Source: an uncultured bacterium
Lineage (GTDB): Bacteria > Desulfobacterota > BSN033 > UBA1163
NCBI GenBank assembly: GCA_938002255.1
Contig: CALLAL010000013.1
Span: forward strand, 62,001 to 126,000
DNA: 64,000 nt
Direction: 5' to 3'
Shown here: one piece after another, positions 1-64,000 of the stretch
Layout of the letters: each line of letters starts with the position of its first letter
How positions within the stretch are numbered: the first letter of the stretch is position 1
Made by a program: the position numbers and the translations under genes
Notes under the pieces: model-generated
What the model was told of the DNA's origin: nothing
The model's database searches: none
What the model saw: only the letters and a program-made list of their open reading frames with translations

Positions 1-1316
1 ACCAGATCGACGGAACGAACCATCTTCTGAAGGGCATACTTGATGCCTCCCCACAATTCATAACTGAGGCTCATCTCCCGCTTCATTCTCGAATCCCAGA
101 ATTTAACCTGAATCACGGAGAAAGGGAGCCCCTCTTTCTCCGCTTCTTCCAACATGGGCTGAACAATCAATCTGAAGATGTTGGGAACTTGAAGAAGGGG
201 TAGGGTAAAGATAAAGGAGCTGCCACTTCCCAATCGGCTTTCCACTTGGATCGATCCCTGATGCCCTTCGATGATCTCTTTCGTGATGGCAAGTCCGAGC
301 CCAGTTCCCATTGAAATGCCCGTACTCTGTCCTTGATAGAATCGGTTAAAAACATTGGGCAAATCTTCAGGAGCGATGCCGATTCCTGTATCACTCACCA
401 TTACCTTCAAATAGTCTCTCTTTTCTGTCAATCCTCTCGTATCAATACTGATCCGGCCTCCAGTGGGTGTAAATTTAATGCCGTTATTGATCAGATTGAT
501 AAAGACCTCGATGAGGCGATTCCGATCAATCAAAACTTGAGGCATTTCAGGGTCAAGCCGGCTCTCTAAGGTGATTCGCTTCTCCTCGAGGGCTTGAGCT
601 AACGTCATGGAGGCATCTTCAACCACTTCTGTCAAACGGGCGGGTTCAAATTTCAACTGAAGCCCTTTTCCGGATTCAATTCTTGAGAAATCCAGAAGGG
701 TATCAATAAGGTTGGTAAGTCTCAAGATGTTTTTGTGGGCAATGCCTAAATACTCTTCCTGAGATTCTGTCAGAGGCCCTCCATGTCCCTCAAGCATGAG
801 GGAAATAAACTCTTTGATCACCGTGAGGGGAGTACGTAATTCATGAGAAACACTCGAGACGAAGATAGACTTCAGGTTGTCAAGTCTCCTGAGATCTTCG
901 TTTGCTTTTTCAAGTTCCATCGATTTTTGTTTGAGATCCCTTAAGAGCCTTTTCTCCCGAACGACTCGGTTCAACTTTGCCCTCACCTCATCGAGGGAAA
1001 AAGGCTTGTTCACATAGTCTGTGGCACCGCATTCGACCACATCCGTAAAGGTGTAGGAGGCCCCATGGCCAGTCATGGCAATGATGTGGATATCCGGAAA
1101 CTCAGTTCGGACGGTTTTGATCAATTCGAATCCATCCATTTCGGGCATTTTGATATCTGTGAGCAATATCGTAAAGGGTTCATGCCTCAATGTTCCTATG
1201 GCTTCCAATCCATTGGAGGCCGTTTGGACTTCAAATCCAAGGGTCGTCACATACGACGCCACCATTTCCAGAATGAGGGGCTCATCATCGACAATCAAAA
1301 TTCGTTCCTTATCCAC
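1..1316 (-). CDS. Receiver-histidine kinase with GGDEF-like C-terminus, partial
   Basis: Reading right to left from a GTG at 1316, preceded by an AAAGGA ribosome site, the frame stays open to the window edge (438 codons). Residues 1-120 are a receiver domain with acidic pair D10/D11 and phosphoacceptor D54 in the motif TDIKMPEMDG. A short coiled segment leads to a HisKA domain with the phospho-histidine in SVSHELRTP, then a HATPase domain with DTGIGI and GTGLGL boxes. The last 50 or so residues in the window look like the start of a GGDEF-type fold (FSVIQVKF, then VRSVDLV), cut by the edge. There is no membrane segment, so it is probably a soluble phosphorelay component. It follows the lytic transglycosylase gene by 68 bases on the same strand and may share its transcript. 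The kinase call is firm; the GGDEF-like reading is tentative. Confidence 0.9.
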   Translation of the reverse strand, partial: MDKERILIVDDEPLILEMVASYVTTLGFEVQTASNGLEAIGTLRHEPFTILLTDIKMPEMDGFELIKTVRTEFPDIHIIAMTGHGASYTFTDVVECGATDYVNKPFSLDEVRAKLNRVVREKRLLRDLKQKSMELEKANEDLRRLDNLKSIFVSSVSHELRTPLTVIKEFISLMLEGHGGPLTESQEEYLGIAHKNILRLTNLIDTLLDFSRIESGKGLQLKFEPARLTEVVEDASMTLAQALEEKRITLESRLDPEMPQVLIDRNRLIEVFINLINNGIKFTPTGGRISIDTRGLTEKRDYLKVMVSDTGIGIAPEDLPNVFNRFYQGQSTGISMGTGLGLAITKEIIEGHQGSIQVESRLGSGSSFIFTLPLLQVPNIFRLIVQPMLEEAEKEGLPFSVIQVKFWDSRMKREMSLSYELWGGIKYALQKMVRSVDL

Positions 1317-1384
1317 GTCTTCAGTCCTTTGCTTTCAAGGTAAGAATATTCCTTTTGCCCGATAATTTCAACAAAAAATTCTGG

Positions 1385-2461
1385 TTATTTTGTTTGAGAC
1401 TCTTTCTCCCATTTGGATAAAAAATCCCGGAATCGATCAACGCTCTCCAAAGGGAGATTAAGAAACTGAACCCCTGCAGGGATCACGTCCTCTAAAAGAT
1501 GAAGGTTCATCTCTTTGACCTCTTTATAATAGCATCGAATCGCTCTGGCAATCTCTATGAGGGGAAGAGGCTGTTTCAATTCTATCTGGACTCTTGCTAA
1601 ACGGAGGGGGGCATACCGTTCATGATCCTCAAGATAAAACCCGTATCGGTTGGGGTCGGAGAGGATGATCTTGGCAACGGCAATCTTATAGACATATCGT
1701 TCCGTCTCCAGAGGAAGGGCGAGGTAAAAGTAGTTGCTCGTCTTCTGGGACTCAACCTCTTTCCTGACCCGATTCTCTCCCGCATTGTACGCCGCCATCG
1801 CCAGGGTCCAGCTACCAAACTCGTCATAGAGGTTTTTGAGATAGGTCAAGGCACCATCGGTGGCTTTATAGAAATCGAAGCGTTCGTCGAGAGCCTTTTG
1901 TTTTCGCATCCCATATTTCTCCCCCGTGGATGGGATAAATTGCCAGATCCCGGCCGCCCCTGAAGAAGAAACCGCCTGGGGCCTCAGACCGCTTTCCGTA
2001 ATCGTGACATACTTCAAATCATCTGGAAGCCCCATCTCTTTTAGCCTATGCTCTATATGGGGAAAGTATCTCTGTGCTCGCTTCATCCATAGAAGGATCT
2101 GGACATGATTGTCGAGAGTCAAAAGGAATTCCCGATCCAGATTTTCCCAAACCATTCTATCCTCAACAGGAATTCTCTCCCCGCACAGAGTCACTTCTTT
2201 GGGCAGTTTATAGGAAGAAAGAGGAGGGCGAACCTGAAGATTGCTGAACCGTTTTTCGAGAAAAATAAACTCTGAACGAAGAAGGAAGAGAGAGGCTTCG
2301 AGTTTTTTAACCCTTTCGAATAAGGCTTCAATGTTCTCAGACGATTCCTCTCCAATGAATGCTCTCTGTAGTTCAGACGCCTGGGTCACAGGAAGGTTAA
2401 CCGCCCAGACCATCCCTAATAAACCGATGAAGATGAGGAGGATCCTGTTCAAACGCTTCAT
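1385..2461 (-). CDS. Lytic murein transglycosylase, MltD-like SLT domain
   Basis: A 358-residue protein with an N-terminal signal peptide (hydrophobic residues 5-22 after KR). The SLT (lysozyme-like) domain spans about residues 145-270. The catalytic glutamate lies in YVTITESGL, followed by the family blocks SSSGAAGIWQFIPSTG and AMAAYNAGENRV. The family cleaves the glycan strand of peptidoglycan in the periplasm, leaving 1,6-anhydro-MurNAc ends. These are the products that the AmpG-type importer and associated enzymes at 5598-8723 would deal with. No LysM repeats are visible, unlike E. coli MltD. It is divergent from the ChaN-like lipoprotein gene and is followed by a histidine kinase on the same strand. 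Confidence 0.9.
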   Translation of the reverse strand: MKRLNRILLIFIGLLGMVWAVNLPVTQASELQRAFIGEESSENIEALFERVKKLEASLFLLRSEFIFLEKRFSNLQVRPPLSSYKLPKEVTLCGERIPVEDRMVWENLDREFLLTLDNHVQILLWMKRAQRYFPHIEHRLKEMGLPDDLKYVTITESGLRPQAVSSSGAAGIWQFIPSTGEKYGMRKQKALDERFDFYKATDGALTYLKNLYDEFGSWTLAMAAYNAGENRVRKEVESQKTSNYFYLALPLETERYVYKIAVAKIILSDPNRYGFYLEDHERYAPLRLARVQIELKQPLPLIEIARAIRCYYKEVKEMNLHLLEDVIPAGVQFLNLPLESVDRFRDFLSKWEKESQTK

Positions 2462-2539
2462 TTTTAAACCTCTCTTGGAAGTAGGATTTAAGAAGGAAAT
2501 ATCACAATCTCCCTTTCAGTTTCAAGCAAGACAGGTGCC

Positions 2540-2568
2540 TTTCAACGTGAAAACCAGAGTGTTATAAT
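2540..2568 (+). promoter_or_regulatory. Sigma70-type promoter directly before a GTG start
   Basis: A perfect TATAAT (2563-2568) lies 17 bases after TTTCAA (2540-2545). The GTG start of the next gene begins only 7 bases after the -10 box, where transcription would normally start. No Shine-Dalgarno sequence precedes it, so a leaderless message is likely. Confidence 0.55.
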
Positions 2569-2574
2569 GAATTT

Positions 2575-3777
2575 GTGAGATTGTCTCTTGTTTTACTCTT
2601 CAGTCTATCATTTCTCTTTTCTATCTCTGGCTGTGTCCAGAGAGTCCAATCGCACTGGTTTTCAACGATCCTCAACAGTAGTCCTCCTCCTGGGGTTGAA
2701 GAAATCTTTAAACTTCCCGAGGGTGAAAAAAAATCTTTTCAACAATTGATGGACGATCTTCAAGATGCACGGGTCATCTTCATTGGAGAATCCCATGACC
2801 AGATGGAACATCATCAGATTCAATGGAAAATCCTGAAAGACCTCCTCGCCAGGGGAAAGGCAATAGCCGTTGGGATGGAGATGTTTGAAAAGTGGCAACA
2901 ACCAATTCTCGATCGCTGGAGTCAGGGACGTTTGAGCGAAGAAGAATTTTTGAAAGAAGTCGCATGGGAGAAGACCTGGGGCATGGATTACCAACTTTAC
3001 AGATCCATCCTCGAGGAGGCAAAGGCCCATCATCTCAAAGTCATTGGCCTCAATGTTGACAGAGGCCTGGTGAGAAAGGTGGCTCAGCACGGGATTGAAA
3101 AACTGGCCCCGGAAGACAAATTAAAACTTCCAGAGATGGATCTCTCCGACAAAGACCACCTCGCTTATATCAAAATGATCTATAGGGACCACCAGGGAGG
3201 ATCTGCCGAAACGTTTGAACACTTCTACCAGGCCCAAACCTTGTGGGACGAAGGCATGGCAGAAACACTCTCACAGTTTCTTCATTCTTCGGAAGGGACT
3301 GGAAAAACAGTCGTTGTGATCACTGGGAGTGGCCACATCGTATATGATTTTGGAATTCCAAAAAGGTTTTATCGGAGAACTCCCCTGCCTTACCGTAGCC
3401 TCGTCTTAAAAACATGGAAAGAAAACCTCGCTGAGGACATCTTCCGTCCGGAGATTTCGAAACCCATAGGTGATTACCTTTGGATCACCCACCCGAGCCC
3501 TCTTGAGAAAAAAAAGCCCAGATTGGGTCTTATCTTAAAAGAGCAAACGGAAGGGGCAGGGATATTGATTGAACGCGTTCTCCCGGGAACTCCGGCTCAA
3601 AAAGCCGGCCTTCTCGCAGGCGATCAACTTCTTTCTATCGACGGAAAAGAGATTTTGAAACTGAAAGATATTCATGACGCCGTCGTTCAGAAAGGTCGAG
3701 GAAAGGAGATCCACATCACCATTCTCCGAGAAGGTCTGAAAAGAGAGATTTCTGTCATCCTCCCCCCTGAAAAATGA
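2575..3777 (+). CDS. ChaN-like lipoprotein fused to a PDZ domain
   Basis: A 400-residue protein from a GTG start. Residues 1-20 are a lipoprotein signal ending in a lipobox (SISGC, Cys20). Residues 55-290 match the ChaN/DUF399 fold (a Tiki/TraB-related superfamily seen in haem-binding lipoproteins), with the typical blocks VIFIGESHDQMEHH, VGMEMFEKWQQP and VVVITGSGHI. Residues 320-398 form a PDZ domain (LGLIL, VLPGTPAQKAGLLAGDQLLS). PDZ domains bind C-terminal peptides, often of misfolded envelope proteins. The usual ChaN protein has no such domain, so a combined recognition and binding or hydrolytic role is possible but unproven. No SD sequence is visible and a -10 box sits just before the start. 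It is a single gene, divergent from the lytic transglycosylase. Confidence 0.85.
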   Translation: MRLSLVLLFSLSFLFSISGCVQRVQSHWFSTILNSSPPPGVEEIFKLPEGEKKSFQQLMDDLQDARVIFIGESHDQMEHHQIQWKILKDLLARGKAIAVGMEMFEKWQQPILDRWSQGRLSEEEFLKEVAWEKTWGMDYQLYRSILEEAKAHHLKVIGLNVDRGLVRKVAQHGIEKLAPEDKLKLPEMDLSDKDHLAYIKMIYRDHQGGSAETFEHFYQAQTLWDEGMAETLSQFLHSSEGTGKTVVVITGSGHIVYDFGIPKRFYRRTPLPYRSLVLKTWKENLAEDIFRPEISKPIGDYLWITHPSPLEKKKPRLGLILKEQTEGAGILIERVLPGTPAQKAGLLAGDQLLSIDGKEILKLKDIHDAVVQKGRGKEIHITILREGLKREISVILPPEK

Positions 3778-3820
3778 AACCTTCATCCGGAGAAAATTAC
3801 GAAAAAAAATGAGTGAATGA

Positions 3821-4123
3821 CTACCGCCTAGAAGGCGGTCGCTTCATATCTTCGTCGATTATAAATTGACTTTCGTCAGGAACGGGTTCCCCTTCTTGTT
3901 TGGCAAGATACTGCTCCATCCTCTGACCTGTAATCGTCCCGGAGCGGACAACAAGATCCCCCCGGGGCCAAACATGCCGACCCCACAGATGCTTGCGCAG
4001 ATGGGGAAACTCTTGCAGAAGCGTCCTTGAGCTCGTCCCTTTCAACCATTGCACGATTTTGCTGACGGGCTGATGGGGAGGGTAGGAAATGAAGGCGTAA
4101 ATATGGTCGTGATTATACGGAAG
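3821..4123 (-). pseudogene. IS200/IS605-type Y1 transposase remnant, 5'-truncated
   Basis: On the minus strand the frame reads the distinctive TnpA blocks FISYPPHQPVSKIVQWLKG, LLQEFPHLRKHLWG and a helix with a tyrosine (MEQYLAKQ) where the catalytic Tyr is expected. An in-frame TGA lies just upstream (4126-4124), so the N-terminal 40 or so residues of a normal 130-150-residue TnpA are missing. In addition, the second histidine of the HUH metal motif appears to be Tyr (HIY where HVH is usual). This is almost certainly a dead fragment. No TnpB partner is present. Confidence 0.8.
3823..3839. repeat. Hairpin at the IS200-type remnant end
   Basis: ACCGCC-TAGAA-GGCGGT forms a perfect 6-bp stem overlapping the stop codon of the transposase remnant. 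IS200/IS605 elements carry subterminal hairpins that TnpA recognises, so this is probably the surviving right-end hairpin. It could also slow transcription from either side, although neither strand has a run of T directly after it. Confidence 0.5.
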
Positions 4124-4262
4124 TCAGGCTTGCGATATTGTCTTTAGCTGACCCATCTATCTCCTCACACGCCTCTCTTAGACTTTTCATTTCCTTGACT
4201 TTTCTTTGAACATGCCATTTGACAAAACCTTTGAAGAAGTAATAAGTTTGAAAGGGGCTGAA

Positions 4263-5582
4263 ATGAGGCAACCAATGAATACCCAACCAAAGATCCTCGT
4301 GGGCATTATGGACGACCAGGCTGAAGTCTCCGGTCATTTTGATGGACCTTTTTGGGGAGATCAATTCGGGCCTGTTTCAGGCGGGTTTTTAGCCAAACCA
4401 GCATCTGGAAGCATAATTCTCCTTGACGGATCCGGCGACGAAATCTCTCGTTCTCCATACATCAAACTCGCTGCAGGGGAAAACTCTCTTTTCTCACTTC
4501 ATCGTGTTACCATCGGAACCCGCTTCCACTGGGAAAGGAGGGAAGACCAGACCTTTCAGGGAGATCTGATTCTCCGGCTTCGGGAGGATGGAACGATCTG
4601 CGCTATGAATGAAATCCCCATCGAAGATTACCTAATAAGTGTCATCTCTTCAGAGATGAATCCTGCCGCACCGATTGAATTTCTTAAAGCCCATGCCATC
4701 CTGTCGAGGAGTTGGGTTTTATCAGCACTGAATCAAATGAAGAAATCAAAAGGAACGGCCGCATCAACGGAAAGGATAACAGAACATGAGGTCATCCGGT
4801 GGTATGATCGAACAGACCACGATCTCTTCGATGTTTGCGCGGATGACCACTGCCAGCGTTATCAGGGAATCAAGAAGGCCATATCTGGTCAGGCTGAGAA
4901 AGCAGTGCGGCAGACTCAAGGGAGGGTTCTGACGTTTCAGAACGAAATCTGCGATGCCCGATACTCCAAAGCCTGCGGGGGTAGGACGGAAAATTTCGAC
5001 ACGGCCTGGGGGGATCATCCTGTTTCCTACCTGACGAGCATTTCAGACTCACCTCTTCTCCATCAACCCATGATTAACGAAAAAGAAGCCGAAGCCTGGA
5101 TCCTTTCAGAGCCCAACGCCTACTGTAACACAAGAGATACAAACCTCCTGAACATTATCCTTCCTGGTGTTGACCGTGAAACAAAGGATTATTTCCGCTG
5201 GAGGGTTGAATATACACGGACGGAATTAAAGGAGATCCTGAAAAAAAAATCTGGGATAGATTTCGGGACAGTGAAGGAAATCATCCCCCTTCAGCGGGGT
5301 CCGTCAGGAAGGATCTCTCGCCTAAAAATTGTTGGCTCGGGGAAAAGTGTGGTTGTAGGTAAGGAACTTGAAATCAGGCGCTGGCTTTCCAGGACCCATC
5401 TTTACAGCAGTGCCTTCGTCGTGACGGCTGACTCGGAGAGGTTTGTACTTTATGGCGCTGGCTGGGGACACGGCGTAGGGCTCTGTCAGATTGGCGCCGC
5501 AGTCATGGCAACCCAAGGATGTTCAGCAGATGAAATTTTGAGGCACTATTTTCCGAAAACAGATTTTAAGAAAATCTACTAA
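4263..5582 (+). CDS. SpoIID/LytB-domain protein of a peptidoglycan recycling operon
   Basis: The start chosen is ATG 4263, behind AAAGGGG with 5-base spacing (439 residues). An in-frame ATG at 4206 has no ribosome site. The SpoIID domain (about residues 95-400) includes IEDYLISVISSEMNP, with the glutamate shown to be catalytic in the clostridial and Bacillus SpoIID lytic transglycosylases, then AHAILSRSWVL, CDARYSKACGG and the C-terminal GWGHGVGLCQIGA. No signal peptide is visible, which is odd for a wall-acting protein and leaves its location open. It is the first gene of a run with an AmpG-like permease, MurU and AmgK, so a role in processing or sensing cell wall fragments is inferred from context. 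Confidence 0.85.
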   Translation: MRQPMNTQPKILVGIMDDQAEVSGHFDGPFWGDQFGPVSGGFLAKPASGSIILLDGSGDEISRSPYIKLAAGENSLFSLHRVTIGTRFHWERREDQTFQGDLILRLREDGTICAMNEIPIEDYLISVISSEMNPAAPIEFLKAHAILSRSWVLSALNQMKKSKGTAASTERITEHEVIRWYDRTDHDLFDVCADDHCQRYQGIKKAISGQAEKAVRQTQGRVLTFQNEICDARYSKACGGRTENFDTAWGDHPVSYLTSISDSPLLHQPMINEKEAEAWILSEPNAYCNTRDTNLLNIILPGVDRETKDYFRWRVEYTRTELKEILKKKSGIDFGTVKEIIPLQRGPSGRISRLKIVGSGKSVVVGKELEIRRWLSRTHLYSSAFVVTADSERFVLYGAGWGHGVGLCQIGAAVMATQGCSADEILRHYFPKTDFKKIY

Positions 5583-5597
5583 AATTCAGTTGGAATA

Positions 5598-6920
5598 ATG
5601 AACCATTTAGAAACGGAGAGAAAATTAAAACCTACTGACCGAAACCCCTGGGCCTGGGTTCCTTCTCTTTACATGGCTGAAGGGATTCCCTACACCATGG
5701 CTATGAGTGTTTCAGTGATCCTCTACAAGCGCCTTGGACTCTCCAATACTGACATTGCCCTCTATACGAGCTGGCTTTATCTTCCCTGGGTTATCAAACC
5801 CATCTGGAGTCCTCTGGTCAACCTTTTCAGGACGAAGCGATACTGGATTCTGTTGACACAACTGCTTGTCGGAACCTCCCTCGCCTCTGTGGCTTTCACC
5901 ATTCCAACGTCCCATTTCTTTCAAACCACCCTTGCCTTTTTCTGGCTCATGGCCTTCAGCTCAGCAACTCACGACATTGCAGCGGATGGGTTCTACATGC
6001 TGGGACTTCCAGATTACCATCAGGCAGCCTTTATTGGGGTGCGAACAACTTTTTACCGCCTCTCCATGATTTCCACTCAGGGCGGTCTGGTTATCCTTGC
6101 GGGAATGTTCGAGGGGAACGGTTACGATATTCCCATGGCTTGGTCCATCTCCTTTCTTGTGGTAGCCTGTATTTTTTTATCCCTTTTCATTTATCACTTG
6201 TTTATCCTTCCTTACCCGAGTTCAGACCTTCCGGCCTCCCGAACCTCTTCTGCATCTATGGTTCGCGAGTTCCTCTATCCTTTCCGCCTCTTCTTCAGAA
6301 AAAAGGGAGTCTTCTCCATTCTTGCTTTCCTCCTTTTTTACCGCTTTGCAGAAACTCAGATCGTCAAGATCATCGCCCCTTTTTTACTTGACCCCCGCAT
6401 AAAGGGAGGACTGGAACTTCATACCTCACAAGTTGGGATCATCTACGGCACGGTAGGGCTTATTTCGCTCATACTTGGAGGACTTTTAGGTGGATATGCC
6501 ATTTACAGAAAAGGCCTCAAGTTCTGGATCTGGATCATGGTCTGTACTTTGCATCTTCCGGATCTGGTCTATGTCTATCTTTCACAAGCCCTGCCTGAAA
6601 ACCTCTTGTTGATTAATCTCTGTATTGCCCTGGAGCAGTTCGGTTACGGTTTCGGCTTCACAGCTTATACGATGTTTATGATGATGATCTCAGAGGGTGA
6701 GCATAAAACGGTTGACTACGCCATTGCCACGGGAATTATGGCACTGGGCATGATGGTGCCCGCGATGTTCAGCGGCTGGCTTCAGGAGCAGATGGGCTAT
6801 TCGAACTTCTTCCTCTGGGTGATGATTGCAACGATCCCAGGATTTATGGTTACCGGACTCGTAAAGATCGATCCGGAGTTTGGGAAGAAGAACGAGAGGG
6901 TGGGATCAAGAGAGAGATGA
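5598..6920 (+). CDS. ampG: AmpG-like muropeptide permease (MFS)
   Basis: A 440-residue MFS permease with about 12 hydrophobic segments. The N-terminus has the AmpG-type signature [20 protein letters not shown], followed by [17 protein letters not shown] and [16 protein letters not shown]. AmpG imports anhydro-muropeptides (GlcNAc-anhydroMurNAc peptides) from periplasm to cytoplasm during wall recycling. The next two genes encode the MurNAc salvage enzymes MurU and AmgK, which supports this substrate over another sugar or an acetyl-CoA transporter. The gene starts 16 bases after the SpoIID-like gene, and its stop overlaps the murU start by 4 bases (ATGA), so the genes are translationally coupled. 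Confidence 0.85.
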
Positions 6921-7621
6921 AGAAACGTCGGTTCAAGACGGCTTTCATTTTAGGTGCCGGGTTAGGAACGCGGCTCAGGCCTCTGACAGAAAAATGTCCC
7001 AAGCCGCTTCTTGAAATCAGGGGACGTCCACTCATTACTTATGCGATGGACCATCTCATCGAAGCAGGCGTGGATCGCCTGATTGTCAATACCCATCATT
7101 TATCAGAAACCTACCTGAGGGCATTTTCCGATAACCAGTGGCGCGGCATCCCCATCATTTTTCGCTACGAACCCGTTCTTCTCGATACTGCTGGAGGATT
7201 AAAAAATATTGAAGATCTTCTTAAGGAGGACGAGGCCATATTCTGTTACAATGGGGATGTGATCACCAACCTCCCTTTGCAGCAACTTCAACAGGCTCAT
7301 GAATTGAACCGTCCGGAGGTAACCCTTGCCCTTAGGAGCCGCGGTCCCCTTCTCAATGTGGATATCAATGAAGGGGGGGAGATCTGTGATCTCCGAAACT
7401 CCTTAAAAAAACCTGGAGTTCAGACCTGCCAGTTTACAGGCATCTATATTGTTGAAAAATCATTTTTCAGGTTTCTTGAAGCTGGCAGAATAGAATCTAT
7501 TGTTAATGTTTTCATTAAAAGAATTATGGAAAAACCCGGCTCGATACACGGGGTAATCATCGATGAAGGCGATTGGCACGATATCGGCTCGGTAGAAGTT
7601 TACGAAAAGATGGCAAAGTGA
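6917..7621 (+). CDS. murU: N-acetylmuramate alpha-1-phosphate uridylyltransferase
   Basis: A 234-residue nucleotidyltransferase. The N-terminal nucleotide loop is [12 protein letters not shown], followed by [14 protein letters not shown] with the uridylyltransferase Lys. LLDTAGGL and the metal-binding NGD (CYNGDVI) follow. Length and motifs fit MurU, which turns MurNAc-1-phosphate plus UTP into UDP-MurNAc. That lets recycled MurNAc bypass MurA/MurB, which in Pseudomonas gives intrinsic fosfomycin resistance. The gene overlaps ampG by 4 bases, and the kinase that makes its substrate (AmgK) follows. A glucose- or mannose-1-phosphate transferase would look similar, but the neighbours favour MurU. 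Confidence 0.85.
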
Positions 7622-7682
7622 ATAGAACAGAGGGCATTGGGTTAAAAATATTTCAAATCAATGACTTGCGGGAATGAGGTAA

Positions 7683-8723
7683 ATGATTCCGCACTCTGAA
7701 ATCCGAAATCTCCATTTGAAAGAAATGATTTGTTTTGCTCGAGAGACCTTAGGTCTTCCAGAGTCTATTCCTATTGAACTTTTTCCTTTAGAAGGACGAG
7801 GCTCCGATCGACGTTTTTATCGTCTCAAATGGAACCCCACCGAGTCTGCTATCCTGATTCATTACAATCCCAAGCGGGTAGAAAATAGCTACTATGCTGA
7901 CATCGCCTTATTTCTTAAAGAAATAGATATACCCGTTCCCAGGTTCATCCGCCATGCTCCAGACCACTCCCTGATTCTCATGGAGGACCTCGGTGATACC
8001 GATCTCAGGTCTTTAAGGGATACACCCTGGGAGATCCGAAGGACCCTTTATCAGAAAACGCTTTCGGTCAGCCATAAGCTTCACAGCTTCCCCGAAAAGG
8101 AATTTCCTAAAGAACGGGTAAGGCTCATGGAAGGGTTCAACCTCGATCTCTATCGCTGGGAATGGAATTATTTTAAAGAGCATTTTATCAGGGGGATTTG
8201 CCAGATCGAAATGAAGCCGTCTTTTGAGGCAAATCTTGAGGTAGAACTTTCAGGCCTTGCAGAGCGTCTTCTTGAAACAAAACGCTGTCTCATCCATCGG
8301 GATTTTCAATCTCAAAATGTGATGATTCTCAAGGGAGAACCTCTTCTCATTGATTTTCAGGGAATGCGCTGGGGGAGTCCCTTTTACGATCTCGGCTCCC
8401 TTCTTTGCGATCCTTATGTAAATTTCAACGAATCCCAGCAGTTGGACTTGCTTGCTTATTATTACGATCTTTCCCGACAAGCGTTGATCTGGGAAGACTT
8501 TCAAAAAATGTTCTGGGAGGCCTCATCCCAGCGCCTCATGCAGGCCCTCGGGGCTTATGGATTCTTGGGGCTTCGAAAGAACCTTAAATCCTTCCTCGAG
8601 CACATCCCTGCTGGAATCCAGAACCTCAACCTTGCCACATCCCATCTCGTCTCTCTCCCTCACCTTCATCAACTCTCCGAAACATGTCAAAGAGCCTTAA
8701 ACCTCAGGGGAGGACAATGTTGA
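7683..8723 (+). CDS. amgK: N-acetylmuramate/N-acetylglucosamine anomeric kinase
   Basis: A 346-residue aminoglycoside-phosphotransferase-fold kinase starting at an ATG behind GAGGTAA. The catalytic loop is IHRDFQSQNVMIL and the metal site is LIDFQGMRWGSPFYDLGSL, both diagnostic for AmgK-type sugar kinases. AmgK phosphorylates MurNAc (and GlcNAc) at the anomeric position to feed MurU. The last codons overlap the start of the glycosyltransferase gene by 7 bases. Together with ampG and murU this reconstructs the anabolic recycling branch from imported anhydro-muropeptide to UDP-MurNAc. AnmK, NagZ and an amidase are not in the window and would have to be encoded elsewhere. Confidence 0.88.
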   Translation: MIPHSEIRNLHLKEMICFARETLGLPESIPIELFPLEGRGSDRRFYRLKWNPTESAILIHYNPKRVENSYYADIALFLKEIDIPVPRFIRHAPDHSLILMEDLGDTDLRSLRDTPWEIRRTLYQKTLSVSHKLHSFPEKEFPKERVRLMEGFNLDLYRWEWNYFKEHFIRGICQIEMKPSFEANLEVELSGLAERLLETKRCLIHRDFQSQNVMILKGEPLLIDFQGMRWGSPFYDLGSLLCDPYVNFNESQQLDLLAYYYDLSRQALIWEDFQKMFWEASSQRLMQALGAYGFLGLRKNLKSFLEHIPAGIQNLNLATSHLVSLPHLHQLSETCQRALNLRGGQC

Positions 8724-10189
8724 AACCCATTACCATGGTCACTCCTTATCATCCAGGATCTCTCTTCGAGAAAACATTGCTTTCCCTGATGAAATCAGAT
8801 TTGATTCAGCGAGTGATGGTGGTTAGTCAGGAGTCGGCTGATCTCAGGATTTCAGAGGCAAAACTGCTCATGGCTCCCCCTATCCCTTCAAGGGAAACCC
8901 TTAACAAAATTTTAGGGGAGATTCACACAGATTTTTTGCTTCTGCTCCCTGACTTTAAACCCTTTTCAATCGAACCAAACCATCTCGAGCAACTCTTCTT
9001 GGCAGCTCAATCCAGGCAGGTCGGCCTGGTCTATTCGGACTTCTATGAACAACTCGGTCGTTCAAAAACGCTTCATCCACTTAATGATTATCAACTGGGA
9101 AGCGTTCGAGATGATTTTAACTTCGGAGGGATGATGCTCTTTTCAATCTCCGCTGCTCAACAGTCTCTAAAAAAATACGGACCTATTCCGAAGGTTAAAT
9201 TTGCTGGCCTTTACGATTTGCGCCTCAAGATCTCCATCGATTATCCAATCTACCATCTCCCTGAACCACTCTACTGCACGATGGCTCCAGAGGAAATATC
9301 TGGGGAGAAGCGATTATTCGCCTATCTGGATCCTAACCATCAACCCCTCCAGAAGGAGATGGAATCTGTTTTTACAGATCATCTGAGAAGGATTGGAGCT
9401 TATCTCCCCCCTCGATGGAAAAGGGTGGAGCCCGTCCCTAAAGGATATTCGGTGAATGCCTCTGTCATCATCCCTGTTCGAAATCGAAAGACAACAGTTG
9501 GAGAAGCGATCAAAAGCGCTTTATCCCAGAGAACTGATTTTCCATTCAATATTCTCGTTGTTGACAACCACTCGACAGACGGAACAACCGAGATCATCGC
9601 CGACTTTACCAGGAAATACCTCAATGTCCACCACCTCATTCCGGAAAGAACGGACCTTGCCATTGGGGGATGTTGGAACGAAGCCATTCATGACCCACGC
9701 TGCGGTTTCTATGTAATTCAGCTCGATTCCGATGATCTTTACAGTAGTCCGCATACCCTGCAAAGGATGGTCAATGAGCTTCAACAAGAAAGATTGGCTA
9801 TGGTGATCGGTTCCTATACACTCGTTGACTCCGATCTCAATGTTCTCCCTCCGGGCCTGATCGATCACCGGGAATGGACGGATGAGAATGGCCACAACAA
9901 TGCACTTCGCATCAATGGCCTTGGTGCTCCAAGGGGGTTTAACACTTCACTCCTTCGAAGGATCGGTTTCCCAAACGTGAGCTATGGTGAAGATTATGCG
10001 GTGGCTTTAAGGATGTGCAGGGAATATAAAATCGGCCGGATCTATGAAAACCTTTATCTCTGCCGGCGGTGGTCCGGCAATACGGATGCAAACCTCAGTG
10101 TGAAAGAAGAAAATCAGAAGAATGCTCTCAAAGATAAAATTCGCACCGATGAGATCTTAGCCCGTCAAGCATTGATTCGCGCAGACTAA
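8717..10189 (+). CDS. Glycosyltransferase family 2 protein, two-part
   Basis: The start chosen is ATG 8717, right after GGGGAGGA (490 residues). An in-frame ATG at 8684 lies deeper inside amgK. Residues 250-460 are a GT-A domain with VIIPVRNRKTT, VVDNHSTDGTTEI and the metal motif LDSDDL. Residues 1-230 look like a degenerate copy of a similar fold (ITMVTPYHPGSLFEKTL, LVYSDFYEQLG), lacking a clear nucleotide or DxD site. No membrane segments are present. Its place at the end of the recycling operon suggests a link to wall sugars or envelope glycans, but donor and acceptor cannot be told from sequence. Confidence 0.75.
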   Translation: MLKPITMVTPYHPGSLFEKTLLSLMKSDLIQRVMVVSQESADLRISEAKLLMAPPIPSRETLNKILGEIHTDFLLLLPDFKPFSIEPNHLEQLFLAAQSRQVGLVYSDFYEQLGRSKTLHPLNDYQLGSVRDDFNFGGMMLFSISAAQQSLKKYGPIPKVKFAGLYDLRLKISIDYPIYHLPEPLYCTMAPEEISGEKRLFAYLDPNHQPLQKEMESVFTDHLRRIGAYLPPRWKRVEPVPKGYSVNASVIIPVRNRKTTVGEAIKSALSQRTDFPFNILVVDNHSTDGTTEIIADFTRKYLNVHHLIPERTDLAIGGCWNEAIHDPRCGFYVIQLDSDDLYSSPHTLQRMVNELQQERLAMVIGSYTLVDSDLNVLPPGLIDHREWTDENGHNNALRINGLGAPRGFNTSLLRRIGFPNVSYGEDYAVALRMCREYKIGRIYENLYLCRRWSGNTDANLSVKEENQKNALKDKIRTDEILARQALIRAD

Positions 10190-10207
10190 GGAAAAGGGAC
10201 GAAACGA

Positions 10208-11413
10208 TTACGGTTTGCTTAGCCTCAGATAGCTTACAAACAGGGAACCTGCTCCGATGATTCCTCCAAAAAAAATGAACCCCAGGTAAAACAACCCAGC
10301 TTCCCCTGCAAGCCCTAATCCCGCTGTTCCTGCACCTCCTCCGATGAGAAAACCTATCGGAACGGTAAGGGAAACCGCAATATTTTTCATCTGGGGGGTT
10401 CCAATGCTCGCCAGAGCAGCAAAACCTGCAGGAAAGAACGCAGTCGCGAGGACGGGTTGGATAAAGATGACGAGTGGGAGCCATGAGGTTGGCACCATTC
10501 CAATCAGGGCCGTAGCGACACCGCTCATTAGAAAGATTATTTGAAGGGTCCTTTTGACACCCAGTTGATCTGTCATCCATCCCGAAACAAAGGCGGTGGC
10601 TAAAGGGGCTATTCTTGAAATGGCGAGCAGGGTGTTGGCCCAGGTTCGATCCATGCCTTTCTCTGAAACGAGATAGAGGGGTACCATGGAATAAATGCTA
10701 AAACTGGACCCTACTCCTAAAGAAAAGAAAACCACCATAAGCAGAAAAGAGGGGTCTTTTAGGATATTTTTTAAAGTTCTTAAATCAGGCGCTGTTCCAG
10801 GAAATTGTCCCCCCTGGCCACGAAAGGCAAAAACAAACCCTATCATCCAAGAGGCCAGTCCGATGAGGACCAAGATTCCTTGCCACGAACACCAAACCAA
10901 AAGCACTTCGGCAAGAATCGGAGCGACGACAAAGCCGAGATTGGGAGCCAGTTCATGCATAGCGATTGCTTTTCCCCAATGGCGCTGACTCACCAAACTG
11001 GTTAAGGTTGATATCCCGGAGGGGAGATAAAAACCGGCTGCTAACCCCATCAGAATCAGTCCAATCCGGATGCCCCAAAGATAACGCATCAGGCCAATCC
11101 AAATAAGGGCTCCACCCACAGCGAAGGCAGAGAGGACAATGGTCTTTCTGTGTTGAAGTCGAGAAGAGATGAAACCGGAAAGGGGTAACCCGATACAGTA
11201 CCCGAGCGTGATTAAGAAAAAAAATCCTCCTGCCTCATCGTGTCCGATCTTTAAGTCTCCTTCTATCGTAGGCATGAGAGGGGAGAGAATAATTCTTGAA
11301 AGAAAATTGATAAAGAAAATCCCGACGAGAAACAAGATAGGCCCCACAGAGGGTACAAAGGAGGAGGAAGAATACCCTTCGTTTTCTCTCATCTGAATTG
11401 CACCCTTTGCCAT
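10208..11413 (-). CDS. MFS transporter, substrate unknown
   Basis: A 401-residue major facilitator with about 12 hydrophobic segments. The loop 2-3 region reads SGFISSRLQHRKTIVLSA, which corresponds to the family GxxxDRxGRR motif, and FSLGVGSSFSIYSMVPLYLV opens the second half. The ATG at 11413 is used; an ATG seven codons on (behind AAAGGGTG) is equally possible. It converges on the recycling operon with an 18-base gap. No neighbour on its strand indicates a substrate. Confidence 0.8.
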   Translation of the reverse strand: MAKGAIQMRENEGYSSSSFVPSVGPILFLVGIFFINFLSRIILSPLMPTIEGDLKIGHDEAGGFFFLITLGYCIGLPLSGFISSRLQHRKTIVLSAFAVGGALIWIGLMRYLWGIRIGLILMGLAAGFYLPSGISTLTSLVSQRHWGKAIAMHELAPNLGFVVAPILAEVLLVWCSWQGILVLIGLASWMIGFVFAFRGQGGQFPGTAPDLRTLKNILKDPSFLLMVVFFSLGVGSSFSIYSMVPLYLVSEKGMDRTWANTLLAISRIAPLATAFVSGWMTDQLGVKRTLQIIFLMSGVATALIGMVPTSWLPLVIFIQPVLATAFFPAGFAALASIGTPQMKNIAVSLTVPIGFLIGGGAGTAGLGLAGEAGLFYLGFIFFGGIIGAGSLFVSYLRLSKP

Positions 11414-11784
11414 GATGACGCACTCTCTTCGGATCCGGCAGGAAATTCAATTAAACGAAGTTGATCCTTAAGCCGATCCTAGTCCCATTTTTATTTTGGG
11501 TCATCTTAACCTATTCTTTGTTTTATCGCACCGGCTTCAATGAGGTGAAGCCTCCCTAATCTTCCGCACTGAACATCTTCAAAGCTTCGACCCAATTCGC
11601 CGAAGCATACCCGCCGATGCTGACCTACTCGCCGAATATGCTCTTTGGCGAGCGGGAGCTTCTGCAAAGACCCTTTTCCCATTCACCCCCGTCCTTCCAA
11701 ATGTAATATCCTCCGACAGCGGGTGAACACAGAAAACGAAAAGCTCTCTATAGAAATTCCTCCCGGAGAGGGGTAAAGGATCAT
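11414..11784. other. Gene-free region with several imperfect hairpins
   Basis: No credible gene is seen. The stretch holds short inverted repeats, such as GGCTTCA/TGAAGCC near 11532-11551, GCTTCG/CGAAGC near 11584-11606 and CTCGCC/GGCGAG near 11628-11652. On the minus strand it has the look of decayed coding sequence broken by stops. It may include the promoter of the MFS gene. Confidence 0.4.
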
Positions 11785-11813
11785 AAAAAAGGCCGGTGAA
11801 TGGAACCGGCCTT
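11785..11813 (-). terminator. Rho-independent terminator of a tiny transcription unit
   Basis: On the minus strand AAGGCCGGT and ACCGGCCTT form a perfect 9-bp stem with a 7-base loop, followed by a run of T (TTTTTT, plus-strand A run 11785-11790). This is a textbook intrinsic terminator about 40 bases after the stop of the 20-codon ORF. Confidence 0.85.
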
Positions 11814-11854
11814 GAAGAGTTAGATGAAACGTGATGAGCAGTTTTACGTCTTGC

Positions 11855-11917
11855 TCAGGACCAGCGTATGGACCCGCAGGTCGAACAATGGGTTGCATGG
11901 GGGAACATCCATCTCAT
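11855..11917 (-). CDS. Candidate 20-residue peptide in its own transcription unit
   Basis: A short ORF, MRWMFPHATHCSTCGSIRWS, starts at ATG 11917. It lies 5 bases behind a perfect AAGGAGGTGA ribosome site (11923-11932), the strongest SD in this part of the window. A TTGACA/TAGAAT promoter lies just upstream and an intrinsic terminator just downstream, giving a transcript of about 150 bases. The peptide has a CxxC pair and no hydrophobic stretch. Just after the stop, TGAGCA and TGCTCA could form a stem. Two other frames are open in part: from ATG 11912, MDVPPCNPLF to a TAA, and from ATG 11898 through the terminator. The product could be a peptide, or the transcript could act as a regulatory RNA with a decoy or leader ORF. 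I recognise no family. Confidence 0.45.
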   Translation of the reverse strand: MRWMFPHATHCSTCGSIRWS

Positions 11918-11943
11918 GGACCTCACCTCCTTTTCTCAAATTA

Positions 11944-11973
11944 ATTCTAAAGGGAACCCGTCCCATCTGTCAA
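11944..11973 (-). promoter_or_regulatory. Strong sigma70-type promoter for the 20-codon ORF
   Basis: On the minus strand a perfect TTGACA (11973-11968) and TAGAAT (11949-11944) are separated by 18 bases. This predicts a start near 11937, just before the ribosome site at 11932-11923. Confidence 0.75.
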
Positions 11974-12252
11974 GAAAATAAACAGAGAAATGCCGATTGA
12001 TCAGATACCAAAAGTATCGCTTGGAGCAAACTATTTGTATGAAATGAGTGATAAACAAATAGATCTCTTGGTCCATGAAAATCCTCTTATTTTTTGAATG
12101 GCCCTTTTTCCGGAACTCAAGTTTCCGCATCAAAATGATTAACCCAATGGCCCATCAGAAAGGTTCTGGAACGATCCTGGGAAGAGGGGTAAAAAAAGCT
12201 TCAGAATTATTTGGGGGAAATTAAAGGAACGGGGGCTTTAATATCGTCGTTT
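11974..12252. other. Intergenic region downstream of the HTH gene
   Basis: An A+T-rich spacer. It contains a small perfect inverted repeat, GATAC-CAAAA-GTATC, near 12004-12018. No gene or convincing terminator is seen. Confidence 0.4.
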
Positions 12253-12648
12253 CTAATCTTTGCCTTTTTTCTTCAGTAAGGTTAAGAGATCGGATTCTTT
12301 TATTGCCCTGGCGTTCGATTTGCTATACTCCATCTCCGTTTTCAGTTCCTCCTTCTTCCATTCTTTCTCTTTAATCATATGCTTCTCAATCCAATGGTCG
12401 AGGGCTTTGATGTCGAAGAGGACCCGAGCTCCAATCTTGAGGTAGGGAAGTTTTTTCTGAGAAGCCATCTGATAGATGGTATCCGTAGAGAGGCTGAGGT
12501 ATTGTCCTGCTTCCTTTGCTGTGATCAGTCGCCGGAGCTCCGGGATCTTCTTCATCCGGTCATCCATGCGCTCAAAATACTTTTCAGCCAAGATGTCCGC
12601 CAGCATATCTAAAAATTCTTTGATCGCAGGCCTTTCCTCTCGTCCCAT
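12253..12648 (-). CDS. Excisionase-type helix-turn-helix DNA-binding protein
   Basis: A 131-residue protein starting at ATG 12648 behind AAGGGAGATGAAAAG. Residues 40-92 match the HTH_17/excisionase (MerR-like) domain: LITAKEAGQYLSLSTDTIYQ, then KLPYLKIGARVLFDIKALDHWIEKH. The flanks are charged helices, and the C-terminal 40 residues are rich in Lys and Glu. Such proteins bind DNA as small architectural or regulatory factors. No integrase or phage gene is near, so it is more likely a regulator than a true excisionase. It lies 71 bases downstream of the receiver-LpxC gene on the same strand, with a structured spacer between, and may be co-transcribed with it. Confidence 0.8.
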   Translation of the reverse strand: MGREERPAIKEFLDMLADILAEKYFERMDDRMKKIPELRRLITAKEAGQYLSLSTDTIYQMASQKKLPYLKIGARVLFDIKALDHWIEKHMIKEKEWKKEELKTEMEYSKSNARAIKESDLLTLLKKKGKD

Positions 12649-12661
12649 CTTTTCATCTCCC

Positions 12662-12715
12662 TTACACAGGACCTTTGCCTGATGGCAAAGCTAACGATGC
12701 CTGTAACCTTCGGTT
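12662..12715. other. Nested stem-loops between receiver-lpxC and the HTH gene
   Basis: CTTTGCC-TGAT-GGCAAAG (12673-12690) is a perfect 7-bp stem with a 4-base loop. It sits inside an outer pairing of TTACA(CA)GG (12662-12670) with CCTGTAA (12700-12706), next to a small AACC-TTC-GGTT hairpin. On the minus strand it lies just before the ribosome site of the HTH gene. There is no T run, so it is not a standard terminator; it may be a processing or translation-control element. No riboswitch family is recognised. Confidence 0.45.
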
Positions 12716-12719
12716 GGCT

Positions 12720-14042
12720 TTATGATTTTTCTTCCCCAACGATCCCTTCCTTTATCTTTCTCATCATGGCGATATTTTCTGTATGACCCGTCAGGCGGGC
12801 AGTTACTCTTCCACGGATCGGACGGTTGAGTAGATAAAAATCCCCGATCAAATCAAGGATTTTATGCCTAACAAACTCATCAACAAATCTCAGTTCCGTA
12901 TTGACAATCTTTTCATCATCAACCAGAATAAAATTGTGGAGCCGACCCCCGCTGCCTAACCCCATCCGCTCCAGCATCTCGATATCTTTTAGAAACCCAA
13001 AAGTCCTCGCAGGGGCAATCTGCTCTTTGAACGTCTCCCTGTCTTCCAAGACGAAATCGAGGCTCTGCTGTCCAATCGGAGGAGGATAGTCCAAAAAAAA
13101 GCGAATGGAAAATGTCTCTGCTGGCTCGACGACGATGGATTTATTCTTGTGAACCACTTCCAATCTACGATCGATCACAATTTCTTGGACTCTCTCCTCC
13201 TGTTCCTCAACCCCAGCCTCTTCGATCATCTTGCAGAATTCCAGGGCAGACCCATCCATAATCGGAATCTCTTCAATCATCTTTACCATTAAATTGGTAA
13301 TACGGTACGCATGGAGAACGGCCATCAGATGCTCAATGGTCTTGGCTGTAGCCACTCCTTTTTTCAGACAGGTGGCAAATTCTGTCGTCTGGACATAATC
13401 CAGGTGAGCCGGGACAACCTCGTCATAAGAAATGTTTCCAAAAAGGATGCCACTATGAGGGGGAAGGGGTTGAAGCAGAAGACCTGTCTTCATGCCAGAA
13501 TGAAGCCCGGTACCGTAAAGAACGACGCTTTTTTTAAGCGTCCGTTGCTGGATGAATGAAGCTGACTTTTTCTTGGGAGGTTCTTCCAGAATCGCCGTCT
13601 CAAAGCTTAACGTCTGAGGATAGGTCTCATTCATTTCTGAGATGGCCTCTCGTGCAGGTTCTTCTTCCAATTTCTCCCGAGGGCCTTGGAGGGCTCGATG
13701 GATGGTTCGCAAAAGAACATCGAGGGAAATGGGTTTTTCAATAAAGTCGAAGGCACCTAATTTGACAGCCGCCATGGCCGTGGAAATCGTTGCGTGCCCT
13801 GAGATCATGATGACCTGGCAATCGGGGACCATGGTCTTCAGCCTTTTCAATACTTCGATGCCATCCATTCCTGGCATCCAGATATCCAGAAGGATGACAT
13901 CTGGATTGATCTTTTGGAAGGTGTCAATCGCTTCTTCACCACTCTTAACCGTTGCGACCTTAAACCCTTCGTCTTCCAAAACACCTGCAATGGACCGGAC
14001 CACTCTTTCCTCATCATCCACAATGAGGACTTTTTTTTCCAT
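12720..14042 (-). CDS. lpxC: Receiver domain fused to LpxC deacetylase
   Basis: ATG 14042 lies behind AAGGGAG (440 residues); an in-frame ATG 11 codons upstream lacks one. Residues 1-120 are an NtrX-like receiver with all key residues: D9/D10, phosphoacceptor D53 (LLDIWMPGMDG), S81 and K103 (FDFIEKP). After a 40-residue linker, residues 163-435 are a full LpxC. It has TIEHLMAVLHAY (catalytic Glu, Zn His), EIPIMDGSALEF, ARTFGFLKDIEML, FVRHKILDLIGD (Zn His and Asp) and TGHTEN (active-site His). LpxC removes acetate from UDP-3-O-acyl-GlcNAc, the committed step of lipid A synthesis in the cytoplasm. The intact receiver implies control by a histidine kinase. No other lipid A gene is near. Both halves look functional, and no stop or shift separates them. 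Confidence 0.93.
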   Translation of the reverse strand: MEKKVLIVDDEERVVRSIAGVLEDEGFKVATVKSGEEAIDTFQKINPDVILLDIWMPGMDGIEVLKRLKTMVPDCQVIMISGHATISTAMAAVKLGAFDFIEKPISLDVLLRTIHRALQGPREKLEEEPAREAISEMNETYPQTLSFETAILEEPPKKKSASFIQQRTLKKSVVLYGTGLHSGMKTGLLLQPLPPHSGILFGNISYDEVVPAHLDYVQTTEFATCLKKGVATAKTIEHLMAVLHAYRITNLMVKMIEEIPIMDGSALEFCKMIEEAGVEEQEERVQEIVIDRRLEVVHKNKSIVVEPAETFSIRFFLDYPPPIGQQSLDFVLEDRETFKEQIAPARTFGFLKDIEMLERMGLGSGGRLHNFILVDDEKIVNTELRFVDEFVRHKILDLIGDFYLLNRPIRGRVTARLTGHTENIAMMRKIKEGIVGEEKS

Positions 14043-14176
14043 ACGCTCTCCCTTCATCTGTATTCCCATTACCACAACCCGAATGAAGAATCAACCACTG
14101 GTTCGCATAAAGAAATTAGAAAGTTTAGCAGAGAGGACTTCCGTCAATCCCAAATCCAAATTTGGCTTTCCCCATT

Positions 14177-15205
14177 TCAATAATTTCCTAATCCTACCCT
14201 CTCCTTTAAAAGATCTTGATCCTCCTCGGAGGCAATAACAACCCCTGTATTTCCCAATCTCACGTTGATCAAGCCAGTGGCTTTGACCTCATCGTAGGCA
14301 GTGATCAACTCTGAAATCTTAGGGCTCCGATATCGTCTCATCTGAAATTCCGGAAAGAAGGCAAGGATGGTAAAAGGAATCTCAGGATCAACATCAAAGA
14401 GCAGTTTAGCGATCTTCTTCAACTGAGAGGTTTCTACGAGATTGGGGATGTAAAGGGAGAGCACTTCAAGAACAAATCCTCTTTTGAGGATTTCCTCGGG
14501 AAGCTTCAGGATGTTACGGTTAAAACAACCGGTCAGCCATTTGTGGTCTGTCGCATCAAAGGCTTTGATATCTAGCCAGAAAGAGTCAACCCCTGCTGCC
14601 TCCAGGCGATCGAGATTTTGAGGCGTCAACCCATATCCATTCGTTTCGATGAGAACCCAGAGATCTGTTTCTGTCTTGATCAGTCGAGTGCATTCCACAT
14701 AGAATTCTGGACAGCAGATGAGGTCTCCTCCGGTAAAGGCCACGATATTGCGGGCAGGTCCCCATCCTTGAGGACTCAAAACAATATCCTTTTTCTGAAT
14801 GACCCTCGGACAGTCGGCGGATCGTTTTCCATACATCACACAGGCACCGCAGCAGCGACAGGATTCATGGGCATGAAAGGCAGTGGCTCTTTCCCTCGGT
14901 TCTCGAATCGTCACCCCTCTTTCGTATTCTTTGCAAGCCTTCAAAACATCGATCGGGGACCACCATTCTCCAGTGGCTTTCTTCGTAAAGGACCAGGAAT
15001 GACATTTCCTGCAGGAAAAATTACATCCTGATTGATAGATGGAAAGGTAATTTTCAGGACGGGAAAGATGGGCAGCTGTTATCAGTCGAAACAAACCCTG
15101 ATCAGTTTCCTTTAAGGTTGCTTCACAGGCGAGGGCTTTTCCCCCTTCGACCTCTACATAGCAACTCCCTTGTGGGTAGCCCTGTTTAATCAAGTTGCAT
15201 CGCAT
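14177..15205 (-). CDS. Radical SAM protein with extra cysteine cluster, PflA-like
   Basis: A 342-residue protein. The radical SAM motif is CNFSCRKC (C-x3-C-x2-C, residues 61-68) within YLSIYQSGCNFSCRKCHSW. Between about residues 110 and 135 a second cysteine group (CRCCGACVMYGKRSADC) looks like a site for a further iron-sulfur cluster, as in glycyl-radical enzyme activases with a ferredoxin insert. TGGDL replaces the usual GGEP-type motif. The C-terminal half (LWVLIETNGYG, SFWLDIKAFD) completes a PflA-type barrel. No glycyl radical enzyme is nearby, so the substrate is unknown. The ATG at 15205 has no clear SD sequence. It shares a 92-base divergent promoter region with the sirtuin gene. Confidence 0.8.
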   Translation of the reverse strand: MRCNLIKQGYPQGSCYVEVEGGKALACEATLKETDQGLFRLITAAHLSRPENYLSIYQSGCNFSCRKCHSWSFTKKATGEWWSPIDVLKACKEYERGVTIREPRERATAFHAHESCRCCGACVMYGKRSADCPRVIQKKDIVLSPQGWGPARNIVAFTGGDLICCPEFYVECTRLIKTETDLWVLIETNGYGLTPQNLDRLEAAGVDSFWLDIKAFDATDHKWLTGCFNRNILKLPEEILKRGFVLEVLSLYIPNLVETSQLKKIAKLLFDVDPEIPFTILAFFPEFQMRRYRSPKISELITAYDEVKATGLINVRLGNTGVVIASEEDQDLLKERVGLGNY

Positions 15206-15297
15206 AGTTGAAGTGTATCATATGGTCTCTTTTCCTTGCAAGGTGGACCACCCGTATGATATAGAGGAGAAGAAAATCAGGATAGGGAGATAGGGCG

Positions 15298-16095
15298 ATG
15301 GCGAAATGGGGTGAACAACAACATACGGAAGAAAAAATAAAGCAGGTGGCGCAATGGATTATCCATTCCAAGAGGACGGTCGTCTTTGGTGGAGCAGGTC
15401 TTAGCACAGAATCTGGCATTCCTGATTTCCGAAGTCCAGGGGGTGTTTGGGATAAGTATAATCCTGAAGATTTTTATTACCAGAATTTTATTGCCAGTGA
15501 GGCTTCCCGCGAAAAATATTGGCAGATGGCTACGGACATGTATGAACCGATGAAGAAGGCTCAACCCAATCCTGCCCATCTCGCCATTGCTGAACTGGAA
15601 AAGATTGGTAAACTCGATTGCGTCATCACGCAGAACATCGATGGCCTGCATCAAAAAGCCGGAAATTCGGAAGAGAAGATCATCGAACTTCATGGAACAG
15701 CCATGCACGTGACCTGCTTGCACTGCAAGAAACGATATGACCGAGATGCGATTCAAGAACGAATTCGAAGGGGAACTAAAGTACCATACTGTGATGACTG
15801 TGGAGGCCCTCTCAAACCTGCTACCATCTCCTTTGGTCAAGCCATGCCTGAGCGAGAAACTGAAGAGGCTTACCAACGTTCATCCGCATGTGACCTTTTT
15901 ATTGTGATCGGATCCTCTCTGGTCGTCCAACCTGCTGCTTCGATGCCTCTCATAGCTAAAAGAAATGGAGCAAAATTAGTCATCATCAATCGCGATCCCA
16001 CTCCATATGATAATCTGGCAGATATCCTAATCCACGGTCAAGCCGGTTCCATTATGGCGGAAATCTTAAATGCAGTGAAAAAGCAACTTTCATAA
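15298..16095 (+). CDS. cobB: NAD-dependent protein deacylase, sirtuin (CobB-like)
   Basis: A 265-residue Sir2 protein behind AGGGAGATAGGGCG. All family motifs are present: GAGLSTESGIPDFRSPGGVW for NAD binding, TQNIDGLHQKAG, the catalytic His in ELHGT, four zinc cysteines (CLHC and CDDC), ISFGQAMP and VIGSSLVVQPA. It removes acyl groups from protein lysines using NAD and controls, for example, acetyl-CoA synthetase. Whether it prefers acetyl or succinyl groups cannot be told: the Tyr/Arg pair of SIRT5-like deacylases is not obvious. It is divergent from the radical SAM gene. Confidence 0.92.
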   Translation: MAKWGEQQHTEEKIKQVAQWIIHSKRTVVFGGAGLSTESGIPDFRSPGGVWDKYNPEDFYYQNFIASEASREKYWQMATDMYEPMKKAQPNPAHLAIAELEKIGKLDCVITQNIDGLHQKAGNSEEKIIELHGTAMHVTCLHCKKRYDRDAIQERIRRGTKVPYCDDCGGPLKPATISFGQAMPERETEEAYQRSSACDLFIVIGSSLVVQPAASMPLIAKRNGAKLVIINRDPTPYDNLADILIHGQAGSIMAEILNAVKKQLS

Positions 16096-16229
16096 GGGAG
16101 TGGACATTATTTGTCCACCTGCGATACAAAAATATCGCCTTTTCTTCTGAACTAAACCCATCCAAATTTAAATTATCTTTAAAAATCAATGGATTAATAA
16201 ATGTTTAAAATGGTATTGTTTTTGCTAAG

Positions 16230-16235
16230 TATAAT
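16230..16235 (+). promoter_or_regulatory. Candidate -10 box before the SH3 lipoprotein gene
   Basis: A perfect TATAAT sits in an A+T-rich stretch 54 bases upstream of the start codon. No good -35 hexamer is found at the right distance, so this is tentative. Confidence 0.4.
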
Positions 16236-16289
16236 AAGGAATTGGTGATTTTATCAAAAGAATAGATTCAAAAGGACGGGGAATGAAGT

Positions 16290-16817
16290 ATGAAATTTTG
16301 CCCTTTGAAGGTTGCCCCTTTATGGATTGTTCTCTGTCTCCTCTTGAGTTGTGCAGGAACAAAGCCTGAACAGAAACCCCCTTCTCCTCCAATTGAAGAA
16401 AAAAAGGTTGAACAGCCAAGAGGAGAGGAAAGTGCGTCTCCTCCTCTTCCCAAAGAATCCCCTCCAGAACCTATCCATCAAACGACATCCCCTCCTCCGA
16501 TCCCAGAGTCACAAAAAATTTCTCCCTCTGCCCCCCTATCTCCATCTCCCCCTCAACCAGCTACTCCCCAGCGGATGGCCAGGATTGTATGGGAATCGGT
16601 CAATCTTCGGGAAGGGCCAGGATTAAATTTCAAAGTGATTGGCAGCGTGAAAAAGGGAACTGCTCTGCCGGTTTTTGACGAAAAAGGGAATTGGTTAAAG
16701 GTGAGGTTTGAAGATGGAAAAGAGGCATGGGTCAGTAAACTCGCAACATCGGAAGCCCCAAAATCGGACGCTCCCAAATCCGCCCCTGCCAAGCCATCCA
16801 AACCTAACCCGATGTAA
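16290..16817 (+). CDS. SH3-domain lipoprotein with proline-rich linker
   Basis: A 175-residue protein starting at ATG 16290 behind GGGGA. The signal peptide ends in a lipobox (LLLSCAG, Cys near residue 21). Residues 25-95 are rich in Pro, Ser and Glu and probably form a flexible spacer. Residues 97-155 form a bacterial SH3 domain (VNLREGPGLNFKVIGSVKKG, then GNWLKVRFEDGKEAWVSK). Such domains bind peptidoglycan or cell wall peptides, so this is likely an envelope-anchored wall-binding protein. The zinc-ribbon protein gene follows after 17 bases and is probably in the same operon. Confidence 0.8.
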   Translation: MKFCPLKVAPLWIVLCLLLSCAGTKPEQKPPSPPIEEKKVEQPRGEESASPPLPKESPPEPIHQTTSPPPIPESQKISPSAPLSPSPPQPATPQRMARIVWESVNLREGPGLNFKVIGSVKKGTALPVFDEKGNWLKVRFEDGKEAWVSKLATSEAPKSDAPKSAPAKPSKPNPM

Positions 16818-16834
16818 CCAACAAGAGAAGAAGA

Positions 16835-17971
16835 ATGCTTTTCTGTAAAAAGTGCCAGGTAGAACATGAGGAAGATAAAAGGTTTTGTCCTCAATGCGGG
16901 TCTTTCTTGATTCGGAAAGAGGTTTTTCTCTCAGAGGCCGAAGAAACAGGGAAACCCGAGGAGGACAAACCCAAAGAAAAATTCATCTGCCCTGTTTGTA
17001 AAATTATTTATGAAAAAACAAAAAAGTGTATCCGTTGCGGTGCCGAAGTGATTCTTTTAATGCCTCCACACCCCAATGAACCCCCTGGAGAAGTAGAGAC
17101 ATCAGTTACCCAGGAACAACCGTCTCCCTTCGTCAACACCAAGAACGAATTGGACATTCCCCCAGAACCTCTCATTTGCCCTGCTTGTAAAAAAGAACAT
17201 CTCGGAGGCAAATCCTGTATGAGGTGTGGGACGGCATTGGTTCCCCACGAAGTACTCCAGGAAAAAGCAAAAGCCCCATCCTCCCCTCCTCTCGCAGATA
17301 AAAAAGGTGAGAAGAGATTGCCACCTCTCACGGAGATTGAAAAACAACTTTTTCAAGAAGAATCTCCTGACCAACCTCCTCGTAAGAAATCTGTTCAGGA
17401 ACAAATCCAACAGGGAAGATTATTAAGAAAAGTTAAAAAAGATTATCCCCGAATGGCCCTCAATTGGAGCGGAATGGGTATTATCTGTATGGCTGTAGGA
17501 TATCTTCTCTGGTCCACCTATATCCACATTGTTCCATCCAAATCCAAATTGGAAGACGTCTCTAACCATAAACCCTCTTCCTCCGTCTCCACCACTTCCG
17601 AAACTTCCACTTACACCGAGGCAATCCATGAGGAAGAAGAGAAAGAGAGAGTCAAAGACCTTCTCGAAAAGATCAGGAAAGCCAATCTCGAAAAGGACAT
17701 CCATCTCTTCCTCTTCTGTTATGCGAAAGATTACAAGGATCGGGAAGGAAAGAAGAAATCAACCCTCGAAATGTGGGAGAATTTTAACTTCCTCGACCTG
17801 AGCTTCAACCTTGAGTCCTTCGCACTGATGGGCAATGTCGCCCGATCGAGGGTAGATTGGTTTGCCCGATTCACTCCAAAAGGAGGGAGTGTCCCCCAGC
17901 AAAGTCAAACGAGCCTCGAGGTAGTCTTTAAGAAAGAGGATGGACACTGGAAGATCGCTGAGATCAAATAG
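16835..17971 (+). CDS. Zinc-ribbon membrane protein with NTF2-like C-terminal domain
   Basis: A 378-residue protein. Three zinc-ribbon-like units stand at the N-terminus: CKKCQVEH...CPQC, CPVCKIIY...CIRC and CPACKKEH...CMRC. Residues 130-205 are charged and low in complexity. One membrane segment lies near residues 212-232 (GMGIICMAVGYLLWSTYI). The C-terminal 100 residues (LLEKIRKANLEKDIHLFLFCYAKD to VVFKKEDGHWKIAEIK) have the pattern of a SnoaL/NTF2-like fold. This predicts a cytoplasmic zinc-ribbon part and a periplasmic NTF2-like part. The role is unknown. It may act with the SH3 lipoprotein encoded just upstream. Confidence 0.7.
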   Translation: MLFCKKCQVEHEEDKRFCPQCGSFLIRKEVFLSEAEETGKPEEDKPKEKFICPVCKIIYEKTKKCIRCGAEVILLMPPHPNEPPGEVETSVTQEQPSPFVNTKNELDIPPEPLICPACKKEHLGGKSCMRCGTALVPHEVLQEKAKAPSSPPLADKKGEKRLPPLTEIEKQLFQEESPDQPPRKKSVQEQIQQGRLLRKVKKDYPRMALNWSGMGIICMAVGYLLWSTYIHIVPSKSKLEDVSNHKPSSSVSTTSETSTYTEAIHEEEEKERVKDLLEKIRKANLEKDIHLFLFCYAKDYKDREGKKKSTLEMWENFNFLDLSFNLESFALMGNVARSRVDWFARFTPKGGSVPQQSQTSLEVVFKKEDGHWKIAEIK

Positions 17972-17974
17972 CGT

Positions 17975-18994
17975 CTATAGGGTACTTCGATGTTTTACAA
18001 ATCCTTCTGATCGGATCCGACCCAGATCATCGAATTCCACACAATAGACAAAAGGGAGACGAATGCCTGGAAGGAAGAATCTCAAATCCATAAAATCGAT
18101 GCGATATCTCCCATCGGTTGACTCAACTGACTTGACCACAGGAAACCGAGCGAACCAGTAGTAGAATTGAACCCCTTCTGTGGCAAGGGCTTTTTGTACC
18201 CACGGGGAATTCGGCAATTTTTCTATGGATTGGAAAGGGACGCGGCCGGAAGGATAGTAGAGGCTATTCAATCTTTCGAAAAAGGGAGCTGAAGTGGAGG
18301 GATGGATCGGAAGGTTTTTCTTTTTCAAGTCCACAAATCCCTGAAAGACATGTGTCTTTGTCTCTACATAGAGAGACCAACGAAAAGGGGAGCCAGGTTG
18401 GGGCAATGCTGCTATTTGAATGATCTCTTCTTTTAATCCATTGGTAAAATCTCTCACCTCTCGGAGAGCTTCCTGGTGTTGAAACCAACAGAAAAGGATA
18501 TAGACCCCCAGTCCAATGAGGGTTCCACGACAGATCCATCGTATCCTCCCTGATAAGAAAAGGCTTGCCAGCAATGGGAGAGAAACGATCCCTGAAACAA
18601 TCAGGTCAATGATGAAGACAAGATCCCACGAAAACCGTTGTTTAGAGAGAGGGGAGAGGATCATGGTCCCATAAGAGGTGAGAAGATCAAGGAAAACATG
18701 GCTGATCAGCACAGGCAGACAGATCTTATAAAAACTCCAGAGAGAAGGTCGCTTCGATATTTTTGTAAAAAGCCAGCTGAAAAATAGGGCATAAAAAGGA
18801 ATCAGGAGGAGAGAATGGGTGAAATCTCTGTGATACTGAAGATAGAATTGGTGATTGAAAAGACCGAGGATGAAATCCCCATCCGGGAAAGCACCCATGG
18901 CCAATCCTGACACCGTCCCCCAAGAGCCGATCTTTTCTTCATCAATGGCTTTGGCAATGAGTCCCCCAACCAGTGTATGCGTGATCGTATCCAC
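17975..18994 (-). CDS. YdjM-like (DUF457) membrane-bound metal-dependent hydrolase
   Basis: A 339-residue membrane protein. The N-terminus MDTITHTLVGGLIAKAID, then GAFPDGDFILGLF and RDFTHSLLL, are the conserved His/Asp blocks of the YdjM/DUF457 family. Several hydrophobic helices fill residues 50-185, and the C-terminal 150 residues form a soluble domain. The family is annotated as inner-membrane hydrolase, but its substrate is not well established. It converges with the zinc-ribbon gene with only 3 bases between stops and lies 49 bases after the hydrolase gene on its own strand. Confidence 0.8.
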   Translation of the reverse strand: MDTITHTLVGGLIAKAIDEEKIGSWGTVSGLAMGAFPDGDFILGLFNHQFYLQYHRDFTHSLLLIPFYALFFSWLFTKISKRPSLWSFYKICLPVLISHVFLDLLTSYGTMILSPLSKQRFSWDLVFIIDLIVSGIVSLPLLASLFLSGRIRWICRGTLIGLGVYILFCWFQHQEALREVRDFTNGLKEEIIQIAALPQPGSPFRWSLYVETKTHVFQGFVDLKKKNLPIHPSTSAPFFERLNSLYYPSGRVPFQSIEKLPNSPWVQKALATEGVQFYYWFARFPVVKSVESTDGRYRIDFMDLRFFLPGIRLPFVYCVEFDDLGRIRSEGFVKHRSTL

Positions 18995-19043
18995 ACGTTA
19001 ATGATAACCTTTCCAACAAAGTGAGACAAATGGATCTGTTGTC

Positions 19044-19751
19044 TCAAAGAGATATCTTAAACCATTCGACAGATAGCTCGATGGCACGTTGGCGGTGGAC
19101 AGGATGGGTGAGGCGGTGATCCGCACCTCCAATGATGTGAATTTCTTTGGGTAGATTCAGATGGGTAAAGATCTCCATGGCCTGTTCTGTAGGAACGAGT
19201 TCATCTCTCTCTCCATGAATGATGAGGCAGTTTGAGACTCTTGGGAGAAGGGGAAGGAGCCGGTGTCTCGGAAGGTCTTCAAAAAATGCCTTCGGAGGGA
19301 GGGGATACTCCTCCTTCTGTTCCTTTGACTCAAGATCATCCAGGTGAGAGGGGGTGGCCCAAGTTACAACAGATTTAATTTCCGGATCCCTGGATGCCTG
19401 AATCAATGATAGAAAGCCTCCAAGGCTTGATCCTAAAAGCCCTATCGTTTGCCCCAATCCAGCATAGGAGCGTATAAAATCGACCGCTGCTTTAAGATCA
19501 GCCAATTTCTTACTGATGGTATTGTCATCCTCACTCCCCTCGCTCTCCCCGATGCCCCTGAAATCGAACCTCAACATGGCCATGCCTTCCTCTGACATTC
19601 GTTTTCCAAGGGCGATATACTTTTCGCTCTCCTTGCTCGAAAGTAAACCATGGGAGGCAATCACACAGGGAGGTTGTGATTGATCTGGAAGATGGAGAAT
19701 TCCTGAAATCCTCATCCCCTCACTCTGAAAAGAAATCTTTTCTGTTTTCAT
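19044..19751 (-). CDS. Alpha/beta hydrolase (serine aminopeptidase-like S33 family)
   Basis: A 235-residue single-domain hydrolase. The nucleophile elbow is GLLGSSLGGF, the acid lies in IIHGERDELVP and the catalytic His in GADHRLTHP. HGLLSSKESEKY and RFDFRGIGESEG complete the oxyanion and cap regions. No signal peptide is present, so it is cytoplasmic. The substrate is unknown; similar proteins act on small esters or acyl groups. It sits between the radical SAM/B12 protein and the YdjM-like protein on the same strand. Confidence 0.8.
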   Translation of the reverse strand: MKTEKISFQSEGMRISGILHLPDQSQPPCVIASHGLLSSKESEKYIALGKRMSEEGMAMLRFDFRGIGESEGSEDDNTISKKLADLKAAVDFIRSYAGLGQTIGLLGSSLGGFLSLIQASRDPEIKSVVTWATPSHLDDLESKEQKEEYPLPPKAFFEDLPRHRLLPLLPRVSNCLIIHGERDELVPTEQAMEIFTHLNLPKEIHIIGGADHRLTHPVHRQRAIELSVEWFKISL

Positions 19752-19855
19752 CTTCGCTTTCCTCTCCTCCGTGCCCCATTGCGCCGTAACGGACCCTAAA
19801 GGGCGTAGCTACCCAGGTTTTAAATGTCCAGGGTTCAATGTTCATGGTTCATCGT

Positions 19856-21556
19856 TTATTGGTCGATTTTAATGCCTGCTTCTTTCATCGCTATGAAATA
19901 CTCTTCTTTCAGCTTTTCCTTTGGGATCCCATGATCGATGAAATCCCAGGGAAAGGTCTCATCTAATCTCCTCCACCGATAAACAAAGAAATCAGGATTA
20001 AGACTTGATCTGCGTAGGGCTTGCTCCCAGTTCCCCTGATATTGATGGGCAGCCATCAACATCCGACCCACTCTCCGATCCCCCCTCGATAAAAGGGCCT
20101 GGATATAAGCCCATTTGGGAAGATCGTGGATGAGTTCCATATGTTTTTCACCCCGAATTCCATGGCGGAGAAGTTTTAGTTTTCTCTTCAAGGCGTTCAC
20201 TTCCTCAAAGGGAACCCATTGGAAAGGAGTCGCCGGTTTGGGAACGAAAGGATTGATACTGAGCACCAGTTTCCAATGTTTCTTGTCAGCGACTCGCTTG
20301 GAAAGAATCTCATGCTCAATCTTCTTGGAAAGCGTAAGAATGGCTTTCACATCTTCATCGGTTTCAGAGGGAAGTCCGATGAGAAAATAGCTTTTGATCT
20401 GCAACAGATGATGTTCGATTAACGTCTGGACGGCACTTAAGATCTCTCTTTCGGTATACCCTTTCTTAATCATGTTTCGGAGCCTCTCGGAGCCCGCTTC
20501 AGGGGCAATGGCTACCGATTGCACCCCCCCTTTTTTTAAAGCCCCGATGAGAGAGGGAGTGATCGCATCGATCCTCAAAGAGGCCAATGCCAAGCCACCC
20601 TGGCGAGAGAGGATCTGTTCACAGAGTGAAAAGAGATGTGGAAAATCTGAGAGAGCAGTTCCAGACAGACCGATCCGTCCCTCCTGATCAAGGGCTTGAG
20701 CGATCAGGGAATCGAGCAGAGAGAGGCTTCGATTCCGAAAAGGATAGTAAACAAAACAGGCTGCACAGAACCGACACCCTCTCGGACACCCCCGATTGAC
20801 CTCCACCATTGCCATCTGCTTCAGTTCAGTCTCCTTTGTAAAAAGGCTGGATTGCGTCGGAAATTGATCTAAGGTTGAAACCCATCTCCTCCTCACTGTC
20901 CGATTCACTCCAACCCGGGGTTCCATGGCCTTTATCGTTCCGTCCTCTTCATAAGTTACGTCATAAAATTTTGGGACATAGACTCCTTCGACCTGTGACA
21001 GTCGTTTCAACAAGACCTCTTTTCTTGTACGGTATTGACGATAAACTCTGAGAAACTCCTCAACGACTTCTTCACCCTCACCGAGAATGAAGAGGTCAAA
21101 AAATGGCGTGAGAGGTTCAGGATTGATAAAGACGGCTACCCCTCCCGCAAGGATGAGCGGATCTTTCTCACCTCGCAGGTCGCTTTCCATGGGAATTCGC
21201 CCTAACTCCATAAGCGTGAGGATGTTGAGGAAATCATTCTCAAAGGAGATGGAAAAGGCTACGAGATCGAACTCCGAAAGAGGCTTCTGGGATTCGAGTG
21301 AAAGAAGGGGAGTCTTCGTCTTCTGATATTCCTGAAGGTCTTCTGGATCTGGGAGAAAAGCCCTTTCGCAGACTACATCGTCTTCGGCGTTGAACCTCTG
21401 ATAGATGGTCTGAAACCCAAGATTGGACATCCCGACATGATAGGTGTTCGGGTAGAGGAGACAGATCGAAATCCTTCCTCCCCAGGGTTTCTGAACCGTT
21501 CCCCTCTCTTTTTCAAGAAGGGCTCTTGCTTTTTGGATCAGGTTCCAGGATGTCAT
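19856..21556 (-). CDS. B12-binding domain/radical SAM protein, TIGR03960-like
   Basis: A 566-residue protein. An N-terminal cobalamin-binding-like region (residues 25-185: SICLLYPNTYHVGMSNLGFQ, ILGEGEEVVEEFL) is followed by a radical SAM domain with NRGCPRGCRFCAACFVY (C-x3-C-x2-C) near residue 255. VAIAPEAGSERLRNMIKKGY and SYFLIGLPSETDEDV complete the barrel. The layout matches the widespread TIGR03960-type family of unknown reaction, often found with DUF2344 (TIGR03936), which is absent here. It lies 126 bases downstream of ftsZ on the same strand. I judge it a separate gene that may be read from the end of the dcw cluster. Confidence 0.8.
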   Translation of the reverse strand: MTSWNLIQKARALLEKERGTVQKPWGGRISICLLYPNTYHVGMSNLGFQTIYQRFNAEDDVVCERAFLPDPEDLQEYQKTKTPLLSLESQKPLSEFDLVAFSISFENDFLNILTLMELGRIPMESDLRGEKDPLILAGGVAVFINPEPLTPFFDLFILGEGEEVVEEFLRVYRQYRTRKEVLLKRLSQVEGVYVPKFYDVTYEEDGTIKAMEPRVGVNRTVRRRWVSTLDQFPTQSSLFTKETELKQMAMVEVNRGCPRGCRFCAACFVYYPFRNRSLSLLDSLIAQALDQEGRIGLSGTALSDFPHLFSLCEQILSRQGGLALASLRIDAITPSLIGALKKGGVQSVAIAPEAGSERLRNMIKKGYTEREILSAVQTLIEHHLLQIKSYFLIGLPSETDEDVKAILTLSKKIEHEILSKRVADKKHWKLVLSINPFVPKPATPFQWVPFEEVNALKRKLKLLRHGIRGEKHMELIHDLPKWAYIQALLSRGDRRVGRMLMAAHQYQGNWEQALRRSSLNPDFFVYRWRRLDETFPWDFIDHGIPKEKLKEEYFIAMKEAGIKIDQ

Positions 21557-21682
21557 GTTCAGGGTTTAGCGTTTCGATGGTAAGAAACAAAATGAGTATA
21601 GCAGAAAAAAGAGGATTTCCCAATCTCAACGTTTCATCCCTGCACCCTGCATCCTATTCCCTGTATTCTACTCCCTCTCGCT

Positions 21683-22900
21683 TCAATCCGCCTGTTTCCT
21701 TAAAAAGGTGGGGATATCAAAACGGTCATCATCCTCTACAGAAAACTCAGAAGGCGGATCTAACTTCAGTTCATCAAACCGTTCATTCGCTTTTATTTTC
21801 CTCATAAACGTTGGGGTGTCCCGATTGCCTTCCTTGACGCTGATGGAAAAGGGAGGGATTTCCTTTCCGCGATCCTTGAAGCCTGGAATCGGAGAAAATC
21901 GCTTCATCCCAGAAATCACCGGTTTTTCAACTCTCTTCTCCATGGGTTTCCCAAACCCGGTGGCAATCACGGTAATTCGAATTTCCTCCCTCATAGAGGG
22001 ATCGATCACCATTCCCCAGATGATGGTCGCCTCTTCATGGGCCTCTTTATGGATGAGACTCGTTGCTTCATTGATTTCACTGAGAGTCATATTCTCTCCG
22101 CCCGTGATATTGATGAGAAGCCCTTTGGCTCCCTCAATCGAGATATCCTCAAGAAGTGGACTGGAGATGGCCCGTTGAGCAGCCTCCAGGGCTCGATTCT
22201 CTCCGGAAGCGATCCCGGTTCCCATCATGGCCATTCCGGTTTCAGACATCACGGTACGAACATCAGCGAAATCGAGGTTGATGATGCCATGACCCACGAT
22301 GATATCTGAAATCCCTTTGGCGGCATGAAAGAGAACTTCATCTGCCTTCTTAAAACTCTCCAGCAGCGTCATGTTCTTTCCGCTGATGGTCAGGAGTCGT
22401 TGATTGGGGATGGTGATCAGGGCATCGGCCGTCATCCGAAGATTGGCTAATCCTTCTTCGGCCTGTTGCATTCTCTTCTTCCCTTCGAAGTGGAAGGGTT
22501 TGGTAACGATTGCTACGGTCAACGCTCCCATCTCACGGGCAACCTCGGCAATCACAGGCGCCCCTCCTGTTCCCGTCCCCCCTCCCAATCCGGCGGTGAT
22601 GAAGACCATATCAGCCCCTTTCAGAACCTCTCGGATGATCTCCACATCCTCCAGAGCGGCTTTCCTTCCGATTTCCGGATTGGCACCTGCTCCCAGGCCC
22701 TTGGTGAGATTGGTGCCCAATTGAATCTTCATAGGAGCCAGGTTTGCCGCAAGCGCCTGGGCATCGGTGTTAGCCGCAATGAAATCAACCCCCGTCAGTT
22801 GACTGGCAATCATTGTGTTCAAGGCGTTGTTCCCTCCTCCGCCTATTCCGACGATCTTCACTTTGGCAGCCATATTTCGATTCTCATCAAATTCAATCAT
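21683..22900 (-). CDS. ftsZ: Cell division protein FtsZ with two C-terminal peptide motifs
   Basis: A 405-residue tubulin-like GTPase behind AAAGGAGGGAGAC. The GTP site has GGGGNNALN and the signature [11 protein letters not shown]; the T7 loop reads [11 protein letters not shown]. It forms the Z-ring at mid-cell. The conserved C-terminal peptide that binds FtsA, ZipA and others is present as [12 protein letters not shown] (residues 394-405). A second, very similar motif, DTPTFMRK, lies upstream at residues 361-368. Most FtsZ proteins carry one such peptide. It is the last gene of the dcw run, 91 bases after ftsA. Confidence 0.97.
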
Positions 22901-22990
22901 GTCTCCCTCCTTTTCTGAAAATTGAAATCGTTCAAAAAGTACAGTGGAGTGACGATTGATGGATCTTCATCCCTACATTCCATCCCTCCA

Positions 22991-24217
22991 TTAAAAGAAT
23001 TCTCCAATCCATTCTTTCATCCGCTCGGTGACTTTACCAAAAATATTTTTCTCTCCCACTTTAAATCGATTTTGATGGAAATGATGGCTCCCATAGAGGA
23101 CAAGCCCAACGCCGGTGGCATAGATTGGGCTGTTGACCAGATCAACCAGACCTCCAATACCAATCGGCGTTCCCCTCCTCACCGGCAAGTTAAAAATCTG
23201 TTCCGCAAGTTCAGGGATCCCCTCGAGAATGGCGCTTCCTCCCGTTAGAATGACGCCAGAGGCAAGAAGGTTTCCATAACCCATCCTTAAAATCTCATCG
23301 TGAACGAGGCTGAGGATTTCTTCCACCCGGGGTTCGATGATCTCGGCAAGGGTCTGCCTGGAGAGGATCCGGGGTTTTCTTCCTCCCACACTGGGCACTT
23401 CAATCGTTTCATCTTTCCGGACTAAAGAGGTTAAAGCGCAGCCATAACGAATTTTGATCTTCTCCGCCTCCTCAGCAGGAGTCCGGAGCCCCACGGAGAT
23501 ATCGTTGGTAATATGGTTTCCTGCCAGGGAAAAGACCGCCGTGTGTTTGATCGCTCCATTTGAAAAGATAATCAAATCCGTTGTCCCACCGCCGATATCG
23601 ATAATCGCGGCCCCTAATTCTTTTTCCTCGGGAGTCAACACAGCTTCACTGGACCCCAATTGCTCGAGGACAATATCGTTCACGTTGAGTCCTGCCCGGT
23701 TGGCACATTTGATGATATTCTGAGCAGACGTAATGGCTCCGGTCACAATATGAACCCGTCCTTCCAATCTCACTCCCGACATCCCCACTGGATCCTTGAT
23801 GCCATCCTGATCATCCACAATGTATTCCTGGGGGATCACATGAATGATCTCCCGATCCATGGGCATGGCAACCGCACTGGCGGCGTCGATCACCCGATTC
23901 TTATCCTTTTCGGTAATCTCCTTGTTTTTGATGGCGATCACCCCATGGCTGTTGATCCCTTTGATATGTCCTCCTGCAATACCTGCATAGACAGACGTGA
24001 TATGGCAATCGGCCATCAATTCCGCTTCCTCAACCGCTTTTTTTATCGATTGGACCGTGCTTTCGATATTCACGACCACGCCCTTTCGCAATCCTTTCGA
24101 GGGATATGTTCCAAGGCCGATGATGTTGACCTTCCCATCCAGTATCTCTCCAACGACCGTACAAATTTTGGTCGTCCCAATATCCAAACCAACGACCAAC
24201 GAATCCTTCTTGCCCAT
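22991..24217 (-). CDS. ftsA: Cell division protein FtsA
   Basis: A 408-residue actin-fold ATPase with an excellent ribosome site (GGGAGGTGA). VGLDIGTTKICTVVGE and IDIGGGTTDLIIF form the phosphate loops, with ILTGGSAILEGI near the end. The C-terminus, ERMKEWIGEFF, fits the amphipathic membrane-targeting helix that ties FtsZ to the inner membrane. It lies between ftsQ (18-base gap) and ftsZ, the usual order. Confidence 0.97.
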   Translation of the reverse strand: MGKKDSLVVGLDIGTTKICTVVGEILDGKVNIIGLGTYPSKGLRKGVVVNIESTVQSIKKAVEEAELMADCHITSVYAGIAGGHIKGINSHGVIAIKNKEITEKDKNRVIDAASAVAMPMDREIIHVIPQEYIVDDQDGIKDPVGMSGVRLEGRVHIVTGAITSAQNIIKCANRAGLNVNDIVLEQLGSSEAVLTPEEKELGAAIIDIGGGTTDLIIFSNGAIKHTAVFSLAGNHITNDISVGLRTPAEEAEKIKIRYGCALTSLVRKDETIEVPSVGGRKPRILSRQTLAEIIEPRVEEILSLVHDEILRMGYGNLLASGVILTGGSAILEGIPELAEQIFNLPVRRGTPIGIGGLVDLVNSPIYATGVGLVLYGSHHFHQNRFKVGEKNIFGKVTERMKEWIGEFF

Positions 24218-24235
24218 CTCGGGTTCACCTCCCTT

Positions 24236-25060
24236 CTAACGAGATTTGTGCGAGATTCTCTTCACCACCATTCGCTTCAAATCGCTGCAATCGATCGATT
24301 GGGCAGCAATCCCTCTTTTCTGAAGATCCGACCAAATGAGCGATAACCTCCTTAATTTCTCTCCAAATTGATCCCATCCCATTTTCACTTCCACTCCTTC
24401 AGCCATCGTGAAGCACTGAATGCCAAACGTCTTTCCCATGCGAATTTCTGAAATATCCTCAAGGGGAGAAAGGGGCTCTTGCTGAACGATCTTTAAAAAT
24501 TCTAAGGCTTTCACGAGGAGAGGTTCAGCTTGGCTTGGGTCTTGGCTCAGCACCTGCTTGTTCAAACCGGTGAGGATGGGGAAATTGTACTCATCCTGAT
24601 CTCCGACCTGAGAGAAGATAACTCCCTTTGAATCAATATAGTAAGGCTCGTCCAGTTGAAGGATGGCAATCGGTTTCCTCTCTTCTACCTGAATCAACAC
24701 CCGGTTGGGAAAAATCTTTCGAAGGGTGACGTGATCGACCCATGGATGAGAGGCCACTCGAGTGGCGATCCCTTTCAACGAGAGGGTGAAAAGATTGGGC
24801 ATCCCTTCAATCTTCGCCAAAGAGAGAATCGTCCTCTCTGAAATTTTTTTGCACCCCCTTACGTCCACTTCCTTCACCTGGAAAAGGGAATCTTCAAGCA
24901 GGTAAACATACCCCTGATATCCTGCGAAGCAGAGACAGAGAAGCAAGAGGAGGTTACCGGCGATTCGGACCATTTTCCAGAGAAGTTTTTGAAAGGCTTC
25001 GCTGGTTCTGTGATCTCCTCTTTTGATCCTGTCGGGTCTGAAAAATTTCCCCTCACTCAT
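24236..25060 (-). CDS. ftsQ: Cell division protein FtsQ
   Basis: The start chosen is ATG 25060 (274 residues). It overlaps the ddl stop as ATGAGTGA, with GAGGGTGAGGGAG upstream; a GTG seven codons earlier is possible. A short basic cytoplasmic tail precedes one membrane segment (about residues 35-55, LLLLLCLCFAGYQGYVYLL). The POTRA domain follows (FQVKEVDVRGCKKISERTIL), then the beta domain. FtsQ links early and late divisome proteins in the periplasm through FtsB/FtsL; an ftsL is present in this cluster. Confidence 0.92.
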   Translation of the reverse strand: MSEGKFFRPDRIKRGDHRTSEAFQKLLWKMVRIAGNLLLLLCLCFAGYQGYVYLLEDSLFQVKEVDVRGCKKISERTILSLAKIEGMPNLFTLSLKGIATRVASHPWVDHVTLRKIFPNRVLIQVEERKPIAILQLDEPYYIDSKGVIFSQVGDQDEYNFPILTGLNKQVLSQDPSQAEPLLVKALEFLKIVQQEPLSPLEDISEIRMGKTFGIQCFTMAEGVEVKMGWDQFGEKLRRLSLIWSDLQKRGIAAQSIDCSDLKRMVVKRISHKSR

Positions 25061-26015
25061 AGGCTCGATGGACTCCCTCACCCTCCGTCTTCAATGCCGC
25101 ACCCAAGAGGAGGCGTTCAGCCAAATCCCCAAAGGAGAGACCCACATGGGCCGCTGCTTTTGGCAGAAGGCTCGTTTCAGTCATTCCGGGCATTGTATTC
25201 ACATCGATGATAAAAGGATTTCCCTCATCATCTATCATCAAATCGACCCTCGCACACCCTGAACAACCCAGTCCCTGAAACGCCTTCAAACTGATCTCTT
25301 GGGCATAGAGATATTTCTCCCGGGGGATTCGGGCCGGAATGATATAGTCGGTTTCTCCTTTTGTATATTTCGAATGATAATCGTAGAACCCACTTTTGGG
25401 AACAATTTCAATGATGGGAAGGGTAATGTCATTGAGAATCCCCACGGTGACCTCCTTGCCTTTTACAAAGGCTTCGATCAGGATCTCATCGTCATACGTC
25501 CCTGCTTCTTTCAAGGCGTTAAAACATTCTTCTTCTCTCTGGACAATAGAGATTCCAATGGTGGATCCCTCTCTTGCTGGCTTCACCACCCAAGGGAGGG
25601 GAAAAGAAATCGAGGGAATCTGATCTTTTCCAATCTCATTTCTTTTCAATGAGATAAAGGGAGGGGTTGGAAGTTGTTCGTAGAGTAATACCTTTTTGGC
25701 CATGACTTTATTCAAACAGAGGGCACTGGCTAAAACCCCTGACCCCGTGTAAGGAATGCCCATCAATTCCAACATCCCTTGAATCGTCCCATCTTCTCCA
25801 TACCTTCCATGCAGAGCAATAAAGGCAATCTCTATCTTCTCCTTTAACAACTTATCCGCAATGTCCCTCCCCACATCGATCCCACAGGCGTTGTATCCTT
25901 TTGCAACCAAGGCTTTTCGAATCGCTTTTCCGGTCTTCAGGGAAATGTCCCGCTCCCGGGAGAGTCCGCCCATGAGAACGCCAATCTTTTTTGTCTTAAG
26001 GGATTGATCTTTCAT
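25053..26015 (-). CDS. ddl: D-alanine--D-alanine ligase
   Basis: The start chosen is ATG 26015 behind AGAGGG (320 residues). A TTG 17 codons upstream is open but would give an unusually long N-terminus. ATP-grasp motifs are GVLMGGLSRERDISLKTG, PWVVKPAREGSTIG, YDYHSKYTKGE (the Tyr/Ser pair of D-Ala-D-Ala ligases) and DVNTMPGMTETSLLP. The enzyme makes the D-Ala-D-Ala dipeptide used by MurF. Nothing suggests D-lactate specificity. Confidence 0.95.
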   Translation of the reverse strand: MKDQSLKTKKIGVLMGGLSRERDISLKTGKAIRKALVAKGYNACGIDVGRDIADKLLKEKIEIAFIALHGRYGEDGTIQGMLELMGIPYTGSGVLASALCLNKVMAKKVLLYEQLPTPPFISLKRNEIGKDQIPSISFPLPWVVKPAREGSTIGISIVQREEECFNALKEAGTYDDEILIEAFVKGKEVTVGILNDITLPIIEIVPKSGFYDYHSKYTKGETDYIIPARIPREKYLYAQEISLKAFQGLGCSGCARVDLMIDDEGNPFIIDVNTMPGMTETSLLPKAAAHVGLSFGDLAERLLLGAALKTEGEGVHRAYE

Positions 26016-26073
26016 CGACCGACCCTCTGCCGGTTTTCGTTTTTCATCTAACAGTTGCCTTTCCAAATAGAGC

Positions 26074-26976
26074 TTAAGCTTCGCCCACGACCTTCACTTC
26101 TCTCTCAAGGGAAATGGATTTCACCTCATAGACCTTCTGCTCCACCCACTCGATGAGGCGGAGAATGTCATCTGCCGTCGCCTTTCCACAATTGATGATA
26201 AAATTGGCGTGACGTTCCGACACCATTGCTTGCCCCAAGCGGATCCCCTTCAATCCAACCTCATCAATCCATTTCCCTGCCGGGCCTTCGTTAGGATTCT
26301 TGAAAACGGAACCTGCGCTGGGATAGTCTATGGGTTGGGTTTTCTTTCTCCTTTCGGAGAACGATTTCACCCGCTCGAGGATCTCTTCTTTGTTCCCTGG
26401 ACTCAGATGGAAACGTGCTTTGACAATGATCCAAGCGGAGGGGATGGCCAGGTTTCGGTAAGAGAATCGCAACCTGGATCGAGTCCGCTCTATGACGGTT
26501 CCGTCTTCTTTCATCACCGTGATGGAATGAACGACGTCTTTCAATTCTGCTCCCCAGGCACCTGCATTCATCGCCAATCCACCCCCCACGGTTCCTGGAA
26601 TCCCAAAAAAAGGCTCTAAACCCGTTAAACTTCTCTGAATGGAACTTTGGACCAATTGTTGAAGGGAACATCCGGCTTCTGCTTCCATAAACTCTCTATC
26701 GACCTGAATCCTTCTCATCCCCTGAGTCAGGCTAACGACCCAACCTCGAATGCCACCGTCCCGAACAATGAGGTTCGTCCCTTTGCCCAGAATGAAGAGG
26801 GGAATCCCTTTTCTTCGGGCGGTAAGAACGACTTTTTTCAGTTCATTCATATCCTTTGGAAAGAAGAGGCAGTCGGCAGGTCCCCCCACTTTAAGCGAGG
26901 TGTATTTCCTCATCGGTACATTAAAGAGGATCCGTCCTTTAATCAAACCCTCTGCCTCTTTTTTGTAATCCTGCAT
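26074..26976 (-). CDS. murB: UDP-N-acetylenolpyruvoylglucosamine reductase
   Basis: A 300-residue FAD enzyme of the second peptidoglycan precursor step. It shows KVGGPADCLFFP, the FAD-binding FILGKGTNLIVRDGG, IPGTVGGGLAMNAGAWGAEL, and YPSAGSVFKNP with the proton-donating Ser. The compact length and lack of the Tyr loop are typical of type II MurB. It lies between murC and ddl. Recycled MurNAc through AmgK/MurU (6917-8723) would bypass this step. Confidence 0.96.
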   Translation of the reverse strand: MQDYKKEAEGLIKGRILFNVPMRKYTSLKVGGPADCLFFPKDMNELKKVVLTARRKGIPLFILGKGTNLIVRDGGIRGWVVSLTQGMRRIQVDREFMEAEAGCSLQQLVQSSIQRSLTGLEPFFGIPGTVGGGLAMNAGAWGAELKDVVHSITVMKEDGTVIERTRSRLRFSYRNLAIPSAWIIVKARFHLSPGNKEEILERVKSFSERRKKTQPIDYPSAGSVFKNPNEGPAGKWIDEVGLKGIRLGQAMVSERHANFIINCGKATADDILRLIEWVEQKVYEVKSISLEREVKVVGEA

Positions 26977-27051
26977 CTTTTGATTTCAGAATGAGGAATG
27001 CGGATTTCGGATGTTATTCCGTGTTCTGCAATCCACAGTCGAAAAATGTGT

Positions 27052-28425
27052 TTAATCGAAACGTTTCATGAGCTCATCGGCCACTTGATAGATATCTCCG
27101 GCCCCCAGAGTGATCACCATATCTCCAGGGGTCTGGATCCGTAGCAGATGTTCCACGATCTCTCTTTTGTCCGGTAGATAGGTGACATCCTTATGGCCAT
27201 ATTCCCTGATGCCTTCGAAAAGTGCTTTGGCCTCCACCCCCTCGATTCGATCTTCCCCTGCCGGATAGATGTCTGTGAGGATGAGGACATCGGCATCGTA
27301 AAAAGCGGATAAAAAATCCTGAAAGAGGGCCTGGGTCCGAGTGTAACGATGGGGTTGAAAGACTGCAATGATCCTTCGTTTCCACCCGGTTTTTGCGGCC
27401 TTCAAGGTGGCCATGATCTCAACCGGATGATGCCCATAATCATCCACGATCAGGATACCTTTCTTTTCCCCCTTGATCTGGAATCGCCTTTGGATTCCCC
27501 CAAAATCTTTTAAAGCTTCTCGAACAACCTCAAACGGAATGTCCAGCTCAAAGGCGGTGGCCACGGCCGCCAACGCATTATACACATTATGAACCCCTGG
27601 CATTTGAATCCTTAACCGACCAATCTTTTCCCGGTGATGGAAGACATCAAAACTGGTTGAAAGCCCTTCAAATTCAATCTCTTCTGCATGGAAATCGGCT
27701 TGCGTCGTCAGACCGTAGGTCGTAAACCGTTTTTTCAATTTAGGAAGAAGGCTTTGAATATGGGGATGATCCAGACAGAGCACGGCCAATCCAAAAAAAG
27801 GAATTTTTTCGAGAAAATGAAGAAAAGCCTCTTTAATCTCATCAATGCCCTGGTAATGGTCGAGATGCTCTGGATCGATATTCGTCACCACGGCAATGGT
27901 AGGCATTAATTTCAGAAAAGAGCCGTCGCTCTCGTCCGCCTCGGCGACTAAAAAATCTCCCTGCCCTAACTTGGCATTGCTGCCAAGGCTATTGAGTCTT
28001 CCTCCGATCACGACCGTTGGATCGAGGCCTGCAGCCCCCAAGACGGTGGCAATAAGGGAAGTCGTCGTCGTCTTTCCATGGGTGCCAGCAATGGCGATGC
28101 CCACCTTCATCCGCATCAATTCTGCTAACATTTCTGCTCTGGGGATGACAGGAATGAGCCTCTCCTCAGCCACTTGAAGTTCTGGATTGTTTGGGCGGAT
28201 GGCGGAGGAAACGACCACGACATCGGCTTCTTTCACATTCTCCCTCCGATGGCCATAGGAGATCTCACAGCCCAGCGCCTGGAGCCTTCGGGTAACTTCG
28301 GTCTCCTTCACGTCTGAACCACTGATCCGATATCCGAGATTCAGTAAAACTTCGGCAATCCCGCTCATCCCAATGCCGCCGATCCCTACGAAATGAATAT
28401 TTCTGATTTTTACATTACGGTACAT
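27052..28425 (-). CDS. murC: UDP-N-acetylmuramate--L-alanine ligase
   Basis: A 457-residue Mur ligase. It has an N-terminal UDP-binding fold ([20 protein letters not shown]), ATP loop [30 protein letters not shown] and a C-terminal domain with [10 protein letters not shown] and FQPHRYTRT. It adds L-Ala to UDP-MurNAc in the cytoplasm. All expected blocks are intact, and the length is normal. Confidence 0.97.
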
Positions 28426-28475
28426 AAAAATGGTCTGGGGCTAATCTTACCCCTTAAAGCGTGACGGTGAATCGT

Positions 28476-29552
28476 TCATTGCCTTACCATCGCATAACAA
28501 TAATCCACGATCACTTCAGCCGCCCTTGGGCGGGCCATTTGCTGAATCGCCTCTTCCATTCTAACCCTCTCTTCCGGATGATGATAAAGGAACCGAATGG
28601 CCTCTGAAAGTGTAACGCCATCCAGGGCATCATCGGCAATCATCTTCGCCGCCCCCCGATCCACCAACTTCTGTGCGTTGATCAACTGGTGTTGATGAGC
28701 CGCATAAGGATAGGGAATGAGAATCGACGCTTTTCGGCAGACAGCCAGTTCTGCTACGGTGCTTGCGCCGGAACGGCAGATGACCAAATCGGCCCTTCGA
28801 TAATAATGAGCCATCTCTTCAATAAAGGGAACTACCTCTGCTTCAAACCCTTTCTGCTGGTACAGCTTTGAAACGAGATCCCAATCCTCCTTTCCCGTCT
28901 GGTGAATGAAACTCAACAGGGGCCTCAAATCGTTAAGAAAATCTAAGGCTTCCACCATCGCCATGTTGATCCGGTGGGCTCCTGCACTCCCACCAAAAAG
29001 GAGAATGGTGAACCGATCTCTTTTTTCCCTGGAAGGACCTGAAAGGATGATCTCCTTACGAATCGGATTGCCTGTGACCACTGTCTTTGGTTCAGGAAAA
29101 TATTGCTTTGTCTCTTCGAAAGAGACAAAAATCTTCTGGCTAATTCTTTTTAAGACCCGATTGGTCATCCCGGGAATCACATTCTGTTCGTGGATCGCCC
29201 TTTTAATTCCAAGAAGGGCAGCAGCAAGCACTGCAGGTCCAGATGCATATCCACCCACGCCCAAGACGAATTGAGGTCGAAACGCTCTTAGAATATTCAT
29301 GGCCTCTCGTGTGGACTTTGGAAGGACCCAGAAGGCCTTCCCCTTCGCAGTGAACGACCTCCCCTTGAGAGGCATGGCGTGAATCATCTTCAACGGGAAC
29401 CTCCCGTTCGCCAGAACCCTGGCTTCAATCCCTCTCTCGGTCCCGATGAAGAGGACTTCATTTCCTGATTCCCTTTCAAGAAAAGCCTCCGCAATGGCCA
29501 TCCCTGGGAAGAGATGACCGCCCGTGCCACCTCCGGCAATGACGCATTTCAT
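28476..29552 (-). CDS. murG: Lipid II synthase, MurG glycosyltransferase
   Basis: A 358-residue GT28 enzyme. N-terminal glycine-rich loop GGGTGGHLFPGMAIAE, VLGVGGYASGPAVLAA, IHEQNVIPG and the UDP-GlcNAc site (ICRSGASTVAEL, IPYPYAAHQHQLINA) are all present. It transfers GlcNAc to lipid I at the inner face of the cytoplasmic membrane. The start overlaps the ftsW stop by 4 bases (ATGA), coupling the two. Confidence 0.97.
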   Translation of the reverse strand: MKCVIAGGGTGGHLFPGMAIAEAFLERESGNEVLFIGTERGIEARVLANGRFPLKMIHAMPLKGRSFTAKGKAFWVLPKSTREAMNILRAFRPQFVLGVGGYASGPAVLAAALLGIKRAIHEQNVIPGMTNRVLKRISQKIFVSFEETKQYFPEPKTVVTGNPIRKEIILSGPSREKRDRFTILLFGGSAGAHRINMAMVEALDFLNDLRPLLSFIHQTGKEDWDLVSKLYQQKGFEAEVVPFIEEMAHYYRRADLVICRSGASTVAELAVCRKASILIPYPYAAHQHQLINAQKLVDRGAAKMIADDALDGVTLSEAIRFLYHHPEERVRMEEAIQQMARPRAAEVIVDYCYAMVRQ

Positions 29553-30649
29553 CGTCGTTCCGCATGGGTGGAAAGATGAAGCAACATTCCCAACCCTATG
29601 AAATTAGCAATCAAGGACGTCCCTCCATAACTGACAAAGGGGAGGGTTAACCCTTTGGTTGGAAGAAGTCCCAAAACGACCCCTATATTGATGATGGCTT
29701 GCAAAGAGATCATGAACGTAATGCCCAGAGCCAAATAAGAACCGAACTTATCTGGGATGGACACCCCTATTTGAATCCCCCGAAAGGTCAGGATGAAAAA
29801 AAGAAGGACGACTCCCAGAGCTCCCAACAATCCCAATTCTTCTCCGATAATCGAAAAGATAAAGTCCGTATGGGGAGCGGGGAGGAAGAAGAGTTTTTGC
29901 CTTCCCTCTCCTAATCCAAGTCCGAAAAGCCCCCCTGAACCAAAGGAGAGGAAAGATTGGATGATCTGAAAACTGGTTCCACCAGGATCTTCCCAGGGAC
30001 GAATAAAACTGATGAGCCTTTTATAGCGATACTCTGCATTCATCATCAGAAGGTAGACCACTGGGATGGCCACCAAAAAGGCGCTGGCAAGATAGATCAC
30101 CCTCGCACCGCTAATAAAAAGGAGGATAAAGACCATGAGGGTGAGAAAGAGAGCCGCTCCAAAATCGGGTTCTTTAAAGATCAGAGCAATGACCAATCCG
30201 GAAAGAAAAATCGTTGGTAAAAACCCAAAGGAGAAACTTCTGATCTTCTCGTCTTTCTTCGTCAGAAAATAGGCTAAAAAGATGATCAGCCCTAACTTCG
30301 CAAATTCGGAGGGTTGAAAAGTGAATCCAGCGATCTTCAACCAGCGCATAGAGCCTCCTGCCTTGTGACCGATTCCTGGAATCAAGACCGCCACCAGGAA
30401 CAACGTTGTCACGATGAAGATCGGATAGGCCAATCGTTTGAAAACCTGGTAAGGGAAGAACATCATAACCATCATCAGGAGGAAACCTATGCCTCCATAA
30501 AGGACTTGTTTTTTCAAAAAATAGTAGGGGTCTCCAAAACGGTCTGCGGCAAGGATGGCACTGGTACTATAGACCATGACAATCCCGATCCCTGCCAAGG
30601 CAAGGGCTGTACCCAGCAAGATAAAATCGAATCTGCCTCGTGGCTTCAT
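29549..30649 (-). CDS. ftsW: SEDS glycan polymerase FtsW
   Basis: A 366-residue SEDS-family membrane protein with about 10 helices. Family blocks include GSMRWLKIAGFTFQPSEFAK, KEPDFGAALFLTLMVF, PHTDFIFSIIGEELGL and PFVSYGGTSLIANF. FtsW polymerises lipid II at the septum together with its partner FtsI, also encoded in this cluster. Position in the dcw run supports FtsW over RodA. Confidence 0.95.
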   Translation of the reverse strand: MKPRGRFDFILLGTALALAGIGIVMVYSTSAILAADRFGDPYYFLKKQVLYGGIGFLLMMVMMFFPYQVFKRLAYPIFIVTTLFLVAVLIPGIGHKAGGSMRWLKIAGFTFQPSEFAKLGLIIFLAYFLTKKDEKIRSFSFGFLPTIFLSGLVIALIFKEPDFGAALFLTLMVFILLFISGARVIYLASAFLVAIPVVYLLMMNAEYRYKRLISFIRPWEDPGGTSFQIIQSFLSFGSGGLFGLGLGEGRQKLFFLPAPHTDFIFSIIGEELGLLGALGVVLLFFILTFRGIQIGVSIPDKFGSYLALGITFMISLQAIINIGVVLGLLPTKGLTLPFVSYGGTSLIANFIGLGMLLHLSTHAERR

Positions 30650-30699
30650 AGGATGCCTTAAGGGTCGGAAGTGGGATGGTTCAAACCCAACTCGCCTTT

Positions 30700-32046
30700 T
30701 TATAGGCGGTTCACCGCTTCTTTAAATACCTCGCCCCTTTCCTTATAGTCTTTGAACATATCAAAACTCGAACAGGCAGGAGAAAGGAGAACCACGTCTC
30801 CTCGCCTGGCAGTATGGCGAGCCAGCAAAACCGCTTCCTCAAGTGTCTCGGCCATAACCGTATCGGTGAAAGAGCCTAACTCCCTCGCCATTCTCTGCTT
30901 TGCCTCCCCGATGAGAATCATCTTCTTAACTCGATCACGGATCAATACCCTCAAAGGGTGAAGGTCTGTCTGCTTATCCTTCCCCCCTGCGATCAAAATG
31001 ATGGGATTTTGAAAACTTTGAAGTGATTTGATGACGGAGCCTACGTTGGTTCCCTTTGAATCGTTATAATAGGAGACTCCTTCGACCTCTCGGACAAATT
31101 CAAGACGATGTTCCAGCCCTTTGAAATGACCGAGAACTTTTTCAACAGCCTTTTGCGGACTCTTGAAGAGCCTAGCGGCAAGGATGGCTGCCATCATATT
31201 CTCCACATTATGAACTCCCTTCAGGAGGGCTTGAGCCAGATCGTATCTCTCTTCCCTGTCAACCAGCCGAAGGATGACCTCTCTTCCATTAAAAAAAGAC
31301 CCTTCCGTAACCTCTCCCTTCAGACTGAAAAAGAATTTCCTTGCCCTCACGTTCTCTTCATATTTCATGACGATGGGATCATCGCGGTTGAGGATGGCAA
31401 AATCCTCTGCCCTTTGGTTCTTAAAAATCCTGATCTTAGCCTCGATGTAATCTTCGTATCTTGCATAACGATCGAGATGGTCCTCTGTGATATTGAGGAG
31501 GATCGAGCATCGGGGTCGAAAGGTCTCAATCCCTTCCAGCTGAAAACTTGATACCTCCACTACCAGCAGGTCCCATCGGTTCTTGCCATTTGCAAATAGA
31601 ATCAAAGGTTCTCCAACATTGCCGCCCACGCCCACCCGCTTCCCTGCCTCCTTCAGCATCTCTCCGATCAAAAGGGTCGTCGTGGTCTTTCCATTGGTGC
31701 CGGTGATGGCCAGGATAGGACTCTCAACGAATCGGTAGGCCAGTTCCAGTTCGCTGATAACCGGAATTCCCTGATCCACTGCCCTTCGAAGGGGTTCGAG
31801 GGTTGGCTCCACGCCCGGGCTGAGAACAATCAACTCCTGGCCAATAAACTGCTTGACGGTGTGCCCCCCCCATTCTGTAGAGATCGCCCAGGTCCTCAAC
31901 TGCTCGGAGACCTCTTTCATCTCCGCTTCAGGTTTGATTTCGGAAGTGCTCACCACTGCTCCCTTCTCTCTAAGAAACTGGACGGTGGCCAATCCCGTTC
32001 TGGCAAGCCCTACCACCAGTACTCTTTTCCCTCGAAGATCCATCAT
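30700..32046 (-). CDS. murD: UDP-N-acetylmuramoylalanine--D-glutamate ligase
   Basis: A 448-residue Mur ligase. UDP site VLVVGLARTGLATVQFL, ATP loop AITGTNGKTTTTLL, NITEDHLDRYARYEDY, HRLEFVREVEGVSYYNDSKG and LLSPACSSFDMFKDYKERG are all typical of MurD. It adds D-Glu to UDP-MurNAc-L-Ala. It begins with two Met codons in a row. Confidence 0.97.
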   Translation of the reverse strand: MMDLRGKRVLVVGLARTGLATVQFLREKGAVVSTSEIKPEAEMKEVSEQLRTWAISTEWGGHTVKQFIGQELIVLSPGVEPTLEPLRRAVDQGIPVISELELAYRFVESPILAITGTNGKTTTTLLIGEMLKEAGKRVGVGGNVGEPLILFANGKNRWDLLVVEVSSFQLEGIETFRPRCSILLNITEDHLDRYARYEDYIEAKIRIFKNQRAEDFAILNRDDPIVMKYEENVRARKFFFSLKGEVTEGSFFNGREVILRLVDREERYDLAQALLKGVHNVENMMAAILAARLFKSPQKAVEKVLGHFKGLEHRLEFVREVEGVSYYNDSKGTNVGSVIKSLQSFQNPIILIAGGKDKQTDLHPLRVLIRDRVKKMILIGEAKQRMARELGSFTDTVMAETLEEAVLLARHTARRGDVVLLSPACSSFDMFKDYKERGEVFKEAVNRL

Positions 32047-32084
32047 GTTTCGCTATGCCCACACTGCTCAGCCCTTGGCAGTTT

Positions 32085-33161
32085 TTATCTCAGCTTCAAG
32101 GTTCCGATCGCGATCAATCCCAGAATAATTCCAATGATCCAGAATCGAACGATGATTTTGGGCTCTGCCCATCCCTTCAATTCAAAATGGTGATGGATGG
32201 GGGCCATCCGAAAGATTCTTTTTTTGCGCAACTTAAACGAGATGACCTGGAGGATAACCGAGAGCGTTTCCACCACAAAGATGCCCCCTACGATGACCAG
32301 AAGAAACTCCTGTTTGGTCACCACGGCAATGGTCCCAAGAGCTGCCCCCAAGGCCAAGGACCCCACATCACCCATAAACACCTGGGCCGGATAGGTATTG
32401 AACCAGAGAAAACCCAAGCCCGATCCTAACAAAGCTCCACATAAAATGGTCAATTCCCCGCTTCCCTTCACATAAGGGATTTGAAGATAACTGGCAAATC
32501 GAAAATGACCTGCCAGATAACAGAAGAGAATGAAGGTCCCGCTTGCAATCAACACCGGTCCAATTGCCAATCCATCCAGTCCATCGGTCAGGTTGACCGC
32601 GTTGGCTGTCCCCACAATCACTAACATCCCAAAAAGGATGTACCAATCGCCAAGGTCCGGCATCAATTTCTTGAAGAAAGGAAAGATCAGCCTGGAATCA
32701 TGGTCCACCGTCTGAAACAGCACCCAACTCGCTGCAAGACCAATGGCGACCTGAATGGGGAATTTATAACGTGCTTTCATTCCCATCCCATTCTTATCCC
32801 GAACCTTCTTATAATCATCCAGAAATCCGAGCACTCCAAACCCTACCGTTGTGAGTAAAACGATCCAGATATAGAAATTGGTGAGGTCCGCCCACAGAAG
32901 GGTTGGAATGACCATCGCCAGAAGGATCAGGCTTCCTCCCATTGTTGGAGTTCCGTTCTTTGAAAGATGACGCGGAGGAACATCTTCCCTCACCACCTGC
33001 TTGATCTGAAAAGCCCGCAACTTCTCAATGATCCAAGGACCAATAATAAAACTGATGAGCAGGGCGGTCAGAATCGCATAAACAGTCCGGATGGTGATGT
33101 AGCGAAAGACATTAAAAAAGGAGAGGACCTCATGAAGAGGATAGAGCAGATGATAGAGCAT
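32085..33161 (-). CDS. mraY: Phospho-MurNAc-pentapeptide translocase
   Basis: A 358-residue polytopic enzyme that makes lipid I. Blocks are [48 protein letters not shown] and [17 protein letters not shown]. The N-terminus ([20 protein letters not shown]) aligns with known MraY starts, so the 32-base overlap with the end of murF is real and not a start error. Confidence 0.97.
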
Positions 33162-34566
33162 CGATGGTCTCCCTCCTTTCTTTTAACTCGTCCGCCACCT
33201 TCTCCATCGCCATGCCTCTCGATCCTTTGATCAGGATCCAGTCTCCTTCCCTCGCGATTGATCTCACCAGGGATGCAGCTTCCGCATGGCTCTCGACCAC
33301 TCTAACTCGCTTGGGGTCCATTCCTTCTCGGATTGCGGATTCCATCACCACAGGCGCTTCTTTTCCAAAGGGGAAGAGAAAATCGATGGAAAGCGCTGCC
33401 ACCTTCTTCCCCAACCGCCGATGGGCCTCCACTGTAAATTCACCCAATTCCAGCATATCCCCTAAAACCGCAATCGCCCTTCCCCTTCCCTTGACCTCGG
33501 AAAGGGTCTGAAGAGCGAGCTCCATAGAGGCTGGATTGGCATTATACGCATCGTTGATCAGGGTCGCCCCATTTTCAAAGGTGCCAATCTCCATTCGCAT
33601 GGGATAGGGTCTAACTTGTTCCAGAGCCTCCAACATATTCCCCAGATCAATGCCAAAAAGACTTGCCGTGGCAATGGCGGAAAGGGCGTTATAGACGAAA
33701 TGCTTTCCCAACAAGGGGAGGCAGACTTCCCTCTCCTCTCCTTCGTAAAGAAGAGTAAACGAAGTTCCTTCCCTCCCTTTCGGGTGGATCTCCTGGGCCC
33801 TCACATCCGCTGGATGATCGATTCCAAAGGTGATCTTCTGCCCTTCGAATTCTTCCGCCAGGGCTACCACTCTTGGATCGTCTTGGTTCACAATGATTGA
33901 TCCATCTTCCCTCATCCTACGAAAAAGTTCCCCTTTCTCTGCTTGGATTCTCTCGAGAGAACCCAGGCCTTCAAGATGGGCCTTCTGAATATTGGTGATT
34001 AACCCAACATCAGGCTCTGCAATCTCCGTCAACCTTCTGATTTCCCCCGGCACATTCATCCCCATTTCAACAACGGCGATTCTCTCTTTTTCGGTCAGGC
34101 CAAGAAGGGTAAGGGGAAGCCCGATCAAATTGTTCAGATTCCCTTTCGTTTTAAGCACTGGAAACGTGGTCTCCAAACAGGTAGAAATCATCTCCTTGGT
34201 GGTGGTTTTCCCGTTGCTCCCCGTGAGCGCCACGACCGGGATTCCAAACTGACGTCTGCGATGACGGGCAAGATCACCAAGAGCCCGAAGGGTGTCTGGA
34301 ACAAGAATCACCGGTTTGGTCTCATAGCCCTTCCACGTAATCTTTCCGACTCGGTTCTCTTCGATGACGATTCCCCCTGCATTTTTTTTAAGGGCCTCGA
34401 TGGCATAGTCGTGCCCGTCAAATCGACTCCCCCTCAAAGCAATGAAGAGCGCCCCGTCAGTCATTGTTCTCGTATCCGTGGAGATGGCCTCACAAACAAC
34501 ATCCTCTCTCCCTTGTAAGAGCCTTCCGCCAGTGGCTTTTAAGATCTCATGAATCGAAAAAGTCAC
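33130..34566 (-). CDS. murF: UDP-MurNAc-tripeptide--D-Ala-D-Ala ligase
   Basis: A 478-residue Mur ligase with a GTG start overlapping the murE stop (GTGA). ATP loop [45 protein letters not shown] and [17 protein letters not shown] are diagnostic. It adds D-Ala-D-Ala made by the Ddl encoded downstream in the same run. Confidence 0.96.
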
Positions 34567-36089
34567 TTTTCCTCCAATGCCTTTCTCGCCTCGATTCGGT
34601 CGTCAAAGGGGATTTTCTTCTTGCCGATGATCTGGTAATCCTCATGCCCCTTGCCTGCGATCAACACGATGTCTCCGGGATGGGCAATTCGGATGGCCAT
34701 TCGAATCGCTTCTCTCCGATCAGGAATCTTTAGATAGCCTTTTCTTATCCTCCATGTCTCCATCCGGTCCTGGTACCACTCCTCGAGAGAATGGAGGTGG
34801 AAGCCTTGCTCTACCTCTCCAATAATCGAAAGGGGGTCTTCTGTCCTTGGATTGTCCGACGTGAGGACCACCAGATCGCTATACCTCGCTGCCACCTCTC
34901 CCATTCGGGGCCGCTTGGTCCGATCTCGATTTCCTCCACAACCAAAGACCGTTATGATCTTTCCACTAGTCTGGGAAGAGGTGAGCGTGTCTTTCAGACC
35001 CAAGAGAACCCTTTCGAGGGCATCGTAAGTATGGGCATAATCCACAATGACGTGGATGCCCTTCTGGTTTTCAACTTTCTCAACCCTTCCGGAAATCCCT
35101 TCCACCCCCTCTACTCCTTCTTTCAACACTTCTACCGAAAGCCCCAATCCCAACCCTGTAGCCACTGCTGCCAGGATGTTGTAAAGATTGAAGCGCCCGG
35201 TCAATTTGGAACAGAGGGAAAATCCGCCCTTCGGAGTGTCAATCTGGCAGGAGATCCCTTCGAAGGAAAGGTTGATCTCTCTGGCAGAAATGTCGCAGGA
35301 AGGCCCCAATCCATAACGGAGGATAGGAAGGTCGACTCCCCTGACGATCTCCTCTCCTTTTGGATCATCCACATTGGTGACTGCGAACCGCCCCTTCTTC
35401 TGGCTGTTCATTAAAAATTGAGAAAAGAGTTTTCTCTTGCTTTCAAAATATCGTTCCAGGGTCTGATGGTAATCCAAATGGTCTGAGGTAAAATTCGTAA
35501 AGATTGCTCCATCGAATTCGCATCCCAAAACACGATCAAGGTCGAGACCGTGTGAGGACACCTCCATGACCACATAGGAAACCCCTTCCTCCAACATTTC
35601 TCTGAGAATTCTCTGAAGGTCGAGCGATTCAGGCGTGGTGTTCGAGGCAGGAAGGACCTTCTGAGGATACCGATAATTGATCGTTCCAATGACGCCCACA
35701 GAGAACCCCGCCTTGTTTAATATCGATTCGAGGAGAAAGGAGGTGGTCGTTTTTCCATTTGTGCCGGTGATGCCTACCAAGGATATTTGGCTCGATGGAT
35801 TCCTGTAAAAGGCTGCTGAAACCCTTGCCAGCGCCTGACGGCTATTGGGGACAAAGATCAGCGTTCGGTCCTTGGTTTCAGGACCCTCCTCCAATAGGAT
35901 GGCCTCCGCTCCTCTTTCGATCGCATCATCGATGAAGTGATGGCCATCCGTTTCAAACCCCCGAATGGCAGCAAAGAGGAAACCCGGGCGGACGTCTTTC
36001 GAGTGGTAGGCGATTCCCTGAATTTCTTTTCGGGTCTCCCCTACGATCCTTCTAACATCCACCCCTTCTAATAATTTATTCAGTTCCAT
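34563..36089 (-). CDS. murE: UDP-MurNAc-L-Ala-D-Glu--meso-diaminopimelate ligase
   Basis: A 508-residue Mur ligase. ATP loop GITGTNGKTTTSFLL, NFTSDHLDYHQTLERYF, DYAHTYDALERVL and FGCGGNRDRTKRP are present. The residue-selecting motif is DNPRTEDP, the form that binds meso-diaminopimelate rather than lysine. This predicts a DAP-type wall, as in nearly all diderms. No clear ribosome site precedes the ATG; the gene starts 53 bases after ftsI. Confidence 0.96.
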   Translation of the reverse strand: MELNKLLEGVDVRRIVGETRKEIQGIAYHSKDVRPGFLFAAIRGFETDGHHFIDDAIERGAEAILLEEGPETKDRTLIFVPNSRQALARVSAAFYRNPSSQISLVGITGTNGKTTTSFLLESILNKAGFSVGVIGTINYRYPQKVLPASNTTPESLDLQRILREMLEEGVSYVVMEVSSHGLDLDRVLGCEFDGAIFTNFTSDHLDYHQTLERYFESKRKLFSQFLMNSQKKGRFAVTNVDDPKGEEIVRGVDLPILRYGLGPSCDISAREINLSFEGISCQIDTPKGGFSLCSKLTGRFNLYNILAAVATGLGLGLSVEVLKEGVEGVEGISGRVEKVENQKGIHVIVDYAHTYDALERVLLGLKDTLTSSQTSGKIITVFGCGGNRDRTKRPRMGEVAARYSDLVVLTSDNPRTEDPLSIIGEVEQGFHLHSLEEWYQDRMETWRIRKGYLKIPDRREAIRMAIRIAHPGDIVLIAGKGHEDYQIIGKKKIPFDDRIEARKALEEK

Positions 36090-36142
36090 GAGGTTATAAA
36101 AACGCTAACCGCTCTGCGCTATGCTTTACGAAGGATAATTGA

Positions 36143-38116
36143 TTAAGATGGCGACTCAAACTTTAAATAGCAGATTTCCCCTTTGTCGATCACAGTTCCG
36201 GCTTTCGGAACCTGTTCGACCAGTCTGCCGTTCCCAGAAATTTTAATGATCAACCCCTTCCCTTCAATGCGACTCAGCGCCTTTCTCATCGATAATCCGG
36301 TAAGATCGGGCATGACCATCTTCTCAACACCCTTGCTGACACTCACTCCGTCAACCAACGAAGAAGAGGGAATCTTCTTAGCCCTTACGGAAAAATCTGT
36401 CTCATCCTTAACCACCATGGTTCCCTTTGGAAAAATGTGGAGGTAGGGAAGAACCTTTTCCACAATAGCCCGAAATACAGGTGCTGCCACTATCCCACCA
36501 TAGTTTGCCCCTTGAGGCTCATCAATCACCACCAGGACCACGATCTTCGGGTCTTCCACAGGCGCAAACCCCATAAACCCACTCACAAATTTGTCTTCGG
36601 AATAACCTCCCAAGAGGCTATCTACTTTTTGCGCCGTTCCGGTCTTTCCTGCCACCTCATACCCTTGGGGCACAGCCTGTTCCCCGGTGCCTCCTTTTTC
36701 GGTTGTTGCCTTCAGGAGGGCAGTAACCTTTTTACTTGTTCCTTCTGAAATAACTCTTCGTATCACTTCAGGCTTAAAAGATTGAATGACCACTCCCTTT
36801 TCATTTGTGATCCTTTCCACCACCTGAGGTTTCATGAGCACCCCCCCATTGGCAATGGCGGATAAGGCCGTCACCATTTGAATCCCAGTGACCGCAATCC
36901 CCTGTCCAAAAGCGATGGTGTTCAGGGTGATTGGCGACCAGTAACGAGGATGATTCAAAATGCCTTTGGCTTCACCGGGAAGGCCAAGATGGGTTTTTTC
37001 ACCGAATCCAAAGGCACAGAGATATCGGTACAATTTTTCTTTTCCTATCTTTTCCGCTGCCTTGGCGGCTCCAATATTACTCGAGACCTTTATCACCTGA
37101 TGGAAGGTTAGCCATCCGTGCTTCGATGTATCGCGGATCGTCCGATCATAAACCGTGTAAACTCCATTCTCACAATAGAACGAATCTGTAGGTTGAATCG
37201 CATTCTCTTCAAGGACAGCAGCAGCGAGAAAGGCTTTAAACATGGACCCGGGTTCAAAGACATCGGAAATCGCCCGGTTCCTCCACGTTTTGGGTCGGTA
37301 TTGGATGAATTGATTCGGGTCGAAGAAGGGATGAGAGGCTAAGGCCAGAATCTTTCCGGACGTTGGATCCATTACGATAACCATCCCCCCTATTGCCCCC
37401 CATTTCTGAACCCCTTCGCGGAGTTCGGTCTCGGCCACATGCTGAACCTGTTTGTCGATGGTTAAAACAAGGTTCCGGAAATTTTCTTCTTTCTCATAAG
37501 CTCCGGCATCCGTAATGATACTTCTGCCTTTAGCATCCTTCTCAGCGGTCAAGACTTGCGGCTTCCCGTTGAGTAAGGCATCGTACTGAAGTTCGATGCC
37601 TTCAAGACCTTTGGAGTCGAGACCGACAAACCCGATGACATGGGCAGCTAACTGGGCATGAGGATAGAATCGTTTATTCTCTTTTAGAAAATGGATTCCG
37701 GAAAGACGGAGATTTTTTACCGCCTCGGCTTCTTTGGGAGAGACCTTCCGTTGAATCCATTCAAAGGATTTTTGTTTCCTTAATCTCTCTTTTAATTCCC
37801 TCGGATCGCTCTGAAAGAGGGAAGAAAGCTCCTGAGCTGTTTTTTCGACTTCGATGACTTTGGAGGATTCCGCATAGATCGAATCGACTTCAACGCTAAC
37901 TGCTAATTCGTTCTCGTTTCGGTCGTAGATGGTTCCCCGTTTCGGGACAAGTGGAATCTGGCTTACCTGTTGCCGGGCGGCAAGCTGGTAGAGCTGCTCC
38001 TTCTTGATCACTTGAAGTTGGAACATTCTTCCTACAACGATCAAAAACGAAAGGAAGAGAACAAAAGAGATCAGGATGACTCTAACCTTAAACCAGTTAA
38101 TCGGTTTCCTTCTCAT
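36143..38116 (-). CDS. ftsI: Septal transpeptidase FtsI (PBP3) with a PASTA domain
   Basis: A 657-residue class B penicillin-binding protein. A basic tail and one membrane anchor (residues 12-32) lead to the pedestal domain and the transpeptidase domain. Its active-site motifs are PGSMFKAF (SxxK, nucleophile Ser), VSSNIG (SxN) and AGKTGTAQK (KTG). The last 65 residues (MVMPDLTGLSMRKALSRIEG to LKFESPS) form a PASTA domain, which is more usual in Gram-positive penicillin-binding proteins and kinases. It cross-links septal peptidoglycan with FtsW. It overlaps ftsL by 4 bases. Confidence 0.95.
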   Translation of the reverse strand: MRRKPINWFKVRVILISFVLFLSFLIVVGRMFQLQVIKKEQLYQLAARQQVSQIPLVPKRGTIYDRNENELAVSVEVDSIYAESSKVIEVEKTAQELSSLFQSDPRELKERLRKQKSFEWIQRKVSPKEAEAVKNLRLSGIHFLKENKRFYPHAQLAAHVIGFVGLDSKGLEGIELQYDALLNGKPQVLTAEKDAKGRSIITDAGAYEKEENFRNLVLTIDKQVQHVAETELREGVQKWGAIGGMVIVMDPTSGKILALASHPFFDPNQFIQYRPKTWRNRAISDVFEPGSMFKAFLAAAVLEENAIQPTDSFYCENGVYTVYDRTIRDTSKHGWLTFHQVIKVSSNIGAAKAAEKIGKEKLYRYLCAFGFGEKTHLGLPGEAKGILNHPRYWSPITLNTIAFGQGIAVTGIQMVTALSAIANGGVLMKPQVVERITNEKGVVIQSFKPEVIRRVISEGTSKKVTALLKATTEKGGTGEQAVPQGYEVAGKTGTAQKVDSLLGGYSEDKFVSGFMGFAPVEDPKIVVLVVIDEPQGANYGGIVAAPVFRAIVEKVLPYLHIFPKGTMVVKDETDFSVRAKKIPSSSLVDGVSVSKGVEKMVMPDLTGLSMRKALSRIEGKGLIIKISGNGRLVEQVPKAGTVIDKGEICYLKFESPS

Positions 38117-38445
38117 CGGATGACAATCACCTGATCGGGTTTAGGCTTGGCCATTTTTAATTCTTCCATCGCAATCTTCTCAATGCGGTCATAAGATTTC
38201 AGGGTGGCGACTTCCAGACGCAATCGTTTATTAGCTTCCATCAGGGCTTTCCCCTCCTTCAGGGCACGAGAGATCTCGTATCCAAGATAAATGACCTGAA
38301 TCCTTGACCAAACGTAGAAAAGGGAACTTCCAATAAAAAGGAACAGAACCAGACTGAAAAAGAGAAGAAGACGAAGGGAGGGCCTGGAATTCCTCTTCTT
38401 TGCTGATTTCTCCGTCCAGAGAAGGGAATGTTCTTTCTGTTTCAT
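38113..38445 (-). CDS. ftsL: Cell division protein FtsL
   Basis: A 110-residue bitopic protein. A basic N-terminal tail is followed by one membrane segment (LRLLLFFSLVLFLFIGSSLFYVW in part, about residues 24-46) and a periplasmic heptad-like coiled coil (ALKEGKALMEANKRLRLEV). Size, topology and position between rsmH and ftsI identify it as FtsL, a poorly conserved family. It would pair with FtsB and FtsQ to activate FtsWI. Confidence 0.85.
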   Translation of the reverse strand: MKQKEHSLLWTEKSAKKRNSRPSLRLLLFFSLVLFLFIGSSLFYVWSRIQVIYLGYEISRALKEGKALMEANKRLRLEVATLKSYDRIEKIAMEELKMAKPKPDQVIVIR

Positions 38446-38465
38446 TTCCCTATATCCCTTTCTCT

Positions 38466-39350
38466 TTATATCCTTTCTGCACCCCGCAATTTGGCACTCC
38501 TGGATCTTGGATTATTCATTTGCTCCTCTTCAGAAGGCCTTAAGGGCTTCTTGGTCAAAAGACGCATCTCTCCTTTTCTTTCCAGTTCTCGAAACCCTTC
38601 TTTGACGATCCGGTCTTCAAGGGAGTGGAAAGAGAGGATACAGAGTCGTCCTCCCTTCTTTAAAACTTTCCAACTTAGATCGAGGATCTTCTTCAAATTC
38701 TCCAGTTCCTCATTGACTTTGATCCGGAGAGCCTGGAAGGTCCTTGTAGCTGGATCGATCCTCTTAGATTGGAACCTCTTGGGAATCGTTCGGTAAACAA
38801 TCTTGCTCAAGGTTTGTGTAGTCTGTACGGGTCTTTTTTCTCTCTCAGTGACGATGGCTCTTGCAATCCTACTCGCCCATCGCTCCTCCCCATAAACACG
38901 GAGGATGTCCTCCAGCTCTTGAAGGGATAGAGTCCTGAGAAGATCGGCGGCAGTCAAGGGGCTTCGATCGTCCATCCTCATATCAAGGGGAGCTTCTCCT
39001 CGGAAACGGAATCCTCTTGAGTGGCTCTCAAGTTGGATCGAGGAAAGCCCGAGATCTAAGAGAATGCCATCCACGCCATCGATCCCCAGGCTCTTCAAAA
39101 CCTCTGGCAGATGGGTGAAATTTTCTCTGACAAGTTTTGCGCGATTTCCAAAAGGTTTCAGCCGCTCTTTTGCTATCTGGATCGCCTCTTGGTCCCAATC
39201 CAGTCCAATCAAAATGCCGTCCGGAGCAGTTCTTTTTAATATCTCCTCAGCATGTCCTCCGCCACCAAGGGTTCCGTCCACATAGGTTCGACCTGGTTCA
39301 CATCTCAATAACTCCATAACCTCTTCAACCATCACTGGAATATGCTTCAC
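38466..39350 (-). CDS. rsmH: 16S rRNA m4C1402 methyltransferase RsmH
   Basis: A 294-residue SAM-dependent methyltransferase with a GTG start. YVDGTLGGGGHAEEIL is the SAM loop, followed by GIDGVDGILLDLGLSSIQLE, SRGFRFRGEAPLDMRMD and ILSFHSLEDRIVK. It methylates C1402 of 16S rRNA in the P site. It is the usual second gene of the dcw cluster, right after mraZ. The encoded C-terminus ends RGAERI. Confidence 0.96.
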   Translation of the reverse strand: MKHIPVMVEEVMELLRCEPGRTYVDGTLGGGGHAEEILKRTAPDGILIGLDWDQEAIQIAKERLKPFGNRAKLVRENFTHLPEVLKSLGIDGVDGILLDLGLSSIQLESHSRGFRFRGEAPLDMRMDDRSPLTAADLLRTLSLQELEDILRVYGEERWASRIARAIVTEREKRPVQTTQTLSKIVYRTIPKRFQSKRIDPATRTFQALRIKVNEELENLKKILDLSWKVLKKGGRLCILSFHSLEDRIVKEGFRELERKGEMRLLTKKPLRPSEEEQMNNPRSRSAKLRGAERI

Positions 39351-39383
39351 AGTCTCAATGGCAAGCTCTCCAACCGTAACTGT

Positions 39384-39827
39384 CTATACCCCCAGATTCC
39401 CCAGCGTATCTCGAATCTGGTCAAATCCTTCCTCGGCTTGCTGTTCGACCTCCAGCCAGCGTTCTTTTGCAATGATTTCAAAAAATCTTCCCTCGCCCAA
39501 CAACATGACTTCTTTCTTTAGATTTGCGTAATCCCTCAAGGTTTGAGGGATCAAAAGCCTTCCATGGTTATCGACATTACAGTCAATAGCACTCGAATAA
39601 AAAAACCTCAGAAAGGCACTGGTCTCTTTTTTCAATATAGAGAAGGAACCTACTTTTTGTTCAACCAGTTGATTCCACTCTTCGTAAGGAAACGCAAGAA
39701 GGCAGTGATCAAAATTAGTAATGACCAGACGATCATCATATTTTTTATTAAGAACTTCCCTGAATTTCGAAGGAATGCTAATGCGACCCTTAGAATCTAA
39801 GGCATGCTCGTATCTTCCGCGGAACAC
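39384..39827 (-). CDS. mraZ: Transcriptional regulator MraZ
   Basis: A 147-residue protein with a GTG start behind AGGGGGTGA. Two AbrB-like halves carry the family motif: DSKGRISIPSKFREVL near the N-terminus and DNHGRLLIPQTLRDYA near residue 75. MraZ forms rings and represses the dcw promoter by binding tandem TGGGN repeats spaced 10 bases apart. Such repeats lie just upstream (39849-39882), so autoregulation is very likely. Confidence 0.96.
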   Translation of the reverse strand: MFRGRYEHALDSKGRISIPSKFREVLNKKYDDRLVITNFDHCLLAFPYEEWNQLVEQKVGSFSILKKETSAFLRFFYSSAIDCNVDNHGRLLIPQTLRDYANLKKEVMLLGEGRFFEIIAKERWLEVEQQAEEGFDQIRDTLGNLGV

Positions 39828-39848
39828 TGTTTCACCCCCTATTAGTGA

Positions 39849-39882
39849 CCCAGTTATACCACATTATCCCACTTTTCTCCAC
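39849..39882 (-). promoter_or_regulatory. MraZ box array over the mraZ promoter
   Basis: On the minus strand, GTGGA (39882-39878), GTGGG (39872-39868) and GTGGT (39862-39858) repeat with an exact 10-base period. A fourth TGGG (39852-39849) is one base out of register. Known MraZ operators are three or more TGGG-like boxes with 5-base spacers. A promoter TTTACG (39892-39887), 18 bases, GATAAT (39868-39863) is buried in the array, as expected for repression. Confidence 0.75.
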
Positions 39883-39915
39883 TTAGCGTAAACAAATATC
39901 CTTAAAATTCAAATT

Positions 39916-39921
39916 TGTCAA
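39916..39921 (-). promoter_or_regulatory. Second candidate -35 box (TTGACA) for mraZ
   Basis: A perfect TTGACA on the minus strand lies between the two groups of TGG repeats. At 17 bases the partner hexamer is only TATTTG, so this may be a weak or regulated upstream promoter. Confidence 0.35.
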
Positions 39922-39950
39922 GTAAAATTTTATAGTTAATTCAATTTTTT

Positions 39951-39965
39951 CTCCATTTTTCTCCA
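39951..39965 (-). promoter_or_regulatory. Upstream pair of MraZ-like boxes
   Basis: ATGGAGAAAA occurs twice in tandem on the minus strand (TGGAG at 39965-39961 and 39955-39951), again with a 10-base period. It matches the first box of the promoter-proximal array (TGGAGAAAAG). It lies about 70 bases further upstream, so MraZ may bind two sites. Confidence 0.5.
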
Positions 39966-40142
39966 TTTCACAATATCTACTGCCTAAAAGGGTTTTTTTA
40001 CTATATTTAGTATTTATACATTCAAAAAACCCCGATATGGTGTAGAAAGTATCCCACCACACACTATGGATCTACCACCTTTCACCCAACGGTTATCCAG
40101 GGAGGTCAATTGAGTGGCATTTGGTCAGTCTTTCCAAACTAT
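39966..40142. other. Rest of the mraZ-ligA divergent intergenic region
   Basis: An A+T-rich spacer with no gene. It contains one weak DnaA-like nonamer (TTATCCAGG near 40093) and no repeat cluster that would suggest an origin. Confidence 0.5.
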
Positions 40143-42179
<2,037 letters not shown>

Positions 42180-42207
42180 TGCCATGCTTCATGAAAACAA
42201 AAGCCCC

Positions 42208-42235
42208 GCCACTTGGAAGGTGGCTCAAATTTTTG
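42208..42235 (+). terminator. Probable intrinsic terminator after ligA
   Basis: GCCAC and GTGGC pair across a 7-base loop, followed by TCAAATTTTT. The stem is short but well placed, 28 bases after the ligA stop. Confidence 0.55.
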
Positions 42236-42257
42236 CAACAATCGGGTCATAGGAGAG

Positions 42258-42851
42258 ATGCCCCTCGAATTTGATTCTCTGAGTCACGGAAGGATCGTTT
42301 TCGGTTTCTTTAATATTGAAACCGACCTCCTCTTACTCAATCAATATTTCTTCTTCGCGGAGAACTTTTGCCTTGCTGTGGCGAAGGGAGCGGAGAAAAT
42401 GGATGAAGTCTATCAAACCGAATGGGAAGGGTATCGAATCGAATTGAAGAAGATCGGAAATCTGATGGGCGCCATTCAGGGAATGGATTTCAACGGTTTC
42501 ATTGGAGCGGTTTATCAACAGTTTCCTTTCCCAGAACGACAGGAGGACTTTAAACAAAACCCCGAGGGCTTCCGAACCCGATCCCTGATCCATTCCCTGC
42601 TCCAGGCCTATGGTGAAAACGTACGGATTCCTCTCATCTTCGATCAAAAAAGCAATCATATCACGCTCAGCGAATTTGTATTTGACAAACCCTCTTTCTG
42701 GAAACTGGTGGAGTACGTCTGGCTGGGAGGGCTTCCTCGCTGGAAAGATCGTCATCGGCCTAAATATGTCAGAGTCATGAAAGAGGCGATTCAGAGAGCT
42801 TACCACCCCATGTTCAAGGGTCACCTATGGATGGAGAAAGACCCCCCTTAA
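42258..42851 (+). CDS. Conserved-looking protein of unknown function
   Basis: ATG 42258 lies behind AGGAGAG (197 residues). An in-frame start at 42213 would fall inside the ligA terminator hairpin. I do not recognise the family. The protein is soluble, with no signal peptide or membrane helix, and is rich in aromatic residues (HGRIVFGFFNIETDLLLLNQ, GMDFNGFIGAVYQQFPFPER, WLGGLPRWKDRHRPKY). The C-terminus carries several His and Arg. It ends 14 bases before the PhoU-like gene, so it probably belongs to the phosphate operon. A role linked to phosphate uptake is only a guess from position. Confidence 0.7.
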   Translation: MPLEFDSLSHGRIVFGFFNIETDLLLLNQYFFFAENFCLAVAKGAEKMDEVYQTEWEGYRIELKKIGNLMGAIQGMDFNGFIGAVYQQFPFPERQEDFKQNPEGFRTRSLIHSLLQAYGENVRIPLIFDQKSNHITLSEFVFDKPSFWKLVEYVWLGGLPRWKDRHRPKYVRVMKEAIQRAYHPMFKGHLWMEKDPP

Positions 42852-42865
42852 CAGGAGGATAACTG

Positions 42866-43519
42866 ATGGGACTTTTTAAAAAGGGAAAAGAACAGGAAGT
42901 TGTTAAGATGATGATTGATCTTCTTAAGAAAGTCCAGGAATGCATTGAGGAAACGCAAAGAACGGTCACGCATTATCTTCGGGGAGAGATTGAAGACGCT
43001 AAGGCTTCTGCATTGATGACAGACCACATTGAGACCGAAACGGATCATCTCCGGAGAGCCATTGTCGATGCCCTTTATAAGGGAGCCTTCCTCCCCATTT
43101 TTCGAGTGGAGATTCACAGTTTCGTTGAAAAAATGGATCTTATTGCGGATAACGCCGAGATCTGTTGCGACTTCTTTTTAGGCCAGCGCCCAGAAATTCC
43201 AGAGCCCTTTAAAGAGAGATTTCTGAAGGTGATGGACGACACGATTCCCATGTCACGTTGTCTTAAAGAGGCCACAGAGAATTTCTTTACCAAAGGTGAC
43301 CATGATTTCATCAAAAAGAGTATGGAACAGATTGGAGTGGCAGAATCAGCCATCGATGATGATGAATGGAAATTGACGAGGGACATTTTTACCTCCGATC
43401 TTCCCCTCTCTGAAAAAATCCACTTGAAGCAGTGTCTGGAAAGACTCACCAGCATCTCCGACCAGATCGAAGACACTTCGGATTGGCTGGAAGTGCTCCT
43501 GATGAGCACCAAAGTCTGA
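42866..43519 (+). CDS. DUF47/PhoU-like phosphate transport accessory protein
   Basis: A 217-residue all-helical protein behind AGGAGGATAACTG. It begins MGLFKKGKEQEVVKMMIDLL and contains the family Asp/Glu-rich helices (DHIETETDHLRRAIVDAL, EKMDLIADNAEICCDF) that bind metal clusters in PhoU-like folds. DUF47 proteins pair with PiT-family phosphate transporters and modulate them. The PiT gene follows after 43 bases. Confidence 0.88.
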   Translation: MGLFKKGKEQEVVKMMIDLLKKVQECIEETQRTVTHYLRGEIEDAKASALMTDHIETETDHLRRAIVDALYKGAFLPIFRVEIHSFVEKMDLIADNAEICCDFFLGQRPEIPEPFKERFLKVMDDTIPMSRCLKEATENFFTKGDHDFIKKSMEQIGVAESAIDDDEWKLTRDIFTSDLPLSEKIHLKQCLERLTSISDQIEDTSDWLEVLLMSTKV

Positions 43520-43562
43520 CAGGAGTTTCCTTCTAAATCTCTTTGACCTGGAGAATGAAAAT

Positions 43563-44489
43563 ATGTGGGAGATCTCGGCAGGAATGTTTATGGGGTGGAG
43601 CCTCGGGAGCAACGACTCTGCCAATATTTTCGGCACGGGGGTGGGTGCGAAAATCATCCGTTACCGCACAGCCGTCCTGCTGATCTCCTTCTTTGTCATG
43701 GTGGGCGCATTGCTGGAGGGAGAAAAATGTTTTGGAACTGTAGGAGAACTCTCTGCCCTTGACCATCGGATGGCGTTCTTCACCATGCTTGCGGCGGCAC
43801 TGGTCGTTTCGTTTTTCACCTTTTCGGGGATTCCTGTCTCTACATCCCAGGCGGTGATCGGCGCCATCCTGGGAGCCGGCATCCACTCAGGAGCGACAGT
43901 AGATATGACCAAACTCTACAAGATCGTTCTTTGCTGGGTATTGACTCCCATCGGAGGAACCTGCATCAGTTTTTCTCTTTACCACCTGTTAGGAAGACTC
44001 ATCGATCGTTTCCTGAAGAATGCGGTCCTGAGGGATACGTTCATCCGGTGGGGGTTGATCCTGGCAGGTTGTTTTGGGGCCTATGCCTTAGGATCGAACA
44101 ATGTCGCCAACGTGACCGGCGTCTATGTTGGAGCAGGCGTCCTCAACCCTTTCTTCGGAGCGCTTATCGGCGGATTGAGTATTGCCCTTGGAGTCCTCAC
44201 CTACAGTCGTAAGGTGATGGAGACCGTTGGAAAAAAGATTGTTGCCCTTGATGGATACTCCGCCTTCATTGCCGAACTTTCAGCAGCCACAGTGGTCCAG
44301 ATATTTACTCAGGTAGGAGTACCAGTCTCCACGTCTCAGGCGATCGTGGGGACCGTTGCCGGAGTGGGAATGGTCAAAGGGATTCGATCAGTGAGTTATA
44401 GAAGCCTGATCGAAATCGTCCTGGGATGGATTTCAACCCCTCTTTCCGGAGGAATCCTTTGCTATCTCTTACTTCTCCTCTTCTACTGA
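43563..44489 (+). CDS. PiT-family inorganic phosphate transporter
   Basis: A 308-residue membrane protein with two inverted halves. Each half carries the phosphate signature: WSLGSNDSANIFGTGVGAKI near the start and ALGSNNVANVTGVYVGAGVL past the middle. GIPVSTSQAVIGAILGAGI and GVPVSTSQAIVGTVAGVGM mark the second pair of repeats. It imports phosphate, probably as a metal-phosphate complex with protons or sodium. It is shorter than E. coli PitA because it lacks the large central loop, which is common in DUF47-linked forms. Confidence 0.9.
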   Translation: MWEISAGMFMGWSLGSNDSANIFGTGVGAKIIRYRTAVLLISFFVMVGALLEGEKCFGTVGELSALDHRMAFFTMLAAALVVSFFTFSGIPVSTSQAVIGAILGAGIHSGATVDMTKLYKIVLCWVLTPIGGTCISFSLYHLLGRLIDRFLKNAVLRDTFIRWGLILAGCFGAYALGSNNVANVTGVYVGAGVLNPFFGALIGGLSIALGVLTYSRKVMETVGKKIVALDGYSAFIAELSAATVVQIFTQVGVPVSTSQAIVGTVAGVGMVKGIRSVSYRSLIEIVLGWISTPLSGGILCYLLLLLFY

Positions 44490-44538
44490 TTCAGCAATAT
44501 CCCTGACTTCAGAAAAAGAGGAAGTGTAAAGGAGCAAA

Positions 44539-45462
44539 ATGAAAATCGTGATCATCGATTGTGACGTAGGGGTGGATGACGCTTTAGCCCTTATCCTTGC
44601 CTTCCATTCTTCAGCATTGGAAGTCAAAGCTGTGACAGGAGTCAATGGGAATGTTCCATTGGATAGGGTCTTTGAGAATATTCAAAAAGTCCTCTCTCTC
44701 CTCCAACCTACGAATAAACCAATCATAGCAAGAGGTGCCAGCTCCCCTTTAAAAGGGAAAGCGATCCATGCACACTCCGTTCATGGAAGGACCGGGCTGG
44801 GAGAAGCAAAGATCGAGCTGAAGGATGGAGAAGAATGGTGGACGCTCTCCGGCGGACCTGCCTGGGAACTGATCACGTCGATTGCTCATCAACATCCTCA
44901 ACAAGTGACATTGATTGCCGTAGGCCCTCTGACGAATCTGGCCCTGGGAATCCAGAAAGATTTAGACGGCATGAAACATTTAAAAGAAATCGTCATCATG
45001 GGAGGAGCGGTCCGGACAAGGGGGAATGTCACGCCTCATGCTGAATTTAATATCTACTCCGATCCAGTAGCAGCAAAAATGGTTTTTGAATCAGGGATCC
45101 CCATGACGTTGGTTCCGCTCGATGTGACGCATCGGGTTTTTCTCACCCCCAGCTTGATGGAGGAAAGGGTAAAACCCATTGGCAATACGTTTTCGAAATT
45201 TCTTATGGAAGCCACGGGGTATGACACAAAAGCACGCCGCTTTAGGAACAGAGAGACCGTCTTTCTTCACGATCCTCTCGCGGTCGGTGTGGTCATTGAT
45301 CCCACATTGGTAAAAAACGAGACATTGTGCCTCACGGTGGAAACAGATGAAGGAGAGCATTGGGGAAAGTTGATCGAAGGAAAAGAAGGTTCCCAAATCA
45401 ATGTATCTCTTGGAGTAGATGCAGAGAGGTTCTTGGAGTTGTTTGTGTCGAGACTGAGGTGA
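44539..45462 (+). CDS. Nucleoside hydrolase (IunH family)
   Basis: A 307-residue enzyme behind AAAGGAGC. The N-terminal calcium site reads IIDCDVGVDDALAL, the DxDxGxDD signature. LTLIAVGPLTNLAL-type (here TLIAVGPLTNLALGI) and EIVIMGGAVRTRGN complete the pocket, with HAEFNIYSDPVAA and a His/Asp at HDPLAVG. It splits ribonucleosides into base and ribose in the cytoplasm. The ribokinase gene follows after 140 bases, giving a short path from nucleoside to ribose 5-phosphate. Substrate preference for purine or pyrimidine is not clear. Confidence 0.9.
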   Translation: MKIVIIDCDVGVDDALALILAFHSSALEVKAVTGVNGNVPLDRVFENIQKVLSLLQPTNKPIIARGASSPLKGKAIHAHSVHGRTGLGEAKIELKDGEEWWTLSGGPAWELITSIAHQHPQQVTLIAVGPLTNLALGIQKDLDGMKHLKEIVIMGGAVRTRGNVTPHAEFNIYSDPVAAKMVFESGIPMTLVPLDVTHRVFLTPSLMEERVKPIGNTFSKFLMEATGYDTKARRFRNRETVFLHDPLAVGVVIDPTLVKNETLCLTVETDEGEHWGKLIEGKEGSQINVSLGVDAERFLELFVSRLR

Positions 45463-45481
45463 ACATACGTCGAGGGGCTGG

Positions 45482-45557
45482 GTAACGGTCACGTTTAAAG
45501 GATTCAAAGACGATAACCGTAATCTTTAATGAACGATACGGGCATCGTGACCGTTAC
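45482..45557. repeat. Perfect 12-base inverted repeat, 76 bases end to end
   Basis: GTAACGGTCACG (45482-45493) and CGTGACCGTTAC (45546-45557) are exact inverted copies flanking 52 bases. The stretch lies between the nucleoside hydrolase and ribokinase genes. It could be a palindromic repeat unit or a large stem-loop; no transposase is present and no target duplication is evident. Confidence 0.65.
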
Positions 45558-45602
45558 TGTCAGACGAAACCCTTATGTCTAACGTGGCTTGAGGAAGACA
45601 AG

Positions 45603-46523
45603 ATGCCCAATCCAATTCTTGTTCTCGGTAGTTCCAATATGGACCTCATTCTCAAAGTGCCCCGTTTTAACCATCCAGGGGAAACCCTTCGGGCAGAAAG
45701 CCTCACCACCGTTTTCGGAGGCAAGGGTGCCAATCAGGCGATTGCAGCGAAACAGTTAGGAGCCGAGGTAGCCCTCATCACCCGACTGGGCGATGACCCT
45801 TATGGAAGAGCCTATCGTCGTTATATGGTCGAGAAAGGTCTCCATCCAAAATCGATCTTTCTTGACAAAAAAGTCCCGACCGGAATCGCTTTCATCGAAC
45901 TTGATCCGAAAGGAGAAAACAGGATTGTCGTGGCTCAGGGATCCAATCGATTTCTCTCGACGACGGATCTGAAAGAATGCTCTTCCCTCTTTAAAAAAAC
46001 CAAAATCTTTGTCACTCAATTGGAAATTCCTTTTGAAACCGTCACCACAGGTCTAAAGATGGCTAAAGATTCAGGTGCTCTCACCCTTCTTAACCCTTCA
46101 CCCTCGCAACCTCTCTCCCCAACGATTTTTTCCTTGATCGATTTCCTGGTACCCAATGAGCTGGAGGCTCAGGCTCTCACTCATTCAAAGATGAAGCGTA
46201 ACCACGATCTACCGAAGATAGCAGAAAACCTATTGAAGAGAGGCGTAAAAAATGTGGTCATCACCCTGGGTTCCAAAGGTCTTTACTTCAAAAACGAAAG
46301 AGAAGAAATCTGGATGAAAGCCTTTAAGGTAAAGGTAGTGGATACCACTGCCGCAGGGGACGCCTTCATGGGAGGATTAGCCTGCGCTCTTTCCGAAAAT
46401 AGACCGATGAGAGAGGCTCTAAGATTTGCCAACGCCGCTGGCGCCCTCGCCACCACCAAACTCGGTGCCCAACCCTCCCTGCCCTTAAGGAAAGAGGTTG
46501 AAGCTTTTACAGAGAATCCGTAG
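45603..46523 (+). CDS. rbsK: Ribokinase, PfkB family
   Basis: A 306-residue sugar kinase. [20 protein letters not shown] is the N-terminal PfkB signature. [10 protein letters not shown] and the C-terminal signature [17 protein letters not shown] with the catalytic Asp follow. The ribose-binding start ([16 protein letters not shown]) matches RbsK. It phosphorylates ribose, presumably released by the neighbouring nucleoside hydrolase. It converges with the barrel protein of the exopolysaccharide operon. Confidence 0.9.
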
Positions 46524-46574
46524 TCTTTTCTTTTATAAAATGGATGGGTTAGATAATGGGGGGAGAAAGACCTT

Positions 46575-48158
46575 CTAAAAGTGAACCCTCAGTCCCAAAG
46601 AAAATTGATAATATTTGAAACCGGAAGCCGTATCTAAGGCATTATTTCCCGCCTCTGTGGCTATTTCGAAGTTAAATCTTTTACCGATACGATACTGGAT
46701 CACTCCAGTCCCACCCACTATGAAATCGTGATTCCGATCCCCATACCTCCGAAAGGATTGATATCCCACATAGGGCTCAAGAAGGAGAGAATACCTTTCT
46801 CCTTCAAACCCCAAAGTAGCTAAAAGTTGATGCGAAAGAAAATGGTCCGGATCGAAGTATCCCTTGCGGGTTTGCTTGCCAAAATCGAGATACCTCAACC
46901 GATAACCCAATGTCAGTCTTGGATCTCTAAACAGGAGAGTATATCGGGGGATCAATTGAAAATCGTGGGAATGGTTACCATCAGAATAATCTTTATAAGA
47001 GTAGCTCCCATACAAGGAAACATCATCTCCAAGGTTCTGATTGACCTGTAAGCCCAATTGAGTTACTCGGATTCTGTTCTCGATTAACTGGGCGGTCTCC
47101 ATCAACACAGATCGAGATAATCCCGCTCCAACCGCTCCGCGATAGAGATCAAGATTGACGTTGACATTTCCTATCAGGTCATGATTCGTTTTCCGATGAC
47201 GGAGTTGACTGACGCCTAAGCTTCCCCTAAAATCCAGGAGGTCAAAAAACCTCGAATGGGCTCTCAGAGATAGCTCCTCGCTCTGATGATCTCTCTCTTT
47301 AGCCTTCGCATGGGTTTCGATGAAATGGAGGCCCACTTGCCAGGACTCTATCCACCCCCCTCCAGACAGAGTATAGCGGTGCAATCGGTTGTGATCCGTG
47401 TCGCTATAAAATTGATACTGCCCTCCTAAGAAAGGGTGTGTTCTCCTTTGAATCTCTTCCTGAAGCTTTTTCAACTCCTTTTCTTGGTAAGAGTAATTGG
47501 GCCTCAAAAGGGACACACTTTCCTGAGCTTCCTTGCGATTCCCTCTGGCAAGCAGGGCATAGGTTAACCCCAGGCGGATATCGAAGTCCTCTTTTTCTTT
47601 CAATAACTCCTGATAGAGGGAAATCGCCTTCTGAAGCTCTCCTCTCCATCTCCATACATTGGCTTGAATGAATCGGGCGTCTCGATTTTGAGGACTTCTC
47701 TGTAAGATAGCATCGACTTCCCTCAGAGCCTCCCTAAAGCGCCCTGACCAAGAAAGGCATCGGGCCAGGTGAAGTCTTGCGTCCAGATGCTCTGGATTGG
47801 CCTGAAGGATCTCTGAAAGCACTTGCATAGCCTCTTTCAGATGGCCTCCCCAAGAAAGATGAATCGCCATTTGCAATCGTTCGGCTTCAGAAAAACCATT
47901 GCGGTCCAGTGAGAGAGCTTTGAGATATTCCATCGCTGCTTTTTTAAATTCTTCTCGAATTGCCCAGACCCTTCCTAACCCCTGATGGAGTTTTGCCCTT
48001 TCTCTGTCGTCCCGAGAATCCCTGATGGCTAACTGATAGGCTTCAATGGCCTCCTCGTATTTCCCTGCCTTGACAAACTCCTCCGGGGGCACTGCGCCAC
48101 AGAGGCCAGCTTTTAATAAAAGGAGGATTCCGATGACCCATCCTGTTTTCATCATCAT
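46575..48158 (-). CDS. TPR and outer-membrane beta-barrel protein, YaiO/PgaA-like
   Basis: A 527-residue exported protein. Residues 1-22 are a signal peptide (WVIGILLLLKAGLCGA). Residues 25-235 hold about six TPR-like repeats (EYLKALSLDRNGFSEAERLQ, EILQANPEHLDARLHLARCL). Residues 245-527 alternate in beta-strand fashion and end FSLGLRVHF, with a terminal Phe, typical of outer-membrane barrels. The order periplasmic TPR then barrel is that of PgaA, the exporter of poly-N-acetylglucosamine, and of YaiO. It is the last gene of a coupled five-gene run, so it is probably the polymer exporter. It overlaps the deacetylase by 4 bases. Confidence 0.82.
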   Translation of the reverse strand: MMMKTGWVIGILLLLKAGLCGAVPPEEFVKAGKYEEAIEAYQLAIRDSRDDRERAKLHQGLGRVWAIREEFKKAAMEYLKALSLDRNGFSEAERLQMAIHLSWGGHLKEAMQVLSEILQANPEHLDARLHLARCLSWSGRFREALREVDAILQRSPQNRDARFIQANVWRWRGELQKAISLYQELLKEKEDFDIRLGLTYALLARGNRKEAQESVSLLRPNYSYQEKELKKLQEEIQRRTHPFLGGQYQFYSDTDHNRLHRYTLSGGGWIESWQVGLHFIETHAKAKERDHQSEELSLRAHSRFFDLLDFRGSLGVSQLRHRKTNHDLIGNVNVNLDLYRGAVGAGLSRSVLMETAQLIENRIRVTQLGLQVNQNLGDDVSLYGSYSYKDYSDGNHSHDFQLIPRYTLLFRDPRLTLGYRLRYLDFGKQTRKGYFDPDHFLSHQLLATLGFEGERYSLLLEPYVGYQSFRRYGDRNHDFIVGGTGVIQYRIGKRFNFEIATEAGNNALDTASGFKYYQFSLGLRVHF

Positions 48159-48928
48159 TCTTCCCTCCCAATGTATTGCTTAAAGGAGACCAGGTCGAGT
48201 TTATAATTGATATTGAGTCTGGGAATTTTATCCCATCCTGAAGCTCTCTGAAAGAACCCTTCTGTGGAGGTTAGAAAATATTGAAATCCAAGTTTTTTAG
48301 CCACTCGGATGCTCTCCTCACTAAAATAACCGAAGGGCCATGCCAAAATTTTAAAGGGGCTTCCAGTTTCCCGCTTGACCACCTCTTGAAATCGTTCAAG
48401 GTCACTCTGCAGCTTGGTATCCGATACAGAGAGAACTCCTCTGGAGTGGTGAAGCTCATAGGTATGGCATCCCAGATCAACAATTCCACTTCTCAAAAGG
48501 TATCGATATTCATCCCAGCTCAGAAGAGGTCGATTCTCTCCAAAACGAATAAATGTCCCTACCCTCGCGCCGATGAGGTTCAGGGTGGCTTTGAATTGAT
48601 AGATCTGGAGTAAAGGGAAAGCAATATCAATAAAAGAGGCATAGCCATCATCGAAGGTGATGACGATCTTTTTCTTCAGTGTGTCTTCAGGAATGGATGG
48701 AATCTCATGAAACAGGAGAGTTTGGTATCCCTCTGAATAGAGCCATTCCATCTGGGCAGCAAATTGAGCCGGAGAAAGGGTATAATCGTCTTTAGTCGTG
48801 TTGGAGATGTCATGATAGAGCAGAACGGGAATTCTCCCCGCCTGACACCAGCCCTTTTGTGTTAGCCCTGAAGAAATGAGAAAGGCACTTGCACTGGCTT
48901 TTAAAAAGTCTCTTCGCGTCAAGGTCAT
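48155..48928 (-). CDS. Exported polysaccharide deacetylase (CE4 family)
   Basis: ATG 48928 overlaps the upstream stop (ATGA), with GGAGAGG before it (257 residues). A longer frame upstream runs inside the previous gene. The N-terminus MTLTRRDFLKASASAFLISS is a Tat-type signal. The CE4 metal site is VITFDDGYASF (Asp-Asp) with GCHTYELHHS (HxxxH), and AWPFGY marks the last block. The enzyme would remove acetyl groups from an amino sugar polymer in the periplasm, like PgaB or IcaB, and so prepare it for export. Confidence 0.88.
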   Translation of the reverse strand: MTLTRRDFLKASASAFLISSGLTQKGWCQAGRIPVLLYHDISNTTKDDYTLSPAQFAAQMEWLYSEGYQTLLFHEIPSIPEDTLKKKIVITFDDGYASFIDIAFPLLQIYQFKATLNLIGARVGTFIRFGENRPLLSWDEYRYLLRSGIVDLGCHTYELHHSRGVLSVSDTKLQSDLERFQEVVKRETGSPFKILAWPFGYFSEESIRVAKKLGFQYFLTSTEGFFQRASGWDKIPRLNINYKLDLVSFKQYIGREE

Positions 48929-51342
48929 TCGATCCTCTCCGGAATCCCAAGCAAATATTTTTGATACTGATAGTAGGCCGGCTTCAGGGCGGTATGATAA
49001 GTTGGCATATGCCATTCCTCCCAGGTGTATGCCTTGACCTCCTCCCGTTTGAGCTTCTCGGGTAAAACATCCGTAATGTTAATTTTCTGGCCTGTTTTTT
49101 GAGCAAAAATATGACCGTCCTGGGGTAGGTAGGAAAAGACGATAAGGCGGATGCCATCGGTCTTTTTCGATATGGAATTTCGATCCTTCCATAGCACCCT
49201 TCGTGAACTTGGATCTGTAAACTGGAGAAGACTCCAGGAAAGACGAATTTCAATCACATTATCAACGAAGTAGAAATCGGCTAAAGAGTCATAGTCCGAA
49301 TGCTTCGGGTCTAAACTCCCGTATCTTAACCGGGATGTAAAATGGACCCGTGCGGGGAAAAAACTTTTTCCATCTTTGCTGACTCTTCGGGCGTTGCTCT
49401 TATGGAGGATGACCACCCAATCACCCTGATTGGATTCCTGAGGAAGAATCTCTTCTCGCCCTTCGTTCAGATATTGATCATAATCTTTGCAGACCAACAT
49501 TCGACTTTTTGATTTTCCGGCAAGGTGGATTAAAAATTTGAGTCCGATGGGTAGGGTCACAAGGGTATTCAAGGGGAGGTTAAATTCTCCCTGGTCTGGC
49601 GAAACTGTATCCAGTCCGACAAGATAATGGGCCTTTGTAAAATCAATGGGACCTTTGGTCTCGATGAAGAGATAGAAAAACCCTTCATCATGCTGCGCCA
49701 TCACTTTCTTTAAAAATCGGGCCTCGTCAAAACCGTCTTTAAATCTAAAAACCATCTGATCCGTACGCTTCTCATAGAGAAGGTTTGCTCCCCGCCAATC
49801 CTCTTTCTCCCCAGCCAATCGCACTTTCTTCCCGGGATATCCCGGATAGAGCGATAAGAGTCCGTAGTTTTCTTCGGCATCTTGATGATTATACCAATAG
49901 GGTTTTCGATCCGGGGGATGATAATAAGGGAGAAAAAGCCAGTTTTTCTTAAACCATTCATCAAACCAGGAAAACAAGATCCCACCCGCCATCTTGGCTT
50001 GATAAATGGCCCGCATCAAGATTCCATCGATCTCTCCCTGTTGCACGTCTGAGTGTTCTCCTTGATGCCATCCCCTGTGATGCCAATGGGCATTGATCCG
50101 ACTGCTCGGAACGCCGAACTCTCCTACGAGGACGGGTTGAGTTCCATGGTAGGCTTTAAGCTGCCGGAGATAGGTTAAAAAAGGATGCTCTTCCTGAAGG
50201 AACTCATTGACCATGAAATCGGGGTAATAGGGATAAATGTGATAGGTGGCAAAGAATCCATTCCCACGAAGGGTTTTAATCTTTGTGAGATCAAGAGTTT
50301 CTTCGTCCTCGTTCTCGTTGCAGAGAGCCCGATTGACCTTAATCCCCTGGAACTCGAGATTCTCTTCATAAGTGGATTCCATGGGATGGATCAAAGGATC
50401 AAGGGTGGGCCAGTTGACCACACTCACAGGATGGGAGAGGTTGTATTGTTCCTCTTCATAGCACTGCACGTAGTCCACCATCTCCGCCATCCAGGTCTCA
50501 AACGGTGTCCCTTGTTCGATGGCTACAAAACTTCCACGATAACTTTTTAAAATCCTTTGCTGCATCTCGTTGAATCGTTTGACCGCGCAGGACTCCCATT
50601 CTCGGCCAAACAGAAAGGCAATCGTAAAGGATGAAACATCATGGCAATAATGACCAGAAGCCCTTCCCTTTTTCTCAGAAAGGGAGACGGCTCCATGAAT
50701 GGCATCAATCGTATGGCGAATACTTTCCTGGATATCTTTCAGGTATGAAGGTTCATAGAAATCGTTTGGGGTGGGCAATTCTACCCAGATCCCTTGAAAT
50801 AAATAGAGTCTTCGACTGAATCGGTTGAATTGGAAAAGGGCCTCATAAAAAGAAGGCGGATGGAGCGTGTAGAGTCGAATCGAATTGATTCCGAGTTCAT
50901 GGATCTTTTCAAACCACTTGAGATAGGTGCCTTTTTCAATGGGAAACTCGCCCGGAAAATAGCCGGGTAACCCTAATCCAAGGTTGATCCCTTTCACAAA
51001 GATTTTTTTCCATCTTCCCATCTCAAGCAGTTCAAGGTAATCGGCCGAAACCCTGAAAAGGACCTCCCTGGTAAACGACGTCTCAGCCCTTTGGTCTTTG
51101 ATCTGCTCAAGGGATTCGAGGGAACGGATAGCACCGGAATGATTCGGTTCGATTTCCAGAGCCTTATGAAAAGCCCAATGGGCTTTCTGCCGATTCTCTA
51201 ATCGGAGATAGGCCATCCCTAACCCATAATAGGTTTCCGCACGGGGTCCTCTTTCAAGAGACCTCTTGAAGAGGTTAATCGCCTCCTGGCAGTCTCCGTT
51301 TCGCAACGCTAAAAATCCGATGTCTTCGCATTGAGTCTTCAT
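48925..51342 (-). CDS. TPR protein with glycoside hydrolase-like TIM barrel
   Basis: An 805-residue protein whose start overlaps the GT2 stop (ATGA), so the N-terminus is fixed. Residues 1-75 are two TPRs (EAINLFKRSLERGP, AHWAFHKALEIEPN). Residues 110-480 look like a TIM-barrel glycoside hydrolase: FVKGINLGLGLPGYFPGEF, KIHELGINSIRLYTLHPPSF, PVLVGEFGVPSSR (candidate catalytic Glu) and GILFSWFDEWFKKNW. Residues 500-780 are beta-rich and may bind carbohydrate. No signal peptide or membrane helix is seen, so it seems cytoplasmic, which is odd for a polysaccharide hydrolase. PgaB of the PNAG system combines a deacetylase with a hydrolase-like barrel; here the two are separate genes. Confidence 0.75.
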   Translation of the reverse strand: MKTQCEDIGFLALRNGDCQEAINLFKRSLERGPRAETYYGLGMAYLRLENRQKAHWAFHKALEIEPNHSGAIRSLESLEQIKDQRAETSFTREVLFRVSADYLELLEMGRWKKIFVKGINLGLGLPGYFPGEFPIEKGTYLKWFEKIHELGINSIRLYTLHPPSFYEALFQFNRFSRRLYLFQGIWVELPTPNDFYEPSYLKDIQESIRHTIDAIHGAVSLSEKKGRASGHYCHDVSSFTIAFLFGREWESCAVKRFNEMQQRILKSYRGSFVAIEQGTPFETWMAEMVDYVQCYEEEQYNLSHPVSVVNWPTLDPLIHPMESTYEENLEFQGIKVNRALCNENEDEETLDLTKIKTLRGNGFFATYHIYPYYPDFMVNEFLQEEHPFLTYLRQLKAYHGTQPVLVGEFGVPSSRINAHWHHRGWHQGEHSDVQQGEIDGILMRAIYQAKMAGGILFSWFDEWFKKNWLFLPYYHPPDRKPYWYNHQDAEENYGLLSLYPGYPGKKVRLAGEKEDWRGANLLYEKRTDQMVFRFKDGFDEARFLKKVMAQHDEGFFYLFIETKGPIDFTKAHYLVGLDTVSPDQGEFNLPLNTLVTLPIGLKFLIHLAGKSKSRMLVCKDYDQYLNEGREEILPQESNQGDWVVILHKSNARRVSKDGKSFFPARVHFTSRLRYGSLDPKHSDYDSLADFYFVDNVIEIRLSWSLLQFTDPSSRRVLWKDRNSISKKTDGIRLIVFSYLPQDGHIFAQKTGQKINITDVLPEKLKREEVKAYTWEEWHMPTYHTALKPAYYQYQKYLLGIPERIE

Positions 51343-52784
51343 CGTCTCTCAGTTCGGCTCTTTTTAGGTTTAGCAAATCTTCGACGAGTGATTTTCCCCC
51401 AGCCATTCTCTCCGAACAAAAGTTGAAAGAGGGCTTGTACTCTCCACCAGGCATTGAGCTGGCGATATCCAAAATTTTCAAGGATAGCATAGAGCATCAA
51501 TTTCAAGACAGAAGTCCATTTAGGATACCTTCGATAGGTCATCTCTTCGATCAAAATAGCCCCCACCGAAAGAAAAACACCATAAAGGAAAGCCAGCAGG
51601 AGAAAGAGCCAGAACATCTGAATGTTGATAAGATTGAAATAGAATGAGAGAAAAACGACACCATAGCCCAACAATTCGATCGCGGGGCCCAGAAGTTCAA
51701 TAAAAAAAGTAGTCGGAAAGGCCACAAGGCCAATTTTCCCATACCGAGGGTTGAAAAGCATCCGCAGATTTGAGAATAAGGTCGTCGCTAATCCTCTCTG
51801 CCAGCGCCGGCGTTGCCGAGCTAAGATCAAATACCGATCCGGGACCTGAGTCCAAGAAACCGGTTCTGGAATAAAAGAGATTTGATAAAGCTGTTTTCGC
51901 TCTCTGAGTCTCCGATGAAGGCGGACAATTAATTCAAAGTCCTCGGTGACGGTATGTTTGGCGTATCCTCCCACCTCTTGGACCGCTTTCTTTTGAAAAA
52001 CCGAGAAGGCACCCGAGAGGACAAGGAGACAGCCTAAGGTGCTCCATCCCGTTCGGCCGAAGAGAAAGGATCGAAGATACTCCACCACCTGAAAAATTAA
52101 GATATCTTTTCGCGGGAGGTCGATGTTGACAATTCTCCCTTCCTCCACGGTGCATCCATCCAGGACACGAATGATCCCGCCACTGGCCACCAACTCTTCA
52201 GATTCGAGAAAAGGCTTCATAATTTTTAGTAAAGCGTCTCGCTCGAGAATCGTATCTGCATCGATTGAACAGAAGTAGGGACTTCTGGCCATATTGATCC
52301 CAACGTTGAGGGAGTCTGATTTTCCCCCCCAGGGTTTCTGGATCACAGTCAGGTTTGGATATCGGGGATTGATATAGAAACTCTTAACCGGTCCTGTAGG
52401 AATCATCGGTCGGTAAATAAGATCAACAGGATAGAGATGGAAATGTTGGATAAGTTGTTCCACTGTTTTATCAGTTGAGCCATCGTCGATGACAATCACT
52501 TCATGGGAGGGATAATCCAGATGGAGAAGGGATCGGACCGTATCCACAATGGTTAACTCTTCATTGTGGGCTGGGACGAGGATGGAGACCGGAGGGGTCA
52601 CAGGGGAAGACGCCATTTCATGATATCCTGCAAAAAAGCTCCTTCTCAATTGTTGAAGAGCGGTGGACATGGAGAGGAGGAGCAGAGAAAAATAGATGCT
52701 GTTGGCAAAACCAAAATAGAAGATTACAAAGTAGTTAAACCCCAGGACGATTGGAATTAAAAATTCATGGGAGAAGAGGCTCAT
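51339..52784 (-). CDS. Membrane glycosyltransferase family 2, processive synthase-like
   Basis: A 481-residue protein. A hydrophobic N-terminus (residues 8-40) and three or four C-terminal helices flank a GT2 domain with VSILVPAHNEELTIVDTV, EVIVIDDGSTDKTVE, CSIDADTILERDAL (DxD), KHTVTEDFELIVRLHR (TED) and RQRRRWQRGL (QxxRW). This set marks processive synthases such as PgaC, cellulose synthase and hyaluronan synthase. It is likely to polymerise a beta-linked sugar at the inner membrane. With a deacetylase in the operon, an N-acetylated polymer such as poly-GlcNAc is the best guess. Confidence 0.88.
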   Translation of the reverse strand: MSLFSHEFLIPIVLGFNYFVIFYFGFANSIYFSLLLLSMSTALQQLRRSFFAGYHEMASSPVTPPVSILVPAHNEELTIVDTVRSLLHLDYPSHEVIVIDDGSTDKTVEQLIQHFHLYPVDLIYRPMIPTGPVKSFYINPRYPNLTVIQKPWGGKSDSLNVGINMARSPYFCSIDADTILERDALLKIMKPFLESEELVASGGIIRVLDGCTVEEGRIVNIDLPRKDILIFQVVEYLRSFLFGRTGWSTLGCLLVLSGAFSVFQKKAVQEVGGYAKHTVTEDFELIVRLHRRLRERKQLYQISFIPEPVSWTQVPDRYLILARQRRRWQRGLATTLFSNLRMLFNPRYGKIGLVAFPTTFFIELLGPAIELLGYGVVFLSFYFNLINIQMFWLFLLLAFLYGVFLSVGAILIEEMTYRRYPKWTSVLKLMLYAILENFGYRQLNAWWRVQALFQLLFGENGWGKITRRRFAKPKKSRTERR

Positions 52785-54046
52785 TCAGTTCTCCTCGTTA
52801 AATTTCCATTAGAGGACGCAGCTAACTTGAGTAAATTGGACACTTCCAACCTTACCCCAACCGAGGGATGGTTCTGACTTGCCCAACTTAAAAAATTAGT
52901 CATTCCCAGAGAAACCAGAGCGATTAGCAGGCTCCTTTTTAATTCCAACAAAGGATCGTCTGCATTTCCCAAAGAGTGGATTAACTCTTCAACCATCCCG
53001 GATCGCTGTAATTCCTCTGCAATCTGTTCTCTCGCATAACGATCCTTATTTTCTTTGAGCATTTCAACAATGGCGGAGAGGGCTGGGGGACCAATCTTAA
53101 GAAGGGCCTCTGCTGCCGCTGCCCTGACCTGCCAGTTCTCATCAATGAGCCGCTTCGTCAGGAAATCAATCCCCCTAAAATCCCCGAGAAGGCCTAAGGA
53201 ACGGCATACTTGAAGTCGAACATACCAAACCGGTTCTTCCTTCATTCCCAGAAGGTCGGGAATGGTGGAAGGATCATTGATTTTCCCAAGGGCTTTGGCG
53301 GTCCTCGCCCGGACCTCTGGATCAGGATGAGCTAATAGAGGGATCAGGGAAGCAATAGCCTCCTTCGACCCGATCTCTCCTAAGCTATCGACCACCAAAC
53401 AGAGCGTTCGTGCATCATAGGTCTCCAATTGGGGTAAAAGTGTGGGGAGAAGGGATTCTCCCATTCGAATCATGGCATTTTTGAGCGTTGAAATGAAAAC
53501 CCCTGCTTCAGGATTTACCATCTGGGGAAGTTCCTTTACCAGCAGGGGAAGCGAACGTTCATCGGCAATATGGGCAAGAGAACGCAACGCAACAGACCGC
53601 ACTTCCTTGTATGGATCCTTCAGCGCTTTGATCAATTCGGCGATAGAAGTCTGTGATGCCCCCATGGCACCCAAACGTTCCGCTGCGATGGCACGCTCCC
53701 ACCGATTTCCTCTTCTTAGAAGGGACTGATAAAATTCGGCATATCCAAATTCCTGAAAGAGTTTTTCAACAGATCTTTTTTTCTCCTTCATTGCGTTTGT
53801 CTTCAATTCCAAAAGAACTTTTTCTAATGCCTGCCATTCAACGGCATGGAGTGAATATTTCCATTCATAGGGAAACGGAACATTCGGATCTTCTAAAAAC
53901 TTGACAATCAGAGGCTTCATCCGCTCAACCTCTCGATCCAGCCTCTTAAAATAGACTCCTCTTCGCCATCTTCTCAAAGCGATGAAAGCAAAAATAAACA
54001 GAATAAAAAGGAAGAATAAGAAGATAACAAACGTTATAAGGGCCAT
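52781..54046 (-). CDS. Membrane-anchored HEAT-repeat protein
   Basis: A 421-residue protein. One N-terminal membrane helix (residues 3-26) is followed by a basic stretch (LRRWRRG) that should keep the rest in the cytoplasm. Residues 110-380 are HEAT/PBS-lyase-like repeats (SIAELIKALKDPYKEVRSVA, IASLIPLLAHPDPEVRARTA, GIDFLTKRLIDENWQVRAAA). Such repeats serve as scaffolds for protein binding. It is the first gene of the run and overlaps the GT2 gene by 4 bases, so it may regulate or tether the synthase. No SD sequence is visible before its ATG. Confidence 0.82.
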   Translation of the reverse strand: MALITFVIFLFFLFILFIFAFIALRRWRRGVYFKRLDREVERMKPLIVKFLEDPNVPFPYEWKYSLHAVEWQALEKVLLELKTNAMKEKKRSVEKLFQEFGYAEFYQSLLRRGNRWERAIAAERLGAMGASQTSIAELIKALKDPYKEVRSVALRSLAHIADERSLPLLVKELPQMVNPEAGVFISTLKNAMIRMGESLLPTLLPQLETYDARTLCLVVDSLGEIGSKEAIASLIPLLAHPDPEVRARTAKALGKINDPSTIPDLLGMKEEPVWYVRLQVCRSLGLLGDFRGIDFLTKRLIDENWQVRAAAAEALLKIGPPALSAIVEMLKENKDRYAREQIAEELQRSGMVEELIHSLGNADDPLLELKRSLLIALVSLGMTNFLSWASQNHPSVGVRLEVSNLLKLAASSNGNLTRRTE

Positions 54047-54386
54047 TGGGGTCAGATACGATTGGGATATGCGATCAAGGACATTGTAATACCCAATCCT
54101 TTTTTGTGTGATCCTCTAAATAAGCAAAAATATTTTTGAGATAAAAATTTAACACTTATGTGGGCAAAAAGAAAGTAGGGCCAGCCCCAAACTTTAACCG
54201 TTTAGAAAGGCTTGCGGCTTACAGGAGGGATGAATGCGTTTTCAGTTTTTAGTGTTAAGGGAGGGGGTTATTTTAACCTGCCTTTTTAATATTATTTTTA
54301 GCCGAAGGGTTTAACCTCCTTAACAACAAATGTCACAACTATCGAAGGAAGTCCTACCCCTTGAGTAGTGAATCTACCCTTGGGGG
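54047..54386. other. Intergenic region between the giant gene and the exopolysaccharide operon
   Basis: A+T-rich. It should hold the promoter of the exopolysaccharide operon on the minus strand, but no convincing hexamer pair is seen. A small inverted repeat GGTTA-TTT-TAACC lies near 54266-54278. A 26-codon plus-strand ORF (54234-54314) follows an AGGAGGG, but nothing else supports it. Confidence 0.4.
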
Positions 54387-57300
54387 CTAACGGATAATGA
54401 TGACTACTCCGCCGGACCCCTCTTCGCCGCTGCCGGGTTCCTCTATCGTTGTCCATCCTGAGCCTGTTATGGGGATCTCAATCAATCCTTCATCCGGGTC
54501 GTTAGATTCAATCCCGAGATACACCATTTGTTGGTCTTCAATAGAAGGTGTAAAAGAGACGGTTATTTCGCATTGACGGGCAATGCCAAGCGTTTCGGGC
54601 ACCAAAGGACAGTTGTGCGACCCGGTAAAATCCAACGAACCTGATAGCCAAATATTACTTATGGTGAGGGGTTGATATCCCGTATTCCGAACAGTAAAGA
54701 CCTGCGATGCTGTTTGGCCTATCGGCAAATTAGGATACCAATAGCCAAAATCATAGCTCAGTGGTGAGACATCTATATCGATTGTGGGTCTTTGCTGCGC
54801 CTGTTCTTCTGTTTCCGAGCAAACTGCGTCTGTTACGGCTGAAGAATAAGTTACAGTGGCATTGGTCTCCTGTGGGGTTGCGCTTGAATCAATGGCAGTA
54901 ATAGATGTTACCACTGGGCGGATGTCAGTATCCACAGGTGTTATGGATGTCCACTTGACAATACCGCAGGATGCCCCGATATTGCCGATGGAATCAATCT
55001 TCATAACAAAGGCGTCATAATTTGGACCATATTGTGTACTTCTGAAAGAGTTTGTATAACCAGCGAGAATATAATCACCCTCTGAGGTCTGTTCTATGGA
55101 ATAAGCTACATCAACACGACTTCCTCCATAGGTCTTCTGCCATTCTATATTGCCCGTAGGATCGAGTTTCACAACCCAGATGCCACCAGTACCGGATACT
55201 CTACCCATCAAGATCCCTGTTAAGATATAGCCCCTGTCTGAAGTCTGTCTGATTGAATATCCTTGACTACCGTAATATTCACCGTCATTTCTTCCATAAA
55301 TCTTTTGCCACTCAATTTCTCCTGTGGAATTGAGTTTCAATACCCATGCACTACTGGTTGATAGGGTCGTTCCCACAACAATAAATCCGCCGTCCATCGT
55401 TTGCTGGATATCAAAACCATAATCATCAGAAGTTGTTCCATATGCTTTCTGCCATTGGATATTGCCATCAGAATCGAGCTTCAGAACCCACATATCGCGA
55501 TTATTATTTGCAGTGAATGACCTTGTTACACCTGCAACGATATATCCTCCATCAGAGGTCATCTGGATTGAGTTTGCATAATCATAATAGTTGCCTCCAT
55601 AAGTCTTTTGCCACTGGATATTGCCGGAAGAATCAAGCTTCAGAACCCAGAAATCCTGTCTCTGACCTGAATGGAGGTTATAATTCCCGGCTACGATATA
55701 TCCATTATCTTGAGTCTGTTGAATGGAAAGTTCTTCCCCCCAATCACCCCAGAAGTTATAAATTCCACCCCCATATGCCTTCTGCCATTCTATGTCCCCA
55801 TAATAATCCAATTTAAATATCCATAGGCCATAGGTATTCGACTCTATCACCATTATATATCCACCATCAGAAGTTTCCCTTATATCACAGGCCCGTTCAT
55901 GTTCTCCCCCAGAATGATAATAAAATTTTTCCCACTCAACATAGCCAGAGGAATCTATCTTCACTACCCAAGAGGCATTTCTTGGAGGACCAAAAGAGTT
56001 GGTCAATCCAACAGCAATAAATCCACCATCCGAAGTCGGCCTGATCTTAGAAAAATATTCTCCTCCGTCTCCACCGTAATATTTTGCAAAGGTGGCAAGT
56101 GGTACTGGGACCGACAGGGATACAGGGATTGTCAAGTTTCCTCCATTAGAAGTGATGGAAAGAGTATGGGAGTATGTTTGATTCTGATTAAGCCCTGACC
56201 GGTTTGCATAGAGATAGACGGTTATGCTGCCTCCTGCTGGAATCATCCCGCTCATCTGTGAGGCAGTGAGCCATGCGGGCATATCAGCAGTGATATTCCA
56301 TGTCAATGCAGTATCCGAACTTGTATTCTGAATCGTAAGCGGTAGCCTCTTCTTTGCCTCGGCAAAGTCAATGGAGGAAGGGGTGATTGAAACGAATGGA
56401 GGCACATTCATTCTCACCTCAACACTGCCTGAACCACTGTTGGAGGTGAAAGAGACAGTATGGATATATTCGCCAACAGGCAGTCCACTCCTGTTCACCT
56501 CAACATCAACATAGGCTGCGCCGCCGCAATCGTTAATTGTCCCGCTCATCGGCGAGAGAGAAAGCCAGGAAGGGGGGGCGTTTATAATCGACCAGTTAAG
56601 TGGTGTCACACAATATACACGCTCGTTTCCTACATAAATACTCGCCCTTGTCATTCCATCCCCCATATCAAGGACTTGAGGATACAGGGATAGGGCAGGG
56701 GGTATCCCATAGCCAGACAGGGTGACATTGACAACAGGCTCATCCGGGTCGTCTGAATTTATTGATAAAGTTGCCCACCATGCCATGTATATGTTTGGCG
56801 GTGTAAAGGTCACTGTGATAGTGCAGGATGCGCCGGGATGTAATAAAGCGGGGCAATTGTTCGTCTGGCTGAAATGCTGAGGGCTGATACCACCTATAGC
56901 TATCCCGCTGATATTAAGGTCTGCGGTGCCATCGTTTACTACAACAACCGTTTGAGAAGCGGTATTACCATATGGCACATCAATAAATTCAATCTGATTC
57001 GGTGTCACTCGAATATCCGGTTCATGCAAGAAGTTTATTGTGGCGACGACATCTTCGTGTGTACTGGGATCTCCATCGGAAACTCTCAAGCGAAGTGTGT
57101 TGAAATCAGCCGGGACACACCCATTGATCCGAAGGAGGGCAGTGGTATCTCCATATTGATAGTCAAGTTCCACCTCGGGTGGTACATTGGGTGTATCCCA
57201 TACGAAGAGGTATGGCTCCTTCCCCCCTGATACCCTGAAGACTTGAAAGTCATTACAGGCATTCAAGGTAACACTTTCTGGATAGATGCTCACAGGCCAG

Positions 57301-60300
57301 AGATCGCTTTTACCTTCATAAAAGACATAGAGCATTCCGGAATAATCACGCCAAGTGCCTGGTGATAAAGGTTCTGGTGCTCTGGCGAGAGGATCAATGA
57401 TCAGCACATCATCGCCAACAAAGGGATTGAGGTCTCCGGCGGTAACAAAGGTACCGAAGCCGTAACGTTTGCCTGAATGTGCTTGATCTCCCTTAATTAA
57501 AAAATCCTCTGGGAATACTCCTGAGCTGGCTGAGCGGTCTATCAGGTGGATAACCCCTGCGGGAAGATTGCTTGACCCATAAAATCCCCAGACCTGACCG
57601 GGATCTTCCTCACCAATATTTCCAGAAGCACCGCCGATCCTTCCCGGAGCTCCAACCAGCAGGTCTTTGTAACCATCATTGTTTATATCTCCCGTTGCAA
57701 GAGATGCCCCGAATCGAGAAATAGTTGTGGAGCCGTAGATTTTTGCCCTTGCTAATTGGTTTACTCCATGGACTCCTGAAGAAGGCATGGAATTTCCCTG
57801 AAGGATATATACCAATCCGATATCACCTCGGCTGGTATTGCCATATCTCAAAGATTCACGCGGAGAAGCGAGAATTACCTCTCCCTTGCCATCGTGGTTC
57901 AGGTCTGCTACAAGCATTGCACGCCCGATCTCCCATCCTGGGCTGAAGCCATAAGGGGATTCAGTGACCTTAGGACCAAGGATCAATACATCCTGTTCGC
58001 CGGTATAACTGGTGGCATTCAGGTAGCCATCATCCCCGCCGAAATTGGTTTGTCCGTAAAAGAGAAAGACGGCACCCTTTCGAGCAACACTCCCTTCACC
58101 GGAGATAAAGTACATTACGTAATACTGAGGCGCCCCTACCAGAAGGTCATCCAAACCATCTCCATTAATATCTCCAACCGCAATTCCCTGACCCAGACCG
58201 TCTCCCTTATATTCGCGCTGCCATTCACTTTCGCCTGCAATGACTGCTCCATTTATGGATGTCGGGATATTGTTTACTTCAATATTTTTTGGCAGAGTAT
58301 CACTTCCAAAGATAACATAAACCCTTCCTGACCAGTCTAAGTCTGGCTGTCCTGGATTGAAGGGCTGCCGCGGTGCAGAAACGACAATATCTCCGTAGGC
58401 ATCACCGTTTAGATTTGCCACTGCTACTTGATAGCCAAGTTCTCGCAGATTATCTCCTCTGATGCGGACATCATACTCACCGTAAGGGATATCATACGAG
58501 CGATGCCATTGTTCCCTTGGGCGCCCGTAATACACATAGGCAGCACCGGCGATGTGACCTTTAATTCCTATCTCGGGATGTGTGTCTTGATCGGTGTCTG
58601 GGTTTAAAACATGGTAACCCTCATCACTCAAATCCGTAGTTCCTATGAGAAGGTCATTTATACCATCACCATTTATGTCTCCTATGGCAAGCGAGTTTCC
58701 GATGCGTTCACAGAAGTTGCTATCCTGTGCGGAGCAGGCTGTATAATCGCCCGAAATGACCACATCCCAGTGGCGGTCTGTGGCATTGATATTCATATCT
58801 ATATATTGCTGGCCTGTAGCTAATGAAGTACCCGACACAGGGCCAAAAGCAATATAGACAGCCCCCATATACTTTCCAGAACCTGATTGTTCCTGCGACA
58901 CACCCACGATAAGGTCATTGATGCCGTCTCCGGTAATATCACCAATCAGGGCACTCCTTATATACCCATTCGGCTTTCCAAAGGCAATAAGGTCCTGATC
59001 TCCCCAGGCGGCACTCTCGGCCTTTTTCAGCATAAAAGTTTTTGAATCCCACGATTGACCATACCCAATGGCAAGATTTACAAGGCTTAGTCTGAAAGTG
59101 AGAGTCTGCTCCTGCCATCTACGGAGATCTTCAGGAACTTTGAAGGTGAGCCAATCCGGTCCGCCCGGCACGGATGGCACTTGCGTGATACTCACGGGAT
59201 TGATCGAGACACCTGTTGGATTTCCTTCAGAATCGGAAAACGTGATTGTCATATCTTCAGGATAAGGACTGAAGTGGTCACCAATCACCGTCACGATATC
59301 CCCGATATAACCGCTGGAAGGGCTTACTTCGGAAATTGAAAGCTCTTGATAAGGAGGCAGTCCTATTGCCTGAGATGGCCCCATTCTCCAGAGATCACGA
59401 TTGCCCGGGGCAGAGGGATCCACCAACACAAGCTCTATCCTGCCAGGATCATCCATTCCTGCACAATTGGCCATGAATGAATTCCAGTTGAGATTATCTA
59501 TACAGCTACAATCAACCAGTTGACCATTCCAGTATACCCTGAATACATCTCCACACATCTCACTAAACCCCAACCCCCAGACATACCAAGAATTCCACTC
59601 ATAGTCCCATTGAATCCCATCAATAATCGGCGCCTCAATGACCGTTACATCGTAGTATTGAGGGTAAGGCACCTCCCGCCCAACTTTGTCAGGATAATGA
59701 TATTTACCGCAGGAGCCCTGGACATCAAGGCTCACGGATTGTCTATCCAGCCCCGCAGGTAACCCAAAAACCTGGAGAGTATGAATATCCGCACCTGTAT
59801 TTGGGTCGTCTCCTGTAGTAAAATTGCTCACAAGGAATCTATTCAAGCTTCTTGCTGTTGAGGGGACATTTACATCCTGTATCGTTATCCTTCCCTGGTC
59901 AATCCCCAAAAGGTCCAGGACAAATTTCCCGACCCTTGAAATCCTGCCAACGAAGCTGTTGAACCCGCCGTTTGTGAAGTCTGCATAAAGTCCGAGTGTA
60001 TCAGTGGTATTGGTAAAGAGGATGTGTGGGTCAACACCGGGATAAGGTCCGACTACCTCGATGTTCCACGCCGTGGCCTGTGTGGGAGCAACGTTTAGGA
60101 CATCTCTAATTATATAAAGTATATCCAAAACTCCCTCGACAATCTGTCTCGCAACCTCTATCGCAGGCAACGCCCATTGGCAGAAGAAAAAACATATTGC
60201 CTCTCCTGCAATTAATGCACGGTCCACCCACCTAAGAACACTGATAATATCATTCAAAATACCTAAGACCTGTCCGACATTACAAATAGCCTCTCCTGTT

Positions 60301-62222
60301 GTTGAATGGCTTAGAATTTCATTGATCTGATCAAGTTGCTGATTGATCAAGAAAAAGATATCGCTTCCAAATACGGAATCCAGGGCAGTGAGCATCTGGG
60401 GATCGTAATCGGAAGGAAGGGAATCTTTGATATTCTGGAGAAATGTATTTATACGATTGAAGTTTTCTTCTATCTGCGCCCATTTCTCCTGAGGGACATA
60501 AGGCTTTACAAGCTGTTCAAGCTTTCCGAATGTCCTCTGGACATTGAGTATCAGGAGGTCAAACTCATTGGCTGCCTCATTCCCCTTAATATCAGGCGTT
60601 GGGTCAGAAGCAGGTTGAACATGAAAGTTTAGAGAGTTAGACATGTTCGTTCCGTCATAGGCATAGACCTCAACATCTTCAGTTGTATCAATGAAAACAA
60701 ATGGGACGACCACCTTCAAGGTAGTCTCTGTAGCCTCAAGAACAAAGCCCTCTTGTTCTCTCTCGGATCCTCTAAAATAGACGCCCATGACATTCTTGTC
60801 AGGAGTAAAACCGCTACCTGTCAGTGTAACAATAGATCCCGACTGACCCGTATCAGGAGAGATACTCTTCAGTGATAGTGCAGGGCTTGTTCTATTTATA
60901 TCTACTCTTGCAGGATGACTCTCTATCCCGATCTTCTCAGAAAAAACCTGAAGGTTGTTCAATCCATTATTCAGTCTCACAGGTATCCGGAAAATACCTG
61001 TGCCTGAGGAAATGACTGTAGCATCTTCTGCCCCACCCCTTGTTATGACATTTACGCCAGGTAAAGTTTTTCCATAAATAAAAACCGTCTCTTCTGAGGT
61101 AACCCTTGGATAAGAAATTATTTCAGGGGGGCCGAGAACGGTAATTGTAACTTGGTCTCGAGGGCTTTCAGCATCCGCATTATCCCTCACAACAAGTGTA
61201 AATGTATGTATCCCTTCTGCAAGTGCTACAACTGGTTTTACCACATCCTCAGGATCGGGTGTTCCAGTCCATGTGTAAGATGCAATGGTTCCATCTGGGT
61301 CATGAGAACCACTCCCATCAAGCTGAACATCCATGATGGTTTGCCCTTCGGGGAGGGCGATGACCTGGTCAGGCCCGGCATTGGCCACAGGAGGATTATT
61401 AACTCCATGAATGATATTTAATTTGACCTTTAAGGTCTCGGGATATGTTCGATGACCCACACGTAAATGGATGGTCCCCTCATAAAGACCTGTCTTGGTA
61501 TCGGAAGGAATGGTGAGCCGTAGGGTAACCTCGTAAGGGGTGTGCATCTCAACTTTATCAAAAAAGTGAGGGTTGATGTTGATAAAGGGTTTCAATTCCG
61601 GAGTGATCCATAGATTTGCCTTTTTCAAATCCGTTCTGCTAATAAAAGCAACCTTTAACTCCTTGGTTGTTCCTCTTCCCAAGGTTTCTTCTACCCTTTC
61701 TGGAACCCAGGTAATAGTATGTTTTTGACCATGGCCATGGTGGTGTTGAATCGCTCTGAAGGTTTTCCAGCCTCCTTTATTGGATTCGAGGGTTATACAA
61801 TACCCCCCTTTAAAGCTTTTGTTGTGCTTCCTTTGAACCTGTTCAACAACATAGACAAAATATTCACCTTTGGTTGGAAGGACTGCTGTAATCTTGTTTG
61901 GGAGAGGACTCCGGTCTATCTTGAAGAAGGGTTTCAATCTGGAAGTCAGAATCAGAGTAGCCTGTTCGCCCCTGTGAGAGCCAGAAGGATCAGAGCTTAA
62001 CGTTATGCTTACTTTTTCTCCCTTCTTCCCTTCAAAGATATAAGCATCAATATCTAAATGAAAATGTTTGTCTTTTCCCCCAAGGGTGGAACAGAGTTGT
62101 TTTGTCCCCATGTTTTCAGGAAGTTTCCATGTGGCATGAGCCGTTAGCGGCAAGGAAACAATTAATCCCAGCGAGACAATGACCGCTAAAAATCCAGAAT
62201 AAATTTTTACTTTCGAAATCAT
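54387..62222 (-). CDS. Giant exported multidomain protein with two propeller-like regions
   Basis: A 2611-residue protein behind AAGGGGGG. Signal peptide 1-30 (ends TAHA). Order: beta-rich start; PKD domain about 278-364; IPT/TIG about 447-536; helical Cys-containing segment about 541-724; second IPT/TIG about 961-1055; seven FG-GAP repeats about 1090-1610 with calcium-type loops (GDINGDGINDLLIG, GDINNDGYKDLLVG); an ASPM/HYDIN-like domain about 1734-1840; two BACON-like domains about 1844-2037; seven repeats of SDGGYIVAG...WVLKLDSSGNIQWQKTYGG type about 2047-2420; a final ASPM/HYDIN-like domain 2480-2605. Seven repeats each fit two seven-bladed propellers, the first integrin-alpha-like. The C-terminus (GSGGVVIIIR) has no known sorting signal. 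Its role is probably surface adhesion or matrix; it sits next to the exopolysaccharide operon on the same strand. Confidence 0.85.
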   Translation of the reverse strand: MISKVKIYSGFLAVIVSLGLIVSLPLTAHATWKLPENMGTKQLCSTLGGKDKHFHLDIDAYIFEGKKGEKVSITLSSDPSGSHRGEQATLILTSRLKPFFKIDRSPLPNKITAVLPTKGEYFVYVVEQVQRKHNKSFKGGYCITLESNKGGWKTFRAIQHHHGHGQKHTITWVPERVEETLGRGTTKELKVAFISRTDLKKANLWITPELKPFININPHFFDKVEMHTPYEVTLRLTIPSDTKTGLYEGTIHLRVGHRTYPETLKVKLNIIHGVNNPPVANAGPDQVIALPEGQTIMDVQLDGSGSHDPDGTIASYTWTGTPDPEDVVKPVVALAEGIHTFTLVVRDNADAESPRDQVTITVLGPPEIISYPRVTSEETVFIYGKTLPGVNVITRGGAEDATVISSGTGIFRIPVRLNNGLNNLQVFSEKIGIESHPARVDINRTSPALSLKSISPDTGQSGSIVTLTGSGFTPDKNVMGVYFRGSEREQEGFVLEATETTLKVVVPFVFIDTTEDVEVYAYDGTNMSNSLNFHVQPASDPTPDIKGNEAANEFDLLILNVQRTFGKLEQLVKPYVPQEKWAQIEENFNRINTFLQNIKDSLPSDYDPQMLTALDSVFGSDIFFLINQQLDQINEILSHSTTGEAICNVGQVLGILNDIISVLRWVDRALIAGEAICFFFCQWALPAIEVARQIVEGVLDILYIIRDVLNVAPTQATAWNIEVVGPYPGVDPHILFTNTTDTLGLYADFTNGGFNSFVGRISRVGKFVLDLLGIDQGRITIQDVNVPSTARSLNRFLVSNFTTGDDPNTGADIHTLQVFGLPAGLDRQSVSLDVQGSCGKYHYPDKVGREVPYPQYYDVTVIEAPIIDGIQWDYEWNSWYVWGLGFSEMCGDVFRVYWNGQLVDCSCIDNLNWNSFMANCAGMDDPGRIELVLVDPSAPGNRDLWRMGPSQAIGLPPYQELSISEVSPSSGYIGDIVTVIGDHFSPYPEDMTITFSDSEGNPTGVSINPVSITQVPSVPGGPDWLTFKVPEDLRRWQEQTLTFRLSLVNLAIGYGQSWDSKTFMLKKAESAAWGDQDLIAFGKPNGYIRSALIGDITGDGINDLIVGVSQEQSGSGKYMGAVYIAFGPVSGTSLATGQQYIDMNINATDRHWDVVISGDYTACSAQDSNFCERIGNSLAIGDINGDGINDLLIGTTDLSDEGYHVLNPDTDQDTHPEIGIKGHIAGAAYVYYGRPREQWHRSYDIPYGEYDVRIRGDNLRELGYQVAVANLNGDAYGDIVVSAPRQPFNPGQPDLDWSGRVYVIFGSDTLPKNIEVNNIPTSINGAVIAGESEWQREYKGDGLGQGIAVGDINGDGLDDLLVGAPQYYVMYFISGEGSVARKGAVFLFYGQTNFGGDDGYLNATSYTGEQDVLILGPKVTESPYGFSPGWEIGRAMLVADLNHDGKGEVILASPRESLRYGNTSRGDIGLVYILQGNSMPSSGVHGVNQLARAKIYGSTTISRFGASLATGDINNDGYKDLLVGAPGRIGGASGNIGEEDPGQVWGFYGSSNLPAGVIHLIDRSASSGVFPEDFLIKGDQAHSGKRYGFGTFVTAGDLNPFVGDDVLIIDPLARAPEPLSPGTWRDYSGMLYVFYEGKSDLWPVSIYPESVTLNACNDFQVFRVSGGKEPYLFVWDTPNVPPEVELDYQYGDTTALLRINGCVPADFNTLRLRVSDGDPSTHEDVVATINFLHEPDIRVTPNQIEFIDVPYGNTASQTVVVVNDGTADLNISGIAIGGISPQHFSQTNNCPALLHPGASCTITVTFTPPNIYMAWWATLSINSDDPDEPVVNVTLSGYGIPPALSLYPQVLDMGDGMTRASIYVGNERVYCVTPLNWSIINAPPSWLSLSPMSGTINDCGGAAYVDVEVNRSGLPVGEYIHTVSFTSNSGSGSVEVRMNVPPFVSITPSSIDFAEAKKRLPLTIQNTSSDTALTWNITADMPAWLTASQMSGMIPAGGSITVYLYANRSGLNQNQTYSHTLSITSNGGNLTIPVSLSVPVPLATFAKYYGGDGGEYFSKIRPTSDGGFIAVGLTNSFGPPRNASWVVKIDSSGYVEWEKFYYHSGGEHERACDIRETSDGGYIMVIESNTYGLWIFKLDYYGDIEWQKAYGGGIYNFWGDWGEELSIQQTQDNGYIVAGNYNLHSGQRQDFWVLKLDSSGNIQWQKTYGGNYYDYANSIQMTSDGGYIVAGVTRSFTANNNRDMWVLKLDSDGNIQWQKAYGTTSDDYGFDIQQTMDGGFIVVGTTLSTSSAWVLKLNSTGEIEWQKIYGRNDGEYYGSQGYSIRQTSDRGYILTGILMGRVSGTGGIWVVKLDPTGNIEWQKTYGGSRVDVAYSIEQTSEGDYILAGYTNSFRSTQYGPNYDAFVMKIDSIGNIGASCGIVKWTSITPVDTDIRPVVTSITAIDSSATPQETNATVTYSSAVTDAVCSETEEQAQQRPTIDIDVSPLSYDFGYWYPNLPIGQTASQVFTVRNTGYQPLTISNIWLSGSLDFTGSHNCPLVPETLGIARQCEITVSFTPSIEDQQMVYLGIESNDPDEGLIEIPITGSGWTTIEEPGSGEEGSGGVVIIIR

Positions 62223-62243
62223 TTTAGGCCCCCCTTAATTGCA

Positions 62244-62267
62244 ATTTCGAGAATTCACTCTCGAAAT
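62244..62267. promoter_or_regulatory. 9-bp inverted repeat in the leader of the giant gene
   Basis: ATTTCGAGA-ATTCAC-TCTCGAAAT is a perfect inverted repeat 22 bases upstream of the start codon. It could be an operator or, in RNA, a stem that affects translation. Confidence 0.55.
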
Positions 62268-62295
62268 AAAAATGATTCGGGTTTGGAAACGACTT

Positions 62296-62319
62296 AGATG
62301 AGAAGGGTCCATCTCATCT
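62296..62319. promoter_or_regulatory. 8-bp inverted repeat upstream of the giant gene
   Basis: AGATGAGA-AGGGTCCA-TCTCATCT is a second perfect inverted repeat, about 30 bases beyond the first. The two differ in sequence, so they are not copies of one site. An A+T-rich TATATT on the minus strand lies just upstream. Confidence 0.5.
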
Positions 62320-62384
62320 CTGGTGTAAATATAATTTCAATAAAAAAAACCAATACAAACTAAATTTTAAAAATTACAACTGCC

Positions 62385-62454
62385 GTCATTCCTGCGGAAG
62401 CAGGAATCCAGAAACATGTTGAAAAGACTGGATTCCCGTCTACGCGGGAATGAC
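62385..62454. repeat. Palindromic intergenic repeat unit
   Basis: GTCATTCCTGCGGAAGCAGG and a near-inverted copy ending CGCGGGAATGAC bound a 70-base unit, with AATCCAG and CTGGATT inside. Such palindromes with GTCATTCC/GGAATGAC ends are scattered between genes in many proteobacterial genomes. Only one copy is present in this window. Confidence 0.65.
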
Positions 62455-62731
62455 AAAAATAAGCGTTTAATGCGTTTGTATTAATTGGGAATTTTATCCA
62501 GATGAATGGAGGGATTATTTACTTTGAGATCCGAGATGAACAAGAATGAGAGGATATAGTTATTGCGTTGTTCCGCTACCCAACCAAACTCTTACCCTCC
62601 ATGAGAGCTTTTACTATCAAAATATTTTAAATGTCAATAAGAAAATTTTCACAAATTTCAATATACAGACTTTACTTCATTTTATTCCAATGCACCGGTT
62701 TTTATCATAAATTTGGCAGTTCCAGGAGGTT

Positions 62732-62760
62732 TTGACTTCACTTGAAAAGTGGACTACATT
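62732..62760 (+). promoter_or_regulatory. Candidate promoter of the tctB-tctA operon
   Basis: TTGACT (62732-62737), a 17-base spacer and TACATT (62755-62760). The predicted start near 62767 gives a leader of about 20 bases that contains GAGGGG right before the GTG. Confidence 0.5.
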
Positions 62761-62786
62761 GATGTTAATTCGTTACTGATGAGGGG

Positions 62787-63242
62787 GTGAAGAAGATCAA
62801 GAAGTGGGATCGGTTGACTGGTTATATTTTATTGGGGATCGGCATGATCGGGGCGTGGAGCTCCGTCCATCTTAAGATGGGAAGTTTCAAACACCCAGGG
62901 GTTGGATTTCTTCCTTTTGGTCTATCTCTGAGTCTCATCATCCTCTCTCTTTGTTTGATCCTCACTCGTTGGAAAAAGGAAACTAAACCCATACCCTTCT
63001 GGCCACATCATACCTGGTTAAGACCTTTTCTGGGTGTTGTCATCCTTGGGTTTTATGCCTTAGTGATAGAGAAAATTGGATTCCCATTAACAACTTTTAT
63101 TTTTCTTGTCGTATGGATGGGAGTGATTGAGCGAATCCGTTGGTGGAAAATCGTTTCTGTTTCTATCGGAGTTACTTTAGGGCTCTATTTGATTTTTGGC
63201 TATTTTCTTGAGGTTCCCATACCTATGGGTTTCTTCAGATAA
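62787..63242 (+). CDS. tctB: Tripartite tricarboxylate transporter small subunit, TctB-like
   Basis: A 151-residue membrane protein with four hydrophobic helices, starting at GTG 62787. Blocks LTGYILLGIGMIGAWSSVHL and FLPFGLSLSLIILSLCLIL fit the TctB (DUF1468) family. GAGGGG is directly against the GTG, which is closer than usual, but no in-frame alternative start is seen. TctB is the small membrane subunit of transporters for citrate-like carboxylates; TctA follows after 11 bases. The TctC binding protein is not in the window. Confidence 0.82.
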   Translation: MKKIKKWDRLTGYILLGIGMIGAWSSVHLKMGSFKHPGVGFLPFGLSLSLIILSLCLILTRWKKETKPIPFWPHHTWLRPFLGVVILGFYALVIEKIGFPLTTFIFLVVWMGVIERIRWWKIVSVSIGVTLGLYLIFGYFLEVPIPMGFFR

Positions 63243-63253
63243 CTAAAGACTAA

Positions 63254-64000
63254 ATGATCTCTGAACTTCTAAGCTCTTTTCAAAATTTGGTTACAGGATT
63301 TGGTATTGCTCTTACATTGACCAATCTGACGTTTGCCTTAATCGGTGCCCTCCTCGGAACGGTCGTTGGTATTCTCCCTGGTCTTGGTCCGGCAGCCACG
63401 ATTGCACTCCTTCTTCCCGTCAGCTTTCAGATCGGTTCTCCTGTGACCTCTATCATCATGATGGCAGGAATCTTCTATGGGGCCATGTATGGGGGATCCA
63501 CGACCTCCATCCTTGTCAACATCCCTGGGGAAGCCGCTTCTGTGGTCACTTGTATTGACGGCTATCAAATGGCTCTTAAAGGACGGGCTGGCCCTGCCCT
63601 GGGCATTTCAGCCATTGGGTCATTCATCGCCGGGACGATCGGAGTGATCGGGCTCACCTTTGTTGCCCCGCCTCTCGCAGAATTTGCTATCCGATTCGGG
63701 CCTCCAGAATATTTTGCACTGACCCTACTGGGGCTGATGATGGCGACTCTACTTTCAGGGGCATCCATCCTAAAGGGCCTCATCATGGTTGTCATGGGAC
63801 TCCTTCTTGGAGCAGTTGGACTCGATCCAATTTCGGGTGAAGTCCGATTCACCTGGGGTCTGCTAATGCTTCAGGAAGGAATAGATTTTGTTACTTTGGC
63901 AATGGGGCTTTTCGGAATAGGTGAGATCCTCTATAACCTTGAAAAACAGCTCACCACAGATCTGGTTACAAGAAAAATCTCCCATCTCTGGCCTACTCTT
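63254..64000 (+). CDS. tctA: Tripartite tricarboxylate transporter large subunit TctA, partial
   Basis: From ATG 63254 the frame is open to the right edge (249 codons of about 500). FALIGALLGTVVGILPGLGP is the family hallmark, followed by ALLLPVSFQIG, GIFYGAMYGGSTTSILVNIP and SGASILKGLIMVVMGLLLG. TctA is the main channel subunit. The substrate depends on the periplasmic binding protein, which is not visible here, so citrate, other carboxylates or aromatic acids are all possible. Confidence 0.9.
   Translation, partial: MISELLSSFQNLVTGFGIALTLTNLTFALIGALLGTVVGILPGLGPAATIALLLPVSFQIGSPVTSIIMMAGIFYGAMYGGSTTSILVNIPGEAASVVTCIDGYQMALKGRAGPALGISAIGSFIAGTIGVIGLTFVAPPLAEFAIRFGPPEYFALTLLGLMMATLLSGASILKGLIMVVMGLLLGAVGLDPISGEVRFTWGLLMLQEGIDFVTLAMGLFGIGEILYNLEKQLTTDLVTRKISHLWPTL

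Follow-up and report, generated by a model that had tools for sequence, protein, structure and literature searches.

Introduction

Can a two-component system act directly on the enzyme that commits a bacterium to lipid A synthesis? The question is raised by a gene in a 64,000-nucleotide stretch of DNA from an uncultured bacterium of the phylum Desulfobacterota (contig CALLAL010000013.1, positions 62,001 to 126,000; hereafter, the window). The gene encodes the deacetylase LpxC behind an N-terminal receiver domain (REC). LpxC is a control point of lipopolysaccharide (LPS) synthesis and a drug target. In the literature consulted, LpxC is regulated by proteolysis, by protein partners, or at the level of transcription; a built-in phosphorylation switch would add a mode of control. 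The NtrY/NtrX system of alphaproteobacteria lowers lpxC transcription, and in R. sphaeroides the loss of NtrYX raises lpxC mRNA approximately nine-fold and LPS two-fold (PMC7240162, PMC12444477). The original prediction, made from the letters of the window alone, held that phosphorylation of the receiver could set LPS output directly. In this study, we aimed to evaluate this proposal by comparing the fused gene with its relatives, with the NtrX family, and with the kinases that may serve it.

The fused gene and its two domains

The open reading frame at 12720-14075(-) comprises 451 codons from its most upstream start. The ATG at 14042, located behind the Shine-Dalgarno-like sequence AAGGGAGAG (14054-14046), is the likely start of the fusion gene and gives a protein of 440 aa, the numbering of which is used here (Table 1). 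Pfam Response_reg matched residues 5-114 (E 1.4e-32), and Pfam LpxC (PF03331) matched residues 166-431 (E 1.5e-84), with positions 1-267 of the 268 in the model covered. The protein scored 251.9 bits against the NCBIfam lpxC equivalog TIGR00325, for which the cut-off is 187.25. The AlphaFold model has two confident domains (mean pLDDT, 87), and the linker is disordered in it (pLDDT below 50 at residues 122-155). When the LpxC half was compared with solved structures using Foldseek, the best match was P. aeruginosa LpxC (5n8c, E 9.6e-33).

The receiver residues D9, D10, D53, S81, and K103, on which the original prediction relied, are all present and do not vary in an alignment of 53 fusions. 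The LpxC active site, which had been described as complete, is equally invariant in this alignment at E237, H238, T347 (the Thr of the PART motif), H393, K394, D397, and H420. We take E237/H238, H393/D397, and H420 to be the equivalents of E78/H79, H238/D242, and H265 of E. coli LpxC, respectively. By its full-length match and active-site residues, the protein can be assigned as an LpxC, with deacetylase activity inferred from the sequence. A second, stand-alone LpxC in the genome would have refuted the proposal; none was found in the source genome (3.27 Mb, 98% complete). LpxB is present, and as the sole LpxC of the genome the fusion protein should therefore make the lipid A of this bacterium.

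An error of assembly or reading frame is refuted as the source of the fusion. The order of the source bacterium yielded 15 LpxC-positive genomes, and in all of them LpxC is fused, in a shared frame of 440-473 codons; the architecture recurs in dozens of families in independent assemblies. Nothing was found in favor of an artefact. Only in locus L169 (genome G117) do REC and AAA-LpxC occupy consecutive separate frames, which is probably a frame error of that assembly.

Table 1. Coordinates of REC-LpxC, its parts, and its neighbours in the window.
Feature	Position	Strand	Evidence or remark
REC-LpxC fusion gene, response regulator with LpxC output domain, 440 aa	12720..14042	-	Pfam, NCBIfam; architecture shared by 70 or more genomes of the phylum sample
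NtrX-type receiver, aa 3-118	13689..14036	-	Response_reg 1.4e-32; 155 vs 123 bits; tree 95/84
Phospho-acceptor Asp53 codon	13884..13886	-	D in 98/99 fusions and 37/37 NtrX
Linker, aa 119-165, variable and disordered; place of the lost AAA+/HTH part	13548..13688	-	pLDDT, identity, dN, lengths
LpxC catalytic domain, aa 166-440	12723..13547	-	LpxC 1.5e-84; Foldseek 5n8c
Catalytic Glu237 and zinc ligand His238	13329..13334	-	98/98 fusions having the column
Zinc ligands His393 and Asp397	12852..12866	-	98/98 fusions
Catalytic His420	12783..12785	-	98/98 fusions
Shine-Dalgarno-like AAGGGAGAG ahead of ATG 14042	14046..14054	-	Sequence
HTH_17/excisionase-family gene, downstream neighbour	12253..12648	-	Circuit role unproven
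Radical SAM gene, conserved upstream neighbour	14177..15205	-	Genomic context only
Sirtuin gene	15298..16095	+	Beside REC-LpxC

Origin of the receiver from NtrX

Among the response-regulator models, the NtrX model was the best for the N-terminus of REC-LpxC. The receiver gave the best match of the genome to the NtrX receiver profile (155 bits), and the next match among the NtrC-family regulators retrieved from it scored 123 bits; chance similarity was rejected on this basis. In the receiver tree, the fusions and NtrX formed a group (95/84) apart from 28 other receivers of the genome. Helix 1 of a receiver carries kinase-specificity positions. Asp23 of this helix occurs in 98% of the fusions, 100% of NtrX, and 15% of other receivers.

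The source genome encodes approximately 28 NtrC-family regulators, none of which lies beside NtrY. No separate NtrX was found in it, and no receiver of the genome is nearer to NtrX than that of REC-LpxC. The sigma54-type AAA+ and Fis-type helix-turn-helix (HTH) domains are absent from REC-LpxC, 12720-14042(-). With an NtrX-type receiver but without the AAA+/HTH parts, the protein thus descends from NtrX and is not itself an NtrX.

The label NtrX-like, used in the original prediction, proved to stand for more than similarity, since relatives still have the rest of NtrX between REC and LpxC. Three records hold proteins of approximately 740 aa composed of REC, a sigma54-type AAA+ domain, an AAA lid, and LpxC. 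We aligned 18 distinct REC-AAA+-LpxC sequences of approximately 730 aa, which are often encoded directly downstream of ntrY, and scanned nine of them for HTH_8. The sigma54 contact motif GAFTGA is lost in 18/18 of these intermediates, whereas the free NtrX sequences displayed with them retain a G-S/A-F-x-x-A loop. The Walker B Asp-Glu is lost in most intermediates and Walker A is kept; none of the nine scanned for a Fis-type HTH reached the HTH_8 cut-off. The structure model of a full-length NtrX-LpxC intermediate had good domains, but its pTM was only 0.42. In the intermediates, including L038, L040, L041, L166, L168, and L171, the sigma54 activator domain is either decaying or kept for another use.

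REC-AAA+-LpxC is likely to be the ancestral form of the fusion. The AAA+ part is absent from the shorter fusions of the clade. The forms that retain AAA+ are not monophyletic in the LpxC tree; hence, repeated loss of AAA+ is probable. Outside the fusion clade, nearly all of 38 loci (L043-L080) from Desulfobacterales, Desulfuromonadales, Rokubacteria, and Methylomirabilota have a free lpxC followed directly by ntrY, in most cases with ntrX behind it, which points to a conserved lpxC-ntrYX neighbourhood. As lpxC precedes ntrY in this order, simple read-through could not have yielded NtrX-LpxC and a rearrangement was needed.

Distribution and single origin of the fusion

LpxC was found in 362 of the 395 genomes sampled in the phylum, and at least 70 of these 362 carry the fusion, spread over 24 family codes. 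The count is made up of 12 genomes of the source bacterium's own family and 58 further fused genomes recovered when 80 weaker-scoring genomes were opened. It is a lower bound because some genomes of the sample were left unopened. Named records extend the fusion to Schekmanbacteria, Nitrospinae, and Tectomicrobia; it also occurs in records of metagenome-assembled genomes named Polyangiaceae, Acidobacteria, and Thermodesulfovibrionia, names that may be unreliable. In the LpxC-domain trees, a single branch separates all fused forms from the rest (100/100, recovered in 100% of bootstrap trees). The architecture, for which a search across genomes and a placement on a tree had been suggested, is therefore widespread and forms one clade, and one fusion event is the simplest history. 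The switch, if it is real, serves uncultured and anaerobic bacteria of many families.

Seven genomes of another phylum group, the group of the genome that holds locus L016, contain a diverged REC-LpxC (L329-L335) with PARSF instead of PARTF and TSH instead of TGH. These copies fall inside the fused clade (100/100). Four of the seven genomes also hold a free LpxC elsewhere; a fusion can thus coexist with a second LpxC, and the diverged form may have another role there. A separate observation concerns the single-contig genome G378 (2.07 Mb), which has two REC-LpxC genes (L180 and L203) and no NtrY at E 1e-60.

Conservation of the phosphorylation site

The phospho-acceptor Asp was found in 98/99 distinct fusions, the exception being a truncated frame, and the switch Lys was found in 99/99. 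The acidic pair is present in all complete fusions. The zinc-binding and catalytic residues are retained in 98/98 fusions with the column, that is, in all full-length copies. Within the order, the dN of REC was approximately 0.1 at dS above 1, with synonymous sites near saturation; the dN of the linker was 0.6-1.2, at an identity of 20-36%. The linker varies in length from 23 to 63 aa over the fusion family and has approximately 47 residues in the source protein. Judged from these substitution patterns, selection has kept the phosphorylation site across a very old family while the AAA+ part could decay; no other argument for a role of phosphorylation is as strong.

The fusion family is not free of vestigial parts, as the clear decay of AAA+ in the intermediates shows, and the receiver might likewise be a leftover that serves only as a phosphorylation-independent fold or interaction module. 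Receivers that work independently of phosphorylation commonly lose the phospho-Asp and Lys. Across 24 families, 98-99/99 sequences still have Asp53 and Lys103 despite the decay of the linker and AAA+, and we regard a leftover receiver as very improbable.

NtrY as the putative partner kinase

The original prediction had suggested looking for an orphan NtrY-like kinase, and such a kinase was found in the source genome at G000:C8:1235-3406. It comprises NtrY_N (Pfam cut-off reached), HAMP, PAS, HisKA, and HATPase_c domains and matches NtrY end to end (5.8e-198, 45% identity), and the next kinase reached 8e-38. No NtrX and no other response regulator was found beside this gene; an SmpB-like frame comes next. 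The kinase gene lies on a different contig from REC-LpxC. As ntrY is unlinked in the source lineage, the pairing of NtrY with REC-LpxC there rests on orthology.

In approximately 30 other loci, ntrY is immediately upstream of the fusion. The kinases of these loci have 720-760 codons and are of the NtrY type, with NtrY_N, HAMP, PAS, HisKA, and HATPase_c. The two genes can be very close: in L013 the kinase ends at 5992 and the fusion starts at 6001 (8 bases between), and in L040 the kinase ends at 4612 and the fusion starts at 4636 (23 bases between). Where ntrY is not adjacent, a strong NtrY was detected in 44/48 fused genomes tested; of the four without a detectable NtrY, two are of low completeness. 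No NtrX adjoined NtrY (within up to 1.5 kb) in 29/30 fetched NtrY loci. The exception was genome G292 (L277), which has a complete NtrY-NtrX pair besides an unlinked REC-LpxC.

These loci also bear on whether the receiver is phosphorylated by some other kinase, or by acetyl phosphate, instead of NtrY. The unlinked ntrY of the source lineage, the approximately 48 kinase-like matches in the genome, and the few fused genomes without a detectable NtrY leave room for this. However, it is unlikely in view of the adjacency of ntrY to the fusion, the NtrX-type helix 1 of the fusion receivers, and the retention of NtrY without an adjacent NtrX.

Proposed control of LpxC by NtrY

Direct two-component control of LpxC, as originally predicted, is strongly supported by the conserved switch residues, the single origin from NtrX, the ntrY genes upstream of the fusion, and the orphan ntrY. 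The support is comparative only. The architecture, its conservation, its single origin, the orphan kinase, and the NtrX-type kinase-facing helix are observed; phosphotransfer, the mode of control (activity, stability, or place), and its direction are inferences.

We propose that a single ancient fusion joined NtrX, the response regulator of NtrY/NtrX, to LpxC. Decay of the AAA+ and DNA-binding regions would have followed, ending in the source lineage with their deletion and leaving the NtrX receiver on a flexible linker ahead of LpxC. The phosphate on Asp53 would come from NtrY, the membrane kinase that has become an orphan. The phosphorylated receiver may then alter LpxC output, most likely enzyme activity, through contact or dimerisation, and LPS synthesis would thereby be set post-translationally. 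We put the probability that NtrX was turned in this way from a transcription factor into an enzyme regulator, with phosphorylation by NtrY setting LpxC output, at roughly 0.7; there are no biochemical data. A membrane sensor kinase would thus probably control LpxC directly, and not via gene expression or proteolysis. Since NtrYX lowers lpxC transcription in alphaproteobacteria, a lowering effect on LpxC is a weak first guess.

The receiver could instead act on the amount or place of LpxC, if phosphorylation altered proteolysis of the FtsH/Lon type or docked LpxC at the membrane on NtrY. E. coli LpxC is controlled by proteolysis, and membrane localisation has been proposed for N. meningitidis LpxC, according to a review (PMC12444477). 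The C-terminal tail of fused LpxC is short, with a median of 17 residues past the last catalytic His compared with 28 in free LpxC, which leaves room for the replacement of a C-terminal degron. In the source genome, the search for a LapB homologue gave only general TPR similarity and no match above the curated cut-off. The short tail and the missing LapB fit, indirectly, the replacement of an E. coli-type degron, and the linker of REC-LpxC is long and disordered. However, no recognisable degron or membrane element was found in the fusion. The short tail speaks against an E. coli-type degron but shows no other degron, and LapB-like TPR proteins are hard to recognise. An action on amount or place is therefore doubtful, although it cannot be set aside.

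With control of LpxC activity by NtrY as the preferred reading, the fusion on balance seems to represent a widespread, undescribed system, NtrY to NtrX-LpxC, which arose once and shed its transcription machinery. Envelope sensing would feed into the rate of LPS synthesis, NtrX having been fused to a possible target enzyme. The series from free NtrX through NtrX-LpxC with a broken AAA+ to REC-LpxC would illustrate how a transcription factor becomes an enzyme regulator. It would also give a clue to the open question of what NtrY senses: its signal should be one to which the cell has to adjust its lipid A output.

Relation to known systems

The NtrY/NtrX systems of R. sphaeroides, Caulobacter, and Brucella share with the proposed system an NtrY-type kinase, an NtrX-type receiver, and an output on lpxC/LPS. 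Classical NtrX, however, is a DNA-binding protein with dozens of genes in its regulon, and its effect on lpxC is transcriptional and probably indirect; REC-LpxC has lost the AAA+/HTH parts, and its receiver belongs to the enzyme itself. The FtsH/LapB/PbgA (YejM) system of E. coli resembles the proposed system in that the same committed step is under post-translational control. E. coli LpxC is degraded via its C-terminal tail, whereas the fusion has a putative N-terminal phosphorylation switch, a short tail, and no LapB above the cut-off. Regulators of the CheB, PleD, RpfG, and RssB type also have REC ahead of an enzymatic or effector domain and are phosphorylated on Asp. The enzymatic outputs of known response regulators act mostly on signalling molecules or proteins; in contrast, the output of REC-LpxC is a core biosynthetic enzyme.

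In the same broad bacterial group, a two-component regulator dedicated to lpxC is already known: for DVU2934, a response regulator of D. vulgaris, lpxC was the only target identified (PMC3333781). This link is transcriptional and involves separate proteins. In the LpxC-FabZ protein of Bacteroidetes (NF009667, PRK13188), LpxC is also fused to another domain, but the partner is a catalytic domain of the lipid pathway and there is no signalling domain. REC-LpxC scored 207 bits against NF009667, for which the cut-off is 465. A literature search of partial coverage, in which absence is not proof, returned no description of a receiver on LpxC, and neither "receiver" nor "fusion" occurs in the text of a 2025 review of lipid A regulation (PMC12444477). 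A response regulator with an enzyme as its output is already known; LpxC as the output and the NtrX ancestry appear to be new.

Neighbouring genes

The HTH_17 gene lies directly downstream of REC-LpxC in 10/12 close relatives and is conserved only among them. The suggestion that this gene belongs to the same control circuit is undecided, as there is no link besides neighbourhood. The radical SAM and sirtuin genes stand beside REC-LpxC in nearly all close relatives, and the radical SAM protein, 14177-15205(-), is weakly similar to YjjW-like activases, below the cut-off. Elsewhere in the window, 54387-62222(-) is a single open frame of 2611 codons.
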